DNA of 60,141 nt, from NCBI GenBank assembly GCA_017470425.1, contig JAFUYT010000019.1:1-60141 (forward strand). The letters run 5' to 3'. Source of the DNA: Bacteroidaceae bacterium (GTDB taxonomy: Bacteria; Bacteroidota; Bacteroidia; Bacteroidales; Bacteroidaceae). The translations under genes and the position numbers were made by a program. Positions 1 through 60,141 of the stretch are shown here, one piece after another (positions within the stretch are counted from its first letter, which is position 1; each line of letters begins with the position of its first letter). Under the pieces are notes generated by a model. It ran no database searches. It saw only the letters and a program-made list of their open reading frames with translations, and was not told the origin of the DNA.

Positions 1-81
1 TGGAGATGCTTATGTGCCTAATTCAAGTAAATCCACGATTTAATTACTTTGGCGGGGCAATTTGTTTCCCATTTATAGAGG

Positions 82-169
82 AAAGGTACAGAAAAGTTTA
101 GAGTTTGATGTGGAAAGATCAAAGTTTTTGTACTTGGAGGCGTGAACTTTGAAACTTTTCTGTACCTTT
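82..169. repeat. 18-bp perfect inverted repeat around the licD promoter
   Basis: The arm at 82-99 (AAAGGTACAGAAAAGTTT) is the exact reverse complement of the arm at 152-169, with a 52-bp spacer. The right arm contains most of the -7 box. A degenerate copy of the right arm lies in the spacer at 121-137 (AAAGTTTTTGTACTTGG). An inverted repeat at a surface-glycan promoter could be an operator or a recombination site; the sequence does not decide which. Confidence 0.75.
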
Positions 170-170
170 G
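163..170 (+). promoter_or_regulatory. -7 promoter box of the LicD operon
   Basis: TACCTTTG fits the Bacteroidota -7 consensus TAnnTTTG and lies 18 bases before the licD start codon. No canonical TTTG -33 element is seen at the usual spacing; TTGG at 134-137 is the nearest candidate, a few bases too far. Confidence 0.65.
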
Positions 171-188
171 CATCACTAAACGAACAAA

Positions 189-1025
189 ATGACTATGCCA
201 ACCGACCCGCAAACGAAGACTCCGTTCGATGCCGAGGCCCTCAAGGCACGCTTCAACCCCGAAGGCTCGCAGCTGCGACGCCACCAGCGGAAGATGCTTG
301 AGATGGTCGTGGAGCTAGACCGCATCTGCCGGAAGCACGACATCCCCTATTTCCTCTACGGCGGCACACTCCTGGGGGCCATCCGCCACAATGGCTTCAT
401 TCCCTGGGACGACGACCTCGACGTGGCCGTCCTGCGCAAGGACTACCTGCGGCTGATGGAGATCCTGCCTTCGGAACTGCCCCAGCACATCGCCCTGCAG
501 ACGAACGATACCGACCCGAACTACTTCTACTTCTTCGCCAAGCTGCGCGACCGCCGCTCGCTGCTGGAGGAAGAATGTCCCTACGATCAGGTCTTCAAGG
601 AACGCGGCGTCTATATCGACATCTTCCCCTTCGAGCGGATGCGCCTGTGGACGCATCTCGTGGGCGAACCGCTGCAAGGCCACACGTTCAAGATCTTCCG
701 CACGTCGAAGAACCGTCAGTGGGCCATGCGCCGCATCCGCGCCATCACTTGGGTCAACAAGCACCTCACGTTCCCCGCGCTGCGCCTGATCAGCCGCATC
801 ACCTGTGGCCGCACGCTGACCTACGACTACGGCATCCCCTTCCATATCGTCTATGACGAGCGCGACATCTTCCCGCTGACGACACACGAGTTCGAGGACG
901 CGCAGCTCTCCGTGCCCGGCAACAGCCACCACATGCTCCAGACGCAGTACGGCGATTATATGCAACTCCCCGACCTCGACCACTTAGGCGGACATGTCAA
1001 CAAACTTGAATTCTTCGATGACTAA
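189..1025 (+). CDS. LicD-family nucleotidyl/phosphotransferase
   Basis: A 278-residue LicD-family protein. The family transfers phosphocholine or related phospho-groups onto cell-surface glycans in the cytoplasm. The signature is near residues 55-80: a GGTLLGAIRH segment followed by GFIPWDDDLDVAV, whose aspartates are the expected metal-binding and catalytic residues. No signal peptide or membrane segment is seen. It is the first gene of an operon and overlaps the acyltransferase by 8 bp (ATGACTAA), so translation is probably coupled. An in-frame ATG two codons later (195) is an equally possible start. The family is clear; the group transferred and the acceptor glycan cannot be read from sequence. 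Confidence 0.9.
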   Translation: MTMPTDPQTKTPFDAEALKARFNPEGSQLRRHQRKMLEMVVELDRICRKHDIPYFLYGGTLLGAIRHNGFIPWDDDLDVAVLRKDYLRLMEILPSELPQHIALQTNDTDPNYFYFFAKLRDRRSLLEEECPYDQVFKERGVYIDIFPFERMRLWTHLVGEPLQGHTFKIFRTSKNRQWAMRRIRAITWVNKHLTFPALRLISRITCGRTLTYDYGIPFHIVYDERDIFPLTTHEFEDAQLSVPGNSHHMLQTQYGDYMQLPDLDHLGGHVNKLEFFDD

Positions 1026-2145
1026 GCAACGACTCGAATGGCTTGATGCCCTGCGGGGCTTCACGATGTTCATGGTTGTGACGAACCATGTCTATGGCTT
1101 CGGCTTCGACACGAACACGAAGTATTCGATGTTCATGTCCATCTGCCTCCTGTTCCGTATGCCGTTGTTCTTCTTCATCAGCGGCTTCCTCGCCTACAAG
1201 GCGTCGTTCTCATGGAACCTGCGCGACACGGGCGCACTGATAGCTAAGAAGCTGCGCGTGCAGATCGTACCGACGGTGGTCTTCATGACCGCCTACATCG
1301 CCCTCATGGCCAAGCACTTCTGGGAACGCATGGAGTACGCCTGGACGAGTCCCACGAAGGGAGGCTACTGGTTCACGCTCGTGCTGCTGGAGATGTTCCT
1401 GGTCTATTATCTGGTGTGCAGCCTCGCGAAGCCCCTCTCTATCTCCCCCCGTGGAGGGGAGGACCCCTTATCCTCTGGAAATGTTTCAAGCAGTAAAGCA
1501 GCTCTCCCCCCCACGGGGGGAGCGCGGAGAGGGGCCGTCCTTATAGTGCTATGGCTGCTCTCCCTCTTCGCCTACGCCACACTCTACATGCCCTCGTGGT
1601 TCTCGTGGTACAAGGATGACTTCTGGAGGGCAACGAGCATCACGGAGCTGGCACGCTACTTCCACTTCTTCCTCCTGGGCAACCTCGTCCACCGCTACTG
1701 GCCACAGGTGCAGCGCCTGCTGGACTCGAAGTGGTTCTTCCCGCTGCTCATCATGATCGCCTTTCTGGGTGCCGGCGACTACCTGAAATGGCACAACCTG
1801 CGGATGCAGTGGGCCAACCTGCCACGCACGCTGTCGATGTACGCCCTGGTGATGGTCATCGTGGCCTTCTTCCGCCATTATGCCAGTTGGTTCACCAAGG
1901 AGACGCGCCTCGGCGCCACTCTCCAATACATCGGCGTGCGCACCCTCGACATCTACCTCATCCACTATTTCTTCATCCCTCATCTGAAGGACGTCGGCGT
2001 ATGGTTCAAGGCCCATCCCACCAACTTCGTGCTTGAAGGCACCACTGCCATGCTCCTTGCCGCCCTCGTCGTCGCCTTCTCCATCCTCACCAGCCATGTT
2101 CTCCGCGTCAGTCCCTTCTTCAAAAAGTGGCTGTTCGGGCGTTAG
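1018..2145 (+). CDS. Acyltransferase 3 family membrane protein carrying an in-frame repeat insertion
   Basis: About 375 residues in roughly ten membrane segments. The N-terminal LEWLDALRGFTMFMVVTNH matches the acyltransferase 3 family, which O-acylates surface sugars at the inner membrane; the histidine of the NHV segment sits where the family's catalytic histidine lies. I chose the ATG at 1018 because it gives the usual MxxxRLEWLDALRG start and an 8-bp overlap with licD; an ATG at 994 would add eight residues inside licD. Residues of about 139-173 are foreign to the family: they are encoded by a palindromic element that adds a proline- and glycine-rich loop between two membrane helices without breaking the frame. 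The ten segments are estimated by eye. Confidence 0.88.
   Translation: MTKQRLEWLDALRGFTMFMVVTNHVYGFGFDTNTKYSMFMSICLLFRMPLFFFISGFLAYKASFSWNLRDTGALIAKKLRVQIVPTVVFMTAYIALMAKHFWERMEYAWTSPTKGGYWFTLVLLEMFLVYYLVCSLAKPLSISPRGGEDPLSSGNVSSSKAALPPTGGARRGAVLIVLWLLSLFAYATLYMPSWFSWYKDDFWRATSITELARYFHFFLLGNLVHRYWPQVQRLLDSKWFFPLLIMIAFLGAGDYLKWHNLRMQWANLPRTLSMYALVMVIVAFFRHYASWFTKETRLGATLQYIGVRTLDIYLIHYFFIPHLKDVGVWFKAHPTNFVLEGTTAMLLAALVVAFSILTSHVLRVSPFFKKWLFGR
1431..1535 (+). repeat. In-frame palindromic coding element, family A, copy 1
   Basis: A 105-bp element (35 codons) with terminal inverted repeats GCCCCTCTC and GAGAGGGGC. Each end also has its own GC-rich hairpin: CTCCCC/GGGGAG at 1443-1461, and C and G runs around CAC at 1504-1522. 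It encodes PLSISPRGGEDPLSSGNV, then a variable stretch, then ALPPTGGARRGA. The same DNA in the same orientation and frame occurs in the OPT transporter gene at 26740-26853. Confidence 0.85.
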
Positions 2146-4753
2146 TCCCGTCGCCCTCTTCGTCTATAACCGCGCCGACAACACGCGGCGGACGCTGCGC
2201 GCCCTGCTCGCGAACACGCTGGCACCGCAGACATCGCTCTACGTGTTCTCCGACGGCGGTCGCGACGAGGCATCATGGAAGGCAGTACGTGAGGTGCGCG
2301 CCGTCCTCCACGAGATTGAGGCAGAAATCTCTCGCGCGCGTACATTATATAATATGACCATCGTGGAGCGCCCCGTGAACTACTATCTGGAGCGTAACAT
2401 CATCGAGGGCATCCACCAGGTGCTGGAGCAGCACGAGACCGTCATCGTCCTCGAGGACGACATCGTCACCTCGCCCCACTTCCTTCAGTTCATGAACGAT
2501 GCCTTCCGCCTCTATCGCGATGACAAAAGAGTGATGCACGTCAGTGGCTTTACGAGAATAGAGGCCCAGAGCTTCTACTTCTCGCACTTCATGGCAGGCT
2601 GGGGCTGGGGCACCTGGCGCGACCGCTGGCAGCAGCACTTCCGCCACTACGCATCACGCGCCGAAGCCCTCGAGGGCCTCACGCCCGATGACCTTCAGGC
2701 ACTGGAGTACGACGGCGTCTTCCCCTGCCTGAAGCACCTCGACCGCCAACCCATCCCCTGGGACATCTGCTGGGGCATCGCCATCCACCGCGCCCACGGC
2801 CTCTGCCTCTATCCCGGCAAGACGCTCGTCCGGAACATAGGTCTGGATGCCGGCACACATTTTCATGGGTTCCCGATTCCCACGCATTGGATTCAGCATT
2901 ACGAGTACGACCGCGAACCCTATGACGGTCCCATCGCCGTCACCCTCTGCGAACCTACCGCCGCCCCCACCATCGAAGCAGCCATGAAGGCGGCCCTCAC
3001 GGACTGGGGCATCCGCTACACCTGGCTCGGCCGCCTGTTGCGCGCAGTGAAACGGAAATGCAGCTCTCATGCAGCATTTCATATCGCAGCCTGCTGCATG
3101 GCGCTATGCAGCACGCTGCAAAGCATTGCGCAGCACGCTGCAGTGCAGACGGCAACATGTCCCATGCAGAAGATGGAGGTGGAGCGTCTGCCCGACCTGA
3201 ACGTGCCCCGCATCGGCCATGTCGTGTTTAGCGTCGGTGGCGAGGTGGTGGCGGCGGGCGGCCACACGTCCGGCTTCGTCCCCACAGCCACCGCAGAGTA
3301 CTATAGCGACGGAGCCTGGCACCTCATGCCGATGGTCTATCCCCACGACCATGGCATCATGACCTCCACGGAGACCGGTGAGATCCTGCTGGCGGGCGGC
3401 CACGAGAAAGAGCTGGGAATCGGGCAGACCTTCCCCATCGAACTCTACGATCCCGTCGCACACCGCTTCACGGGCTACGGCTGCCTTGAGCAGAAGCGCT
3501 GCTTCGGCAATGCACTGCCCATGGACAGCGGGCGTATCATCATCTCCGGCAACTGGTTCCAGGACGACCTGATCGAGATGTACGACGGCAGCCGCCAGTG
3601 CAAGTTCGTCAAGCCAGTGTCGCAGCACCGCTCCCTGCCCCACATCCTCCGGACAGCACCCGACAACGCCATCATCTTCGCGGCCCGCGACAACCACGCC
3701 GAAGACTTCGACACCATCCTCATCGACCGGCTCCAGGGCGAGCCCTTTACCATCCCGTTGTTTGAGACATGGAAGCCCTACCCGTACCCCATCGGCTACC
3801 ACGGCTCGTGCTTCATAGGCGATGAATCGAAGGGTGAGTACGTCAACCTGATACAGGTGATGCGCGGTGACACCGCCATGGCCGTCGTCCGCGTGGAAGG
3901 AGAAACATTCTCGCTGCTCCCTACCGTCTGCCCCATCCCTATGCAGAGCCAGTGGGGACCCATCACCTGGTTCTGTCATATCCTTGCTGACAGGAAGTCC
4001 GGTCGTGCGTACATCGAGGGTTACGGCGAGGAGAAGGACGACCACAGGATCTACGTTGCCGCCATCGATTATCTGGAGAGACCAGCCCCTGTCACCTTAT
4101 ACTATAGTGAACCGCAAGACAGCATCGGGCGCGCACAGCCGCTGCTGACTGACAGCGGCGACCTGATGCTCGTCGGTGGCGTCTTGGAACACAACAATAA
4201 CTACGACGCCTCAGCAGCAGTGCTTCTGCTCCATGTAGGTCCCAGAGAAGCGACAGTACCCGCTGGCAGCCACCCGTGGCGCTGGCTGTTGGCGGCCTTC
4301 ATCATCGCGTCACTCGTCACTGTCATCCTGCTACGCCGTCATCGCAAGCCCGCAGCAGCAGAAGCCTCCGAATCAGCATCAACGGAAACCTCCGAATCAG
4401 CGACAGCGGAAGCCACTGCAACCGACACAGAGCTCTTCGCGCGCATCTGCCGCTACATGGAAGAACAGCAGCCCTACCTGAACAGCGAGCTGAAGGTGCA
4501 GGACGTTGCCGATGCACTGGGCACCAATCGCACCTACATCTCCACCTGCCTCAAGAACACACGCGGCTGTTCCTTCACGCAGTTCGTGAACAGCTACCGC
4601 ATAGAACATGCCCAACAGCTGTTGCGCCAGAATCCTGAGAGGAAGATCTCAGAAGTATGGATGAATTCGGGCTTTTCGACGGAAGCCTCCTTCTTCCGAA
4701 CGTTCAAAGCCCTCACCGGCATGACGCCCAAGGACTGGCTCCAGTCCGAATAA
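2096..4753 (+). CDS. Glycosyltransferase fused to a kelch-like sensor and AraC-type regulator
   Basis: About 885 residues in one open frame. Residues 1-320 resemble a GT2/GNT-I-like glycosyltransferase (VALFVYNRADNTRRTL, then VIVLEDDIVTSPHFL with acidic metal-site residues). Residues 325-346 are a moderately hydrophobic stretch. Residues about 355-720 carry kelch-like repeats (VVAAGG, ILLAGG, LMLVGG). Residues 728-750 are a strong membrane helix, and 777-885 an AraC-type helix-turn-helix domain. The kelch-membrane-AraC half is a one-component sensor layout; its join to a glycosyltransferase is unexpected. No stop or frameshift lies at the junction (about 3059-3180), which is rich in GCAGC. 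Start: ATG 2096 overlaps the acyltransferase end by 50 bp; ATG 2033 is also in frame. An internal ATG at 3098 could start the regulator separately. Confidence 0.75.
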   Translation: MFSASVPSSKSGCSGVSPVALFVYNRADNTRRTLRALLANTLAPQTSLYVFSDGGRDEASWKAVREVRAVLHEIEAEISRARTLYNMTIVERPVNYYLERNIIEGIHQVLEQHETVIVLEDDIVTSPHFLQFMNDAFRLYRDDKRVMHVSGFTRIEAQSFYFSHFMAGWGWGTWRDRWQQHFRHYASRAEALEGLTPDDLQALEYDGVFPCLKHLDRQPIPWDICWGIAIHRAHGLCLYPGKTLVRNIGLDAGTHFHGFPIPTHWIQHYEYDREPYDGPIAVTLCEPTAAPTIEAAMKAALTDWGIRYTWLGRLLRAVKRKCSSHAAFHIAACCMALCSTLQSIAQHAAVQTATCPMQKMEVERLPDLNVPRIGHVVFSVGGEVVAAGGHTSGFVPTATAEYYSDGAWHLMPMVYPHDHGIMTSTETGEILLAGGHEKELGIGQTFPIELYDPVAHRFTGYGCLEQKRCFGNALPMDSGRIIISGNWFQDDLIEMYDGSRQCKFVKPVSQHRSLPHILRTAPDNAIIFAARDNHAEDFDTILIDRLQGEPFTIPLFETWKPYPYPIGYHGSCFIGDESKGEYVNLIQVMRGDTAMAVVRVEGETFSLLPTVCPIPMQSQWGPITWFCHILADRKSGRAYIEGYGEEKDDHRIYVAAIDYLERPAPVTLYYSEPQDSIGRAQPLLTDSGDLMLVGGVLEHNNNYDASAAVLLLHVGPREATVPAGSHPWRWLLAAFIIASLVTVILLRRHRKPAAAEASESASTETSESATAEATATDTELFARICRYMEEQQPYLNSELKVQDVADALGTNRTYISTCLKNTRGCSFTQFVNSYRIEHAQQLLRQNPERKISEVWMNSGFSTEASFFRTFKALTGMTPKDWLQSE

Positions 4754-4763
4754 AGAGCCCTGC

Positions 4764-4800
4764 AATCGACTAACAAAATAACAATTGTTAGTCGATTTTG
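4764..4800 (+). terminator. Rho-independent terminator after the glycan operon
   Basis: A perfect 13-bp stem (4764-4776 with 4785-4797), an 8-base loop and TTTT. It begins 11 bases after the stop codon of the glycosyltransferase-regulator gene and separates that operon from the exported-protein operon. Confidence 0.8.
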
Positions 4801-4833
4801 TGATTATGTAAGTCTTTTTCCGCCGTCAGGGGC

Positions 4834-4841
4834 TATCTTTG
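4834..4841 (+). promoter_or_regulatory. -7 promoter box of the exported-protein operon
   Basis: TATCTTTG matches the Bacteroidota -7 consensus. Transcription would begin near 4848, which rules out the upstream in-frame start at 4839 and supports the ATG at 4884. Confidence 0.6.
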
Positions 4842-4883
4842 CACGCAGATATAAGTGTAAAAGATCCCAAAACATCACTGCGT

Positions 4884-7454
4884 ATGAAAAAGACTTTTCT
4901 CCTTCTTGTCGCTCTGGCGCTTGTTCTGAACACCACGGCACAAGTGATCGCAGAGGCTCAGGCACGGCAGATAGCCCAACGCTTTGCGACCTCATCCACA
5001 TCCAGCGGACAGCGCCGCTTCCCGACCGCCGCCTCCAAGTCCATCACGCTGGCGTGGCAGTCCGTCTTCGACAATGCCGCGCCGGAGCTCTATGTCTATA
5101 ACGTGCCCTCGGGCGGCTTCATCATCGTCTCCGGCGACGAGGGCACCGAGCACGAGGTGCTGGGCTGGAGCGACAGTGGCAACTTCGATGCCGACCAACT
5201 CCCCGATAACCTGCAGTACCTCGTAGAGGGCTATGCCAAGGGCATTGCCGCCTACCGCAAAGAGGCCCCTTCGCTGCAAGGCACAGCCGCCAGCCGGCCC
5301 CGCCGTGCGCCCGTGTCCGGATATGGCACGGTGGAGCCACTGCTGAAGACGACGTGGGGTCAGACCATAGACCTCTACGGATACCGTTATGCAGGCTGCG
5401 TAGCTACAGCAGTTGCAGGAATACTGAACTACCACCGCTGGCCCAAGCAAGGCTATGGCAGCCACACCAACTTCTGGGATGCCAGCCAAAGCATCGACTT
5501 CACGCAGTCGTCTTACGCATGGGGCAACATTGACAATGACGACTACAACAAACGAGCAGCGGCCCGGCAGAAGGTTCTCTATGATGTCGGTTGCGCTGTC
5601 AATATGCACTATGACCAGCCCAACGGCAGTGAGGCCTACACCTTCAATGCCTTCAAAGCCCTCGTCACCAATTTCGGCTACGACGAGAGCCGCATTGTCC
5701 AAGGATATGCCCCAGATGCCACACTGCGCGACGAGTTGCGCGCCGGCCGACCCGTCTTCTATGCAGGCAACGACACCGTCTGGGAGGACGTCTGGGTCTA
5801 TGACCGCTATATGCGATTGCCACAAAACACCGTCACCGTCACCGCCGGGCCATACTACAAGGTGAACTTCCTATTCGGCACCGAGGACATCGGTAAGCTC
5901 GAACTCCGCATCGATGCCGGACTGAAGAGCAGTCTGGAGGCAGAGATCAAGACCGAGGCGCTCGAAGCACCCGTGGACAGCATCAACACCTTCGCCTACG
6001 ACATCCTCAATCGCGACAACACCGTGAAGACGGGCCTCTTCGCCAAAGTGGGATGGTCGGCCAAGTTCTATAAGTGGGAAGACGACGACACGTTCTGGGA
6101 GAAAGACCGTGCCTGGGATTTCCAGGGCGCACTGGTGCCGAAGTTCCAAGAACCGACGGGCTACTACGACAGCTCCTCGCAACGGCTCACGGTGAATTGC
6201 GACGTCGACCGCAACGTACTGCTCTTCACCACCGGCACACTGGGTTTCGCACTCTTCGATGACAACAACAAGCAGGTGGGCGACCGCATCTGGGACACCC
6301 GCGACTACCTCGGGCCCACCCAGTGGAAGCGCTACAGCCTCAGCTTCAACAATGTTGAGCCAGACAAGTGGTACACCGTCCACCCCCTCTGCCACCTCAT
6401 GGGCTTCGAACTCATAGGCAGTCCCGGCAAGCGTATCTATTCCGGCGTGCAGGATCTCATCGTGAACCCGCTCGAACTGCAGTTCGACCACCAGGGCGGC
6501 TCGGGAACCATCAACGTGAAGAACACGCTCACCAAGGAGACCGAGGTCAACGTGAACTACAGCAACTGGCAGGACACAGACTGGCTCAGCTATGAAAAGG
6601 CAAACGATGGTTACAGCATCACCGTGAAGCCCAACACAGGCTACAAACGCCGACTGGCGCAGATAGAGTTCGTGGCACGCGACCCCAACGACACCTTCGG
6701 TTTCAGCTCACGCCGACAGACGGTTTACGTGCGGGAGGACGTAGATCCCGCCTACCTGGGGCTCCTGTTCCACCAGATAGACGAGAACAGTCTGGCACAA
6801 ACCGACTATGAGGGTGAGTCCATCTGGGTGCACGGCGCTCCCAACCCCGAGGAAGAGGATTGGACCTCCCTCTTCGGCCGCGCCCTAATGCCCGGCAGCG
6901 AGGACATCGACTCGACATTCAACTGCAATCCCGTCATTCAGAAAAACGACGACGGCACGTTCACTCTGGAAGGCAAGGGGCTGACCATCACCGGTACGTT
7001 CGACCCCGTGGAGCCCGGACAGCGCTACCTGAGCGGCTCGGGCACATTCAAGCTGAACACCGACATGGACCACCACCGCAAGAGTGCAGCTGACGTGGAA
7101 ACCGTATATCGCTACAATGGAGTACCCAGGTCCGCATTCGGCCGGACCGGCGCAGGCGACATCCTTGACGAGCTGGCCAACGTGGCGCTCGACGAACACT
7201 TCAAGCGCGACATCGAAGGCACCGTCACCGTCGCCTGGAACGAGACCAACCAGCAGTACGCATTCACCTTCATCGGAACGGGCACGCTCACGTACAGCGC
7301 CAACTGCTACACCCGCCTCAGCGGCATCACTGCCGGGAACGGATTCGACTGGTACAAGCCCTACCCCAATGCCACCATCATAGAGACGCAGGACTACTCC
7401 ATCACCTGCAACACCAACATGGGCTATAAGGTGTTCTATGAGCTGAACGAGTAA
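4884..7454 (+). CDS. C10 (streptopain-like) peptidase homologue, probably catalytically dead, with BACON-like domain
   Basis: 856 residues with an N-terminal signal peptide (MKKTFLLLVALALVLNTTAQ), so exported. Residues 20-150 resemble the streptopain prodomain (ELYVYNVPSGGFIIVSGDE). The catalytic cysteine is kept at residue 172 in YAGCVATAVAGILNYH. The family's second catalytic motif, GHAFVxDGY, should follow GRPVFYAG; here the aligned stretch reads NDTVWEDVWVYDRYM, with no histidine. It is therefore likely a binding protein or pseudoprotease. Residues about 526-620 resemble a BACON domain; the last 230 residues are unrecognised. The ATG at 4884 is chosen because the promoter overlaps the earlier start and the signal peptide begins here. 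First gene of a three-gene operon of secreted proteins. Confidence 0.8.
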   Translation: MKKTFLLLVALALVLNTTAQVIAEAQARQIAQRFATSSTSSGQRRFPTAASKSITLAWQSVFDNAAPELYVYNVPSGGFIIVSGDEGTEHEVLGWSDSGNFDADQLPDNLQYLVEGYAKGIAAYRKEAPSLQGTAASRPRRAPVSGYGTVEPLLKTTWGQTIDLYGYRYAGCVATAVAGILNYHRWPKQGYGSHTNFWDASQSIDFTQSSYAWGNIDNDDYNKRAAARQKVLYDVGCAVNMHYDQPNGSEAYTFNAFKALVTNFGYDESRIVQGYAPDATLRDELRAGRPVFYAGNDTVWEDVWVYDRYMRLPQNTVTVTAGPYYKVNFLFGTEDIGKLELRIDAGLKSSLEAEIKTEALEAPVDSINTFAYDILNRDNTVKTGLFAKVGWSAKFYKWEDDDTFWEKDRAWDFQGALVPKFQEPTGYYDSSSQRLTVNCDVDRNVLLFTTGTLGFALFDDNNKQVGDRIWDTRDYLGPTQWKRYSLSFNNVEPDKWYTVHPLCHLMGFELIGSPGKRIYSGVQDLIVNPLELQFDHQGGSGTINVKNTLTKETEVNVNYSNWQDTDWLSYEKANDGYSITVKPNTGYKRRLAQIEFVARDPNDTFGFSSRRQTVYVREDVDPAYLGLLFHQIDENSLAQTDYEGESIWVHGAPNPEEEDWTSLFGRALMPGSEDIDSTFNCNPVIQKNDDGTFTLEGKGLTITGTFDPVEPGQRYLSGSGTFKLNTDMDHHRKSAADVETVYRYNGVPRSAFGRTGAGDILDELANVALDEHFKRDIEGTVTVAWNETNQQYAFTFIGTGTLTYSANCYTRLSGITAGNGFDWYKPYPNATIIETQDYSITCNTNMGYKVFYELNE

Positions 7455-7485
7455 CAGACACAAATCTTAAAGCACAACCATCATT

Positions 7486-10400
7486 ATGAAACCTTCACGA
7501 TTCATCAAGCATCATTGGCTACGCCTTCTCGCGCTATTGGCCATGTTCGCGCTTCACTGCTCAGTCTTCACTCAAGAAGCAAGTGCCCAAGAGGCTTTCT
7601 ACATCTATCAGAATGACGGGCACTTCGACGGCTTCTTCTACGACCAGGTGCTACGCATGGGTGTCTCGAGGCTTGATACCCTCGGGATTGAGCACGACGG
7701 ATGGGTGTCGCAGGAAATCGAGACTGCGGACAGCACCTACCGCATCATGCTCACCGCCATTGACTCGGTCTCGTTCGTACAGCCTGAGATCCAGCTGAAC
7801 CCGCAGCTGCGCGAGATGGACGATTTGGGATTAAATGATTATTTTGACCATCTGGATGAGCTGTCCGGTGCCGTACGGCTTTACTTCCGCGGCGACATGC
7901 CAGCCGGACTCATCCCCGTCGCTGGCAATGTGCTGATGGGACTGGACGAGAAGGTTTACGGCCACGACGGCTATTTCGGAAAGGTCAGTGCCGTGTCAGA
8001 GGAAGGCGGCTACATCATCTGCGATATGGCGCCCATTGACAGTTGGGGCGATCTGTTCCGGCAGTTCATCACCGTCGAGCAAGTAGGCTACGACCACCGG
8101 GGCAACATGATGCGGCGCATGGCCGGTGTACCGGACAGCTATCTGTCGCGCCGTCGGGCAGGAGCCGATGACCAAGGTAACTTCGACGTGACGCTGTTCA
8201 GTTGGGGTGGTCGTCTGCAATATGACGACAAAGGCTCACTGGGTAGTAACGTGAATGTCGGTATCGACATGAACATTGAATCCAAGCTCAACATCACCTA
8301 CAACGCCTCATCGAGTCGCTTCTACATGAAAGCGACAGTCACAGAGAATCTCTCAGCCTCACCCAGCCTGCACATGAACTGGACGGCCGAGGGCAAGGAG
8401 TGGAACTTCCCCACGCCGCTGGCGCTGCCTGCCATCAAGTTCCCGGCCGCAGTGCCTATCTTCGAGACCGATCCGTGGCCGGAGGGCTTCGTCAAGATAG
8501 GAGGCTCAATGGACCTGGGCATCAAGTTCCCCACGATGCAGCTGCCCATGGCCCAGACCCTCATCATCGATACCGAATCGCCCAACCTCATCGCCATGAA
8601 GTGGGGCAACGGCTCGAAAGAAGGTGAGGGGAAAGTGTTGGCAGACAAATGGTTCGACACCGGCACCACCGACATCAACCTGGTGTTCAACGGCTTCATC
8701 CATGCCGGCACGAAGGTGAAGTTCGAGGTGGCCACCAACCGCTGGATTGAGAACCTGTTCTTTGCCTCCATCGGATGGGAAATATACAGCGGACCGAAGT
8801 TGGAGGCTGAAATCAGCCTCAGCGCCGAAGGGCTCCGCAAGAACGGCGCCTATGGACTACTGAAGGACAGCCGTGTCGGGCTGACCATGCTGTCCATCGA
8901 CACCGAGGCGAAAGCCCAGATTTACGTGAGTGGCTATGACAAAAAGGAGAAGACCTTCTGGAGCGATAACATGAAGTTCGGCGCCTCCGACTGGTTCCTC
9001 TTTCCCGACTTCGATGACACGGAAATCGACTTCGACGAAAAGACCTCTGCCCTCACAGCCACCGTCTCGCCACAGCGCCAGACATGCTGGCTCGTCGATG
9101 TCGGTATAGGTATCTACGACGCCAAAGGCAACAGCGTCCTGCAGGCCTTCAAGGGCGAGGACTACGGTCTGTCGAATACCTACAACGAGTTCAGCCACCA
9201 GTTCGACGTCAAAGACCTGCCCAGCGGCACATACAAGGTGATGCCGATTATCAAGACCTGTGACATCGTACTGACGGTCAACGAGAAAGCTGAGGAGATA
9301 GAGATTGACAACGATAAGCTGACCGTAGAGCAGCAGAAGTTTGAGGTAGGACCCGAAGCCTCGACGGTCACCACCGTGCTACAGACAACGGCCACGACCA
9401 TCCGCCTCGTCAGCAACGCCGACTGGCTGCACGCCAGTCAGGAGGGCACCAGCCTGAAGCTGACAGCCGATGAGCTGCCGGCGGGACAGGCCACACGCGC
9501 CGGCATCATCACCGTCCGAGGCACCTTTACCAACGGTTCGACGAAGGAGGTGAACATCCAGGTGCTACAAAGTGCCTTCCCCGGCGAGCCCATCATCACA
9601 CTGATGCCTCGCGAGATGACATTTGGCGCGGCCGGCGGTATGCAGACGGCCCAAATAGCCACCAACGTTGATGAACTGACATGCAACACGGGCAGTGCCA
9701 CATGGCTCACAGCCGAGATTGCCGGCGACGAACTGCGCGTCACCGCCACACCAGCTCTGACGGCTGGCGACCGCACAGGATATGTCAGCGTCGGCGGCAC
9801 CGGCAAGAACGGCGTGATGACGGCCGACTATATCACGGTGACACAGCAAGGCGCCCTCGCCCTCACAGCCTACTCCCTGACCTACAGCGCTGACGGCGGC
9901 ACACAGCAGGTGACGGTCACCACCAGTGGCGACTACCCCGTGGCAGCCGTCGCGGACGCTGACTGGCTGAAGGCCACACTCACCGAAGGCGTGCTCGACG
10001 TCACGGCCGATCCCAACTATGGCTCAGGTCCGCGCGAAAGCAAGGTGCGGGTGCAGGCCACCGTCAGTGGCAAGGTGGTCGAGGCTGTCATCAGCATCAA
10101 GCAGCAGGACTACATCACGCTGACACCCAGCGAACTGAACGTGGGTAGCGACGGCGGTATCTTCGACATCGCCGTGGAGTCGTCGCTCTCGTATATAGAC
10201 ATCCAGGCCGTCACGCCGTGGGTGGGCGTCGGGCTGACCGATGGCGGCCGCCGCATGACGGTCTCGGTCGAACCTAACGACACACAGGACGAGCGCACCG
10301 GCTACGCCCATGTCCAAGGCACGAAGAACGGCCTGGTCATCGGTGTCAACCTGATAATCCACCAGGCGGCAGGCGGTGACAACGGCGAGACTGTCTTGAA

Positions 10401-11622
10401 CATCTTTAACGACTACTATACGTTCGAGGCAGAGAACGCCTTTTCGCAGATGCTGATGTACGAGAGCAGTAGCGACAACGTCGTCTTTATGCCCAGCACA
10501 TCGTGGATACACGTCGAGAAGAGCGACGGGCTGTTCGGCCCCGACGGCACCTACCGCCGCGCCATCATCACGGTCGATAACTACACCGACGATACCGACA
10601 TCTCACGTACCGGTACGATTGAAGCGACACTCGGCTCGCTGACGAAGACGATCACCATCGAGCAGCGGCCGAAGTCCGCCATGCCCGCCGACCTCTTCAT
10701 TAACGGCAACCGCACAACAAGTCGCCATTTCGAGTACATGGACGACCCGACGGAGCTGAACATCGATGCCCGCAACTGCACCAACATCTACGCCAGCGAG
10801 TCAGCCTCCTGGATACACGCCTCCATCAGCGGCACGACACTGACCATACGGGTCGATGACAACATGAAGCAGGAGGAGCGCACGGGCACCGTCACTGTCA
10901 CCGGCTCCAATGCCAACAACAGCGTCACGGCCACGGTCAACGTCACCCAGGATGCCTACGGCGGCCGAACCGTCAACGTGGAGTACGACGGCGTGACCAT
11001 CTACATCCAGAAAGACAATCCCGGTGTCGGATGGTACGAGGGCTATCTGCCCTACGCAGGCACCAAGCACGAGGGCGTCTATGGCACATCAAGTATCTCG
11101 GGCCAGACCGTCATCGACAAGAAGCATCCCGATCCACAGTACACCGTTCACTTCAATGCCATTGGCGGCAAGGACGCTAACCAGACGTGGAACATCTCAA
11201 TGGACGTGAACCAGGACAACAAGATAACGTTTGGCAGCGTGTCATATCACTACGACAAGACCATCACCAACTATCATCTGCCCGGCCCTGATAACGTCTT
11301 CTCCGCACCCACCGACCTCTCGTTTACTGTCACCGACCTGGAGCCCGAGCCGTACTCCTACTACTATCGTCTCCACTACAACTATCAGTACTACGACGGC
11401 ACCGTCTGGCGCATCCACTACGTGCCCAGCGGCGGCACCGAGGACGACAACAAGGGGCTCTTGGGCTTCCAGTTCACCGACGGCGGCTACCTCGCCTCGG
11501 AGGATGCCACTGCCGTCACGCCGTGGGTCATTGACCAGGATGCATGCACCATCACCATCTATCTGCACCGCAAGGGTGCCGCCGGCCCCGCCCTGCCCTG
11601 GGGACATCCCGACGCGCAGTAA
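7486..11622 (+). CDS. Secreted protein with six BACON-type domains
   Basis: 1378 residues with a long N-terminal signal peptide ending near ASAQEA. Residues 38-105 hold a leader module (FYIYQNDGHFDGFFYD, then AIDSVSFVQPE) that I associate with exported Bacteroidales proteins. Residues 110-600 are unrecognised and beta-rich. Six BACON-type units follow, starting near residues 608, 703, 788, 875, 967 and 1062; each has an SxDWL-like turn (for example NADWLHAS, DADWLKAT, SASWIHAS) and ends in VxQ. BACON domains are usually carbohydrate- or mucin-binding modules of Bacteroidetes surface proteins. The last 200 residues are tyrosine-rich and unrecognised. No lipobox or typical T9SS tail is seen. 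It begins 31 bp after the protease-like gene. Confidence 0.8.
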   Translation: MKPSRFIKHHWLRLLALLAMFALHCSVFTQEASAQEAFYIYQNDGHFDGFFYDQVLRMGVSRLDTLGIEHDGWVSQEIETADSTYRIMLTAIDSVSFVQPEIQLNPQLREMDDLGLNDYFDHLDELSGAVRLYFRGDMPAGLIPVAGNVLMGLDEKVYGHDGYFGKVSAVSEEGGYIICDMAPIDSWGDLFRQFITVEQVGYDHRGNMMRRMAGVPDSYLSRRRAGADDQGNFDVTLFSWGGRLQYDDKGSLGSNVNVGIDMNIESKLNITYNASSSRFYMKATVTENLSASPSLHMNWTAEGKEWNFPTPLALPAIKFPAAVPIFETDPWPEGFVKIGGSMDLGIKFPTMQLPMAQTLIIDTESPNLIAMKWGNGSKEGEGKVLADKWFDTGTTDINLVFNGFIHAGTKVKFEVATNRWIENLFFASIGWEIYSGPKLEAEISLSAEGLRKNGAYGLLKDSRVGLTMLSIDTEAKAQIYVSGYDKKEKTFWSDNMKFGASDWFLFPDFDDTEIDFDEKTSALTATVSPQRQTCWLVDVGIGIYDAKGNSVLQAFKGEDYGLSNTYNEFSHQFDVKDLPSGTYKVMPIIKTCDIVLTVNEKAEEIEIDNDKLTVEQQKFEVGPEASTVTTVLQTTATTIRLVSNADWLHASQEGTSLKLTADELPAGQATRAGIITVRGTFTNGSTKEVNIQVLQSAFPGEPIITLMPREMTFGAAGGMQTAQIATNVDELTCNTGSATWLTAEIAGDELRVTATPALTAGDRTGYVSVGGTGKNGVMTADYITVTQQGALALTAYSLTYSADGGTQQVTVTTSGDYPVAAVADADWLKATLTEGVLDVTADPNYGSGPRESKVRVQATVSGKVVEAVISIKQQDYITLTPSELNVGSDGGIFDIAVESSLSYIDIQAVTPWVGVGLTDGGRRMTVSVEPNDTQDERTGYAHVQGTKNGLVIGVNLIIHQAAGGDNGETVLNIFNDYYTFEAENAFSQMLMYESSSDNVVFMPSTSWIHVEKSDGLFGPDGTYRRAIITVDNYTDDTDISRTGTIEATLGSLTKTITIEQRPKSAMPADLFINGNRTTSRHFEYMDDPTELNIDARNCTNIYASESASWIHASISGTTLTIRVDDNMKQEERTGTVTVTGSNANNSVTATVNVTQDAYGGRTVNVEYDGVTIYIQKDNPGVGWYEGYLPYAGTKHEGVYGTSSISGQTVIDKKHPDPQYTVHFNAIGGKDANQTWNISMDVNQDNKITFGSVSYHYDKTITNYHLPGPDNVFSAPTDLSFTVTDLEPEPYSYYYRLHYNYQYYDGTVWRIHYVPSGGTEDDNKGLLGFQFTDGGYLASEDATAVTPWVIDQDACTITIYLHRKGAAGPALPWGHPDAQ

Positions 11623-11661
11623 ACTGCTCGGAATTTCAACAATAAAAACACCAACGCACCT

Positions 11662-12171
11662 ATGAATATCAAGACCACACTGAGCGCACGCCTGCTCTTC
11701 CTATCCCTCTTCATTCTCCAGTCTGTGTTCTGCGCCACCACAGCCATGGCGCAGACCGACACGCCAACTCCACGCCTCATCGTCTGGCTGAAGTCGGGCG
11801 AGCGGGTGAGCTACGAGTTGCAGGACCAGCCCGAGACCACCTTCGAGGAGGGACTGCTCATCATCAAGACAGCAACAGTCACGGTAACCTATCAGCTCTC
11901 GAACGTACTGCGCTACACCTACGAGGACCTTTACGACAGCGTTGATGCGCCCTCGCAGCCCGGCATCGTCGTGGCACAGAAGGGAGGTACCCTCTACCTC
12001 TCGAACCTAAAAGGCGGTACCCCCGTCCGCATCTACACCACCGCCGGCATCCTGCTCAAGACCCTCACCGCGCAGGAAGGACAGACGCTCGAAGTAAGCT
12101 TAGCCGCACAACCGGCCGGCATCTACATCGTCAAAGCTGCCGATCAGACGCTGAAGATCCGAAACAAATAA
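11662..12171 (+). CDS. Small exported protein with a Por-secretion (T9SS) type C-terminal domain
   Basis: 169 residues: a signal peptide of about 30 residues ending in TAMAQ, a short region (LIVWLKSGERVSYEL), then a C-terminal beta-sandwich of about 70 residues (VRIYTTAGILLKTL, then LAAQPAGIYIVKA) that fits type A sorting domains of the type IX secretion system. There is almost no cargo besides this domain. It is the third gene of the operon, 39 bp after the BACON protein, which itself lacks such a tail. It may be an accessory or anchoring partner of that protein; that is inference. No T9SS structural genes occur in this window. Confidence 0.65.
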   Translation: MNIKTTLSARLLFLSLFILQSVFCATTAMAQTDTPTPRLIVWLKSGERVSYELQDQPETTFEEGLLIIKTATVTVTYQLSNVLRYTYEDLYDSVDAPSQPGIVVAQKGGTLYLSNLKGGTPVRIYTTAGILLKTLTAQEGQTLEVSLAAQPAGIYIVKAADQTLKIRNK

Positions 12172-12209
12172 AGGACGATTCATCACCTGGGAGCTGGGTG
12201 GCTATCATC

Positions 12210-12244
12210 TGGCGCAATCTTGCAAAAATATCAAGATTGCGCCA
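12210..12244 (+). terminator. 13-bp perfect hairpin after the exported-protein operon
   Basis: TGGCGCAATCTTG (12210-12222) pairs perfectly with 12232-12244 around a 9-base A/T-rich loop. It has the shape of a terminator but no U-run follows. Its TGGCGCAA motif returns at the ATPase promoter just downstream, so it may also be a protein-binding site. Confidence 0.5.
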
Positions 12245-12262
12245 CTTTATAGTGCTATTACT

Positions 12263-12297
12263 TGGCGCAATCGCATCTTTTTGCTAACTTTGCGCCA
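12263..12297 (+). promoter_or_regulatory. ATPase promoter with overlapping inverted repeat
   Basis: The -7 box TAACTTTG is at 12285-12292. It is overlapped by TTGCGCCA (12290-12297), the inverse of TGGCGCAA (12263-12270); the arms are 19 bases apart. A protein bound to this repeat would cover the promoter, which suggests repression. Confidence 0.5.
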
Positions 12298-12308
12298 GAA
12301 TATAAAGA

Positions 12309-13784
12309 ATGAAGACAATGGAAAAAGAGATTATTGGCCGCGAAAGAGAGAAGATAGAGTTGAAGAAGTACATTTCTTCAGAACGGTCTGAGTTTGTTGC
12401 CATTTATGGAAGACGTCGTGTGGGAAAAACGTTTCTTGTGAAGGAATTGCTAGAAGGCAGATTCACTTTCAGAATGACGGGTAAAGAGAATGTGCGCCTT
12501 GCAGACCAACTACTGAATTTCTCATACGCACTGGACGATTTCTTTCATGACAGCCGTGTACCTAAGAGCTGGACAGAAGCCTTCCGAATGCTCTCCAAAA
12601 ACATCGAGAAGCTTGGAGAGGGCGCCAAAATCATCTTCATCGACGAACTTCCTTGGTTTGACACGCCGAAATCACGCTTCCTTGGAGCGTTGGAGCACTT
12701 CTGGAATGACTGGGCCTACTATCGGAATGACATCAAGCTGATTGTCTGTGGTTCGGCCACTTCATGGATGCTAAAGAAACTGATTAACGCCAGAGGTGGG
12801 CTGCACAATCGCGTCACACACAAGATGCTGGTTTCGCCCTTCTGCCTGGAAGAAACGGAGCAATACTTCCAAAGCAAAGGCTTCAATTATGAGCGACCTG
12901 AAATGATTGACTGCTACATGGCAGTCGGGGGAGTCGCCTACTATTTGTCGCTGTTTAGCAGGGATAAAAGCGTAGCAGAGAACATCAACGATCTGTGCTT
13001 TTCCAGAGGTGGGGAACTGAGCGACGAATTCAACAAACTATACGACTCTCTTTTCAAAAAGGCCGAGAATCATATTGCCGTCATCAATGCACTCAGCAAT
13101 AGCCGGAAAGGAATGACCCGTCTTGAGATCATCAGCAAGACGAAGTTGGCGAATAACGGCAATCTCTCCACATTACTCAAAGAATTGGAAACATGTGAGT
13201 TCATCCGTTCGTATCAGCCTTTCGGCAAGGAGAAAAAGGACAAGGTGTTTCAGCTAACAGACCAGTTCTCGCTGTTCTATCTCCATTTCATGAAGATCGG
13301 AGGTAATTATGGCAAGAATTATTGGATGCAGATGATTGGGACGCCAGAATATAATGCTTGGTCGGGCTATGCTTTTGAGACCGTTTGCCTCCATCATTTC
13401 GAACAGATTGTCAATGCCTTAGGTATTAGCGGAGCCTATTACGCCCCTTGTTCTTGGATCTATCGGCCATCAGAGGCCGTCGTAAATGACATCAATGCTG
13501 ACGAAGATCTGAAGAGAGGCGGACAAATTGATTTGCTGATAGATAGAAAGGACAAGACAATCAGCGTATGCGAAATGAAGTATTCAGCCAATGAATATGA
13601 GATCACAAAAGCGTATGCCAACCATGTTGATGAGCGTCTTCGTACATTCAGAAAAGTAACAAACACAAAAAAATCCTTTTCTATAGTTTATGTTACCCCC
13701 TTCGGACTATATAATAATATGTACGCGAGGAAAATCAATAAACAGATAACAGCAGAAGATTTATTCACAAAAACTTTCGCGTAA
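12309..13784 (+). CDS. AAA ATPase with DUF234/PD-(D/E)XK-like C-terminal domain
   Basis: 491 residues. The N-terminal ATPase domain has Walker A IYGRRRVGKTFLV (near residues 30-42) and Walker B IIFIDELPWFD (near 113-123), as in the archaeal-type ATPase family abundant in Bacteroidetes. The middle looks like a winged helix. The C-terminal DUF234-like part has GGQIDLLIDRKDKTISVCEMKYS, a D...ExK pattern of the PD-(D/E)XK nuclease fold. Its cellular role is unknown; such genes are often mobile or defence-linked. It is clearly AT-richer than its neighbours, uses different codons and stands alone, all signs of transfer. The ATG at 12318 is an alternative start, leaving a longer leader after the -7 box. 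Confidence 0.85.
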   Translation: MKTMEKEIIGREREKIELKKYISSERSEFVAIYGRRRVGKTFLVKELLEGRFTFRMTGKENVRLADQLLNFSYALDDFFHDSRVPKSWTEAFRMLSKNIEKLGEGAKIIFIDELPWFDTPKSRFLGALEHFWNDWAYYRNDIKLIVCGSATSWMLKKLINARGGLHNRVTHKMLVSPFCLEETEQYFQSKGFNYERPEMIDCYMAVGGVAYYLSLFSRDKSVAENINDLCFSRGGELSDEFNKLYDSLFKKAENHIAVINALSNSRKGMTRLEIISKTKLANNGNLSTLLKELETCEFIRSYQPFGKEKKDKVFQLTDQFSLFYLHFMKIGGNYGKNYWMQMIGTPEYNAWSGYAFETVCLHHFEQIVNALGISGAYYAPCSWIYRPSEAVVNDINADEDLKRGGQIDLLIDRKDKTISVCEMKYSANEYEITKAYANHVDERLRTFRKVTNTKKSFSIVYVTPFGLYNNMYARKINKQITAEDLFTKTFA

Positions 13785-13854
13785 AACCCTACGAACCCCT
13801 ACGCTCTATGATATAGCAGCGATAGGAACGAAGCGCCTACGCTCACGTACAGCC

Positions 13855-14802
13855 TTACGCCTTGATATTGCGGGGGTGGTGATTGAGGATTTCCTCGCGG
13901 AGGTGGTGGCGGTCGATGTTGAGGTAGATCTCGGTGGTGGCGATGCCCTCGTGGCCGAGCATCTCCTGGATGGCACGCAGGTTCGCGCCGCCTTCGAGGA
14001 GATGGGTGGCGAAGCTGTGGCGGAAGGTGTGGGGGGAGACGGTGGTGCGGATGCCTGCGGCGCGACAGAGCTCCTTGACGATGTGGAAGACGGTGATGCG
14101 GGAGAGGGGCGTACCGCGGCGGATGCTCAGGAAGACATCATCCTCGGCGCCGGGCTTGATGGCGATGCGTGCGCGGTCGTAGAACCAGTCTTGCAGTTCC
14201 GCGACGGCACGGGGCGAGATGGGCACGAGCCGCTCCTTCTTGCCTTTGCCGTGCACACGGATGAAGCCCTCGTGGAGGAAGAGGTCGCTCATCTTCAGAT
14301 GACAGAGCTCACTGACGCGGAGCCCACAGGAGTAGAGGGTCTCCAGAATGGCGCGGTCGCGCTGGCCCTCGGCCTTGGTCATATCGATGGTGTTGATGAG
14401 GAGATCGATCTCGCCAACGGTGAGCACGTCGGGGAGGTGGCTGCCGCGTGAGGGGCTCTCGAGGAGCTCGGTGGGGTCGTTGTCGAGCTCTCCCTCCAGG
14501 ACAAGGTATTTATAAAAGGAACGCACGCCCGCGAGTATGCGCGCGATGCTGCGCGGCGTGATGCCGAGATCCATGAGCGTCGCCACGAAGGTCTGCAGCT
14601 GCTCGAGGGTGACGCTGCGGAAGCCGATGCCCTCGTCCGCGTAGTAGGACAGGAGCTTCTGGAGATCCTTGCGGTAGGCATCGAGCGTGTTCTCGGAGAA
14701 ACCGCGCTCGAGGCGCAGGTACTGATAGTAACGGCGAAACAAAGCAGCCTCGCCCTGTTCAGGGCGAGGCTGCTTTGCGTCGTTATTCTGCTTATTCAGC
14801 AT
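13855..14802 (-). CDS. xerD: Tyrosine recombinase XerD
   Basis: 315 residues from the ATG at 14802. The N-terminal SAM-like domain has YLRLERGFSENTLDAYRKDL. The catalytic domain has the full tyrosine-recombinase set: R in YSCGLRVSELCHL, H-x-x-R in SPHTFRHSFATHLLEGGA, H in LGHEGIATTEIY and the terminal nucleophile tyrosine in that segment. The C-terminal LREEILNHHPR is typical of XerD, which resolves chromosome dimers at dif with XerC; an integrase role is less likely given the length. It overlaps the end of secDF by 11 bp. A strong hairpin lies in its first codons (14741-14776), so a start at the TTG just after the hairpin is possible. Confidence 0.88.
   Translation of the reverse strand: MLNKQNNDAKQPRPEQGEAALFRRYYQYLRLERGFSENTLDAYRKDLQKLLSYYADEGIGFRSVTLEQLQTFVATLMDLGITPRSIARILAGVRSFYKYLVLEGELDNDPTELLESPSRGSHLPDVLTVGEIDLLINTIDMTKAEGQRDRAILETLYSCGLRVSELCHLKMSDLFLHEGFIRVHGKGKKERLVPISPRAVAELQDWFYDRARIAIKPGAEDDVFLSIRRGTPLSRITVFHIVKELCRAAGIRTTVSPHTFRHSFATHLLEGGANLRAIQEMLGHEGIATTEIYLNIDRHHLREEILNHHPRNIKA
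14741..14776 (-). terminator. secDF terminator hairpin inside the 5' coding end of xerD
   Basis: A 16-bp perfect stem (14741-14756 with 14761-14776) with a 4-base loop. Read on the minus strand it is followed by TTTGTTTC. It begins 16 bases after the secDF stop codon and lies inside xerD codons of about 10-20. Confidence 0.75.
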
Positions 14803-17800
14803 CTTCCTTAATCTTGCGACCCATAACCAGGTAGGCCGTGGGGGCAGCAATGAACATGGAGGTGATGGTGCCGATGATGACACCGAGCATCATGGCGAAT
14901 GCGAAGCTCTTGATGCTGGCACCGCCGAAGATGAAGATGAAGAGCAGCACGATGAACGTGGAGACGGAGGTGTTGATGGTACGCGTCAACGTAGCGTTCA
15001 GGGACTGGTTGAAGAGGAGCTGCTTGTCGCGCTTCGGGTAGAGAGCGAGGTTCTCGCGGATACGGTCGAAGACAACCACCTTATCGTTGATGGAGTAACC
15101 GATACAGGTCAGCAGAGCGCCGATGAATGTCTGGTCGATCTCGAGCGAGAAGGGCATCCAACCATGACAGGCGGAGAACATACCGAGGATGAAGATGGTA
15201 TCGACAGCCAAGGCGGTGATGGCACCCACGGAGAAGGCCACGTTGCGGAAGCGCACGAGGATATAGACGAAGATGACGATCAGCGCCAGGATGACGGAGA
15301 TGATGGCACCGCGGGTGATGTCAGCAGCGATGGAAGGTCCTACCTTCTGGGAGCTGATGATGGAGCCGCCTGCGCGCTCGTCGCGGTTGATGAAGGTCTG
15401 CTCGTCGAGGTCTGCGCTGAGGAACCCGCCGTCTTTGAGAACGGTGAAGAGCTTGCTCTCAATCTCGCTATCCACTTCGCTGCCGTCCTCGTTGATGCGG
15501 TAGTTGGTGGAGATACGGATGGTCTTGCCCTCGGTGCCGAGTGCGATGGCGCTGGTGGTGCTTTCGGGGAAGGCCTGTGCGAGGCTGGAGCGCACGGCCT
15601 CGGGCTGCACCTCGTTCTCGAAGAGGACCACGAAGTTGCGGCCTCCGGTGAAGTCGATACTCTGTGAGAAGCCACGCAACGACCAGCAGATGATGGCCAG
15701 CACGACGATGCTGCCAAAGATACCGAAGGAACGCTTCCAAGCGCCCATGAAGTTAAAGTTGGTGTTGGAGAGGAACTTACGGCTGACACCCGTAGTGAAG
15801 GTCAGGTCGAGCCACTTCTCCTTGGCCATGACGCTCTCGAAGACCACACGCGTGAGATATACAGCGGTGAAGAACGAGATGACGATACCGATGATGTACG
15901 TGGTGGCGAAGCCGCGGATGGGACCTGTACCGAAGTAGTAAAGGATGATACCGGTGAGGATGCTGGTGACGTTGGAGTCGATGATGGCGCTGAAGGCGTT
16001 GCTGTAGCCGGCGCTGAGGGCCTGGCGGACAGCCTTGCCGGTGCGCATCTCCTCCTTGGTACGTTCAAAGATGAGCACATTGGCATCGACGGCCATACCG
16101 AGCGTCAGCACCATACCGGCGATACCGCTCATGGTCAGCGCTGCCTGGAAGGAGGTGAGGATGCCGAGCGTGAAGAAGAGGTTCAGCAGCAGGGCGCAGT
16201 TGGCGACCATACCGGGACGGAAGCCGTACATCGCGATCATGTAGAGCATCAAGGCGATGAAGGCGAGCACCATGCTCCAGAGGCCCTGGCGGATGGACTC
16301 CTGACCGAGCGAGGGACCTACGATCTCGTCGCTGACGATGTTGGCGGGAGCGGGCATCTTACCGGACTTGAGCACGTTGGCCAGGTCGCGGGTGTCCTCG
16401 GGGGTGAAGTGACCGGTGATCTGGGAGTTACCGCCCGTGATCTCGTTCTGCACGTTGGGGGCACTATAGACGTAGTTGTCGAGGACGATGGCGATGGGAC
16501 GGTGCACGTTGGCCTTCGTCAGGGCAGCCCAGCGGCGGGCACCCTCGACGTTCATCTGCATGGACACGCAGGGGCGTCCCTGCTGGTCGAACTCGTCCTT
16601 GGCATCGGTGACGACATCGCCTTCGAGCGGTGCGCGGCCGTTGCGCTCGGTGACCTTGATGGCATAGAGCTCGAAGACCTCGTCGTTCTTATCCACGCCC
16701 TTGACGCCCCAGAGGAGCTTCATGTCGGCGGGGAGGACAGCCTTGGCCTCGGGGGTCTCCAGAAGGGCGTTGATGGCCTCCATGTCGCGCTTGCCGGCGT
16801 AGCCCACGACGCAGCCGTTGTCCTGGTTGAGGACCTGTAGGCGTGCGAGCAGGGGGTGAGCCTTGAGTGCTTCCGCGGTGGCCTCAGCGGCGCTGGCAGC
16901 GGGAGCTTCGTCGCCCTTCACGATGGAAGCGAGAGCATCAGTGGCGGCGGCGCTGTCTGCGGGAGCGGCCTCAGCGGTTGCGGGGGTCTCGGCGGTCTCG
17001 GCAGGAGCGGCGGTTTCTTCGGCAGGTTCTGCGGCGGCTTCTTCTACGCCGACGGCGGCGAGCTTCGTGTCGAGGGAGAGGAGGTAGGGCACAGCCTCAG
17101 AGGTCGTGTAGGTCTCCCAGAACTCCAGGTTGGCGGAACCTTGGAGGAGCTTACGCACGCGGCCGGGCTCCTTGATACCGGGGAGCTCCACCATGATGCG
17201 ACCCTCCTGGCCTTCGAGGGCCTGGATGTTGGGCTGCACGACGCCGAAGCGGTCGATACGTGTGCGGATGACGTTGAACGAGTTGTCAATGGCAGCCTTC
17301 ACCTCCTCGCGCAGGACGGCCTCGACCTCGCGGTCGGAGCTCTTAGTGCTGACCTTGCCGCGCAGCTGCTGCGTAGCAAATAGCTCGGCCAGATTGCTGT
17401 TGGGAGCGATGGCCTTGTAGTCCTTGACGAAGAGAGAGATGAAGTCACCCTGCCCGGCCTGGGCCTCGGCTTTCGCCTGATCGACGGCCTGGTTGAAGGC
17501 GGGGTCTTCCTTGTGGTCGGCCAGAGCCTTGACGACATCGGGCACGGAGACTTCGAGGATGACGTTCATGCCACCCTTGAGGTCCAGACCCAGACCAATA
17601 CCCATCTCGCGGCACTCTTTCAGCGTCCACACGCCGAAATAGACGGGCTCATTGGCGAGAGAGTCCAAGTAGTGCTGTCCGGCAGCTTCGCCCTCGACGG
17701 CAGCAAGCTTCTCGGCCTTGCCCTCATAGTGGCTTACCACCCATGAGAAGCTCAGGTAGAAGATACACACCAGAGCGAGCAGGACAGCGAAAACTTTTAC

Positions 17801-17818
17801 AAATCCTTTGTTTTGCAT
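14792..17818 (-). CDS. secDF: Protein translocase subunit SecDF (fused SecD-SecF)
   Basis: 1008 residues, the usual size of the fused form in Bacteroidetes. It uses the proton gradient to complete Sec export at the inner membrane. The SecD half has one N-terminal membrane helix, GLGLDLKGGMNVILEV, a periplasmic domain and five more helices (GMVLTLGMAVDANVLIFER, the conserved D-x-N-V-L region). The SecF half starts near residue 650 (SIDFTGGRNFVVLFE) and ends with GYSINDKVVVFDRIREN. Residues 255-317 are a low-complexity Ala/Glu/Pro insert in the periplasmic domain, probably a flexible linker. Its own promoter lies upstream and a hairpin terminator follows the stop. Confidence 0.95.
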   Translation of the reverse strand: MQNKGFVKVFAVLLALVCIFYLSFSWVVSHYEGKAEKLAAVEGEAAGQHYLDSLANEPVYFGVWTLKECREMGIGLGLDLKGGMNVILEVSVPDVVKALADHKEDPAFNQAVDQAKAEAQAGQGDFISLFVKDYKAIAPNSNLAELFATQQLRGKVSTKSSDREVEAVLREEVKAAIDNSFNVIRTRIDRFGVVQPNIQALEGQEGRIMVELPGIKEPGRVRKLLQGSANLEFWETYTTSEAVPYLLSLDTKLAAVGVEEAAAEPAEETAAPAETAETPATAEAAPADSAAATDALASIVKGDEAPAASAAEATAEALKAHPLLARLQVLNQDNGCVVGYAGKRDMEAINALLETPEAKAVLPADMKLLWGVKGVDKNDEVFELYAIKVTERNGRAPLEGDVVTDAKDEFDQQGRPCVSMQMNVEGARRWAALTKANVHRPIAIVLDNYVYSAPNVQNEITGGNSQITGHFTPEDTRDLANVLKSGKMPAPANIVSDEIVGPSLGQESIRQGLWSMVLAFIALMLYMIAMYGFRPGMVANCALLLNLFFTLGILTSFQAALTMSGIAGMVLTLGMAVDANVLIFERTKEEMRTGKAVRQALSAGYSNAFSAIIDSNVTSILTGIILYYFGTGPIRGFATTYIIGIVISFFTAVYLTRVVFESVMAKEKWLDLTFTTGVSRKFLSNTNFNFMGAWKRSFGIFGSIVVLAIICWSLRGFSQSIDFTGGRNFVVLFENEVQPEAVRSSLAQAFPESTTSAIALGTEGKTIRISTNYRINEDGSEVDSEIESKLFTVLKDGGFLSADLDEQTFINRDERAGGSIISSQKVGPSIAADITRGAIISVILALIVIFVYILVRFRNVAFSVGAITALAVDTIFILGMFSACHGWMPFSLEIDQTFIGALLTCIGYSINDKVVVFDRIRENLALYPKRDKQLLFNQSLNATLTRTINTSVSTFIVLLFIFIFGGASIKSFAFAMMLGVIIGTITSMFIAAPTAYLVMGRKIKEDAE

Positions 17819-17900
17819 TTTGATTGATTTTATGAATGATTATTTGTTATTTCACGTCGTTTCAAGTGCCGAAAGAGGGCTGTAAGCCCAAAATAGCGCG

Positions 17901-17908
17901 CAAATATA
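17901..17908 (-). promoter_or_regulatory. secDF -7 promoter box
   Basis: TATATTTG on the minus strand, matching TAnnTTTG, with a leader of about 75 bases before the secDF start codon. The leader is AT-rich near the start; no riboswitch fold is evident. Confidence 0.65.
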
Positions 17909-17986
17909 CAGCTTTTTTGTGGAAGGGCGTTGATGAAAAGGCAAATATTTGTCGTTTCCCGTGTTTTTTATGGCTCTCAAGGGACA

Positions 17987-19054
17987 TTAACGGCTCCGAC
18001 GGGCCAGTTTGGTGATAATGGGATAGTGGTCGGAGCTGCTGATGGTGTCGATGACATGGGTCTGATAGCTCCGCCACGTGTCGCCGTCGAAGAGGATGTG
18101 GTCAATGCGCACGGGGAAGCCCTTCTCGTGGAAGGTGAATCCCACCCCGTTGCCGCTCTCGCAGAAGGCGCTCGTGAGCGCAGAGGTGAGCTCGCGGTGG
18201 GTATAGGAGACAGGGGTGTCATTGAAGTCACCACAGAGGATGACGGGCCGCGGCAGCCACTCGCGGACGATGTGCAGGAGGGTGTCGGTCTGCTGGGCGC
18301 GGTAGGGGGAGGCGGCCGTGAGGAGGTCGAACATGGGCTTCAGGTCCTCGCGCAGCGAATCGCGGTCGGGGCGCTGGAGCGCTTCGCGGTAGGCGGCCTT
18401 CACCTCCGCGGTGAGGCGGTTGCTCTCGAGATGCTGGTTGATGAGCATCACGGTGTCGGCGCCCTGGAGTAGGAAGGCGCGGACGCAGTGGTTGTGGCGG
18501 GTGTGCATGGCCAGCGTGTCGGCCGAGAGAATGGGCAGGCGGGAGAAGATGAGCAGCTCTGCATTGTAGTAGTGCTCGTAGCCTTCATCGGCAAGCGCCT
18601 GGATGACGGCGTCCTTCTTTTGCGCCTCCTGCAGGCAGATGATGTCGGCGTCGGCGCTGAGCAGACAACGCTGGATGCGCTCCTGCGCATCGGGTTGGCG
18701 CTCGGTCTTAGTGCCGTAGCCGCCGAAGCCGTTGGTGTTGTAGCTGAGGATGGTCAGTGCGCTGTCGGGGGCCGCCGAGGGCCAGTTCACGGGGATATAG
18801 TCGCGCACGAAGCTGCCGCAAAGCGCCATGCCCGCAAGGGGGATCCACACGCGCTTCACCTTGAAGATCAGCCAAAAGAAGACGAACAGCACGTTCACCA
18901 GCAGAAACACCGGGAACGTCAGCGTGAACAGGCTCAGGCGCGGATAGTCGGCGGGGTTGAAATAGGTGACAGCGCAGCAGGCCCAGAGGAGGAGCAGCGT
19001 GGCGATGTTGATGCCCGTGAAGAGCTGCACGAGGATGGTCTTGAGCACCTTCAT
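17987..19054 (-). CDS. Membrane-anchored endonuclease/exonuclease/phosphatase (EEP) family protein
   Basis: 355 residues. Three hydrophobic helices occupy residues 1-85, then an EEP-fold domain: ILSYNTNGFGG (metal site Asn), DADIICLQEAQ (metal-binding Glu), CGDFNDTP (Asp and Asn) and SSDHYPI (catalytic Asp-His). All key residues are present, so it should be an active metal-dependent phosphoesterase; the substrate (nucleic acid, lipid or sugar phosphate) is not readable. Its ATG overlaps the rhomboid stop as ATGA, so the two are translationally coupled. The same pair is familiar in other Bacteroidales, by memory. Confidence 0.88.
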   Translation of the reverse strand: MKVLKTILVQLFTGINIATLLLLWACCAVTYFNPADYPRLSLFTLTFPVFLLVNVLFVFFWLIFKVKRVWIPLAGMALCGSFVRDYIPVNWPSAAPDSALTILSYNTNGFGGYGTKTERQPDAQERIQRCLLSADADIICLQEAQKKDAVIQALADEGYEHYYNAELLIFSRLPILSADTLAMHTRHNHCVRAFLLQGADTVMLINQHLESNRLTAEVKAAYREALQRPDRDSLREDLKPMFDLLTAASPYRAQQTDTLLHIVREWLPRPVILCGDFNDTPVSYTHRELTSALTSAFCESGNGVGFTFHEKGFPVRIDHILFDGDTWRSYQTHVIDTISSSDHYPIITKLARRSR

Positions 19055-20076
19055 CGGCCGCTGGCGTCAAAGAGTTTGCGTTTCTCCTCGGCGGAGAGGC
19101 TGTCGTAGCCGCCCTGCTTCACCTTGGCCAGGATGCGGTCGATCTCGGCTTCGCGCTCCTGTTTCCGACGGTTCCACTCCATGTCGGCGCTGTGCTTGGC
19201 GCCGCCTGTGTGCACCTTCATGCGGGGCTTGCGGCGGACGGCCTGCCGAAGCGTTTCCCACTGCTGTGCACAGGTCTGGCGGAAGCGGGTCCAGAGGCTG
19301 GAGGAGTGGCGCTCGCCCTGGGTGACGTCCTCGTAGCGGGTGAAATAGTTGTCGTAGCCGCCGAAACCGCTATAGCCGTTGCCGCTGCCGCCGAAGAAGC
19401 GGCCGCCGCGGTCGCCGGGGTGCTTGCGCCAGTACAGGATGAGGGCCAAGCCGAAGAGCATACCGCCCAGATGCGCCATGTGTGCTACGCCGTCGCCGGG
19501 ATGGCCGAGGGCGCTGAGAAGCTCGATGACGGCATAGCCGATGACGAACCACTTCGCCTTGATCGGGAAGGGGATGGGGATGATGAACATACGCTCCTCG
19601 GGGAACGTCATGCCAAAGCTCAGCAGGATGCCATAGACAGCACCCGAGGCGCCCACCGTGGTCCAGCGGTTCAGATAGGCGTTCATCGGGACGACCAACC
19701 CGTCCAGGTTGACGCTGTCGTAGGCGTTGAGACCCGTATAGAGGTATTCGATGTACTGTACGCCCTCCTGCATCAGGCCCGCACCGAGGCCGCAGACAAT
19801 ATAATAGAAGAGGAAGCGCTGAGAACCCATCACGCGTTCCATGATGCGCCCGAACATCCAGACGGCAAACATATTGAAGAAGATATGCTCCAAACCGCCG
19901 TGGACGAACATATAGGTGAAGAGCTGGTACAGGCGGAAGTCCGAGGCCATGAAGAAATGCAGGCCCAGGAGGTCGTCGAAGTCGATGCCGTAGCGCGTGG
20001 CCACGATCTTGGCCAAGTACATCAGCAGGTTGATGATGATGAGGTTCTTGGTGACAGGGGGCATATTGAGATTCAT
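19051..20076 (-). CDS. Rhomboid-family intramembrane serine protease
   Basis: 341 residues with six to seven membrane helices. The catalytic serine lies in GASGAVYGILLSFG and the histidine in HMAHLGGMLFGLAL; the family NMFAVWMFG motif is also present. After the last helix a cytoplasmic tail of about 100 charged residues ends in LSAEEKRKLFDASGR. Rhomboids cut transmembrane helices of other proteins within the membrane; the target is unknown. The start at 20076 gives MNLNMPPVTKNLIIINLL; ATG 20064 (MPPVTKNL) is the alternative. A heptamer array directly abuts the start codon. A -7 box TACTTTTG lies at 20130-20137. Confidence 0.9.
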   Translation of the reverse strand: MNLNMPPVTKNLIIINLLMYLAKIVATRYGIDFDDLLGLHFFMASDFRLYQLFTYMFVHGGLEHIFFNMFAVWMFGRIMERVMGSQRFLFYYIVCGLGAGLMQEGVQYIEYLYTGLNAYDSVNLDGLVVPMNAYLNRWTTVGASGAVYGILLSFGMTFPEERMFIIPIPFPIKAKWFVIGYAVIELLSALGHPGDGVAHMAHLGGMLFGLALILYWRKHPGDRGGRFFGGSGNGYSGFGGYDNYFTRYEDVTQGERHSSSLWTRFRQTCAQQWETLRQAVRRKPRMKVHTGGAKHSADMEWNRRKQEREAEIDRILAKVKQGGYDSLSAEEKRKLFDASGR

Positions 20077-20104
20077 AGTTGACAGTTGAGAGTTGACAGT
20101 TAAA
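20077..20104 (+). repeat. Heptamer array (AGTTGAN) x4 before the rhomboid start
   Basis: Units AGTTGAC, AGTTGAG, AGTTGAC, AGTTAAA, beginning at the base next to the rhomboid start codon. The same heptamer family occurs at 38923-38950 and 56402-56457. Confidence 0.8.
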
Positions 20105-20129
20105 AGTGATAAATACGTGTTTGAGTCCG

Positions 20130-20137
20130 CAAAAGTA
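20130..20137 (-). promoter_or_regulatory. -7 promoter box of the rhomboid-EEP operon
   Basis: TACTTTTG on the minus strand, about 54 bases before the rhomboid start codon; the transcribed leader contains the heptamer array. Confidence 0.55.
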
Positions 20138-20232
20138 GGCATTTTTGCGCGCAAAGAAGGACAAAACACCATAAAATTACAGTTTTTGCTCTCTTTTTTC
20201 TCTAAAAACTTGGTGCGAATCACAAGTTTAAG

Positions 20233-20240
20233 TACATTTG
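20233..20240 (+). promoter_or_regulatory. HU gene -7 promoter box
   Basis: TACATTTG fits the consensus; TTGG at 20210-20213 is a possible -33 element at 19-base spacing. The leader is about 72 bases and T-rich. Confidence 0.6.
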
Positions 20241-20318
20241 CCACACGAAATGGGCTATTGCGGCCGTTTCATCACGACGAACCAAACATTTTTTTCAACC
20301 CTTTTAAATCTTTTGTTT

Positions 20319-20591
20319 ATGAACAAGACAGAATTGACAAGCGCCATCGCCGCAAAGGCTGGCCTGTCCAAGGTAGATGCCAAGAAGGCTCTTGATGCTG
20401 CTATCGAAGCTATCACCGAAGCTCTCAAGGCTGGTGACAAGGTTGCTCTCATCGGTTTCGGTACTTTCGCTGTTGCTGAGCGCGGCGAGCGTCAGGGTAT
20501 CAACCCCCAGACGAAGCAGGCCATCAAGATCGCTGCTAAGAAGCAGGCTAAGTTCAAGGCTGGTGCCGAGCTCGACGCTGCTATCCAGTAA
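20319..20591 (+). CDS. HU-family DNA-binding protein
   Basis: 90 residues, the usual HU length. MNKTELTSAIAAKAGLSKVD, then GDKVALIGFGTFAVAERGERQGINPQT and a lysine-rich arm match HU/IHF proteins, which bend and compact DNA as dimers. The DNA-intercalating proline (INPQT) is kept. I use the ATG at 20319; the longer frame starting at TTG 20238 begins inside the -7 box and is not credible. Codon use is strongly biased, as expected for an abundant protein. Single gene between its own promoter and terminator, beside the 22-bp repeat array. Confidence 0.95.
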   Translation: MNKTELTSAIAAKAGLSKVDAKKALDAAIEAITEALKAGDKVALIGFGTFAVAERGERQGINPQTKQAIKIAAKKQAKFKAGAELDAAIQ

Positions 20592-20619
20592 GCCTCGGTT
20601 CTACCTTTCAATTCATCAC

Positions 20620-20651
20620 AAAGAGCTGCCCCACCCCGGGCAGCTCTTTTC
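20620..20651 (+). terminator. Terminator of the HU gene
   Basis: AAAGAGCTGCCC (20620-20631) pairs perfectly with 20638-20649, loop CACCCC, then a short T tail. It lies 28 bases after the HU stop codon. Confidence 0.85.
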
Positions 20652-20807
20652 TTGATCTTCTTATAGAAGCACTCGCTGTCGTCTCAGCGCACGCGTACCT
20701 TATAACACGCGGTGCGACCGCACGATTCACCCTCCGGCCTTCGGGCTGGAAGACGCTTGCATCTCACGACGTAAACATTCGACAAAGTACAGGTGTACTA
20801 CCATCGG

Positions 20808-21159
20808 TCGAAAGGGCAGGGGGCGCTGGCCGAAAGGACTGCGGGTGTTAGCTGAAGGGCTGCGAGCCACTGACTGAAAGGGCAGGAGGTGTTGGCTGAC
20901 GGCACAGAGGGTGTTGGGTGGGAGGACAGAGGGTGTCGGGCGGAAGGGCAGAGGGTGTCGGGCGGAAGGGCAGAGGGTGTCGGGCGGAAGGGCAGAGGGT
21001 GTTGGGTGGATCACCGTGGTGATCCACCTGATAGGACACGAGGTGTAGCGCAGAAGGACGCGTCGTTTTGGGTGGATCACCAAGGTGATCCACTTGATAC
21101 GTTGTGGGGTGTGGCGGCGCAGGGCTTGACGTGTGTGCCGACGGGACATGGGGTTGTTG
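20808..21159. repeat. 22-bp phased repeat array, 16 units, two palindromic
   Basis: Sixteen consecutive units with an exact 22-bp period. Units 7-9 (20940-21005) are near-identical (GCGGAAGGGCAGAGG then GTGTCGG, or GTGTTGG in unit 9); units 1-6 decay to the left. Units 10 (21006-21027) and 13 (21072-21093) are palindromes: GTGGATCACC, two bases, GGTGATCCAC. Units 11, 12 and 14-16 are diverged copies in register. There are no unique spacers, so it is not CRISPR. Confidence 0.85.
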
Positions 21160-21189
21160 CCCACAGCTTGCAGCGATTAGGCCGTCTTC

Positions 21190-21450
21190 TGCTAACAAAA
21201 ATTATTTTATGATGTGACGATGCCATTTTCACTAAATAAGCGATAAACTGTTTAGATACAGCTAAATAAGCCAGTGAAAAAGGCCTAATAAATACCAAAT
21301 AAATACCCAATAAATACGAAATTACAGTGAAAAAGGGGCATTTTTAAGGGGTAAATAGTGAAAATTATGCCCATTTATGCTCGAAAATCGGTATAAAATA
21401 GAGTTTTTTCTGCGAAATGCATCATAATCTCCGGATTTTTATTGAAAGGA
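21190..21450. repeat. AT-rich block with direct repeats
   Basis: Three 11-mers in tandem (TAATAAATACC, AAATAAATACC, CAATAAATACG) at 21286-21318; CTAAATAAGC twice, 30 bp apart (21232-21241, 21262-21271); CAGTGAAAAAGG twice, near 21272 and 21325. Much more AT-rich than the rest of the window. Confidence 0.6.
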
Positions 21451-21457
21451 ACAAACT

Positions 21458-22909
21458 TCATTCTGGCTCGACGATGGGCGGGGCGAGGTAGAGGCTGAAG
21501 CGGGTGATGAGGGCGGGGGCGGCATGGCGCGTGGCGAGGATGGTGAGGCGGAAGCGGCGGGCGCTGACGGTGGGGAAGCAGACGATGCGCTTGTAGCCGA
21601 TGGTGGTGAGGGAGTCTGTGGCGGGCAGGAGCTCGTCGCGCAACTCCACCCAGCGGCCATCAACCTCTGCCTCAAGGCGGAAGCAGCTGACGCGCTGTCC
21701 CTGGCTGGTGTCCTCGCCGAGAAGGATGCGGTTTACTTCGGTGGGGCAAGGCAGGGTGAGGGTGGTCACAGAGGGGACGCTGCTTTGCTTGGTGGCGGGG
21801 GCTGCGAGGTCGTGGGCGAAAAGGGTGCTTAGGTAGCGGCCGAAGGCGACGGCGGTGATGCTGTCGGGGGTGTCGATGAGACCGTCGGGGGTGATGGGGA
21901 AGTTGAGCAGGAGGGTGCTGCCGCGGCCCACGCTCTTATAGTAGATGTCCATGAGCTGTGCAAGGGTCTTGACCTTCGCATTTTCGCTTTCGTGCCAGAA
22001 CCATCCGGGGCGGATGCTGGTATCGACCTCCCCGGGTACCCATGCGGTGCCGTGTTCGTCGCCGTGCTGGCGCAGCACATTGTCAAGAGGACGGTCAGTG
22101 GGCAGGAGGCTCCAGTTGGGTTGTCCGACATAGCCTGCCTCGGTGCCCACCCATCGCAGGTCCGCAATCGCGGCATTGTCACCCCAGATGACGGCATCGG
22201 GCTGCCACTGGCGGACGAGGCGGTAGGTCTCGGGCCAGTCGTAGTAGGTGCGGTGGTCGATTTGCCGGTTCTCGTTGGCACCGCCGTACCAGCCTGTGCC
22301 ACCGTTGGCACCGTCGAACCACACCTCGAAGATGTCGCCATAGCCGGTGAGGAGCTCACGGAGCTGCTGCCGCTGCATCTCGATGTAGGCGGGTGTGCCG
22401 TAGCTGGCGGCATGGCGGTCCCATGGCGAGACGTAGATGCCGAGCTTCAGCCCCTCGTCACGACAAGCCTCGGCAAGCTCACGCACGACGTCGCCCTTTC
22501 CGCCTTTCCAGGGCGAGTTCCTAACGGAGTAGTCCGTTGTCGAAGTGGGCCACAGGCAGAAGCCACAGTGGTGCTTGGCCGTGAGGATGATGCCTTTCAT
22601 GCCTGCGGCCTTGCACGTCCGTGCCCACTGCCGGGCATCGAGGCGCGTGGGGTTGAAAAGCGCGGCGGGCTCATTGCCGTAGCCCCATTCCTGGTCGGTG
22701 TAAGTGTTGATGCTGAAATGCAGGAAGGCGTACATCTCCATCTGCTGCCAGACTATCTGCTGCGCGGTGGGGAAGGGTTGTCGCTCCACGGACAGAAAGG
22801 GTACTGCGCTGGCGGGCAGAGGGGCGGTGACCAACAGCGAGACGGTGACCAGCAGAGGAGCGGCTGCACGCAGGATGGAGCCGATGAAATGGCGGAAAAT
22901 CTTGTCCAT
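21458..22909 (-). CDS. Exported alpha-L-fucosidase, GH29
   Basis: 483 residues with a signal peptide of about 35 residues (LLVTVSLLVTAPLPASA). The GH29 barrel is clear: EMYAFLHFSINTYTDQEWGYG, ILTAKHHCGFCLWPT, YVSPWDRH, and the nucleophile aspartate in EVWFDGANGG. A C-terminal beta domain of about 130 residues follows and may bind sugar. It removes fucose from mucin-type, milk or plant glycans, probably in the periplasm or at the surface. The layout suggests the alpha-1,3/4-specific subfamily, but I cannot confirm that. The start codon lies only 2 bases after the U-run of the ackA terminator and no separate promoter is visible, so expression may depend on read-through. Confidence 0.92.
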   Translation of the reverse strand: MDKIFRHFIGSILRAAAPLLVTVSLLVTAPLPASAVPFLSVERQPFPTAQQIVWQQMEMYAFLHFSINTYTDQEWGYGNEPAALFNPTRLDARQWARTCKAAGMKGIILTAKHHCGFCLWPTSTTDYSVRNSPWKGGKGDVVRELAEACRDEGLKLGIYVSPWDRHAASYGTPAYIEMQRQQLRELLTGYGDIFEVWFDGANGGTGWYGGANENRQIDHRTYYDWPETYRLVRQWQPDAVIWGDNAAIADLRWVGTEAGYVGQPNWSLLPTDRPLDNVLRQHGDEHGTAWVPGEVDTSIRPGWFWHESENAKVKTLAQLMDIYYKSVGRGSTLLLNFPITPDGLIDTPDSITAVAFGRYLSTLFAHDLAAPATKQSSVPSVTTLTLPCPTEVNRILLGEDTSQGQRVSCFRLEAEVDGRWVELRDELLPATDSLTTIGYKRIVCFPTVSARRFRLTILATRHAAPALITRFSLYLAPPIVEPE

Positions 22910-22911
22910 AG

Positions 22912-22957
22912 TAAAAAAGAGACGGCGCAGTTCCCCTTGTCAGGAAGCTGCGCCGTC
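22912..22957 (-). terminator. Terminator after ackA
   Basis: Minus-strand hairpin GACGGCGCAG with CTGCGCCGTC (22921-22930 with 22948-22957) plus a partial inner stem, followed by CTTTTTT. It sits between the ackA stop and the fucosidase start. Confidence 0.8.
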
Positions 22958-22969
22958 GGTGATGAGATG

Positions 22970-24223
22970 TTACTTGCGGGTCAGGTTGTAGGTGTCGGTG
23001 GCAATCATCAGCTCCTCGTCGGTGGGGATGACGCAGACCTTGACCTTGGAGGTGTCCTTGGAGATGACAGCCTCGGTGGCGCGGCAGGCGCGGTTCTTCT
23101 CGTCGTCGAGCTCCACGCCGAGGAACTCCAGACCCTTGGTGGCTCCCTCGCGCACCTCCCACTGGTTCTCGCCAGCGCCGGCGGTGAAGAGGATGACATC
23201 GACGCCTCCCATGGCGGCGGCGTAGCTGCCGATGTACTTCTTGATGCGGTAGGTGTACATCTCCTTGGCTAAGCGGGCGAGGTCGTTGCCCTCGGCGATG
23301 CCGGCCAGGATGTCGCGGAAGTCGCTGCGCCCCTCGCTGACGCCGAGCAGGCCGCTCTGCTTGTTGAGGAGGTTGGAGATGCCCTTGGTGTCGAGGCCGA
23401 GTTTGTCCATGAGGAAGGTGACGGCACCGGCGTCGATGTCGCCGGAGCGGGTTCCCATCATCAGGCCTTCAAGGGGTGTGAGACCCATCGAGGTGTCAAC
23501 GACCTTACCGTCCTTGACAGCTGCGATGCTGGCGCCGCCGCCGATGTGGCAGGTGATGACCTTGGAGCCTTCCTTGGGGATGCCGAGGAACTCGAGGACG
23601 CGGGCGCTGACGTAGCGGTGGCTGGTGCCATGGAAACCGTAGCGGCGCACGCCATGCTTCTTGTAGAGCTCGTAGGGCAGGGCGTACATGTAGGCGTAGT
23701 CGGGCATGGTCTGGTGGAAGGCGGTGTCGAAGACGCCCACCTGCGGGAGGTCGGGCAGCAGGGCCTTAACGGCGTTTACGCCTTTGATGTTGGCGGGGTT
23801 GTGGAGCGGTGCCAGGTCGTTGCAGGCCTCGAAGTCACGCATCACCTCGGGGGTGAGGACGACACTCTTGGAGAACTTCTCGCCGCCGTGCACCATGCGG
23901 TGGCCTACGGCGCTGAGCTCATGGAGGTCGCGCAGCACGGCGTGCTCGCCCTCGGTGAGGACCTTGAAGATGAGCTGCACGCCGGCGGTATGCTCGGGCA
24001 CGGGGGCCTCGAACTGGAATTTCTGGACCTCGGAGGAGCTGCCCTCGGGGGAAACCGAGGGCACGGCGGCTGCAGAGGCGGGCACCATTACCTTGTATTT
24101 GATGAAGGAATCGGGCAGCCCGATCTTCTCGATGCCGCCAGAGGTGATGACCGACTTATCGGTCATGTCGTAGAGAGCGTATTTTATGCTGGAAGAGCCG
24201 CAATTAAGAACCAATATTTTCAT
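22970..24223 (-). CDS. ackA: Acetate kinase
   Basis: 417 residues, family-typical. It interconverts acetyl phosphate plus ADP with acetate plus ATP in the cytoplasm, the last, ATP-forming step of acetate fermentation. Motifs: N-terminal MKILVLNCGSSSIKYALYDM, substrate-binding HRMVHGGEKF, YGFHGTSHRYVS, CHIGGGASIAAVKDGK (phosphate loop) and MMGTRSGDIDAG. Residues about 45-65 hold a small Ser/Ala-rich insert (PASAAAVPSVSPEGSSSE). It follows pta in the usual order; the 27-bp junction is a heptamer array. Confidence 0.97.
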   Translation of the reverse strand: MKILVLNCGSSSIKYALYDMTDKSVITSGGIEKIGLPDSFIKYKVMVPASAAAVPSVSPEGSSSEVQKFQFEAPVPEHTAGVQLIFKVLTEGEHAVLRDLHELSAVGHRMVHGGEKFSKSVVLTPEVMRDFEACNDLAPLHNPANIKGVNAVKALLPDLPQVGVFDTAFHQTMPDYAYMYALPYELYKKHGVRRYGFHGTSHRYVSARVLEFLGIPKEGSKVITCHIGGGASIAAVKDGKVVDTSMGLTPLEGLMMGTRSGDIDAGAVTFLMDKLGLDTKGISNLLNKQSGLLGVSEGRSDFRDILAGIAEGNDLARLAKEMYTYRIKKYIGSYAAAMGGVDVILFTAGAGENQWEVREGATKGLEFLGVELDDEKNRACRATEAVISKDTSKVKVCVIPTDEELMIATDTYNLTRK

Positions 24224-24224
24224 T

Positions 24225-24252
24225 ATGAATTATGAATTGTGAATTATGAATT
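24225..24252. repeat. Heptamer array (ATGAATT) x4 filling the pta-ackA junction
   Basis: Units ATGAATT, ATGAATT, GTGAATT, ATGAATT. It starts one base from the ackA start codon and supplies the first two bases of the pta stop codon (24251-24253). Confidence 0.8.
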
Positions 24253-25258
24253 ATTTTGCGTCCATTGCTTGACAAGCGGTTATTGCAATCAGGTAGTAGA
24301 TATCATCCACGGAGCAGCCGCGGCTGAGGTCGTTGACGGGACGGGCGATGCCCTGGAGGATGGGGCCAATGGCGATGGCTCCGGCGAGGCGCTGTACGAG
24401 CTTGTAGCTGATGTTACCCACCTCGAGGTTGGGATAGACGAGGACGTTGGCATGGCCGGCAATAGCGCTACCGGGAGCCTTCTTCTCGCCTACGCTGGGC
24501 ACAAGGGCGGCGTCGGCCTGCAGCTCGCCATCCACTTTCAGCTCGGGACAGCGCTCCTTGGCCAGACGGGTGGCCTCCACGACCTTATCAACCACCTCGT
24601 GCTTGGCTGAGCCCTTGGTGGAGAAGCTCAACATGGCCACGCGCGGGTCGTCGAAACCGGCGACGCTCTTGGCGGTCTGCGCGGTGCAGACAGCAATCTG
24701 CGCGAGCTGGTCGGCATCGGGCATGGGTGTCACGGCGACATCGCCCACAACGAGCACGCCGTCCTCACCGTATTCAGGCTTATCGGTGATGAGGAGCATG
24801 GCGCCGCTGACGCAGGTGATGCCCGGCGAGCACTTGATGATCTGAAGGGCGGGGCGCAGGGTCTCGCCCGTGGTGCTGAGGGCACCGGAGATCTGGCCGT
24901 CGGCGCCTTCGGTCTTGATGATCATGCAACCCAGGTAGAGCGGGTTCTTCACGAGCTGACGGGCCTGCTCGATGGTCATGCCCTTGCTCTTGCGGAGCTC
25001 GCAGAGGAGCGCGGCAAGCTCCTCGCTGCGCTCGTAGTGCTCAGGATCGATGAGAGTGGCTTCGCCGATGTGGGTGAGACCGTGCTTCTGTGCGAGGGCG
25101 TGCACCTTGTCGGGGTTGCCGATGAGGATGATGTCGGCCAGTTTGTCGGCCAACGCCTTGTCGGCCGCGATGAGCGTGCGCTCCTCCTCGGCCTCGGGCA
25201 GCACGATGCGCTGGGGGTTAGCCTGCGCGCGTGCGATGATTTTCTCAATGAGTGACAT
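24251..25258 (-). CDS. pta: Phosphate acetyltransferase
   Basis: 335 residues, the short single-domain form. It converts acetyl-CoA and phosphate to acetyl phosphate, feeding ackA. Motifs: RIVLPEAEEERTLIAADKAL at the N-terminus, GALSTTGETLRPALQII, and the C-terminal PGSAIAGHANVLVYPNLEVGNISYKLVQRLAGAIAIGPILQG. No membrane or signal segments. It lies upstream of ackA in one operon. An 8-bp-period AT-rich array precedes its start. Confidence 0.97.
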   Translation of the reverse strand: MSLIEKIIARAQANPQRIVLPEAEEERTLIAADKALADKLADIILIGNPDKVHALAQKHGLTHIGEATLIDPEHYERSEELAALLCELRKSKGMTIEQARQLVKNPLYLGCMIIKTEGADGQISGALSTTGETLRPALQIIKCSPGITCVSGAMLLITDKPEYGEDGVLVVGDVAVTPMPDADQLAQIAVCTAQTAKSVAGFDDPRVAMLSFSTKGSAKHEVVDKVVEATRLAKERCPELKVDGELQADAALVPSVGEKKAPGSAIAGHANVLVYPNLEVGNISYKLVQRLAGAIAIGPILQGIARPVNDLSRGCSVDDIYYLIAITACQAMDAK

Positions 25259-25263
25259 GATAG

Positions 25264-25303
25264 GATTTTATAATTTAAAGATTTTATGATTTAATGATTT
25301 GAC
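25264..25303. repeat. Octamer array upstream of pta
   Basis: Five 8-base units: GATTTTAT, AATTTAAA, GATTTTAT, GATTTAAT, GATTTGAC. They begin 6 bases before the pta start codon, in the gap to the OPT gene. Confidence 0.65.
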
Positions 25304-25331
25304 AATTCTATCTCTTTTAATTTTTCACATT

Positions 25332-27437
25332 TCACATCTTACTCGCCTTCATGCTGGCAACGGTGACATATACAATCAGCAGAATGTAGGCGATGATGGA
25401 GCAGACCTCGGAGAGGGGATTGGCGAGCCAATCGGCGTTGAAGAGGTCCACGCCCAGGAAGCGGAGCAGCGCTGAGACGACACCCATCAGTGCGCCACCG
25501 GCGATGAAGCCAGAGGCTAAAAGCGTGCCGCGGTCGCCACGGGCTTTGTTCAGAGCCGTATCCTTGCTGCGGGTCGTGACATACCAGTTGATGGCGCCGC
25601 CCACGACGAGCGGCACATTGAGCTCCAACGGGATGAACATACCCAGCGCAAAGGCCAGCACGGGGACATCCAGGATATTGAGCAGCAAGGCCAGCAGGGC
25701 ACCCACGCCATAGAGCGTCCAGGGTGCGCCCTGCCCCATCATCAGCGGTTCGATGACGGCGGCCATGGCATTGGCCTGCGGAGCCACCATCGCGTGCTCA
25801 CCCGTGAAGCCGTAGGTCTTGTTCAGGATGATGATGACGCCGCCCACGGTGGCTGCCGAGACGAGCACGCCGAGGAACTTCCACGTCTCCTGCTTCGCGG
25901 GCGTGGTGCCGAGCCAGTAGCCGATCTTCAGGTCGGTGATGAAACCGCCGGCCATGGACAATGCGGTGCAGACGACACCGCCGATAATCATCGAGGCCAC
26001 CATGCCGCTGGTGCCTTGCAACCCCACCGCCACGAGGATGAGGGAGGCGATGATGAGGGTCATGAGGGTCATGCCACTGACGGGATTCGAGCCCACGATG
26101 GCGATAGCGTTGGCAGCCACCGTAGTGAAGAGGAAGGCGATGACGGTCACCACCAACCAGGCCACCAGGGCCTGCAGGAAGCTGTGGATGACGCCCACGT
26201 AGAAGAACACAAAGATGATGGCCAGGGCCACGACGACGGCGATAGCCAGGAAGCGCATCGAGAGGTCGCGGTCGGTGCGCAGCGTGGCAGCGGCCACGTC
26301 CTTACCCTTGCCGCGCAGTTCACGTCCGGCAAGGCCCACGGCGCCCTTGATGACGCCCCAGCTCTTGACGATGCCGATGACACCTGCCATGGCGATGGCG
26401 CCGATGCCGATGTAGCGGGCGTAGTCCTTAAAAATCAGCTGCGGATCCATCTGGCTGAGCATCACGGAGCCGTCGGTCGTCATGCCCAGGAGCGGGATGA
26501 GGAACCACCAGACGAAGAGCGAGCCGGCGCAGATGATGGCGGCGTACTTCAGTCCCACGATGTAGCCGAGACCAAGCATGGCGGCACCGGTATTGATGGA
26601 GAAGGTGAGCTTCACGCGCTGTACCAAGTCCTCGCCCCACGCAGTCATGCGGGTCGTGAGCGTCTCATGCCACCAGCCGAAGGTGCTGACCACGAAGTCA
26701 TACAGACCGCCGATGGCTGCCGCAAGGAAGAGGGTAGAAGCCCCGCTCCCCGCTCCCCCCGTGGGGGGGAGAGCCTCTTTTCCATTTGATCTCTCATAAA
26801 CCTTTCCAGAGGACATGGAGTTCTCCCCCCCACGGGGGGAGTCAGAGAGGGGCCTTTGCCCGCTCACCAGCACCTGCGTGGTGGCCGTGGCCTCGGGGAA
26901 GGGGTACTTGCCGTGCATATCCTTGACGAAATAGCGCCGGAAGGGGATGAGGAAGAGGATGCCGAGACAGCCGCCGAGGAGCGAGGAGAGGAAGACCTGC
27001 ATGAAGTTGACTGTGATCTCTGGGTACTTGGCCTGCAGGATATACAGGGCGGGAAGCGTGAAGATGGCACCCGCCACGATGACGCCTGACGAGGCACCTA
27101 TGCTCTGGATGATGACATTCTCGCCCAGCGCACCCTTGCGCCTGGCAGCGGTGCTGAGCCCCACGGCAATGATGGCGATGGGGATAGCGGCCTCGAAGAC
27201 CTGGCCCACCTTCAAACCCAGATAGGCAGCGGCCGCCGAGAAGACCACCGCCATGATGAGACCCCACGAGACGCTCCACGCGTTCACCTCGGGGTACTCA
27301 CGGTCGCCCTGCATCAGAGGCTCGTACTGCTCACCTTCACGCAGCTCGCGGAAGGCGTTGTCGGGGAGGGAGGCCCCCACCTGCCCCTCACTGTGAAGGA
27401 GGGGAGTAGTATCCTTTGTCATTTGTTTCTTATTCAT
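25332..27437 (-). CDS. OPT-family oligopeptide transporter with in-frame repeat insertions
   Basis: 701 residues with about 14-16 membrane helices; an OPT-family transporter for small peptides or metal chelates across the inner membrane. Family signs: LPDNAFRELREGEQYEPLM before the first helix, then GLIMAVVFSAAAAYLGLKVGQVFEAAIP and ATATTQVLVSG. Two stretches are foreign to the family. Residues about 11-22 (TPLLHSEGQVGA) come from a family B hairpin repeat, and residues about 195-233 from the family A palindromic element, placed in the loop just after TTQVLVSGQR and before ASTLFLAAAIGGLYDF. Neither breaks the frame. A second ATG at codon 6 is an alternative start. Confidence 0.92.
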   Translation of the reverse strand: MNKKQMTKDTTPLLHSEGQVGASLPDNAFRELREGEQYEPLMQGDREYPEVNAWSVSWGLIMAVVFSAAAAYLGLKVGQVFEAAIPIAIIAVGLSTAARRKGALGENVIIQSIGASSGVIVAGAIFTLPALYILQAKYPEITVNFMQVFLSSLLGGCLGILFLIPFRRYFVKDMHGKYPFPEATATTQVLVSGQRPLSDSPRGGENSMSSGKVYERSNGKEALPPTGGAGSGASTLFLAAAIGGLYDFVVSTFGWWHETLTTRMTAWGEDLVQRVKLTFSINTGAAMLGLGYIVGLKYAAIICAGSLFVWWFLIPLLGMTTDGSVMLSQMDPQLIFKDYARYIGIGAIAMAGVIGIVKSWGVIKGAVGLAGRELRGKGKDVAAATLRTDRDLSMRFLAIAVVVALAIIFVFFYVGVIHSFLQALVAWLVVTVIAFLFTTVAANAIAIVGSNPVSGMTLMTLIIASLILVAVGLQGTSGMVASMIIGGVVCTALSMAGGFITDLKIGYWLGTTPAKQETWKFLGVLVSAATVGGVIIILNKTYGFTGEHAMVAPQANAMAAVIEPLMMGQGAPWTLYGVGALLALLLNILDVPVLAFALGMFIPLELNVPLVVGGAINWYVTTRSKDTALNKARGDRGTLLASGFIAGGALMGVVSALLRFLGVDLFNADWLANPLSEVCSIIAYILLIVYVTVASMKASKM
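26740..26853 (-). repeat. In-frame palindromic coding element, family A, copy 2
   Basis: 114 bp (38 codons), same orientation and reading frame relative to its host gene as copy 1 at 1431-1535. It encodes PLSDSPRGGENSMSSGKV, a variable 8-residue stretch, then ALPPTGGAGSGA. Outer ends are GCCCCTCTC and GAGCGGGGC on the minus strand; each end has its own GC-rich hairpin. The central part is 9 bp longer than in copy 1, again a multiple of three. Confidence 0.85.
27371..27407 (-). repeat. Family B hairpin repeat in the OPT N-terminal codons
   Basis: Minus strand: ACTCCCCTCC, a short loop, GAGGGGCAGG, then TGGGGGCCTC. It matches the other family B copies at 27500-27573, 33831-33868 and 33991-34027. 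Confidence 0.6.
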
Positions 27438-27499
27438 TTTATTTTCTCGTTATTGCGTTCTACCGTTGTGGCGTTATTGCGTTATTCTCTCAACTATCT

Positions 27500-27573
27500 A
27501 CTCCCCTCCCTACCGCTCGGCGCTCTGCGACGCTTGACACTTCAAGAAGGGAGGGGCAGGGGGGTGGGTCTTT
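27500..27573 (+). repeat. Family B repeat between dacA and the OPT gene
   Basis: Arms ACTCCCCTCCC (27500-27510) and GGGAGGGGCAGG plus GGGGTGGGTCTT (27549-27572), separated by about 38 bases. The right end reaches the dacA stop codon (27572-27574). Confidence 0.65.
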
Positions 27574-28339
27574 AAAACTCATCCTCCGTAAGAATCCTCT
27601 CCAAATCCTCTGCACTCACGCGCAGCTGGAACGAGCCACGGAAGGCGACGGAGATGCCGCCGGTCTCCTCGGAGACGACGATGGCCAGCGCATCGGTCTC
27701 CTGCGACACGCCGAGCGCCGCGCGATGGCGAAGGCCCAGCTCCTTCGGCAGGTTCAGGTCGTGGGCCACGGGCAGGATGCAGCCGGCAGCGGCGATGCGC
27801 TTGTGGGCGATGACCATGCCGCCGTCGTGCAACGGTGAGTTCTTGAAGAAGATATTCTCGATGAGGCGCTGACTGATCTTGGCATCGACATACTCGCCCG
27901 ACCGGATGAAATCATTGAGCGGCAGCGAGCGCTGCATCACGATGAGCGCCCCCACCTTCTGCTTCGACATCGACAGGCAGGCCAGGACGATCGGCATGAT
28001 GTCCTCCCGCTTGTGTGTCTGTTTCTCCTCGCCGCTGAAGAAGCGGACTGCCGCGCGCACGCGCTCGTGCGTACCTATACTATAAAAGAACTTCCTGATC
28101 TCATCCTGGAACAGGATCAACAGGGCGATAGCGCCCACGCTGACCACACGATCCAGCAGTGTCCCCAGCAGCCGCATCTCCAGGATCTGCGATATGAACA
28201 GCCAGAAGACAATGAAGATGAGCACGCCGAAGAAGATATTCAGCGAGCGCGATTCCTTCATCAAGCGGTAGGCATAGTAAAGCAGGATAGCCACCAGAAG
28301 GATATCTATGAAGTCTTTAAGGCCGAAGGAGAAGAACAC
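27572..28339 (-). CDS. dacA: Diadenylate cyclase (c-di-AMP synthase), CdaA type
   Basis: 255 residues. Three membrane helices in residues 1-75, then a DAC domain that makes the second messenger c-di-AMP from two ATP. The RHR motif is present (LGLRHRAALG). The usual DGA motif reads DGG here (SPLHDGGMVIAHKR): the catalytic aspartate is kept, the alanine is glycine. It follows folP with a 47-bp gap, the common Bacteroidetes order; I infer a role in osmotic and cell-envelope homeostasis from the family. The stop codon lies at the edge of a family B repeat. Confidence 0.93.
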   Translation of the reverse strand: MFFSFGLKDFIDILLVAILLYYAYRLMKESRSLNIFFGVLIFIVFWLFISQILEMRLLGTLLDRVVSVGAIALLILFQDEIRKFFYSIGTHERVRAAVRFFSGEEKQTHKREDIMPIVLACLSMSKQKVGALIVMQRSLPLNDFIRSGEYVDAKISQRLIENIFFKNSPLHDGGMVIAHKRIAAAGCILPVAHDLNLPKELGLRHRAALGVSQETDALAIVVSEETGGISVAFRGSFQLRVSAEDLERILTEDEF

Positions 28340-28384
28340 GGGAGTTGTATTTTAAATGTTGAATGACGAATGAGCTTTGCTATC

Positions 28385-28424
28385 TTTCAATCTTTGAATC
28401 CTTGAATCTTTGAATTTTTCAATC
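28385..28424. repeat. Octamer array at the folP 3' end
   Basis: Five 8-base units: TTTCAATC, TTTGAATC, CTTGAATC, TTTGAATT, TTTCAATC. The folP stop codon (28387-28389) and its last 12 codons or so are inside the array. Confidence 0.8.
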
Positions 28425-29283
28425 TTCCCACCACCCTCACGGCTTCGACCGCCTCGCGCACGTCATGGACGCGGAGGATGTGGGCGCCAGCCTGGAGGGC
28501 GAGGGTGTTCAGGACGGTGGTGCCGTTGAGGGCGCCGTCGGGCGTCGTGTCCAGCAGCCGCCAGATCATGGATTTGCGGGAGATGCCTACCAGCATGGGG
28601 TTGTCCGGGAAGAGGGCGATGAGGTCGGTGAGGTGACGCATCACGACGTAGTTCTGCGCCTGCGTCTTGCCGAAGCCGAAGCCGGGATCCAGGATGACGT
28701 CCGCCACACCGATCTCATACAGCTGCTGCAGGCGCTCGGCAAAGAAACGGGCCATGTCCGCCATGAATGTCGCTTCATCCGGCACAGTGACGCCCGGAGC
28801 TGCAGTGTCCGCGACGGAAGTCTCCGCGGCGGCAATGGCATCGTCGGCCTTCCCGCCGCTATGTGTGAGGATATAAGGTACGCGCAGATCGGCGACGGTC
28901 TCGAACATCGCAGCACTGCCGCCACTGACATCGTTGATGATGACGGCGCCGAAATCATGGATGCAGCACCGTGCGACCGACGGGCGGAAGGTATCGATGC
29001 TCACGAGGGCATCGGGCCATTCCCGGCGGATGACCGCCAAGGCTCCCGCGAGCCGCCGGATCTCTTCCTCCTCCGTCACCTCAGCAGCACCCGGTCGTGT
29101 GCTGAAGGCTCCCACGTCGATGATGGCAGCACCCTCCGCCAGGATCTGCGCAGCACGCGCCCGCACCGCCTCCGCGCCCTCGGTGCGGCTGGCGGCATAG
29201 AACGAGTCGGGCGTCACGTTGAGGATGCCCATGACCATCGGTTCCGCGAAATCCAGCAGGCGGCCTGCGATGTTGACTGTCAT
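28387..29283 (-). CDS. folP: Dihydropteroate synthase
   Basis: 298 residues. It joins 6-hydroxymethyl-dihydropterin diphosphate with p-aminobenzoate in folate synthesis and is the sulfonamide target. Motifs: VMGILNVTPDSFYAASR (strand 1 and loop 1), GAAIIDVGAFSTRPGA, DTFRPSVAR, INDVSGG, DPGFGFGKTQAQN and VGISRKSMI. The C-terminal end (about residues 286-298, KNSKIQGFKD) is encoded by the octamer array and is not family sequence; the conserved protein ends near VRVVGRL. Probably in one operon with the downstream dacA. Confidence 0.95.
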   Translation of the reverse strand: MTVNIAGRLLDFAEPMVMGILNVTPDSFYAASRTEGAEAVRARAAQILAEGAAIIDVGAFSTRPGAAEVTEEEEIRRLAGALAVIRREWPDALVSIDTFRPSVARCCIHDFGAVIINDVSGGSAAMFETVADLRVPYILTHSGGKADDAIAAAETSVADTAAPGVTVPDEATFMADMARFFAERLQQLYEIGVADVILDPGFGFGKTQAQNYVVMRHLTDLIALFPDNPMLVGISRKSMIWRLLDTTPDGALNGTTVLNTLALQAGAHILRVHDVREAVEAVRVVGRLKNSKIQGFKD

Positions 29284-29316
29284 CTTGATGCGGGTGAAGG
29301 GATGAGGAGTGAATGC

Positions 29317-30195
29317 TCAGAGTTGGCTTTCGCTGATGCTGAAGGTGTCGCCGCTACTCATGTCACCGGTGTTGAGGCCGAGCTTGAGCCATTTCATGCG
29401 CTGCTGGCTGGTGCCGTGGGTGAAGCTCTCGGGCTGCGAGTAGCCGCGGGCTTTCTCCTGAAGGTAGTTGTCACCAATGACCTTGGCGCAGTTGATGGCT
29501 TCCATCAGGTCACCGTCCTCGATGGAACCGAACATCTTGCCCTCGTGACAGCCCCAGACACCGGCGTAGAAGTCGGCCTGCAACTCGATGCGCACGCTGA
29601 CCTTGTTGGCATCGGTCTCACTCATGCGCGCCATCTGGCTGTGGGCACTGTTGAGGGTGCCGAGGAGATGCTGCACGTGGTGACCCACCTCATGCGCAAT
29701 GACATAGGCATAAGCAAAATCGCCATCAGCGCCGAGTGTCTTCTTCATGTCCGAGAAGAAGGAGAGGTCGATGTACAGGGCCTGGTCGGCAGAGCAGTAG
29801 AAGGGGCCCACCTGGGCGTTGCCTGCGCCGCAGCCCGTCTGCACACTACCCGTGTAGAGCACCATGCGAGGCGGCACATAGGTCTTGCCCAACTGCGTCT
29901 TGAACACCTCCGTCCACACGTCCTCGGTGCTGGCGAGCACCTGCGAGGCGAACAGCGCCAATTGTTGTTCCTCCTCGGTGAACTCGCGGTCCTGCGACCC
30001 GCTCACCTCTGTGTTGTTGCCCAGCGACTGCTGAAACGCCTGCATACCTGCCTCCAGCGGGTTGCCGCCCGTGAAGTAGGCAATAGCCATTGCGATGATG
30101 ACACCGACGATACCGCCGACACCCGCCTTTGCACCGCCGCTCATGCCGCGGCGGTCATCGACATTAGAACTGGTTCTTCTTCCTGATAAGTCCAT
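29317..30195 (-). CDS. YpfJ-type putative neutral zinc metallopeptidase
   Basis: 292 residues. One membrane helix (GVGGIVGVIIAMAIAYFTGG, near residues 25-44) leads to a periplasmic-facing metallopeptidase-like domain with zinc motif HEVGHHVQHLLG and the family segments YTGSVQTGCGAGNAQVGPFYC and ELQADFYAGVWGCH. The N-terminal MDLSGRRTSSNVDDRRG is the family's usual start, which fixes the start at 30195; the frame opens 14 codons earlier inside typA sequence. Function is unknown in all species I know of. It starts 4 bases after the typA stop, so it is in the typA operon. Confidence 0.9.
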   Translation of the reverse strand: MDLSGRRTSSNVDDRRGMSGGAKAGVGGIVGVIIAMAIAYFTGGNPLEAGMQAFQQSLGNNTEVSGSQDREFTEEEQQLALFASQVLASTEDVWTEVFKTQLGKTYVPPRMVLYTGSVQTGCGAGNAQVGPFYCSADQALYIDLSFFSDMKKTLGADGDFAYAYVIAHEVGHHVQHLLGTLNSAHSQMARMSETDANKVSVRIELQADFYAGVWGCHEGKMFGSIEDGDLMEAINCAKVIGDNYLQEKARGYSQPESFTHGTSQQRMKWLKLGLNTGDMSSGDTFSISESQL

Positions 30196-30199
30196 AATT

Positions 30200-32005
30200 T
30201 TATTCTCTATTGGCGCGTTTGCGCTCCAAATGATCAAGGATGATTTTTCTCATTCTCATGCTCTTGGGCGTCACCTCCACGTACTCGTCCTCCTTGATGT
30301 ACTCGAGGGCTTCCTCGAGAGAGAGGAGGGTGGCTGGGATGATGCGCACCTTCTCATCGGAGCCGCTGGCGCGCATATTCGTGAGCTGCTTGTTCTTGGT
30401 CACGTTGATGACGAGGTCGTTCTCGTGGATGTGCTCGCCCACGACCTGCCCGGCATACACCTCCGTCTGCGGCTCGATGAAAAACTTGCCGCGGTCCTGC
30501 AGGTTGTTGATGGCATAGGCGAAGGCGGTGCCGCCCTCCAGAGCAATCATGGAGCCGGCGGTGCGTCGGACAATCTCGCCCTTGTAGGGCTGGTATTCCT
30601 TGTAGCGGTGGGCCATGATGGCTTCGCCCTGCGAGGCGGTGAGCACGTTGGTGCGCAGGCCGATGATGCCGCGCGAGGGGATGAGGAATTCGATGTTCAC
30701 GCGGTCGCCCTGGCTCTCCATCGACGTCATCTCGCCCTTGCGGCGCGTGACCATGTCGATCATCTTCGAGGCGAACTCCTCGGGCACGTTGATGGTCAGC
30801 TCCTCGATGGGCTCGCAACGCTCGCCCCCGATTTCCTTATAGATCACCTGCGGCTGCCCGACCTGCAGCTCATAGCCCTCGCGGCGCATGGTCTCTATGA
30901 GCACCGAGAGATGCAGCACGCCGCGACCGCTGACGATCCAACGGTCGGTGTAGCCGTCGGGGATCTCCACGCGCAGGGCGAGGTTGCGCTCCAGCTCCTT
31001 CATCAGCCGCTCGTGGATGTGGCGGCTGGTGCACCAGCGTCCTTCCTTGCCGAAGAAGGGGGAGTCGTTGATGGTGAAGAGCATCGACATCGTGGGTTCG
31101 TCGATGCTGATGGTGGGCAGCGCCTCGGGTTCCTCAGCGTCGCAGATGGTGTCGCCGATCTCGAAGTTCGAGAGGCCGATGATGGCACAGATGTCACCGC
31201 TGCCGACGGCATCGGTCTTCTGATGTCCCATGCCCGTGAAGGTGTGCAGCTCCTTGATCTTCGTGCGCTCCTTCGTGCCGTCGCGGTGGGCGATGGTGAT
31301 GGCCATGCCCTCGCGCAGCGTGCCACGGTGCACGCGGCCCACGGCGATGCGGCCCGTGTAGGTCGAGTAGTCGAGGGACGTGATGAGCATTTGCGGCGTG
31401 CCCTCTAACTGCTCGGGCGCAGGGATGTGCTCCAGGATCTGATCGAGCAGATAGAAGATGTTGTCGGTCGGTGTCTGCCAGTCCTCGCCCATCCAGCCCT
31501 GCTTGGCAGAGCCGTAGATGACGGGGAAGTCCAGCTGCTCCTCGGTGGCGTCGAGGTCGCACATCAGGTCGAAGACCATCTCATAGACCTCCTCCGGGCG
31601 GCAGTTGGGCTTATCCACCTTGTTGATGACCACGATGGGCTTCAACCCGATCTGCAGCGCTTTCTGGAGCACAAAACGCGTCTGTGGCATCGGGCCCTCG
31701 AAGGCATCCACCAGCAGCAGACAGCCGTCGGCCATATTCAGCACACGCTCCACCTCGCCGCCGAAGTCGGAGTGTCCCGGCGTGTCGATGATGTTGATCT
31801 TCGTGTCCTTGTAGTTGATGCTGACATTCTTGGAGAGGATGGTGATGCCACGCTCGCGCTCCAGCTCGTTGTTATCGAGCATCAGCTCTCCCGTCTGCTG
31901 GTTGTCGCGGAACAGGTTGCCCGCGAGCAGCATCTTATCCACAAGCGTCGTCTTACCGTGATCGACATGTGCGATAATCGCAATATTTCGAATGTTTTGT
32001 TTCAT
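30200..32005 (-). CDS. typA: Translational GTPase TypA/BipA
   Basis: 601 residues, family-typical. A ribosome-binding GTPase of the EF-G/LepA group with a role in ribosome assembly and stress growth. G motifs: HVDHGKTTL (P-loop), RGITI (switch), [14 protein letters not shown] and NKVDKP. Domains II, III and V follow with the TypA-specific C-terminal end ([26 protein letters not shown]). Its promoter reads away from rpsO, with an Rpn-type nuclease gene between the two. Confidence 0.97.
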
Positions 32006-32033
32006 GCTATACCTACTTAACGAAATGTGGGCA

Positions 32034-32041
32034 CAAAGGTA
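32034..32041 (-). promoter_or_regulatory. typA -7 promoter box
   Basis: TACCTTTG on the minus strand, 28 bases before the typA start codon. Confidence 0.65.
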
Positions 32042-32177
32042 CGCAAAAAACCGTCCGCGAGCAAAGCACGTCCGCAGGAAAAATATTTTTTAACACAATT
32101 CATACGCACACCGCACAGGAAATGACCTTTATCTGCCCACAGGCGTGGAAGGGGGGGATAATGATGCGGTATAGTTG

Positions 32178-33137
32178 TTACAGCGCAGCTATCTGCTCGG
32201 GGGCGAGACCAGTTACTTGGGCAATGACATCAGCGGCCAAGCCAAGCCCTTTCATCTTTCGGGCGTTCTCAAGATTCGCTTGCCGCTCACCCTCGGCACG
32301 ACCCTCAGCACGACCCTCAGCACGCCCCTCAGCACGCCCCTCAGCACGCCCTGTAGTCAACCCTTCGTTATGCCCCTCGCGCCAGCCATCGCGCTTAGCA
32401 GTCTCCCAGATATCGTTCTGCTGGTGGACACGCACCATGAAGTCCTCATAGGCACGACGTTCCTCACGCGTCATACGCATGTAGTCGAGCTTCTCCTTGG
32501 CCTCCTGCAAGCCAGGCGTCTGCGTGTCGTCGCGGATGATGCCATCCTTTAGATAGGCCATCCACTCCTCAATGGGTGTGCGGGCAACCTCGTTGAACTG
32601 ATTCACGCGAAGCAGGAAATATTCAGGGAACGCCTCCCGGGGGGAGGTCACCGATGCACCGGCACTGACGATGTCAGACTCACGGCTGTTGAACTGCAGG
32701 ACGGAGTCGGGATGTGTCATGCCCGTGAAGACCGTCGTGCCGTGGTAGATGTAATCCTCGCCGCTGCCAAGGTCGAAGTAGAGCACGTTGATGGAATAGA
32801 CCTTGTGGATGTTCTCATAATCCTGACCTATCCGCAACTGCTCGACAATGGCCTTTGCCGTGCCGAAGAGGATGCGCTGCATGAAGTGCGACTCACGACC
32901 TAACTGCACCTCTACGATAATAATCTCACCGTCGGCAGTCTTGGCTTTCACGTCAACGCGGTTCGATTTATCGTCGGCATCGTTCCGGTTACTCTCGCTT
33001 TCCAATATCTCTGTGATGGTGATCTTCTGACCGATGAGCACTGTCATCAAACCCTCCAGCACGGCGGCGTTGGCCTTGTCACGCAGGATGCGTTTGATGG
33101 CCCAGTCGAAACGTATGTAGTCGTTGCTCTTTCCCAT
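32178..33137 (-). CDS. Rpn-family PD-(D/E)XK nuclease / transposase-like protein
   Basis: 319 residues. The N-terminal RFDWAIKRILRDKAN and the segment NRVDVKAKTADGEIIIVEVQ (D...ExQ) fit the PD-(D/E)XK family of Rpn-type proteins, DNA nucleases implicated in recA-independent recombination and common as mobile or defence genes in Bacteroidetes. The conserved FPEYFLLRVNQFN follows. The C-terminus has five RAEG repeats encoded by a 12-bp tandem repeat, then ANLENARKMKGLGLAADVIAQVTGL, a predicted helix. It has its own promoter and lies between typA and rpsO. The biological role is unknown. Confidence 0.88.
   Translation of the reverse strand: MGKSNDYIRFDWAIKRILRDKANAAVLEGLMTVLIGQKITITEILESESNRNDADDKSNRVDVKAKTADGEIIIVEVQLGRESHFMQRILFGTAKAIVEQLRIGQDYENIHKVYSINVLYFDLGSGEDYIYHGTTVFTGMTHPDSVLQFNSRESDIVSAGASVTSPREAFPEYFLLRVNQFNEVARTPIEEWMAYLKDGIIRDDTQTPGLQEAKEKLDYMRMTREERRAYEDFMVRVHQQNDIWETAKRDGWREGHNEGLTTGRAEGRAEGRAEGRAEGRAEGERQANLENARKMKGLGLAADVIAQVTGLAPEQIAAL
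32291..32350. repeat. 12-bp tandem repeat, five units, in the rpn gene
   Basis: Units CCTCGGCACGAC, CCTCAGCACGAC, then CCTCAGCACGCC three times. It encodes the RAEG repeat on the minus strand; gain or loss of a unit keeps the frame. Confidence 0.9.
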
Positions 33138-33171
33138 ATATGATAAACATCTGTTTGGCTATTACTGACCG

Positions 33172-33179
33172 CAAAAATA
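33172..33179 (-). promoter_or_regulatory. rpn gene -7 promoter box
   Basis: TATTTTTG on the minus strand, 34 bases before the rpn start codon. Confidence 0.5.
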
Positions 33180-33437
33180 AGGAGAATAATTGAATGGACA
33201 AAACGAATCTCTACTTTTTTCGCTTCAAGGCTCAAAAAAGGCCCTTCGAAGCAATGGCCCCGGAAATAGCTGAGTACTTCAAGACACAACCCGCCCTGAA
33301 GACTTGGCTCCATCACGGGGAGATTGGCGGTAGTGGCATAGGAGGAAGTATGCGGTGTGCGCATGAAAAGTGTTAAAAAATATATTTGATTGATGCGATT
33401 TTTCACTTTTCATGTTTCTCGTTCCATTAAAAAGGCG

Positions 33438-33445
33438 TACCTTTG
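33438..33445 (+). promoter_or_regulatory. rpsO -7 promoter box
   Basis: TACCTTTG followed by a leader of about 108 bases before the rpsO start codon, long enough for regulatory structure. Confidence 0.65.
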
Positions 33446-33559
33446 CGGCCGCAAATCCCGAAAGACGGGTGCATTCGAGGGTGGGTGCACGACGATTGAT
33501 GACGACGGCTCTCCACCTGAAGGATGTAATTCATTCACTCCACAATCATCAAAAACATT

Positions 33560-33829
33560 ATGTACTTAGATTCCGCTAAGAAAGCTGAACTCTTCGAACA
33601 GTTCGGCGGCGGCGCCACCAACACGGGTAGCGCAGAAAGCCAGATCGCACTCTTCACCTATCGCATCGCTCACCTCACTGAGCACATGAAGCAGAACCGC
33701 AAGGACCACAGCACCGAGCGTGCACTCACCGGTCTCGTCGGTAAGCGTCGTGCCCTGCTCAACTACCTGAAGAAGCGCGACATCAACCGCTACCGTGCGA
33801 TCATCAAGGCGCTGGGTCTGCGTAAGTAA
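33560..33829 (+). CDS. rpsO: 30S ribosomal protein S15
   Basis: 89 residues, full length. It binds 16S rRNA early in small-subunit assembly. Conserved signs: GSAESQIALFTYRIAHLTEHMKQNRKDHST (usually TGSPEVQIALLT), GLVGKRRALLNYLKKRD and the C-terminal YRAIIKALGLRK. Codon bias is strong. Own promoter with a long leader; a hairpin of family B and a classical terminator follow the stop. Confidence 0.98.
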   Translation: MYLDSAKKAELFEQFGGGATNTGSAESQIALFTYRIAHLTEHMKQNRKDHSTERALTGLVGKRRALLNYLKKRDINRYRAIIKALGLRK

Positions 33830-33830
33830 A

Positions 33831-33868
33831 GACTCTCCCCCTGCCCTCCCTATCAGGGAGGGAGCGGT
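33831..33868 (-). repeat. Family B hairpin repeat after rpsO
   Basis: CCCTCCCT (33844-33851), loop ATC, AGGGAGGG (33855-33862). Read on the minus strand it continues as CAGGGGGAGAGTCTTT, as in the other family B copies. It starts just after the rpsO stop codon. Confidence 0.7.
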
Positions 33869-33894
33869 CACTTTTCAGAAAGTGAAATCGAAAC

Positions 33895-33931
33895 GAAGTG
33901 AGAAGTGCTCGCACTCCTCACTTCTTGTTTT
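33895..33931 (+). terminator. rpsO terminator
   Basis: GAAGTGAG (33895-33902) pairs with CTCACTTC (33917-33924), an inner AGTGC/GCACT stem extends it, then TTGTTTT follows. Confidence 0.75.
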
Positions 33932-33956
33932 AAAGGAACAACGTATTTCAACATCT

Positions 33957-36563
33957 ATGAGCACTACCAATCAGTCTAATAGTAACCAATCTTCCCTCCC
34001 TAACGGGAGGGGCCGGGGGTGGGTCTTCGACCTCTTCGCCATCCTCTTCTTCATCGCCCTCTCCTTCGCCTACTTCATCCATCCCGTCAGCGAAGGGCAG
34101 GTGCTGACGGGTCATGACCACAGCGGCGGCGCCGGTGCCGCCTCCGAGATGGAGGCCTACCGCAAAGCCCACGACGGCGAGCGCACTCGATGGACAAACA
34201 CGCTGTTCTCGGGAATGCCCACCTACCAGATGGCACCCTCGTATCCCTCCACGGAGCGGCTGTCAAAGGTGGAGAATGTCTATAAGCTGTGGCTGCCCGA
34301 CTACGTGGTACTGGTGTTCGTGATGCTGCTGGGCTTCTACATCCTGCTGCGCGCCTTCGACTTCAAGGCATGGATGGCAGCGCTCGGCGCCGTCCTCTGG
34401 GCTTTCTCCAGCTACTACTTTATTATTATAGGTGCGGGTCACATCTGGAAGTTCTACACGCTCGCCTACATCCCGCCCACCATCGCGGGCATGGTGCTCT
34501 GCTACCGCGGTCGCTACGGCTGGGGGCTGTTCGTCACCGCCTTCTTCATGGCGCTGCAGATCCTCTCCAACCACGTCCAGATGACCTACTACTTCGCCTT
34601 CGTCATCGTGCTGATGGCGCTGGCATATCTCTTTGCCCAACCGCGCCAATGGCGCGATTGGGTAAAAGGTAGTCTCGTCTTCGCCCTCGGCTGCCTCCTC
34701 GGCATCGCCGTGAACATCTCCAACCTCTACCACACCTGGGAATACTCCAAGGAGTCGATGCGCGGAAAGAGTGAGCTCACGCAGCAGACCAAGGATCCCT
34801 CCGACCAGACCAGCAGCGGGCTAGAGCGCTCCTACATCACCGCTTGGAGCTACGGCATCGGCGAGACATGGACACTCCTCATCCCCAACGCCAAGGGCGG
34901 CGCCTCACAGCCTCTGACACAGAACAAGACGGCAATGAAGAAGGCCAACACCATGTATATGCCCGTCTATCAGAGCCTCGGGCAGTATTGGGGTGAACAG
35001 CCCGGCACGAGCGGACCCGTCTATGTCGGAGCCTTCGTCATGTTCCTCTTTATCCTCGGTCTCTTCATCGTGAAAGGACCGATGAAATGGGCGCTTTTCA
35101 TTGCCACACTCCTCTCCATCACTCTCGCCTGGGGTAAGAACTTCATGCCCTGGACAGACCTGTGGCTGGACTATGTGCCCATGTACGATAAGTTCCGCAC
35201 CGTGGCCTCCATCCTCGTCATCGCCGAGTTCACCATCCCCCTGCTGGCGATGATGGCGCTGAAGGAAATCGTAGTAAACACGAATGTGCGACGCCCATTC
35301 GCGTTTGCTACGATCCTCACCGCAGGCCCCTGCCTCCTCTTCTGGCTGATGCCCGACGTGTTCTTTGGCAATTACATCAGCTCCTCAGAATCTGAGATGC
35401 TGCACAATGCCGTGGCACAGGGCTACATCCCACAGGATATGCTCGCCGCTATCCTGACGAACCTCAACGAGATGCGCCGCGCCATGTTCACCGCCGATGC
35501 CGGCCGTTCGCTGGTGATCATCCTCGTGGGCTGCGCCGTACTGCTGGCCTACCATTATAAGAAGATCAAGGCGTGGGCGATGGTGGGGTGCCTCATCGTA
35601 CTCTGTACCGCCGACATGTGGGACGTCAACAAGCGCTACCTCAACGACTCGATGTTCTCCGCCCCGCAGCCGCCCGCCCAGTTCTTCCAGAAGACGGCAA
35701 CCGACGAGGCCATCCTCCAGGACACAGACCTCTACTATCGCGTCGTGAACCTCGCCGTCTCCACCTTCAACGACAACACCACCTCCTACTGGCACAAGTC
35801 CATCGGCGGCTATCACGCTGCCAAGCTGCGCCGCTACCAAGAGCTCATCGAAGCCTACATCCAGCCCGAACTCTTCGAGCTCCATCAGGCCGTCGCCGCT
35901 ACGGGCGGACGTCTGGACAGCATCCGCGGCGACTCGCTTTTCCCAGTGCTGAACATGCTGAACACGAAGTACGCCATCCTGCCCCTGCAGGGCGGACAGA
36001 CAGCACCTGTGGAGAACCCGTGGGCGATGGGCAATGCCTGGTTCGTGGATGACGTCTTCCTCGTGGCCAATGCCGACGAAGAGCTCGCCCTGCTCGCCAG
36101 CATCAATCCACGCACCACCGCTGCCGTCGATGCACGCTTCCGCGACCAACTGCCCGACGCCCTCATCAGCGCCGGAGGGCCACAGGCTACAGCCGCAACA
36201 ACTGAAGCCTCCTCGAAGACTGTAGAAGAGGACACCGCCAACGCCGTTCTCACCCTCACTGCCTACGAGGCCAACGCCCTCACCTTCGAGGCCGAGAGCG
36301 ACCGTCAGCGCCTCGCCGTCTTCTCGGATATCTACTACCCCGGCTGGCAGTGCACCATCGACGGCGAACCCGCCCCGATCCTGCGCGCTGACTATGTCCT
36401 GCGCGCCGTGGTTCTGCCTGCCGGCAAGCACACGGTTGCGTTCCGCTTCGACCCGCAAAGCCTGCACACCACCGAGGCTATCGCCGACGGCGCCCTCATC
36501 GCCCTCCTCCTGCTCCTCATCGCCCTTGTGGGCTGGGGAGTATGGAAATGGAGGAGACGCTGA
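33957..36563 (+). CDS. YfhO-family multispanning membrane protein
   Basis: 868 residues with about 12 membrane helices in two groups, a large soluble domain in the last third, and a final helix before WKWRRR. The N-terminal IHPVSEGQVLTGHDHSGGAGAASE and LFSGMPTYQM match YfhO-family proteins, GT-C-like membrane glycosyltransferases; B. subtilis YfhO glycosylates lipoteichoic acid, and the Bacteroidetes role is unknown. The soluble part has the family's VVNLAVSTFNDNTTSYWHKSIGGYHAAKLRRYQELI. The ATG at 33957 fits the distance from the rpsO terminator. Codons 12-24 (SSLPNGRGRGWVF) come from a family B repeat, ahead of the first helix. Confidence 0.88.
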   Translation: MSTTNQSNSNQSSLPNGRGRGWVFDLFAILFFIALSFAYFIHPVSEGQVLTGHDHSGGAGAASEMEAYRKAHDGERTRWTNTLFSGMPTYQMAPSYPSTERLSKVENVYKLWLPDYVVLVFVMLLGFYILLRAFDFKAWMAALGAVLWAFSSYYFIIIGAGHIWKFYTLAYIPPTIAGMVLCYRGRYGWGLFVTAFFMALQILSNHVQMTYYFAFVIVLMALAYLFAQPRQWRDWVKGSLVFALGCLLGIAVNISNLYHTWEYSKESMRGKSELTQQTKDPSDQTSSGLERSYITAWSYGIGETWTLLIPNAKGGASQPLTQNKTAMKKANTMYMPVYQSLGQYWGEQPGTSGPVYVGAFVMFLFILGLFIVKGPMKWALFIATLLSITLAWGKNFMPWTDLWLDYVPMYDKFRTVASILVIAEFTIPLLAMMALKEIVVNTNVRRPFAFATILTAGPCLLFWLMPDVFFGNYISSSESEMLHNAVAQGYIPQDMLAAILTNLNEMRRAMFTADAGRSLVIILVGCAVLLAYHYKKIKAWAMVGCLIVLCTADMWDVNKRYLNDSMFSAPQPPAQFFQKTATDEAILQDTDLYYRVVNLAVSTFNDNTTSYWHKSIGGYHAAKLRRYQELIEAYIQPELFELHQAVAATGGRLDSIRGDSLFPVLNMLNTKYAILPLQGGQTAPVENPWAMGNAWFVDDVFLVANADEELALLASINPRTTAAVDARFRDQLPDALISAGGPQATAATTEASSKTVEEDTANAVLTLTAYEANALTFEAESDRQRLAVFSDIYYPGWQCTIDGEPAPILRADYVLRAVVLPAGKHTVAFRFDPQSLHTTEAIADGALIALLLLLIALVGWGVWKWRRR
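33991..34027 (+). repeat. Family B hairpin repeat in the yfhO-like N-terminal codons
   Basis: CTTCCCTCCC, loop TAAC, GGGAGGGGCC, then GGGGGTGGGTCTT. In frame, it encodes SLPNGRGRGWVF before the first membrane helix. Confidence 0.75.
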
Positions 36564-36630
36564 AAGTAAGATGATGCGCTTTCATACGATGCCCTTTTAC
36601 GAAGAAAAGGAAAGAAAAATGGCTATTTCC

Positions 36631-36661
36631 TTTGCATTTCGCCCGCTTCATCGTATCTTTG
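36631..36661 (+). promoter_or_regulatory. tRNA-Arg promoter
   Basis: -33 TTTG (36631-36634) and -7 TATCTTTG (36654-36661) with 19-base spacing, the best full Bacteroidota promoter in the window, 42 bases before the tRNA. Confidence 0.75.
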
Positions 36662-36703
36662 CAGCCGCAAAACCGAGCAGTCGGACGTGACTGCACCCAC
36701 GGC

Positions 36704-36778
36704 GCTCCTGTAGTTCAACGGATAGAATAGAAGTTTCCTAAACTTTAGATAGGGGTTCGATTCCCCTCGGGAGTACCA
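36704..36778 (+). tRNA. tRNA-Arg (CCT)
   Basis: Acceptor GCTCCTG pairs with CGGGAGT; anticodon loop TTCCTAA gives CCT (reads AGG); T-loop TTCGATT between GGGG and CCCC. The CCA end is encoded (36776-36778). Confidence 0.93.
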
Positions 36779-36788
36779 CCTCACCACT

Positions 36789-37574
36789 TCACCTTTTCAC
36801 AATTGCACGGATGACGAACCACGCATGAGCTGCGATGGCTCGCGCCCATCCGTAGTGGTGCGCCATCAAGCGGAGGCGTTCCAAGAGGGAACGGCGGTGG
36901 TTGCGAGTGGTCATGCCTTCGGAGAGATAATCGGTCAGGATGAGACGGGTGTTGTGCAGCGCCAGATTACGGCGTTCTGCACGAAGCATCACACGAATAC
37001 ACCAGTCGTAGTCGGCAGAGAAGCGGAAACGGAGGTCGTAGGGCGTGGCACGGGCGATGTCGGCACGCACGTAGAAACTCTGGTGGCAGACGAGCATCCC
37101 ACTGAGGAAGCTGCGCGAAGTGAGGCGCTCGGGAGCCTGTAGGCGGCGGTGGCGCAGGAAACGGCCCTCCTCATCCACGAGGTCGGTTTCACCATAGATA
37201 ACGGCAGGATGCCGCGAGGGGTTGTAGCGCCGCTCTATCTGCTCGGCGACATCGGCGAGCACGGTGACATCGTGGAAGGTGTCGCCCGCATTGAGGAAGA
37301 TGATATAGTCACCCTTGGCCTGTGCGATGGCTTTGTTCATGGCATCGTAGAGGCCGTTGTCGGGCTCTCGCACCAGGATGATGGAGTGAGGATGTCGCAG
37401 GTCGGTGTTGCGCTCGACATAGCGATGGATCTCACGCATCGTACCGTCGGTGGAACAGCCATCGACAATCAGATGTTCTACAGCCTCGTAGGTCTGTGCG
37501 GCCACACTCTCAAGCGTGCGCCCAAGCGTGGTGCCGGCGTTGAAGGTGACGGTAGCGATGGTGAAGCGGATCAT
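36789..37574 (-). CDS. Glycosyltransferase family 2 (WcaA-like)
   Basis: 261 residues, GT-A fold. TIATVTFNAGTTLGRTLESVAAQTY and HLIVDGCSTDGT form the nucleotide-binding part; GLYDAMNKAIAQAKGDYIIFLNAGD is characteristic; FSADYDWCIRVML follows. No membrane helices. It likely adds a sugar in surface polysaccharide synthesis; donor and acceptor are unknown. Start at ATG 37574 (MIRFTIATVTFNAG); the longer frame reads into the neighbouring gene. It follows the GT4 gene with a 31-bp gap, so the two form an operon. Confidence 0.92.
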   Translation of the reverse strand: MIRFTIATVTFNAGTTLGRTLESVAAQTYEAVEHLIVDGCSTDGTMREIHRYVERNTDLRHPHSIILVREPDNGLYDAMNKAIAQAKGDYIIFLNAGDTFHDVTVLADVAEQIERRYNPSRHPAVIYGETDLVDEEGRFLRHRRLQAPERLTSRSFLSGMLVCHQSFYVRADIARATPYDLRFRFSADYDWCIRVMLRAERRNLALHNTRLILTDYLSEGMTTRNHRRSLLERLRLMAHHYGWARAIAAHAWFVIRAIVKR

Positions 37575-37605
37575 GGGGAATGACGAATGAGGGAAAGGGA
37601 ATGGA

Positions 37606-38856
37606 CTAAGGGGTATTTGAAGAGAACAGCTGTTCATACAGGGCGATATGCTGGCGCGCCACGACCTCCTCGCTGAAGCGGGAGGTGACGCTGTGACGTA
37701 GCAGGTCGGCAGGGAGATGGGCGTCCAGTGCCCAGCGGATACCGGCGGCGAGGTTATCGAGGTCACCGAAGCGGGCGAGGTAGCCGTCCTCCAGATGATG
37801 GATGATGTCGGTCTGTCCGCCGCGGTCGAAGCTCACAGGTGTGCAGCCACAAGCCATCGCCTCTGCCAGTGTCTGTCCGAAGGTCTCGTAGTCGGAGGCA
37901 TTGACAAGCACGTCGGCAGCGGAATAGATGCGACTCAGCGCCTCAGGGCCACTGACTTCGCCGACATAGGTATAGGGGCAGGGGATGTGCTGGAGGAGGC
38001 TTTCGTCCTTCAGCCGCCCGAAGAGCAACAGATGGGGAGTGGCAGAGGAGGACGCCATGAGCCTACGAAGGACATCCAACAGGCGGTCGAAGCCCTTTCC
38101 AGGCGCATCGATTCGAGCGGCACCGAAGGCAATCACAGAGGCGTTCTCCGGGATTCCCAACGCACGGCGCGCCGTAGGATGATCTTCATGGCTGAACTTC
38201 TCCAAGGGCATCGCATTGGGGATGACATATATATAATGTTCGCGCGTGAGCGCGCTCGCCCGCGCACGAACCGCCATCCACTGGCTGACAGCCACGAAGG
38301 ACAGCGACCCCTTTGCATAAACCGACGCCTTGCGGCGGAACGTCCGCCATGAAAGGTCACGTGCAGCGGGATGCAACAGCTGCGGGCAGTCGTGGCAATG
38401 CTCACGGTAGCGTTCGCAGTCCGCGGCATGATGGCAGATGCCGGTGCAGGGCCACATATCGTGCATCGTCCACACGACAGGTTTGCCGCTCTCGAGGATC
38501 TTTCCAATCTGGCGCAGCGAGAGCAACCCTTGGTTGACCCAGTGCAGATGGATGATGTCCGCCTCGTGGAACTCGGGCAGGCAGGTGATGTCCATCCCGG
38601 CATTAGCAATATCCACCGCCCATAACCCACGGCGCCGGAAGCCGTTGGCTGCCCAGATGCAGAAGCGTTCCCAAAGGAACGCCCACCGGAGGCGCAGGCG
38701 CTGTGGCAGCGCTGTCGTGGTGACGCTGTCCCGCTGGCGGTCGCGCACCAGCATCCGTGCCTTGACGCCGTGGCGGTTCAGGGCATCTGTGAGTCTGTTG
38801 GCGGCGACAGCGGCGCCCCCCGTAAGTTCGGCTGTATTGACGATGAGTACTCGCAT
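37606..38856 (-). CDS. Glycosyltransferase family 4
   Basis: 416 residues, GT-B fold. The N-terminal MRVLIVNTAELTGGAAVAANRL holds the glycine-rich acceptor loop; DIIHLHWVNQGLLSL and WTMHDMWPCTGICHH resemble capsule glycosyltransferases; the C-terminal donor site is ETFGQTLAEAMACGCTPVSFD (E-x7-E). The start at 38856 fits the family; the frame opens 26 codons earlier but the -7 box lies there. The start codon is about 8 bases after the -7 box, so the mRNA may be nearly leaderless. First gene of a two-gene operon with the GT2 gene. Confidence 0.92.
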   Translation of the reverse strand: MRVLIVNTAELTGGAAVAANRLTDALNRHGVKARMLVRDRQRDSVTTTALPQRLRLRWAFLWERFCIWAANGFRRRGLWAVDIANAGMDITCLPEFHEADIIHLHWVNQGLLSLRQIGKILESGKPVVWTMHDMWPCTGICHHAADCERYREHCHDCPQLLHPAARDLSWRTFRRKASVYAKGSLSFVAVSQWMAVRARASALTREHYIYVIPNAMPLEKFSHEDHPTARRALGIPENASVIAFGAARIDAPGKGFDRLLDVLRRLMASSSATPHLLLFGRLKDESLLQHIPCPYTYVGEVSGPEALSRIYSAADVLVNASDYETFGQTLAEAMACGCTPVSFDRGGQTDIIHHLEDGYLARFGDLDNLAAGIRWALDAHLPADLLRHSVTSRFSEEVVARQHIALYEQLFSSNTP

Positions 38857-38864
38857 TTCGGGCA

Positions 38865-38872
38865 CAAAGATA
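38865..38872 (-). promoter_or_regulatory. GT4 gene -7 promoter box
   Basis: TATCTTTG on the minus strand, only 8 bases before the start codon of the GT4 gene. Confidence 0.6.
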
Positions 38873-38922
38873 AAGCTTTTAGGACGAAAAAGGGAAAAAT
38901 TACGGGAGGAAATACAAAAACT

Positions 38923-38950
38923 TTCAACTTTCAACTCTCAACTCTCAACT
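38923..38950. repeat. Heptamer array (YTCAACT) x4 over the tRNA-Leu promoter
   Basis: Units TTCAACT twice, then CTCAACT twice. The array occupies the -33 region of the tRNA-Leu promoter (7 bases before the -7 box) and is the reverse complement of the AGTTGAN family at 20077-20104. Confidence 0.8.
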
Positions 38951-38956
38951 TTTCAT

Positions 38957-38964
38957 TACCTTTG
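38957..38964 (+). promoter_or_regulatory. tRNA-Leu(TAA) -7 promoter box
   Basis: TACCTTTG, 14 bases before the tRNA. No other promoter is seen before the GH95 fucosidase gene. Confidence 0.65.
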
Positions 38965-38978
38965 CACCGCAATTCTAA

Positions 38979-39064
38979 GCCCAGATGGTGGAATTGGTAG
39001 ACACGAGGGACTTAAAATCCCTTGGCCAGTGATGGCCGTACGGGTTCGATTCCCGTTCCGGGCA
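38979..39064 (+). tRNA. tRNA-Leu (TAA)
   Basis: Class II tRNA, 86 bases. Anticodon loop CTTAAAA gives TAA; variable arm TGGCCAGTGATGGCCG; T-loop TTCGATT. Acceptor GCCCAGA pairs with TCCGGGC with one A-C mismatch. CCA is not encoded. Confidence 0.93.
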
Positions 39065-39089
39065 CTTTCCCTAACAAACTAATCGACTT

Positions 39090-42000
39090 ATGGCAAGATT
39101 CTCTCGTTTCATGCTGTGCGCACTGTTGAGTGTCGCAGGCTTTGTCAGTGTTCATAGTGCGGAAATCGTGAATGGGCTATGGGTGTCACCTACCCCCGCA
39201 ACGGATTTTGATGCGACCACCGTCTGGTACAGGATTTCCAACTACAAGTCAGGTGGTATCTATAACTACCTCAGCACCGCTAACGGATACGTGGATTCGC
39301 CTTACATCCTGAAGCTGAGCAACAGCAGCCAGGATGCCACCGATGCCGGTCTCTGGTGCATCACGGCAGACGATGCCGGCGGCTACCGCTTCTACAACAA
39401 GGCACTGGGCACGGGCTACGTGCTCTCCACCTCCAACAGCTCAAAGGGCGCGATGGTGGCAGCAGCGACGGCCAGCGCCACGAACTTCACCTTCCAGCAA
39501 GGCAGCAACAGCGCCGGCGTGAGCGGTTGGTTCATCAAGGACGGCACCTCTGGCACCAACTACTGGAATCAGCAGGGCGGTTATCTGGCCCACTGGAATG
39601 CGAGTGGTGCGATGGGCGATAACAACTCGACGTTCATCTTCACGATGGTCGGCGATGCACCCGAAGTGCCCGAGCCCGAATACTTCTCGGCTACAGCTGA
39701 GGATGCCAAGTATTTCGGCATCAAGTTCCGCGGCGGGACGGTATATATCGCAGAAGGTCCCAATTTAGGCGACCTGCTCGTCACCAAAGGCGTGTTCAAC
39801 ACGACATGGGCGCTCATCGGCAACGCCGCGAGTTTCAAGCTGCTCAGCCACACGGGACATTACGTGGGCGTGAAGAAGACCACGAATGACTTCTGCTACA
39901 CCGTAGCGACGGCGAGCGCGGCCACGGATTTCACGCTGATTACCAATGCCGACGGCTCGTTTGAAATCGCGCGCAAGGGGAATACTGGCACGACCTTCAA
40001 CCCTTGGACGGGTATGGCCGCCGACAAGAACATTGGTTTCTGGAACGCGGGCGACAACAGCAATAAGCTGATGTTCATCGATGAGGCCGAGATGCCCATC
40101 CCCGACTACAACACCGTCCAGGGCGGCACACGTCCCACGGACATCAGCCCGCTAAGCTTGTGGTACGACTTCCCCGCCACGCTCTCTGAAGTGGGCAATC
40201 CGTGGATGGAGTATGGCCTGCCTATCGGCAACGGACAGGTCGGCGCCACGCTGCTCGGTGGCGTGCTGCAGGATGAGATGGTGCTCAACGAGAAGACGCT
40301 GTACAACGGCTCCCCCACTGACTGGGGCGAGCACGGCAAGTACTCCTGCCTGGGCAAGATACTCGTCGATGACCTCAGCGAGATAGCTTCCGTGAAGGAC
40401 AATACCAAGCCCATCAGCGATTATGTCCGCTACCTCGACATTGAGAAGGGTGTGGCAGGCGTACGCTTCAGCAGTGCTGCCGGCACACATTTCACCCGTC
40501 AGTACATCGCATCGGCACCGCATAAGGTGCTCGCAGCGCACTACAAAGCCGAAGGCGACGAGAGCCTCCACCTGCGCTTCAGCTATGCCCCGGATGAAAA
40601 CATCAACGCCTCCAGTGTCACCTACGACGGCAACAGCGCCACCTTCGGCGGCAAGCTGAAGACGGTTTATTACAGCACCGAGATGCGCATTGTGGCCACG
40701 GGCGGCACCGTGACAGCTACGAATAAAGGCATAGAGGTCGAGGGTGCCAGCGAGGTGACACTCTTCATGACGGCCGCCACGACCTTCGACATCACGACAC
40801 CGGCATTAACAAAAGGTACGCGTGCACAGGTAGCAGCGGCCAACGCCGACCTCCTCGATGCGGCCGTCGCCGACGGGTGGGACAAGGTCTATGCCGACCA
40901 TGTGGCACAGTTCTCGGAACTCATGGGACGCGTGAGCCTGCAGCTGGGCGATGCCGCCAGCACGCTCATGACCAACAAGCTCGTGGATAACTACGCTACC
41001 ACCGCCAATCGCACGAAAGCCGACGGCCTGTTCCTGGAGCAACTCTACTTCCAGTACGGCCGTTATCTCGAGATCAGCTGCAACAACGTGCTCATCAATG
41101 CCCCAGCCAACCTGCAGGGAATCTGGAACAACGACTCGAACACCAGCTTCTGGCACTGCGACATCCACACTGATGTCAACGTGCAGATGAACTACTGGCC
41201 TGCAGAAGTGACCAACCTCAGCACGATGCACCTGCCGTTCCTGAATAACATCATCGCACTGGCTGGCGACACCTATAACTTCCACACCGTAGCCCAGCGC
41301 TACAAGAGTGGCGTACGCGGGTGGATGGTGCCCACAGAGACGAACATCTTCGGCGGCACATCGCAGTGGATGGCTTTCCAGATCAAGACACTGGCCGCCT
41401 GGAACTGTTCGCATCTGTGGCAACACTACCGCTACACGCTCGACCGCGACTTCCTGCGTCGCGCCCTGCCTGCCATGCTCAAGGCCGCCCAGTTCCTGAA
41501 GGACATCAGCACGAAGGGCAGCGACGGCACTTACTTCGTGGCCGACGAATATTCTCCCGAGCACGGCCCCAGCGGACACTCTACCGCTTTTGCCCAGCAG
41601 AACACCGCCGAGGTGGTGCGCAGCGTCATCGAGGGCGCCGAGATCCTGGGTGATGACTCGCCCATCTCCGCCGCCAACCTCACCGAGATGCGTAACTTCT
41701 GGGAAGTGCTGGACAAAGGACTCCACACCGAGACCTACAACAGCAAGACCTGCCTCAAGGAGTGGGCCGACCTGTCGCTCAACTCGCAGGGGGATGCCGC
41801 CGGACACCGCCACCTGAGTCACCTCATGGCACTCTACCCCTACAGCCAGGTGTCGGCCTACGCCACCGATACCGAGGGCAAGCGCCTCTACCAGGCGGCC
41901 GTCAACTCCCTCCTCGTGCGCAACGCCACCGATGTCACCGGCTGGTCGGGTGGCTGGAAGGTCAACCTCTTCGCCCGCGCCTTGAAGGGCAACGACGCCC

Positions 42001-42608
42001 GCAATGTGTTTGCCCTCATGCTCAAGCACAGCCAGAGCTATGTCATCGCCATGTCCGGTCAGGGTGGCTGCTACTACAACCTCTGGGATGCGCACTCACC
42101 CTTCCAGATTGACGGCAACTTCGGCTACACGGCCGGTGTGGCAGAGATGCTCCTGCAGAGCTACGACGGGAACATCCACCTGCTGCCGGCACTGCCTACA
42201 GCGTGGAAGAGCGGCAACGTCAAGGGGCTCAAGGCCATCGGCGACTTCACGGTGGATCAGGAATGGGACAACAAGGCCTTCGTCAGTGCACACATCGTGA
42301 ACAACCAGGGCCAGCCCCTCACCCTCACCGTAGGTCTGCTGCCCTCCAAGAGCACCATCGCCGCCAAAGTGAACGGTGCCGAGGTCGAGGTGACAACCAA
42401 TGCCGACGGCAGCTTCACCATCCCCACCTCCACTGCCGGAGACGTGATTGACCTGACCGTCGCACCCATCCCCGATGCCATCGGCGCTGTCCGCAGCGAC
42501 GCCCGCAACGCTTCCTCCCCTACTTTTGACCTCAGCGGCCGCAAGGTCGCTGAGGCAAAAAGGTCGGGAATCTATGTGAGAGAGGGTCAAAAAATGGCCA
42601 TCCGTTAA
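39090..42608 (+). CDS. Exported alpha-1,2-L-fucosidase, GH95, with N-terminal beta-trefoil-like region
   Basis: 1172 residues, larger than a plain GH95 enzyme. Signal peptide residues 1-24. Residues 40-340 carry two beta-trefoil-like (ricin-type) repeats (GLWCITADDAGGYRFYNKALG), probable sugar binding. GH95 starts near 356 (LSLWYDFPATLSEVGNPWMEYG, then LPIGNGQVGA). Catalytic residues known from bifidobacterial AfcA are kept: the asparagines of HTDVNVQMNYWPAE (near 692) and the aspartate of PFQIDGNFGY (near 1006). The end, PTFDLSGRKVAEAKRSGIYV, is a Prevotella-style sorting tail, so the enzyme is probably surface-attached. It begins 25 bp after a tRNA-Leu, with no visible promoter between. Confidence 0.92.
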   Translation: MARFSRFMLCALLSVAGFVSVHSAEIVNGLWVSPTPATDFDATTVWYRISNYKSGGIYNYLSTANGYVDSPYILKLSNSSQDATDAGLWCITADDAGGYRFYNKALGTGYVLSTSNSSKGAMVAAATASATNFTFQQGSNSAGVSGWFIKDGTSGTNYWNQQGGYLAHWNASGAMGDNNSTFIFTMVGDAPEVPEPEYFSATAEDAKYFGIKFRGGTVYIAEGPNLGDLLVTKGVFNTTWALIGNAASFKLLSHTGHYVGVKKTTNDFCYTVATASAATDFTLITNADGSFEIARKGNTGTTFNPWTGMAADKNIGFWNAGDNSNKLMFIDEAEMPIPDYNTVQGGTRPTDISPLSLWYDFPATLSEVGNPWMEYGLPIGNGQVGATLLGGVLQDEMVLNEKTLYNGSPTDWGEHGKYSCLGKILVDDLSEIASVKDNTKPISDYVRYLDIEKGVAGVRFSSAAGTHFTRQYIASAPHKVLAAHYKAEGDESLHLRFSYAPDENINASSVTYDGNSATFGGKLKTVYYSTEMRIVATGGTVTATNKGIEVEGASEVTLFMTAATTFDITTPALTKGTRAQVAAANADLLDAAVADGWDKVYADHVAQFSELMGRVSLQLGDAASTLMTNKLVDNYATTANRTKADGLFLEQLYFQYGRYLEISCNNVLINAPANLQGIWNNDSNTSFWHCDIHTDVNVQMNYWPAEVTNLSTMHLPFLNNIIALAGDTYNFHTVAQRYKSGVRGWMVPTETNIFGGTSQWMAFQIKTLAAWNCSHLWQHYRYTLDRDFLRRALPAMLKAAQFLKDISTKGSDGTYFVADEYSPEHGPSGHSTAFAQQNTAEVVRSVIEGAEILGDDSPISAANLTEMRNFWEVLDKGLHTETYNSKTCLKEWADLSLNSQGDAAGHRHLSHLMALYPYSQVSAYATDTEGKRLYQAAVNSLLVRNATDVTGWSGGWKVNLFARALKGNDARNVFALMLKHSQSYVIAMSGQGGCYYNLWDAHSPFQIDGNFGYTAGVAEMLLQSYDGNIHLLPALPTAWKSGNVKGLKAIGDFTVDQEWDNKAFVSAHIVNNQGQPLTLTVGLLPSKSTIAAKVNGAEVEVTTNADGSFTIPTSTAGDVIDLTVAPIPDAIGAVRSDARNASSPTFDLSGRKVAEAKRSGIYVREGQKMAIR

Positions 42609-42648
42609 CTTTTTGCTGCTTTTCCTTGGCCAGTTCAGGGAAAAGCAT

Positions 42649-42656
42649 TACCTTTG
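42649..42656 (+). promoter_or_regulatory. -7 promoter box of the tRNA-Leu/tRNA-Val pair
   Basis: TACCTTTG, 43 bases before the tRNA-Leu(TAG). Confidence 0.65.
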
Positions 42657-42699
42657 CGCCGTCAAAAGCCAAGATGCATCTCGCATCGCTGCGAAAGCT

Positions 42700-42781
42700 G
42701 CGCTTGTGGTGGAATTGGTAGACACGCCAGACTTAGGATCTGGTGCCGCGAGGCGTGTAGGTTCGAGTCCTATCAGGCGTA
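42700..42781 (+). tRNA. tRNA-Leu (TAG)
   Basis: 82 bases. Acceptor GCGCTTG pairs with CAGGCGT; anticodon loop CTTAGGA gives TAG; variable arm TGCCGCGAGGCGTG; T-loop TTCGAGT. CCA not encoded. Confidence 0.93.
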
Positions 42782-42815
42782 CGAGGAAAGGCAGGCGCAT
42801 TTTTGACAGCAGATT

Positions 42816-42889
42816 GTCGGCATAGCTCAGCTGGTTAGAGTATCACCTTGACATGGTGGGGGTCCTTGGTTCGAGTCCAAGTGTCGACA
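42816..42889 (+). tRNA. tRNA-Val (GAC)
   Basis: 74 bases. Acceptor GTCGGCA pairs with TGTCGAC; anticodon loop TTGACAT gives GAC; T-loop TTCGAGT. Same transcript as the preceding tRNA-Leu; a strong terminator follows. Confidence 0.93.
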
Positions 42890-42897
42890 CAGCAAGC

Positions 42898-42937
42898 AGA
42901 GAGGGGTTGCCCACGCGGCAACCCCTCTCTCTTTTTA
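42898..42937 (+). terminator. Terminator between the tRNA pair and the S41 peptidase gene
   Basis: A 14-bp perfect stem (42898-42911 with 42917-42930), loop CACGC, then CTTTTTA. The A-rich other side means it can also serve the minus-strand S41 gene whose stop codon overlaps its end. Confidence 0.9.
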
Positions 42938-43942
42938 TTGTAGCAGTGCGCGTGCCGCCTCGATGAGGGTGTCGGTGCCACGGGCACGGTCCTCATCAGT
43001 GAGACTGACAACCACATCGGGTTGGATGCCGAACTCAATCTGGTTCTTCTCCACATCAAACATCGGGCACGCCGAGAAGCGGACGCTCCAGCCGTTGGGC
43101 AACTCCGAAGAGAAAGGAAGCCCGCTGCCGCCACCCGTCTGGTCGCCCAGCACGGTGACCAGCGGACAACACTGCATATCGCGGACGAAAGTGTTCGTGG
43201 CACTGTAGCAGCGGCGGTTGGTGAGCACGACGGCCGCCTTCTGCCAACGCACACCTTCTGACGGCTCCAGATACTGTGCTTCGAGACTGGAGAAGTCGCG
43301 ATGCCCCTTGCCGGTCTTGTGCTGCATATAGCCCACGAGGCGACGCTCGTTGGTGAAGCGGCTGGCGAGGCGCTCAGCGAGGGTGAGGTCGCCGCCGCTG
43401 TTGTTACGCACGTCGAGGATCAGGCCGTTGCAGGTGCGTAGCGCATAGAAGACTTCATCAAGGTTTCCATCGCCGAAGCTGGAGGAGAAGCTGCCGCATA
43501 CGACATAGCCGATGTTGTCATCAAGAATGCGGTAGCGGATGCTGGAGGCAATCTTATAATCAGTGCCGAGATAGGCATCCTGCAAGTCCTGATAGAAGTT
43601 GGGAGCATAGTCCTCGTACCACGACCAGTTACGCCCAAGGTCGTGGGAAGCGTACAGGTTCACGTGGCCGTCGCGCAGCTCACCGAGCATCTCCGCCAGC
43701 ACCTCGAAGAGCTGTGCGGAGGTCATCGCGTCGCTGAGGCGAGCACGGTAGCGGCTGTGCACCTCGTTCCAGTCGAGGCCGATGGCATCGCGCTTGTAGT
43801 CGAGGAAGCAGTAGTGCTCATCGATGATGGTCCACAACGCTTCCAGATTCCCTTCAGGTGTGTCATCATACTGTTCCTCGCGCGTGCAGCCCATGAAGAG
43901 CAGCACGGATGCAAGCAGGATGTGGAATAGAGTGTGCTTCAT
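42935..43942 (-). CDS. S41-family peptidase, lipoprotein
   Basis: 335 residues. Lipobox LLFMGC near residue 19, so probably lipid-anchored. Helical N-terminal part (LEALWTIIDEHYCFLDYK), then the S41 domain: GLILDVRNNSGGDLTLAERLASRF and the probable serine in NRRCYSATNTFVRDM, with DQTGGGSGLP after it. S41 (tail-specific or tricorn-like) proteases usually cleave peptides or proteins in the envelope; no PDZ domain is evident between about 100 and 150, though RILDDNIGYVVCGSF precedes the core. ATGA overlap with the DUF3316-like gene upstream. Confidence 0.9.
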   Translation of the reverse strand: MKHTLFHILLASVLLFMGCTREEQYDDTPEGNLEALWTIIDEHYCFLDYKRDAIGLDWNEVHSRYRARLSDAMTSAQLFEVLAEMLGELRDGHVNLYASHDLGRNWSWYEDYAPNFYQDLQDAYLGTDYKIASSIRYRILDDNIGYVVCGSFSSSFGDGNLDEVFYALRTCNGLILDVRNNSGGDLTLAERLASRFTNERRLVGYMQHKTGKGHRDFSSLEAQYLEPSEGVRWQKAAVVLTNRRCYSATNTFVRDMQCCPLVTVLGDQTGGGSGLPFSSELPNGWSVRFSACPMFDVEKNQIEFGIQPDVVVSLTDEDRARGTDTLIEAARALLQ

Positions 43943-44925
43943 CGTCTGGGAGAAATATATTGGAGGTGACGCACCCAGCCTATCAGGAAGGCGTGGGAGT
44001 AGCTGTGGTACTTAAGAGAATTGACATGGCTCTGTCGGATGTCGGCCAGATATCCCACACGCAAGGTGTTGCGACGGAAGGGGAAGTCCAGCGTCAGCAG
44101 GTGACGGCTGCTGAAGGCGTTAAAGGGATGCGTGAAGCAGACATTGTGGTCGGGATGCCCTTCGGAGAAGATCTCGTAGTAGCTCTGCCCGTAGTTGGGA
44201 CTGAACCGAATGCCCATGAAAGGGACATCGAGCTGATAGCGCGCCGTGAGGGGCTGGCGCCAGAGGCGGAAGTGGCAGAGGACGGCCGCCGAGGCATAAA
44301 GCTGCACGGAGGCCAGCGCCTCAGCAGGGTTGTTGCTGTTGCGCGTGTTATAGAGGAAACCCACATTGGCACCCAAGCGGGGACCGAGGAGGATGCGTAA
44401 GCGCGGCTGCGCCCCGCTCGCTGCCGAAGAGGCCGAGCGCCCCGTCAAGGCAGAAGACTCTGTCTGGCCAGGAACACTGCCGAAGCGCCAGTTGTAGTGC
44501 CAGGCGATGTCGTAGCTGATGTCGCCGCCGAGGTTACGGCCCTTCGATGCGCGGTTCTTGGTGTAGGCGAAATTGCCCTGCCAGATGCTCTGGAAGGAGA
44601 TGCGGCCGTCGGCAAGGCGCGTGGCACGCAGCGTCTCATATAGGAAGTTCAGCTGGGGACCGCTGTAGTTAAGGGGTGAGAGATAGGTGTCAAACTGATG
44701 AACGACGCCAGCGCCGACGTGGGTGGCGTGCGTGGTGGTGCGGTAGGGGACGACTTTCTGGGCTGCGGCAGGTACTTCCTGAGTGGCGGCAGGGGCTTCC
44801 TGAGTGGCGGCAGGGGCTTCCTGTGCTGCGGCAGAGCCGCAGCCTACGGCAAAAAGGAAAGCGAGGAGGCTGAGGAGCCTGCAAGGGGGGAGGCAGGGGA
44901 GCCAGCAAGGGAGGAGGCACTTCAT
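43939..44925 (-). CDS. DUF3316-like exported protein
   Basis: 328 residues. Signal peptide (LLSLLAFLFAVGCGSAAAQ), then an Ala/Pro/Glu/Gln linker of about 25 residues built from a 21-bp repeat, then a beta-rich domain (THVGAGVVHQFDTYLSPLNYSGPQL, DISYDIAWHYNWRFG). It fits the DUF3316 family, probably an outer-membrane beta-barrel or periplasmic protein of unknown function. It overlaps parC by 4 bp upstream and the S41 gene by 4 bp downstream, so the three are co-transcribed; why they are linked is unclear. Confidence 0.75.
   Translation of the reverse strand: MKCLLPCWLPCLPPCRLLSLLAFLFAVGCGSAAAQEAPAATQEAPAATQEVPAAAQKVVPYRTTTHATHVGAGVVHQFDTYLSPLNYSGPQLNFLYETLRATRLADGRISFQSIWQGNFAYTKNRASKGRNLGGDISYDIAWHYNWRFGSVPGQTESSALTGRSASSAASGAQPRLRILLGPRLGANVGFLYNTRNSNNPAEALASVQLYASAAVLCHFRLWRQPLTARYQLDVPFMGIRFSPNYGQSYYEIFSEGHPDHNVCFTHPFNAFSSRHLLTLDFPFRRNTLRVGYLADIRQSHVNSLKYHSYSHAFLIGWVRHLQYISPRR
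44757..44840. repeat. 21-bp tandem repeat encoding an Ala/Pro/Gln linker
   Basis: Four units with 21-bp period; the middle two (44778-44798, 44799-44819) are identical. They encode TQEAPAA-type heptapeptides after the signal peptide of the DUF3316-like protein. Confidence 0.85.
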
Positions 44926-47648
44926 TCGTCGAAAAGGTTGAACTGTCCGGTAAGGGGATCGATGTTTCCTTCGCGGGCGGGTTCAGGAGTGGGAGCAGCG
45001 AGCGGTTCCTGCACTTCGTCCGATGCTGTTTCTTCCGGAGCTTCCGCAGTTCCTGGGTGCTCCGGATCATCCGGAGAGTCGGGGGAATCCAGAGTTTCCG
45101 AAGACTCCTGCGTCTCGGGGAAACGGGTGGGCTCCAGCTCTTCAATGGTAGCGACGGCGAGGGTGGTGATGCGCTTCCCCTTGGCCTTGAAGCTCTTCTG
45201 CCCGATGAACTGTTCTGCGTCGATCTCCAGCGGCTCACGGAAGTCATCGGGAGCTCCGTAGGTGACGAGCAGACGCGGGAAGACGGTGTCGGTGAGCAGC
45301 AGAAGGCGCGAGGCTGCGTTCTCGCCGAGGAAGTTCTGGTGGCGGGAGGTGGCTTCGAGCGTGAAGCGCTTCAGATAGGGATAGCCCTGCTCGGCATCGA
45401 AGAGGGCCGCCGTCCACACCTTCTGGTCATCGTACTTCTCAATGCGCAGAATGTCTTGCTCGTAGTGGTTGTTGAGATCGAAGTTCGTTAGGTAGAACTC
45501 ACCGTTCTTAAGGATGACAAGAATGGAATCTTCGGAATGGAACTCGCCGAGGTACTGCCCGTGGTCGTCGTAGTTCAGACGCTTGACATCCCAGTCGAAC
45601 CACACCTTGCGTCCGCCGAGGGTGGAGCTGCCGTGGCTCTTCAGGCCGATGCGCTCCACGTCGAGCTTCGTCAGCAGGTTGCCCATCGAGGAACGTCCCT
45701 TGATCATGATCTGGCTGAAGTCCTTGTCGAAGAAGGCACGCTTCAGCTTGGGGTTGGGTTTCAGTGTCACCTTGATGACCTCGGCCTCACCGTTGGGGTT
45801 GGCGGTGAAGTAGGCCACGCGGCTGCCGGGCTTGCCCTGCGTGAGGTCATACTCACGGTCACGCGTGATGCTGGTGACATTGAAGCGCTTGATATAGTAG
45901 GCGCCGTCGCGGCCGTCGCGATAGACGGCGTTGTAGATGGTGCGTGTGTCGCCTTTCTTGAAGATGGCCACGTGGATGATCTGGCATTTGCGTTTCTCGG
46001 CCTTCGAGCGCTCTGTCTCGCCCACGAAGACCTTCTCGCCGATGCGGATGATCTTGTAGGTGCCATCCTTGTAGAAAATGATGACATCGTCAATGTCGGA
46101 GCAGTTGCAGACGAACTCGTCCTTCTTCAGCGAGGTGCCGATGAAGCCTTCCTCGCGGTTGATGTAGAGCTTCTGGTTGGCCTCCACGACCTTCGAGGCT
46201 TCGATGCTGTCGAAACTGCGGATCTCGGTGAGGCGCGGATGGTCCTTGCCGTACTTGTCCTGAATGAAGCGGAACCAGTTTGCCGTCACCTCGATCATGT
46301 TGGCCAGGTCGCGGTCGATCTCCGCAATCTCCTCCTTCATGCGGGCGATGGCCTCGTCGGCCTTGTCCTTGTTGAACTTGGCGATGCGCTGCATCTTGAT
46401 TTCCAGCAGACGCAGGATGTCGTCCTTCGTCACCTCGCGCACGAACTGCGGATAGAACGGCGTCAGACGCTCATCAATATAGATGCAGAGTTCATCGGTG
46501 CTGTTGGCATTCTCGAAGGGCTTGCCCTTATAGATACGCTCCTCAATGAAGATACGTTCGAGCGAGGCGAAGTGCAGCGCCTCCATCAGCTCGCCTCTCC
46601 GGATCAAGAGCTCCTTGCGCAGCAGTTCCTTCGTGTTATCCACTGACCGGCACAGCACTTCACTGACGGTGAGGAAGCAGGGCTTCCGTTCGTCGATGAC
46701 GCAGCAGTTGGGCGAGATCGACACCTCGCAGTCGGTGCAGGCGTAGAGCGCGTCGATGGTCTTGTCGGAACTCGCGCCCGGCATCAGATGGATGAGGATC
46801 TCCACGCCCGCAGCCGTCATGTCCTCCACCTTGCGCACCTTGATCTTGCCCTTCTCGGCCGCCTTCAGGATGCTGTCGATGAACTGGCTGGGCTTCTGCG
46901 GCGAGCCCGTCGTCTTGCCGAAAGGAATCTCCGTGATGGCCAGGGTCTTCGAGTCGCGCTTCTCAATCTTGGCACGCACGCGGACAGTACCGCCGCGCTG
47001 GCCGTCGTTGTACTTGCTGACATCGATGCTGCCACCCGTGGGGAAGTCGGGGTAGAGTTGGAAGGGCTCGTCGTGCAGGTAGGCGATGGCCGCCTCGCAG
47101 AGTTCGTTAAGGTTGTGCGGAAGGATCTTGGACGAGAGGCCCACGGCAATGCCTTCGGCGCCTTGCGCCAACAGCAACGGGAACTTCACGGGCAGCGTGA
47201 TGGGTTCCTTGTTGCGGCCGTCGTAGGAGAGCTTCCACTCTGTGGTCTTGGGGTTGAATACGACGTCCAAGGCAAACTTGGACAGGCGGGCCTCGATGTA
47301 ACGGCCGGCGGCCGCGTCGTCGCCCGTGAGGATATTGCCCCAGTTACCCTGACAGTCGATGAGCAGTTCCTTCTGTCCCAGTTGCACGAGGGCATCCTTG
47401 ATGCTGGCGTCGCCGTGGGGGTGGAACTGCATCGTATGTCCTACGATGTTCGCCACCTTATTATATCTGCCGTCATCCATCCGCTTCATCGAGTGCAGGA
47501 TGCGGCGCTGCACAGGTTTGAAGCCGTCGCCGATATGCGGCACGGCACGTTCGAGGATGACATACGATGCATAGTCCAGGAACCAGTCCTGGTACATTCG
47601 GTTCAGGTGGTGTGTGATGCCGTCCTGCATCACTATCTGATCGTCCAT
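44922..47648 (-). CDS. parC: DNA topoisomerase IV subunit A (gyrase A family)
   Basis: 908 residues. It unlinks daughter chromosomes together with ParE. Motifs: the quinolone-resistance region HPHGDASIKDALVQLGQ, the active-site tyrosine in AAAGRYIEARLSKF, and GGSIDVSKYNDGQRGG. The C-terminal beta-pinwheel is weakly conserved and lacks a clear GyrA box, which favours ParC over GyrA. The last 90 residues are acidic and proline-rich. The ATG at 47648 (MDDQIVMQDGITHHLNRMY) is chosen because the promoter lies just before it. First gene of a three-gene operon. Confidence 0.9.
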   Translation of the reverse strand: MDDQIVMQDGITHHLNRMYQDWFLDYASYVILERAVPHIGDGFKPVQRRILHSMKRMDDGRYNKVANIVGHTMQFHPHGDASIKDALVQLGQKELLIDCQGNWGNILTGDDAAAGRYIEARLSKFALDVVFNPKTTEWKLSYDGRNKEPITLPVKFPLLLAQGAEGIAVGLSSKILPHNLNELCEAAIAYLHDEPFQLYPDFPTGGSIDVSKYNDGQRGGTVRVRAKIEKRDSKTLAITEIPFGKTTGSPQKPSQFIDSILKAAEKGKIKVRKVEDMTAAGVEILIHLMPGASSDKTIDALYACTDCEVSISPNCCVIDERKPCFLTVSEVLCRSVDNTKELLRKELLIRRGELMEALHFASLERIFIEERIYKGKPFENANSTDELCIYIDERLTPFYPQFVREVTKDDILRLLEIKMQRIAKFNKDKADEAIARMKEEIAEIDRDLANMIEVTANWFRFIQDKYGKDHPRLTEIRSFDSIEASKVVEANQKLYINREEGFIGTSLKKDEFVCNCSDIDDVIIFYKDGTYKIIRIGEKVFVGETERSKAEKRKCQIIHVAIFKKGDTRTIYNAVYRDGRDGAYYIKRFNVTSITRDREYDLTQGKPGSRVAYFTANPNGEAEVIKVTLKPNPKLKRAFFDKDFSQIMIKGRSSMGNLLTKLDVERIGLKSHGSSTLGGRKVWFDWDVKRLNYDDHGQYLGEFHSEDSILVILKNGEFYLTNFDLNNHYEQDILRIEKYDDQKVWTAALFDAEQGYPYLKRFTLEATSRHQNFLGENAASRLLLLTDTVFPRLLVTYGAPDDFREPLEIDAEQFIGQKSFKAKGKRITTLAVATIEELEPTRFPETQESSETLDSPDSPDDPEHPGTAEAPEETASDEVQEPLAAPTPEPAREGNIDPLTGQFNLFDE

Positions 47649-47678
47649 AAACAGGGGCTTATAAGGTAATTCTGCCTG

Positions 47679-47686
47679 CAAAGATA
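47679..47686 (-). promoter_or_regulatory. parC -7 promoter box
   Basis: TATCTTTG on the minus strand, 30 bases before the parC start codon. Confidence 0.65.
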
Positions 47687-47735
47687 ATGAAGAAAAACGA
47701 AAAGGAGGCACAAAAACGCAAAAAAGTTGCGCCGA

Positions 47736-47822
47736 GCCCTTCCTAACGCCCTCTCAACGCCCCTCGCGCCGCCCTACAAAGCCCTTCAACACCGCACAAT
47801 GCCCTTCAACGCCCTCTTCGAC
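47736..47822. repeat. Degenerate ~11-bp array at the rlpA 3' end
   Basis: About seven units of the type GCCCTTCAAC (10-12 bases each; two 10-base copies are exact, at 47781-47790 and 47801-47810). The rlpA stop codon (47806-47808) lies in one of them. Confidence 0.6.
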
Positions 47823-48390
47823 GCTCCTTCTGTTTCTCTTTCGTTTGCTTTTTCGTCTGAGCCTGTTCTCTCACCTGCTTGGCGCGATGCAGGAGCGTCG
47901 TGTCCTGCTGGAGAACCACGCGCAGAGAATCATCCTGCCAGTAGGGCTTCAGGGCGTCCTCGTCCGTGCTGAAACCGAGGCTCAACTCCGGGCGTTCATG
48001 CGACGGCTCATATAAATATGGTACGCGTGCGGGAATGAAGGGCGTGATCTCCACCTGCCGGTAGCCATATTGGATGATGTCGAGTGCACGGGCGGCAGCT
48101 CGCGAGAGGTCGATGACGAACTTACGTGTGTAAGGACCGCGGTCGGTGACCTGCACGTTGACCTCCTTGCCGTTGGTCAGGTTACGGACATGCAGCCACG
48201 TGCCCAGCGGGTATCGCAGATGGGCGCAGGTCATGCTGTCGCGATGGTATGGCTTGCCGTTGCTCATCAACCGCCCATGCAGCCGGTCGGAGTAGAAGGA
48301 AGCGTTGCCGCGCTGCCGCGTAGCAGGTTGTGCGAGCCCTCTTGAAGGGGCACACAAAATGAGGAGAAAAACAACTAAAAAATGTCTCAC
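47806..48390 (-). CDS. rlpA: RlpA-family septal-ring lytic transglycosylase-like lipoprotein or exported protein
   Basis: 194 residues from GTG 48390, which gives a clean signal peptide (RHFLVVFLLILCAPSRGLAQ). The frame opens at TTG 48447, but a probable -7-like TATCTTGC lies inside that extension. The double-psi beta-barrel domain is clear: GNASFYSDRLHGRLMSNGKPYH, TCAHLRYPLGTWLHVRN, VTDRGPYTRKFVIDLSRAAARALD. RlpA cleaves peptidoglycan strands lacking stem peptides in some bacteria; activity here is not proven. No SPOR domain; the tail is charged (KKQTKEKQKERRRGR). Its stop codon lies in a short repeat array. Confidence 0.85.
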   Translation of the reverse strand: MRHFLVVFLLILCAPSRGLAQPATRQRGNASFYSDRLHGRLMSNGKPYHRDSMTCAHLRYPLGTWLHVRNLTNGKEVNVQVTDRGPYTRKFVIDLSRAAARALDIIQYGYRQVEITPFIPARVPYLYEPSHERPELSLGFSTDEDALKPYWQDDSLRVVLQQDTTLLHRAKQVREQAQTKKQTKEKQKERRRGR

Positions 48391-48489
48391 GAAACAGGTT
48401 TTCCTTGATTTCAGGGCGCAAGATAGGTATTTTGAGCCAACTGACAAACATTTTTCGGTATTTTGTTGCTTTTATTCCTTATTTTTGCG

Positions 48490-48497
48490 TAACTTTG
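48490..48497 (+). promoter_or_regulatory. Polysaccharide export operon -7 promoter box
   Basis: TAACTTTG, 45 bases before the start codon of the Wza-like gene; TTTG at 48462-48465 is a possible -33 element (24-base gap, slightly long). Confidence 0.6.
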
Positions 48498-48542
48498 CCG
48501 CCCCGAATGGTATGATAATACAAATAGACAAGACATAACATC

Positions 48543-49385
48543 ATGAAGAAAATCACGACTTTTGCGCTGTTGCTGCTTATGGCATCAATGACGTTTACAG
48601 GTTGTATCTCCGACAAGCACATCATCTATCTGCAAGGTGCCGACACGGTCTATGCCGTGCCGCAGGCGATTGCGCAGGCTTTCGAGCTGAAGATTCAGTC
48701 CGATGACCAGCTGGCCATCTCTGTGTCCTCAAAAGATCCAGAGCTGATCGCTCCCTTCAACAACAACACCCTCATCGGTAGCGGTGGCGGCGAGCGAACC
48801 GGCACCTATTCCAGCCAGTCCAACACCACCTCCGGCGTCACCTACTTCACGGTCGATAAGAATGGCGAGATTGCTTTCCCCATCTTCGGACAACTGAAGG
48901 TGGCCGGTAAGACCACCCGCGAGGTGAGCCTGATGATTCAGGATATGTTGCGCAACGGTACGAACGAACACGAGGCCAGCATCAAGGACGCCATCGTGAA
49001 CACGAAGATCATGAGCTTCAAGGTCACCATCCTGGGCGACGTGAAGAACCCCGGTGTGCAGACGTTCACGGGTGAGCGCCTGACGCTGCTCGAGGCCATC
49101 GGCCGTGCCGGCGACCTGAACAGCTCCGGTAAGCGTGCCCCGGTGCTCATCATCCGCGAGGAGAACGGGCAGCGCACCACCTACGAAGTGGATCTGCGCG
49201 ACCAGGCCAGCGTCTTCAACTCGCCGGCGTACTACCTCCAGCAGAACGATGTGGTATATGTCTCCCCCAACAAATCCGTGCGCGTGAAGGGCAGCACCGC
49301 CTACACCCTCCTCGGCGTAGGCTCCACGCTCCTGGGCATGGTCATCAGCCTCACGACGCTGGTCATCACGCTGACACGCCTTTAA
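48543..49385 (+). CDS. Polysaccharide export lipoprotein (Wza/BexD-like)
   Basis: 280 residues. Lipobox MTFTGCIS near residue 21, so an outer-membrane lipoprotein. The Poly_export domain starts at DKHIIYLQGADTVY and continues with LKIQSDDQLAISVSSKDPELIAPFN; two SLBB-like parts follow (FKVTILGDVKNPGVQTF, then LTLLEAIGRAGDL). The C-terminus has a hydrophobic helix (LLGVGSTLLGMVISLTTLVITL), longer than in E. coli Wza. It forms the outer-membrane channel for capsule or exopolysaccharide and works with the tyrosine kinase encoded 30 bp downstream. Confidence 0.92.
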   Translation: MKKITTFALLLLMASMTFTGCISDKHIIYLQGADTVYAVPQAIAQAFELKIQSDDQLAISVSSKDPELIAPFNNNTLIGSGGGERTGTYSSQSNTTSGVTYFTVDKNGEIAFPIFGQLKVAGKTTREVSLMIQDMLRNGTNEHEASIKDAIVNTKIMSFKVTILGDVKNPGVQTFTGERLTLLEAIGRAGDLNSSGKRAPVLIIREENGQRTTYEVDLRDQASVFNSPAYYLQQNDVVYVSPNKSVRVKGSTAYTLLGVGSTLLGMVISLTTLVITLTRL

Positions 49386-49415
49386 TCCCCCTCACACTGA
49401 AGATCAAGAAGAAAT

Positions 49416-51842
49416 ATGGATACAACGATTCAGACAGAACAACAGCAGGAGAGCGAGGACATGCTGTCCCTGCGTGATATCATTGATATCTTTGTCTATA
49501 ACTGGAAGTGGTTCGTCGCCTCCGTGATCGTATGCCTGGCTTTAGGGCGCCTCTACCTGGCCACGAAGCCCTACATCTACCAGCGCCAAGCCGTGATGCT
49601 GGTGAAGGACGACAACAACATGGGCGCCCGCCGCAGCGGCGGCACCGATGCCCTCATGCAGCTCAACGGCGTCATGATGGGTACGAGCGTCGAGAACGAG
49701 GTGTATATCCTGCAGAGCCACCTGCTGATGAAGGAAGTGGCGCGCAACCTGAAGCTCGACATCAACTACAGCTACAAGCACCATCTGAAGACCCACAACC
49801 TCTACGATGCGAAACCCTTCGTGGCGGAATTTGATTCGCTGGAGACCAGCATCCCCTTCTCGTTCCGCGTGGAGATACAAGGTCAGAAGGCGCGCATCTA
49901 CGACGTGCGCCACGGTGCCGTCAAGGAAGACATCGACTTTGACAAGGTCGTCGCATTCGGCGAGCCGGTGGAAGTGCCCTACTGCGGTAAGGTCACGCTG
50001 CTGGCCAACGAGAACCTGCTCGAGCAGTTCGACGGCGAGGAAATCACCCTGACACGCCTGACCATCGAAGGAGCAGCCAATGCCTACGGCGGTGCCCTCT
50101 CGGCAGAGCCCATGAGCAAGATGAGCACGCTTGTCAGAATCCTCTATGCCGACACAAACGTGCGCCGCGCCGAGGACATCCTCAACGCCGTCCTCGAAGC
50201 CTACAAGAGCAGCATCATCCAGGACAAGAACATCATTGCCGAGAGCACTGCCAACTTCATCAACGAGCGCATCGAGCTCATCAGCAAGGATCTCAACGAT
50301 GTGGAGAGCCAGATGGCGCAGTTCAAGCAGAACAACAACCTCATCGACGTGCAGGGCGATGCCAACATCTTCCTCCAGCAGAGCAATCAGGCGCTGCAGC
50401 GCAGCATCCAGCTGGAGTCGCAGATCGGCGTCGTGCAGTACCTGCTCGAAGAGCTGCGTGACAAGGCCAAGGGCAACGACCTCATCCCCACCCTCGGCGG
50501 ACTCACCGATGCTGCCATCCAACAGCAGATTCAGGCGTACAACACGCTGATGCTGGAGCGCAACCGCCTGGCCGACAACACCAGCGAGTCGAGCCCCAAG
50601 TTCGCACAGGTGAACCAGAATCTGCACCAGATGCGGAACACCATCATCGCCTCCACCGAGGCGTACCTGGCCTCGCTGCGTGTACAGCTGAGGCGCGCCA
50701 ACCAGGAAGAGAAGCGCATCAACAGCCGCATCAGCTCCGTGCCCGTCAAGGAGAAGCAGGCGATGGACATCGCACGCCAGCAGAGCATCAAGGAGACGCT
50801 CTACACCTACCTCCTCAACAAGCGCGAGGAGACGGCGCTGCAGCTCGCCATCACCGAGGCGAACATCCGCATCGTGGAACAGCCCTTCGGCTCCAACGCC
50901 CCCATCTCACCGAAGAGCAAGATGATTCTCCTGATTGCCTTGGTCATCGGTGTCGCACTGCCCTTCGCCTACTTCTACATCCGCAACCTCTTGAACATGA
51001 GCATCCGCGGACGTAAGGATGTCGAGGCACTCACCACCATCCCTGTGCTGGGCGAGATTCCCCACCGCAAGGAGGGCATCAGTGATGCCGAGATCCTCGT
51101 GGGCGACCAGAAGTCCGACAGCATCAACGAGGCATTCCGTATGTTGCGCTTCAGCCTGAACTTCATCCAGAAGGACGCGCGCGTCATCATGTTCACCTCC
51201 ACGGCACCAGGCGAGGGAAAGACGTTTATCTCCCGTAACTTCGCCGTCACGCTGGGTATGACCGGCAAGAAGGTCATCCTCGTCGATACCGACATCCGCA
51301 AGCGCACGCAGAGCAAGCTCTCCGGCACGACGCACCGCGAGGGTCTCACCTCGTACCTCAGCGGCAACACCGACAATGTGAAGAGCCTCGTCTTCCAGGA
51401 GTGCCCCGAGTACAATGTCGATATGCTACCCGCCGGCATCACGCCTCCGAACCCCTCTGAGCTACTCATGAGCGATCGTCTGGAACTCCTCATGGAGAAG
51501 CTGAAGGAGATGTATGACTATGTCGTCATCGACAACGTGCCCGCCCAGGTGGTTGCCGATGCTGGTATCGTCAACCGCGTGGCCGACGTGACGCTCTACG
51601 TCATCCGTCAGGGCCGCATCGACCGTCGCTATCTGCCCGAACTCGAACGCCTCCACAAGGAGAACAAGTTCAACCGCCTCTGCGTCATCATCAACGACTC
51701 CAAGCTGGAGCAGAAGCGCTATGGCTACGGATACGGACGCTACGGGTATGGCTACGGCTACGGCTACGGTTACGGATATGGCTATGGCTACGGCTACGGA
51801 TATACCGACAGCGAGGCCGACAAGAAGCGCAAGAAGAAATAA
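49416..51842 (+). CDS. Wzc-like polysaccharide co-polymerase and tyrosine autokinase
   Basis: 808 residues. Two membrane helices (near residues 30-50 and 508-528) flank a periplasmic coiled-coil domain; the cytoplasmic kinase has Walker A TAPGEGKTFISRNFA, Walker A' VILVDTDIRKRTQ and Walker B YDYVVIDNVPA. It controls polysaccharide chain length through autophosphorylation of its tail. That tail holds 14 tyrosines alternating with glycine (about 51719-51800) and then KKRKKK, far more regular than the usual tyrosine cluster. The hexamer-like coding (TAC/TAT then GGN) is repeat-prone in steps of two codons. A perfect 21-bp terminator follows. Confidence 0.93.
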   Translation: MDTTIQTEQQQESEDMLSLRDIIDIFVYNWKWFVASVIVCLALGRLYLATKPYIYQRQAVMLVKDDNNMGARRSGGTDALMQLNGVMMGTSVENEVYILQSHLLMKEVARNLKLDINYSYKHHLKTHNLYDAKPFVAEFDSLETSIPFSFRVEIQGQKARIYDVRHGAVKEDIDFDKVVAFGEPVEVPYCGKVTLLANENLLEQFDGEEITLTRLTIEGAANAYGGALSAEPMSKMSTLVRILYADTNVRRAEDILNAVLEAYKSSIIQDKNIIAESTANFINERIELISKDLNDVESQMAQFKQNNNLIDVQGDANIFLQQSNQALQRSIQLESQIGVVQYLLEELRDKAKGNDLIPTLGGLTDAAIQQQIQAYNTLMLERNRLADNTSESSPKFAQVNQNLHQMRNTIIASTEAYLASLRVQLRRANQEEKRINSRISSVPVKEKQAMDIARQQSIKETLYTYLLNKREETALQLAITEANIRIVEQPFGSNAPISPKSKMILLIALVIGVALPFAYFYIRNLLNMSIRGRKDVEALTTIPVLGEIPHRKEGISDAEILVGDQKSDSINEAFRMLRFSLNFIQKDARVIMFTSTAPGEGKTFISRNFAVTLGMTGKKVILVDTDIRKRTQSKLSGTTHREGLTSYLSGNTDNVKSLVFQECPEYNVDMLPAGITPPNPSELLMSDRLELLMEKLKEMYDYVVIDNVPAQVVADAGIVNRVADVTLYVIRQGRIDRRYLPELERLHKENKFNRLCVIINDSKLEQKRYGYGYGRYGYGYGYGYGYGYGYGYGYGYTDSEADKKRKKK

Positions 51843-51849
51843 CGCATAG

Positions 51850-51894
51850 CACAAAGAAGAGGGGGTGCCCGATGGGCACCCCCTCTTCTTTGTG
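51850..51894. terminator. Bidirectional terminator between the Wzc-like gene and pckA
   Basis: A 21-bp perfect stem (51850-51870 with 51874-51894) with loop GAT. It is A-rich on one side and T-rich on the other, so it can stop transcription from both strands; the two genes converge here. Confidence 0.92.
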
Positions 51895-51909
51895 TGTAAC
51901 CTCTGCTCT

Positions 51910-53532
51910 TTAGAGCTTCGGGCCAGCAGCGACGAGCGCCTTGCCGGCTTCGTTGGTGGTATATTTGCCGAAGTTCTTGATGAAGCGTGCGGCGAGGTCC
52001 TTAGCCTTCTCTTCCCACTGAGCGGCATCAGCGTAGGTGTCGCGCGGGTCAAGGATGGCGGGATTCACGTTGGGCAGAGCCGTGGGCACCTCGAAGTCGA
52101 AGTAAGGAATCTTCTTCGTCTCGGCCTTCAGGATGCTACCGTCGAGGATCGCGTCGATGATGCCGCGGGTGTCGGGGATGCTGATGCGCTTGCCAGTGCC
52201 GTTCCAGCCAGTGTTGACCAGATAAGCCTTGGCGCCGCTCTTCTCCATCTTCTTGACGAGCTCCTCGGCGTACTTCGTGGGATGCAGCTCCAGGAAGGCC
52301 TGGCCGAAGCAAGCGCTGAAGGTAGGCGTGGGCTCGGTGATGCCGCGCTCTGTGCCGGCGAGCTTAGCGGTGAAGCCGCTGAGGAAGTAGTACTTCGTCT
52401 GCTCGGGGGTGAGGATGCTCACAGGAGGCAGCACGCCGAAGGCGTCGGCGCTGAGGAAGATAACGTTCTTAGCCTCGGGACCTGCACTCTTGCCGTTGAC
52501 CTTCTTCACGATCTTCTCGATGTGCTCGATGGGGTAGCTGACGCGGGTGTTCTCGGTCACGCTCTTGTCGGCGAAGTCAATCTTGCCGTCCTCGGCCACG
52601 GTGACGTTCTCCAGAAGAGCGTCGCGCTTGATGGCGCCGTAGATGTCGGGCTCGTTCTCCTTGCTGAGGTTGATGACCTTCGCGTAGCAGCCGCCTTCGA
52701 GGTTGAACACGCCCTCGTCGTCCCATCCGTGCTCGTCGTCGCCGATGAGCAGGCGCTTCGGGTCGGTGCTGAGGGTGGTCTTACCGGTACCGGAGAGGCC
52801 GAAGAAGATAGCGGTGTTCTTGCCTTCCATGTCGGTGTTGGCCGAGCAGTGCATCGAAGCGATGCCCTGGAGGGGCAGGTAGTAGTTCTGCATGGAGAAC
52901 ATACCCTTCTTCATCTCGCCACCGTACCAGGTGTTGATGATGACCTGCTCGCGGCTGGTGGTGTTGAAGGCTACGCAGGTCTCGCTGTTCAGGCCGAGTT
53001 CCTGATAGTTCTCCACCTTAGCCTTGGAGGCGTTGTAGATGACGAAGTTGGGCTCGAAGCTCTCGAGCTCAGCCTCGGTGGGCTGGATGAACATGTTCTT
53101 CACGAAGTGAGCCTGCCAAGCGACCTCGACGACGAAGCGGACGGCCAGACGGGTAGCCTCGTTGGCACCGCAGAAAGCGTCAACCACGTAGAGCTTCTTG
53201 CCGGAGAGCTCCTTCAGAGCGATGTCCTTGACCTTTGCCCAGACCTCTTCGCTCATGGGGTGGTTGTCGTTCTTGTAGCCCTCAGTGGTCCACCACACTT
53301 TGTCGTGGCTCTGAGCGTCATCGACGATGTACTTGTCCTTGGGCGAGCGGCCGGTGTAGATACCGGTCATCACGTTCACAGCGCCGAGCTCGGTTTCCTT
53401 ACCAACCTCGAAGCCTTCCAGACCTGCTTTCGTTTCCTCTTCATACAGGAACTCGTACGAAGGGTTGTAGGCAATCACGGTGCTTCCCTTGATGCCATAC
53501 TTCTCCAAAATGGAGGCGTCAAACTTTGCCAT
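51910..53532 (-). CDS. pckA: Phosphoenolpyruvate carboxykinase (ATP)
   Basis: 540 residues, the ATP-type length. It interconverts oxaloacetate and PEP; in fermenting Bacteroidetes it often runs toward oxaloacetate, fixing CO2 on the way to succinate. Motifs: [14 protein letters not shown] (substrate), [18 protein letters not shown] (P-loop kinase-1a), [26 protein letters not shown] (kinase-2 and metal site), and [14 protein letters not shown]. Single gene behind its own promoter; codon bias indicates high expression. Confidence 0.98.
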
Positions 53533-53619
53533 GGGTGTATAAGTTTTTTAAGTGATGAATGAATAATGAACAATTAAATAAGGTGTTGCCTTCAGGGCAC
53601 AGTCTCCCCTACGGCGTTG

Positions 53620-53627
53620 CAAAAGTA
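53620..53627 (-). promoter_or_regulatory. pckA -7 promoter box
   Basis: TACTTTTG on the minus strand, about 87 bases before the pckA start codon; the leader is AT-rich near the start (53540-53580). Confidence 0.6.
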
Positions 53628-53764
53628 GCTTTTTCTTTCGAGGTGGCGAAAGGAAAGGCGTAAAAATTCTTTGCGCCTCCCTCACTTTTATCTTTCGTTT
53701 GCACTTTTGTAAGGCAGAATTGGCAATTTCAGCGCACATTTGTGCACAAGGGACGTCCGCGCGC

Positions 53765-55270
53765 CTACCGCGTCACCTCGGTGATGGGCTCGCCCACGCA
53801 GGCACTGGGCTGCTGGATGTGGAGCAGCTGACAGATGGTCGGGGCGATGTCGGTGATGTGCACCTCGCGGGAGGTGGCGCCGTGGGGCACGTGCCAGCCG
53901 TAGAACAGGAGGGGGATGTGGGCATCGTAGGGGTTCCACTCGCCGTGCGTCGTGCCCTGTGTGCCCATCCATGCGCCAGCCGTGTAGGTGCCGGCGTCGC
54001 AGATGACGAGGATGTCGCCGGAGCGGCGGGGGTGGTAGCCCATGAGGGCACGGTCGCGCAACAGCGGCGGCAGCGCCTGTGTGGCAGCGGTCTCGTAGTC
54101 GATGACGTAGCTGACGCCCGGCAACGTTCGCACGTAATCCACGATGGTGGCCTTCACCTTCTGGTAGTCGAGGCTCTGTGCCGCGATGGCAGCACGGTCG
54201 AGGAAGAAGCGGTAGTCATGCTCGCCAGCGATGAGGGGGCGCGTCGTGCCGAACTTACCGCGCAGGAAGGCTTCGATCTGGTTCAGCATCCCGGGGTTCT
54301 CCCAGTCGCCGGCGGGCAGGTTGTGCGAGCGCAGGAAGTCGCGGTTATGGATGGCGCCATGGTCAGCGGTCAGGAAGACGAGGCAGTTCTCGATGCCGAT
54401 GTAGCTGTCCATGACGTCGAAGAGGCGGCTGAGGTCGTTGTCGAGCGTGAGGTACGCCTCGTCGGTGTGCTCGCCGCGCGTGCCCCAGCGGTGGCCGATG
54501 ACGTCGGTCTGTGAGTAGCTGACGCAGAGCATATCGGTCTCCGCCCCCTGCCCCAGGAACTCATGTTCGATGGCCGCGATGGCCATGTCCGTGGTGATGG
54601 TGCCGCAGAGCGCCGTGAGGCCGATGTCCTTGCCGGCAGCGCGCACATCCTCGTTCTCGCTCAGTGTGCGGTTGACCTCCTGCACCCAGTCGGGCAGCTC
54701 GTCCATGTAGTAGGTGCTGCTGATGAAGCAGGAGTTGTTGGTGTCGAGCCAGTAGGCGGCATTGGCGGAGTGCCCGGCGGGCAGGATGGCGGCGCGGTCC
54801 TTGTAGCTGACGCCGATGACGCGCGAGCGGAAGTCGGTGTGCATCCGCAGCTGGTCGCCGATGGTCGTGGCGAGCATATTGCGGGGCGACATCTGTCCCT
54901 TCGAGCCCTTGCTGCCAACGGTCTGCACGGTGCTGTCGCTGCAGCAGTAGGTCTTGCGGCCATCGATGTAGAAGTTGTTGCCGCAGATGCCGTGGAAGGC
55001 GGGCGACGCGCCGGTGTAGGCCGAGGTGTGGCCGATGGCGGTGACCGTCGGTACGTAGTTGATGAGGCAGTTGTTGCAGGAGTAGCCGTTGTCGATCATC
55101 CTGCGGAAGCCGGTCTCGGAGAACTGGTCGTAGTAGCGGCTGAGGTAGTCCCACCGCATCTGATCGACGACAATGCCCACGACGAGCTTAGGACGCTGCG
55201 AGAAAGAGGTCTGGGCGATGGCGGCGACGGCCGCTGCACAGAAGGTGATGGCGAGGAGGAGTTTTTTCAT
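53765..55270 (-). CDS. PafA-like alkaline phosphatase
   Basis: 501 residues with a signal peptide (LLLAITFCAAAVAAIAQ). Alkaline-phosphatase superfamily in the PafA subgroup that uses a threonine nucleophile: metal Asp in VVDQMRWDYL, nucleophile Thr in YVPTVTAIGHTSAYTG, and metal ligands in YSQTDVIGHRWG, LTADHGAIHN and THGEWNPYDAHIPLL. It releases phosphate from diverse organic phosphates in the periplasm. PafA is constitutive in Flavobacterium and independent of phosphate supply; I see no Pho-type site here. It follows the AI-2E-type gene by 39 bp on the same strand. Confidence 0.93.
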   Translation of the reverse strand: MKKLLLAITFCAAAVAAIAQTSFSQRPKLVVGIVVDQMRWDYLSRYYDQFSETGFRRMIDNGYSCNNCLINYVPTVTAIGHTSAYTGASPAFHGICGNNFYIDGRKTYCCSDSTVQTVGSKGSKGQMSPRNMLATTIGDQLRMHTDFRSRVIGVSYKDRAAILPAGHSANAAYWLDTNNSCFISSTYYMDELPDWVQEVNRTLSENEDVRAAGKDIGLTALCGTITTDMAIAAIEHEFLGQGAETDMLCVSYSQTDVIGHRWGTRGEHTDEAYLTLDNDLSRLFDVMDSYIGIENCLVFLTADHGAIHNRDFLRSHNLPAGDWENPGMLNQIEAFLRGKFGTTRPLIAGEHDYRFFLDRAAIAAQSLDYQKVKATIVDYVRTLPGVSYVIDYETAATQALPPLLRDRALMGYHPRRSGDILVICDAGTYTAGAWMGTQGTTHGEWNPYDAHIPLLFYGWHVPHGATSREVHITDIAPTICQLLHIQQPSACVGEPITEVTR

Positions 55271-55309
55271 AGGGGGGAGGGGTTATGAGGTTTATAGAGT
55301 CGATAAGGC

Positions 55310-56398
55310 TTATGAGACTTCGGTTTCTTCGAGGACAAACCTACGGTAGTAGGAGATGAGGAGGGTGGTGAGGGGAAGGGCGATGATGAGGCCGATGAAG
55401 CCGAGCAGCGAGCCCCACACGGAGAGCGAGAGCAGGATCACGGCGGGGTTCAGGCCCATCGCGGAGCCCATGATGCGGGGCGTCAGCACCATATCCTGGA
55501 GCAGCTGCACGATACCCACGACCAGCGCGCCCAGACCGAAGATGATCCAGAAGTTCTGTCCCGTGTCCGCAGCCTTCAGCAGCGCCAGCAGCGCCATCGG
55601 CAGGAAACCCAGCGTCTGCAGGTAGGGCACCAGATTCAACAGTCCCATGAACATCCCAAGGCCGATGGCCATAGGCATCCCCACGATGAGGAAGCCGATG
55701 CTGAAGAGCACGCCCACGATGAAGGCGATCAGTCCCTGTCCGCGGAAGTAGCTGTTCATGCCCTTCTCGACATCGCTGGCCAGCTGCGTGGCGAAGGCGC
55801 GGTTCTGCTTAGGGATGAGCGTCACCCAGCCCTCGGAGATGGACTCGTAGTCCTGCAGGATGAAGAACATATAGAGGAGCACGATGAGCGATCCCACGAG
55901 GCCCACGGCGAAATCGACCGTCTGATAGACGAAGTCCCAGAGGCGGCTGAGCAGCGACTGCACGGTGTCGAGGAAGCTCTTGTCCTGCACCAGGTCGATG
56001 ATCTTCTCCTGGTAGTGGGGCACGTACTGCTCGAGCAGCTCCTTCACGTAGGGTGCCACCTGTGTGCCGTTGAGGTAGCGCTCGGAGAACTCCTCGATGA
56101 GGCCGCTCAGCTTGCTGAACTCCTCGATGGTCGGCGGGATGACGAGGGCGAAGAAGCCCGTCACGGCGGCCAGCACCAGCACCGCCGCCACGAGGATGCT
56201 GAGCGTGCGGTTGCGCAGGCGGCACTTGTATTGCAGGAAGCGCACCAGCGGGTACATCAGATAAGCCAGCAGCCACGCGATGAAGAACGGCAGCAGGACA
56301 CTGCTCAGGCGGTTGAGCAGGAAGCCCGCGCCCACCACGATCAGCGTGACGACCAGTCCCCTGATGAAGCTGTCAAAAGTAATCGGGTTCTTAAACAT
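55310..56398 (-). CDS. AI-2E family transporter (PerM-like permease)
   Basis: 362 residues with about eight membrane helices. PF01594-type features: the paired N-terminal helices (FIRGLVVTLIVVGAGFLLNRL, then VLLPFFIAWLLAYLMYP), the central soluble part with coiled character, and GLGMFMGLLNLVPYLQTLGFLPM near the C-terminus. Members export small molecules or ions; the AI-2 role is proved for few. The ATG at 56398 (MFKNPITFDSF) is chosen because the frame before it is repeat DNA. It lies between tdk and the alkaline phosphatase gene in one minus-strand run. Confidence 0.9.
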   Translation of the reverse strand: MFKNPITFDSFIRGLVVTLIVVGAGFLLNRLSSVLLPFFIAWLLAYLMYPLVRFLQYKCRLRNRTLSILVAAVLVLAAVTGFFALVIPPTIEEFSKLSGLIEEFSERYLNGTQVAPYVKELLEQYVPHYQEKIIDLVQDKSFLDTVQSLLSRLWDFVYQTVDFAVGLVGSLIVLLYMFFILQDYESISEGWVTLIPKQNRAFATQLASDVEKGMNSYFRGQGLIAFIVGVLFSIGFLIVGMPMAIGLGMFMGLLNLVPYLQTLGFLPMALLALLKAADTGQNFWIIFGLGALVVGIVQLLQDMVLTPRIMGSAMGLNPAVILLSLSVWGSLLGFIGLIIALPLTTLLISYYRRFVLEETEVS

Positions 56399-56401
56399 AA
56401 T

Positions 56402-56457
56402 CTTAACTATCAACTGTCAACTATCAACTCTCAACTATCAACTATCAACTATCAACT
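56402..56457. repeat. Heptamer array (ATCAACT) x8 filling the tdk/AI-2E junction
   Basis: Eight 7-base units on the plus strand: CTTAACT, ATCAACT, GTCAACT, ATCAACT, CTCAACT, then ATCAACT three times. It spans from 3 bases before the AI-2E-gene start to the tdk stop codon (56452-56454), which it encodes. Same family as 20077-20104 and 38923-38950. Confidence 0.85.
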
Positions 56458-57033
56458 CTCCACCGCCTCAGCGTAGCACTGGCGGCAGAGCGGTTCGTAC
56501 TCATGTGTCTCGCCGAGCATGACCTGCTTCTCGCCGGCCACGATGCGGTGGCTGACGTAGGCGAGGGCTCCGCAGTGGACGCAGATGGCGTGCACCTTCG
56601 TGACCTCGTCGGCGATGGCGCAGAGCTGCGGCATCGGCCCGAAGGGCTGCCCCTTGAAGTCCAGGTCGAGGCCCGCCACGATGACGCGTATGCCGCGGCT
56701 GGCGAGCTCATTGCAGACATCCACGATCTGGTCGTCGAAGAACTGCGCCTCGTCGATGCCCAGGACATCGCAGTCGGAACCCATCAGCAGGATGCTGGCC
56801 GCGCTCTCCACGGGTGTCGAGGGGATGGCCTTGCCCTCGTGGCTGACGACATCCTCCTCGCTGTAGCGCACGTCGATGGCGGGTTTGAAGATCTCCACCT
56901 TCTGCTTGGCGAAGGTGGCACGTTTTATGCGGCGGATGAGCTCCTCTGTCTTTCCTGAGAACATGGAGCCGCAGATGACTTCCACGCGGCCGCGCCGCAT
57001 CATCTCGCCGTTATAGTCTTTTTCGTTGGTCAT
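56452..57033 (-). CDS. tdk: Thymidine kinase
   Basis: 193 residues. Type II (zinc) thymidine kinase phosphorylating thymidine for DNA precursor salvage. P-loop [18 protein letters not shown], Walker B-like [20 protein letters not shown], and the zinc-binding cysteines in [11 protein letters not shown] and CRQCYAEA. The start at 57033 is chosen because the -7 box (57067-57074) would exclude the earlier ATG at 57069. The stop codon and last residue come from the heptamer array. Confidence 0.95.
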
Positions 57034-57066
57034 GATTGTAGGGGTGTGCCTCTCGGTTTTTGGCTT

Positions 57067-57074
57067 CAAAAGTA
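57067..57074 (-). promoter_or_regulatory. tdk -7 promoter box
   Basis: TACTTTTG on the minus strand, 33 bases before the tdk start codon. Confidence 0.6.
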
Positions 57075-57135
57075 GTACTTTCTTCCCTTACGGCCAAAGA
57101 AAAGCGCATAAAAACACGCTTAAATGCAAATAATT

Positions 57136-57163
57136 CGTAAATCGTAAATCGTAAATCGCAAAT
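57136..57163. repeat. Heptamer array (CGTAAAT) x4 over the rsmI promoter
   Basis: Units CGTAAAT three times, then CGCAAAT. It ends 6 bases before the rsmI -7 box, covering the -33 position. Confidence 0.8.
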
Positions 57164-57169
57164 ATTACA

Positions 57170-57177
57170 TACCTTTG
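57170..57177 (+). promoter_or_regulatory. rsmI -7 promoter box
   Basis: TACCTTTG, 5 bases before the GTG start of rsmI, implying a leaderless transcript. Confidence 0.65.
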
Positions 57178-57182
57178 CCGCC

Positions 57183-57878
57183 GTGTTATATATAGTACCC
57201 ACGCCCGTAGGCAATCTGGAGGACATCACGCTACGCGCCCTCCGCATCCTGAAGGAGGCCGACCTGATTCTGGCAGAGGACACGCGCACCAGCGGTCTCC
57301 TGCTGAAGCACTTCGACATCCACCGCCCCATGCTTTCCTACCACAAGTTCAACGAGCACCAGACGGTCGCCCGCATCGTGGAGCGTCTGCAGGGCGGCGA
57401 GACCATCGCCGTCGTCAGCGACGCGGGCACGCCGGGCATCAGCGACCCCGGCTTCCTCGTAGCGCGCGAGGCGGCGCGCGCCGGTGTGGAGGTGAGCTGC
57501 CTGCCGGGAGCCACGGCCTTCGTGCCGGCCCTCGTGGCCTCGGGGCTGCCCTGCGACAAGTTCTGCTTCGAGGGCTTCCTGCCCCAGAAGAAAGGGCGCC
57601 AGACACGCCTCCAGCAACTCGCCGACGAGCCCCGCACGATGGTCTTCTACGAATCGCCCCACCGCGTCGTGAAAGCCCTCCAGCAGTTCGCCGAGGTCTT
57701 CGGCGCCGAGCGCCCCGCCGCCGTCTGCCGCGAGATCTCGAAGCTCCACGAGGAGACGCTCCGCGGCACCCTCGCCGACCTCCTCGCCCACTTCACCCAG
57801 CACGAGCCCCGCGGCGAGTTCGTCATCCTCGTAGGCGGCAAGCCGGACAAAGAGCCGCAGTCGCCCGGGAAACCTTAG
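57183..57878 (+). CDS. rsmI: 16S rRNA (cytidine-1402-2'-O)-methyltransferase
   Basis: 231 residues. SAM-dependent methylation of C1402 in the 16S rRNA decoding centre. Motifs: YIVPTPVGNLEDITLRAL at the very N-terminus, LILAEDTRTSGLLL, VVSDAGTPGISDPGFL, PGATAFVPALVASGLP and FYESPHRV. The family start is this GTG: there is no room for a later one before YIVPTPVGNL. The -7 box ends 5 bases earlier, so translation is probably leaderless. Tail after residue 220 is short; the C-terminal HTH-like domain of longer relatives is absent, as in many Bacteroidetes. Confidence 0.96.
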   Translation: MLYIVPTPVGNLEDITLRALRILKEADLILAEDTRTSGLLLKHFDIHRPMLSYHKFNEHQTVARIVERLQGGETIAVVSDAGTPGISDPGFLVAREAARAGVEVSCLPGATAFVPALVASGLPCDKFCFEGFLPQKKGRQTRLQQLADEPRTMVFYESPHRVVKALQQFAEVFGAERPAAVCREISKLHEETLRGTLADLLAHFTQHEPRGEFVILVGGKPDKEPQSPGKP

Positions 57879-57908
57879 TAGCCCTATCAACCAAAACAAA
57901 TCAAGAAT

Positions 57909-58760
57909 ATGAAGAAACTCATTCTTTTGCCCCTCTGCCTCCTGGCACTGGCGGCTTGCAACGACAGCAAGAAAGCCGAAGAGCGCGCCCAGCACGAGCG
58001 CGACTCCCTCATGCAGGTAATCGACGAGAAAGAGATGGAACTCAACGACATCATGGGCTCCATCAACGAAGTACAGGAAGGCTTCCGCCTCATCAACGAG
58101 GCTGAAGGCCGCATCACCGTGGCCAACGGCAACCCCGAGGCTACCTCCTCCCGCGAAGTCATCCGCGAGAACCTCGCCTTCATCCAGCAGACCATGCAGC
58201 AGAACCGCGACAAGATCGCACAACTGCGCGAGAAGCTGAAGACCACCTCCGTCAACGTGGAGAAGCTCACCAAGACCATCGAGAACCTCACCGCGCAGCT
58301 CGACGAGCAGAACCGCCGCGTGCAGGAGCTCGAGGCACAGCTCGCCGAGAAGGACATCCAGATCGCTGAGCAGGGCGAGCAGATCAACGCCCTCAACGAG
58401 AACGTCAGCAACCTCACCGCCGACAACCAGCAGAAGCAGGAGACCATCCAGGCACAGGACAAAGACCTCCACAGCGCGTGGTTCGTCTTCGGCACCAAGG
58501 CCGAGCTCAAGGAACAGAAGATCCTCCAGAAGGGCGACGTCCTCAAGGCCAGCGACTTCAACCGCGACTACTTCACCAAGATCGACACCCGCATCGACAA
58601 GGAGATCAAGCTCTACAGCAAGAGCGCCGAGATCCTCACCAACCACCCCAGCGGCACCTACACCCTCGCCAAGGACGCCAAGGGACAGTACGTCCTGAAG
58701 ATCACTGACCCCGCCAAGTTCTGGAGCGCCAGCAAGTACCTGGTCATTCAAGTGAAGTGA
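57909..58760 (+). CDS. Coiled-coil lipoprotein of unknown function
   Basis: 283 residues. Lipobox LLALAACND near residue 18. Residues 20-190 are almost entirely heptad-repeat coiled coil (QLREKLKTTSVNVEKLTKTI, LEAQLAEKDIQIAEQGEQI), followed by a small globular domain (SAWFVFGTKAELKEQKILQK, YLVIQVK). Similar Bacteroidetes proteins exist, sometimes called Cbp1-like adhesins, without a proven role. It lies 30 bp after rsmI and overlaps hflX by 4 bases (GTGA), so the three genes form an operon. Confidence 0.85.
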   Translation: MKKLILLPLCLLALAACNDSKKAEERAQHERDSLMQVIDEKEMELNDIMGSINEVQEGFRLINEAEGRITVANGNPEATSSREVIRENLAFIQQTMQQNRDKIAQLREKLKTTSVNVEKLTKTIENLTAQLDEQNRRVQELEAQLAEKDIQIAEQGEQINALNENVSNLTADNQQKQETIQAQDKDLHSAWFVFGTKAELKEQKILQKGDVLKASDFNRDYFTKIDTRIDKEIKLYSKSAEILTNHPSGTYTLAKDAKGQYVLKITDPAKFWSASKYLVIQVK

Positions 58761-60010
58761 AAGAGTTCGTCATTACCGAAGCACAGGCAGAGACAGCCGT
58801 GCTCGTGGGGTTGATCACCCCCGAACAGGACGAGCGCAAGACGACGGAATACCTCGACGAGCTGGAGTTCCTGGCCACCACGGCCGGCGCCGTGACCGTC
58901 AAGCGCTTCACGCAGCGCGTGGGAGGCCCCAGCCAGGTGACCTACGTCGGCAAGGGCAAGCTCGACGAGATCCGCGCCTACATCCAGGCCGAGGAGGACG
59001 CGGAGCGGGAAGTCGGCATGGTCATCTTCGACGATGAACTCTCCGCCAAGCAGCTCCGCAACATCGAGCAGGTCCTGAAGGTGAAGATCCTCGACCGCAC
59101 CTCCCTCATCCTCGACATCTTCGCCATGCGCGCACAGACCGCCAACGCCAAGACGCAGGTGGAGCTCGCGCAGTACCGCTATATGCTCCCCCGCCTGCAG
59201 CGCCTCTGGACCCACCTCGAGCGCCAGGGCGGCGGCTCGGGCTCCGGCGGCGGCAAGGGCAGCGTGGGTCTGCGCGGACCGGGCGAGACACAGCTCGAGA
59301 TGGACCGCCGCATCATCCTGAACCGCATGAGCCTGCTCAAGCAGCGCCTCGCCGACATCGACCGACAGAAGAGCACACAGCGCATGGGCCGGGGGCGCAT
59401 GATCCGCGTAGCCCTCGTGGGCTACACCAACGTGGGCAAATCCACCCTCATGAACCTCCTGGCCAAGAGCGAGGTCTTCGCCGAGAACAAGCTCTTCGCC
59501 ACCCTCGACACCACCGTCCGCAAGGTCATCATCGACAACCTGCCCTTCCTGCTCTCCGACACCGTAGGCTTCATCCGCAAGCTCCCCACCGACCTCATCG
59601 ACAGCTTCAAGAGCACCCTCGACGAGGTGCGCGAGGCCGACCTCCTCGTGCACGTGGTGGATATCTCCCACCCCGACTTCGAGGAGCAGATCCGCGTCGT
59701 GGATAAGACACTCGCCGACCTCGGCTGCGCCAACAAACCCTCCATGATCATCTTCAACAAGATCGACGCCTACACCTTCACGCCCAAGGACGAGGACGAC
59801 CTCACGCCCGCCACGCGCGAGAACACACCCCTCCCCGACCTGATGAAGACATGGATGGCAAAGCTCGGCGGCGACTGCCTCTTCATCAGCGCCCGCGAGC
59901 GCCAGAACATCGAGGACCTCAAGCGCACGCTCTACGACCGCGTCCGCGAGCTCCACGTCCAGAAGTACCCCTACAACGACTTCCTCTTCCAGCACTACGA
60001 CGAGGAATAA
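58757..60010 (+). CDS. hflX: Ribosome-associated GTPase HflX
   Basis: 417 residues. It binds and can split stalled or heat-damaged ribosomes. N-terminal HflX domain (VGGPSQVTYVGKGKLDEIRAYI, then LDRTSLILDIFAMRAQTANAK), the conserved RGPGETQLEMDRR linker, then the G domain: ALVGYTNVGKSTLMNLL, DTVGFIRKLPTDLIDSF and NKID. The start is GTG 58757, overlapping the lipoprotein stop (GTGA). Last gene in the operon. Confidence 0.96.
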   Translation: MKEFVITEAQAETAVLVGLITPEQDERKTTEYLDELEFLATTAGAVTVKRFTQRVGGPSQVTYVGKGKLDEIRAYIQAEEDAEREVGMVIFDDELSAKQLRNIEQVLKVKILDRTSLILDIFAMRAQTANAKTQVELAQYRYMLPRLQRLWTHLERQGGGSGSGGGKGSVGLRGPGETQLEMDRRIILNRMSLLKQRLADIDRQKSTQRMGRGRMIRVALVGYTNVGKSTLMNLLAKSEVFAENKLFATLDTTVRKVIIDNLPFLLSDTVGFIRKLPTDLIDSFKSTLDEVREADLLVHVVDISHPDFEEQIRVVDKTLADLGCANKPSMIIFNKIDAYTFTPKDEDDLTPATRENTPLPDLMKTWMAKLGGDCLFISARERQNIEDLKRTLYDRVRELHVQKYPYNDFLFQHYDEE

Positions 60011-60025
60011 CCCGTCCCCCCGCCC

Positions 60026-60067
60026 CCCCACACGCTCCATCGCTCCCCCCCCACACGCTCCATCGCT
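60026..60067. repeat. Two direct repeats after hflX
   Basis: CCCCACACGCTCCATCGCT occurs at 60026-60044 and 60049-60067 (23-bp period) in C-rich sequence between the hflX stop and its terminator. Confidence 0.8.
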
Positions 60068-60081
60068 TCCCCCTCTCCCTC

Positions 60082-60116
60082 ACGCAGCAGCCCGCCTTTC
60101 CGGCGGGCTGCTGCGT
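60082..60116 (+). terminator. Hairpin terminator of the rsmI-hflX operon
   Basis: A 15-bp perfect stem (60082-60096 with 60102-60116) with loop TTTCC. No continuous U-run follows, so termination efficiency is uncertain. Confidence 0.7.
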
Positions 60117-60141
60117 TGTCAACAAAAAACTTTTGTGAAAA

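Follow-up and report, generated by a model that had tools for sequence, protein, structure and literature searches.

Protein-coding palindromes are best described in Rickettsia, whilst intragenic REPs are scattered in other bacteria, as far as the excerpts of the papers cited here describe them. In those excerpts, Rickettsia palindromic elements (RPEs) are palindromes of 105-146 bp with inverted termini that reside in frame in conserved protein genes (PMC2229807, PMC3733652), and that are also found in intergenic regions and two RNA genes (PMC2229807). REPs are presented there as mostly intergenic, with some species having intragenic copies, also in tRNA synthetases, TruB and UvrA (PMC3733652). 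Likewise from partial texts, TnpA-Y1 subclass 2.6, mostly from Bacteroidetes, is flanked by atypical secondary structures that recur elsewhere in the genome (PMC6006769), and the MITE of Porphyromonas gingivalis, a member of the Bacteroidales, is a non-autonomous inverted-repeat element (PMC4596501). A named in-frame equivalent from Bacteroidales, of which the original prediction knew none, is not reported in the open-licence literature among the matches listed.

The element analysed here lies in a window of 60,141 nt, the whole stretch of DNA that was examined, from a Bacteroidaceae genome (G000). It is like RPEs in its inverted termini, palindromic size and in-frame residence in conserved protein genes, and the Rickettsia-like behaviour that had been proposed for it is supported, the likeness being one of build and behaviour, with RPEs compared by description only. 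It differs from them in phylum, the orthologues being in Bacteroidales MAG records and not Rickettsia, and in distribution, since 64 of 67 copies are genic with one orientation and frame dominant, whereas RPEs are, in the excerpts cited above, also intergenic and in RNA genes. Like REPs and REPINs it has a short, headed hairpin that occurs singly or as an inverted pair; however, the head is ARGCCCCTCTC rather than GTAG/CGTC, the 72% complete G000 assembly has no Y1_Tnp match, and REPs are mainly extragenic whereas the element is not (64/67 genic in G000, 12/20 at gene 3' ends in the related genome G113). Likened by description only, TnpA-Y1 subclass 2.6 is also from Bacteroidetes, but no Y1 gene was found in the G000 assembly; the P. 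gingivalis MITE, again by description only, is likewise an inverted-repeat element of Bacteroidales. The terminal inverted repeats are as in MITEs, but the copies show no detectable target duplication, and searches for Y1_Tnp and PDDEXK_2 revealed no parent transposon. By this comparison, RPEs and intragenic REP dimers are the same kind of thing as the element.

The element in the window

Both the position of the element (1431-1535, inside the ORF at 994-2145) and its architecture of inverted arms with two GC-rich hairpins are as originally predicted (Table 1). Folded as RNA, copy 1 reaches -65 kcal/mol (z = -6.2), chiefly as one long hairpin, and with its terminal inverted repeats the element falls among palindromes of the about 100-150 bp class. 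The two hosts, an Acyl_transf_3 protein and an OPT transporter, are indeed unrelated. The peptide was said to recur almost unchanged in the OPT copy, which is true of its ends but not of the spacer, where PLSISPRGGEDPLSSGNVSSSKAALPPTGGARRGA (copy 1) and PLSDSPRGGENSMSSGKVYERSNGKEALPPTGGAGSGA (copy 2) are unlike. Not every copy has a length divisible by three: the 30 best copies delimited by BLAST measure 100-114 nt, and the host frame is preserved by element and flanks jointly, not by element length alone. Residence in loops between membrane helices is correct for the acyltransferase and OPT hosts but not for the family, most hosts being soluble enzymes; placement of the inserts in loops is itself predicted from sequence.

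Table 1 Features of the two element copies in the window
Feature	Position	Strand	Remarks
Palindromic element, copy 1	1431..1535	+	105 nt, GCCCC...GGGGC; reads as K-PLSISPRGGEDPLSSGNVSSSKAALPPTGGARRGA
Head of arm A, GCCCCTCTCTAT	1431..1442	+	1431-1440 pairs with 1526-1535
Hairpin of arm A, CTCCCCCCGTGGAGGGGAG	1443..1461	+	
Variable spacer between hairpins, copy 1	1462..1503	+	
Hairpin of arm B, CTCCCCCCCACGGGGGGAG	1504..1522	+	
Tail of arm B, CGCGGAGAGGGGC	1523..1535	+	
Host gene of copy 1, Acyl_transf_3 membrane acyltransferase	994..2145	+	insert between two hydrophobic segments
Palindromic element, copy 2	26740..26853	-	114 nt; reads as R-PLSDSPRGGENSMSSGKVYERSNGKEALPPTGGAGSGA
Hairpin of arm A, copy 2	26823..26841	-	
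Hairpin of arm B, copy 2	26753..26771	-	
Host gene of copy 2, OPT oligopeptide transporter	25332..27437	-	

Copies in G000, their hosts and reading frames

Searched by BLAST with the element, its own genome (2.4 Mb, 72% complete) yielded tens of copies. The hairpin CTCCCCCCGTGGGGGGGAG, with at most one mismatch, matched 103 times in the 2.4 Mb and a reversed control pattern 0 times, which is far beyond chance. Allowing two mismatches, the fetched stretches held 56 hairpin clusters, or 54 once two contig-end duplicates (L067, L069) were dropped, of which 41 have two or more hairpins and 13 are singles. A sequence profile built on 30 copies (28 from G000, two from G015) revealed another 13 copies that are more diverged, several belonging to a second type; this search scored 150 of 1009 first-look candidates, so weak copies may be missed. 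The element is therefore one of 67 distinct copies or clusters (54 + 13) in the whole-genome search with its arms that had been suggested as a check. A head-pattern search found 63 heads, one of them new (C17:32833, inside an IleRS ORF) and outside the 67. Many copies consist of single or inverted paired hairpins, the form of REPs and REPINs, and some contain internal tandem arrays with units of 36, 63 and 69 nt, all multiples of three. Removal of the insert from RNA or protein is not needed as an explanation, because these arrays keep the frame.

Contigs C22 and C31 (TruA), and C26 and C34 (CobQ region), have an insert-bearing stretch in common, probably an assembly overlap, and it was therefore counted once. 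A second coding palindrome type with SEAL..LTGER-like ends was also seen in frame (L164, L167, L168, L171 and L176, and L154 in G003). At L056, L076 (CobJ), L053 (RlmB-like), L141 (CysS) and L144 (ValRS-like), the last two named by eye from sequence, hairpin pairs flank native-looking protein sequence where the spacer would normally be.

Most copies are genic rather than intergenic: 64/67 lie inside long ORFs and are read through in frame, and 3/67 do not. Amongst the hairpin clusters 53/54 are open in a long ORF (the exception being L004), as are 11 of the 13 diverged copies, with two not. The background is dense, as 87% of random 105-nt windows from the fetched DNA fall in some open frame of at least 150 aa and ORFs picked greedily span 92% of the window, and genic location alone is only mildly above random in G000 (P = 0.017). 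Under a rough frame-filter model, in which one third x 0.48 of genic insertions keep frame, about 51% of copies are expected to be genic, and the 64/67 observed is far above this; tolerance of the fold would widen the gap between the observed and expected genic share.

Host ORFs matched an NCBIfam family at E <= 1e-5 in 44 of the 49 scanned, some below the curated cut-off, and a wrong-strand ORF is among the five that matched nothing. Seven aminoacyl-tRNA synthetases (IleRS, ValRS, PheRS beta, ArgRS, CysRS, MetRS and HisRS) are joined by GyrB, ClpB, PurL (two sites), TsaD, TruA, TruB, PrmC, Pth, UvrA and RadA, and by HemW, FeoB, ProA, AroE, PyrF, IspD, Lpd and cobalamin enzymes. In many hosts the profile match splits at the insert; against solved structures, the alignments of IleRS, ClpB and MetRS are interrupted there, and that of GyrB contains a gap. 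The hosts of these many, nearly identical copies are unrelated to one another and include essential proteins, which should carry the added short peptides that are predicted here.

Orientation and frame were assessed by listing the stop-free readings of each element and comparing the reading used with a random pick, across 31 two-hairpin copies; singles and clusters with three or more hairpins are excluded, as are L069 and two loci with host sequence between the hairpins, L056 and L076. With forward defined as arm A (usually CTCTAAC) leading in the gene sense, 27/31 copies are forward (18.9 expected; P = 9e-4; L027 and L075 are close calls) and 23/31 use the PLS frame (9.8 expected; P = 1e-7), P values that are optimistic because the copies share ancestry. 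Random orientation and frame, the other outcome that would have counted against an in-frame element, is not what is seen, both being biased beyond stop avoidance. Hydrophobic residues make up 18% of the spacer in the host frame versus 35% in the alternative open frames (P = 2.5e-9, optimistic for the same reason). Codon positions within the spacer give a weak signal, with mean variability at positions 1/2/3 of 0.28/0.09/0.31 on the left and 0.35/0.44/0.55 on the right, and pairwise differences of 146/156/186.

Site occupancy and distribution in relatives

Orthologous stretches were sought in 40 genus genomes with the joined flanks of 16 host sites; 40 stretches, mostly ones bridging the site, were fetched from the matches listed and aligned for 13 sites. 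At 11 of the 13 sites the insert is absent from all 38 relative stretches, a sample that favours empty sites because stretches were chosen for bridging (GyrB 6, IleRS 10, PheT 4, MetG 3, ArgS 2, HisS 2, PurL 2 and 3, TsaD 3, Lpd 2 and Pth 1). These are, as described for RPEs, in-frame insertions in conserved protein genes that are absent from the orthologous stretches fetched. The bridging matches have about 70-84% DNA identity, so junctions are not exact to the base. Lpd shows a clean gain of 16 residues and Pth a gain exceeding one element unit, whilst most of the remaining sites lack between a few and about 14 native residues, so that the insert looks like a loop replacement, made at once or later. 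Some sites are filled in relatives: ClpB in G015 at the identical place, PheT in G015 too, ProA in G018 with a different insert, and AroE in G000, G015 and G018 with a different variant each. An alpha-galactosidase site is common to G000 and G002, and CysS with two hairpins around native sequence to G000 and G016.

Acyltransferase orthologues were compared at 21 near-complete loci from named Bacteroidales MAG records, many from ruminants. The identical peptide occurs in 0/21; its presence in most orthologues, which would have marked it as native, is not seen. In five of the 21, the ACYLTRANSFERASE loop holds palindromes, with longest exact inverted repeats of 23 (L033), 12 (L034), 25 (L035), 9 (L036) and 14 nt (L041); the L032 loop has an 8-nt inverted repeat, a chance length, and 15/21 have none of at least 8 nt, including L044 and L049, which have C-rich/G-rich inserts. 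The palindromes of L033 and L034 encode a partly similar peptide (..GED..LS.KEG..); alignment A1 excludes L033, which has a stop in its frame. Judged from these sequences, the ACYLTRANSFERASE loop is a recurrent landing place for different palindromes. In L037 the loop is filled by a TTCATTG array, similar to tandem 7-mers of the AACTATC/AACTTTC type in the window (20072-20107, 38910-38963 and 56405-56464).

Across genomes, BLAST matches to the element, many of them partial, were obtained in 13/25 of the same genus and 0/16 of other families. The head-plus-hairpin pattern (at most one mismatch) occurs in 5/301 sampled family genomes: 4/22 of the same genus (G000, G016, G059, G113) and 1/279 others, the latter with one hairpin. 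Loci in six other genomes were taken from the matches listed and comprise at least 50 clusters, part of those genomes' copies; 46/50 lie in an open frame of at least 150 aa (G015 19/21, G016 10/11, G059 12/13, G002 1/1, G018 2/2, G019 2/2), an excess over the 87% background that lacks significance (P = 0.19). In G059 the one exception is a merged span, both hairpins of which are open when read singly.

A shorter head pattern yielded 21 heads (L198-L218) at 20 loci in G113 (94% complete). At 10/20 loci the stop codon of a sense ORF of at least 90 aa is no more than 45 nt from the head, and another two loci have a short ORF ending directly ahead of it, giving 12/20 at gene 3' ends in sense orientation; some heads supply the stop codon, Lon ending ...EKAPL*. 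Five of the remaining loci lie inside ORFs (one on the opposite strand) and three are unclear. Sense orientation within ORFs and also behind stop codons hints that the peptide alone is not decisive, and that orientation is set by insertion or by transcript-level selection.

With more than 60 copies in G000, whose hosts range from tRNA synthetases and gyrase to further genes of replication, repair and translation, and with the same loops empty, filled or differently filled in relatives, the origin of new protein loops becomes testable, as does the settlement of mobile elements inside genes. The element would also account for unusual insertions seen in proteins predicted from genomes of this kind.

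Ends of the element and the origin of its copies

The consensus runs from the head ARGCCCCTCTC through a hairpin, spacer and inverted hairpin to the tail GAGAGGGGCYT. The base preceding the terminal G is a purine in 99% of 90 G000 heads and the next base out is A in 63%, the corresponding figures for 44 heads from relatives being 95% and 73%. Flanks of different copies are alike for only about 2 nt beyond the terminal G, and in 12/30 copies the two ends have complementary variable terminal bases. No target-site duplication was detected in 30 copies, a set that additionally excludes L059 (mean best flank match 1.77 nt versus 1.63 nt shuffled; 223/1000 shuffles as good). A phage or plasmid origin was rejected, as there was no match in phages or plasmids and one exact pattern was unmatched in viral contigs. 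PDDEXK_2 was rejected as the mobiliser: it is present in 5/8 carriers and 4/10 non-carriers, and absent from G016, G018 and G113.

Taken together, these data make it probable that the element is a non-autonomous, REPIN/MITE-like mobile palindrome that multiplied in G000 and some close relatives, and that survives as in-frame loop peptides. Its spread to new sites, its in-frame residence and its orientation and frame bias are well supported; we infer translation of the peptide, the insertion step and a mobilising agent. New copies would be made by transposition, possibly through an RNA or a folded single-stranded DNA, and a mobilising factor would insert them beside a purine without duplicating the target. 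Landings that break frame or fold would be lost and those in tolerant loops would persist as short hydrophilic peptides, with native loop residues lost at or after insertion and the peptide carried rather than needed. Against this explanation stand the failure to find a mobiliser among the families searched (Y1_Tnp and PDDEXK_2) or a target duplication, the loss of native residues at most sites, unexpected under plain transposition, and the scarcity of intergenic copies, which are too few for random insertion followed by a frame filter.

That scarcity, together with arm A leading in 27/31 G000 pairs and the untranslated, sense-oriented heads near gene 3' ends in G113, would also follow if insertion were aimed at transcribed sequence in sense orientation, for example by copying through RNA or by insertion into single strands exposed by transcription, so that location and orientation stem from the insertion step and not from peptide selection. 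We regard this as possible though somewhat doubtful, since the frame bias and the hydrophilic host-frame spacers also point to selection at the protein level. The missing native residues, and shared sites with different variants (ClpB in G000 and G015, AroE in G000, G015 and G018, the acyltransferase loop across species), could instead reflect spread between old loop sites by short-homology recombination or gene conversion that homogenised their sequences. This is unlikely, as the flanks are alike over so few nucleotides, and the sites empty in the fetched, bridging-selected relatives argue that new sites were gained.

Paired inverted hairpins with heads, and the REP-like 3'-end location in G113, would fit an ordinary REPIN family moved by a RAYT (Y1 HUH transposase) that is now lost or unassembled. 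Y1_Tnp matches occur in 40/101 genus genomes, strong in G013, weak in G003, G010 and G017 (all four being among the 13 genomes in which BLAST matched the element), and weak yet over the cut-off in G059, spanning 57 model positions; the Bacteroidetes Y1 subclass described in excerpts of PMC6006769 also has atypical flanking structures copied elsewhere in the genome. Y1_Tnp is, however, without a match in the 72% complete G000 assembly and likewise in G002, G015, G016 (92% complete), G018, G019 and G113 (94% complete), genus-wide matches do not track carriers, six fetched Y1 loci of genus members (L158-L163) have no hairpins of the element type, and the heads have no GTAG/CGTC tetranucleotide. 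On these searches we did not adopt Y1/RAYT as the mobiliser, and judge a vanished or unassembled RAYT improbable. Positive selection for the peptides as functional linkers would account for their hydrophilic, conserved ends and preferred frame; given unrelated hosts, loops that are empty or differently filled in relatives and the weak codon-position signal, it is very improbable. Returning to the mobile palindrome, we tentatively suggest, as a proposal more open to doubt than its mobility, a family with an ORF niche that moves without a RAYT, enters genes in sense, keeps its own sequence readable in a preferred frame and seeds short disordered loops in essential proteins of several species of one genus, with a sister form in another species behind stop codons.

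Two further features of the window were observed. A PDDEXK_2 gene (32178-33137, minus strand) lies between 37-nt imperfect inverted repeats (32079-32115 and 33351-33387) and looks like a small mobile unit, and positions 20813-21098 hold 22-nt tandem repeats with GTGGATCACC/GGTGATCCAC palindromes.
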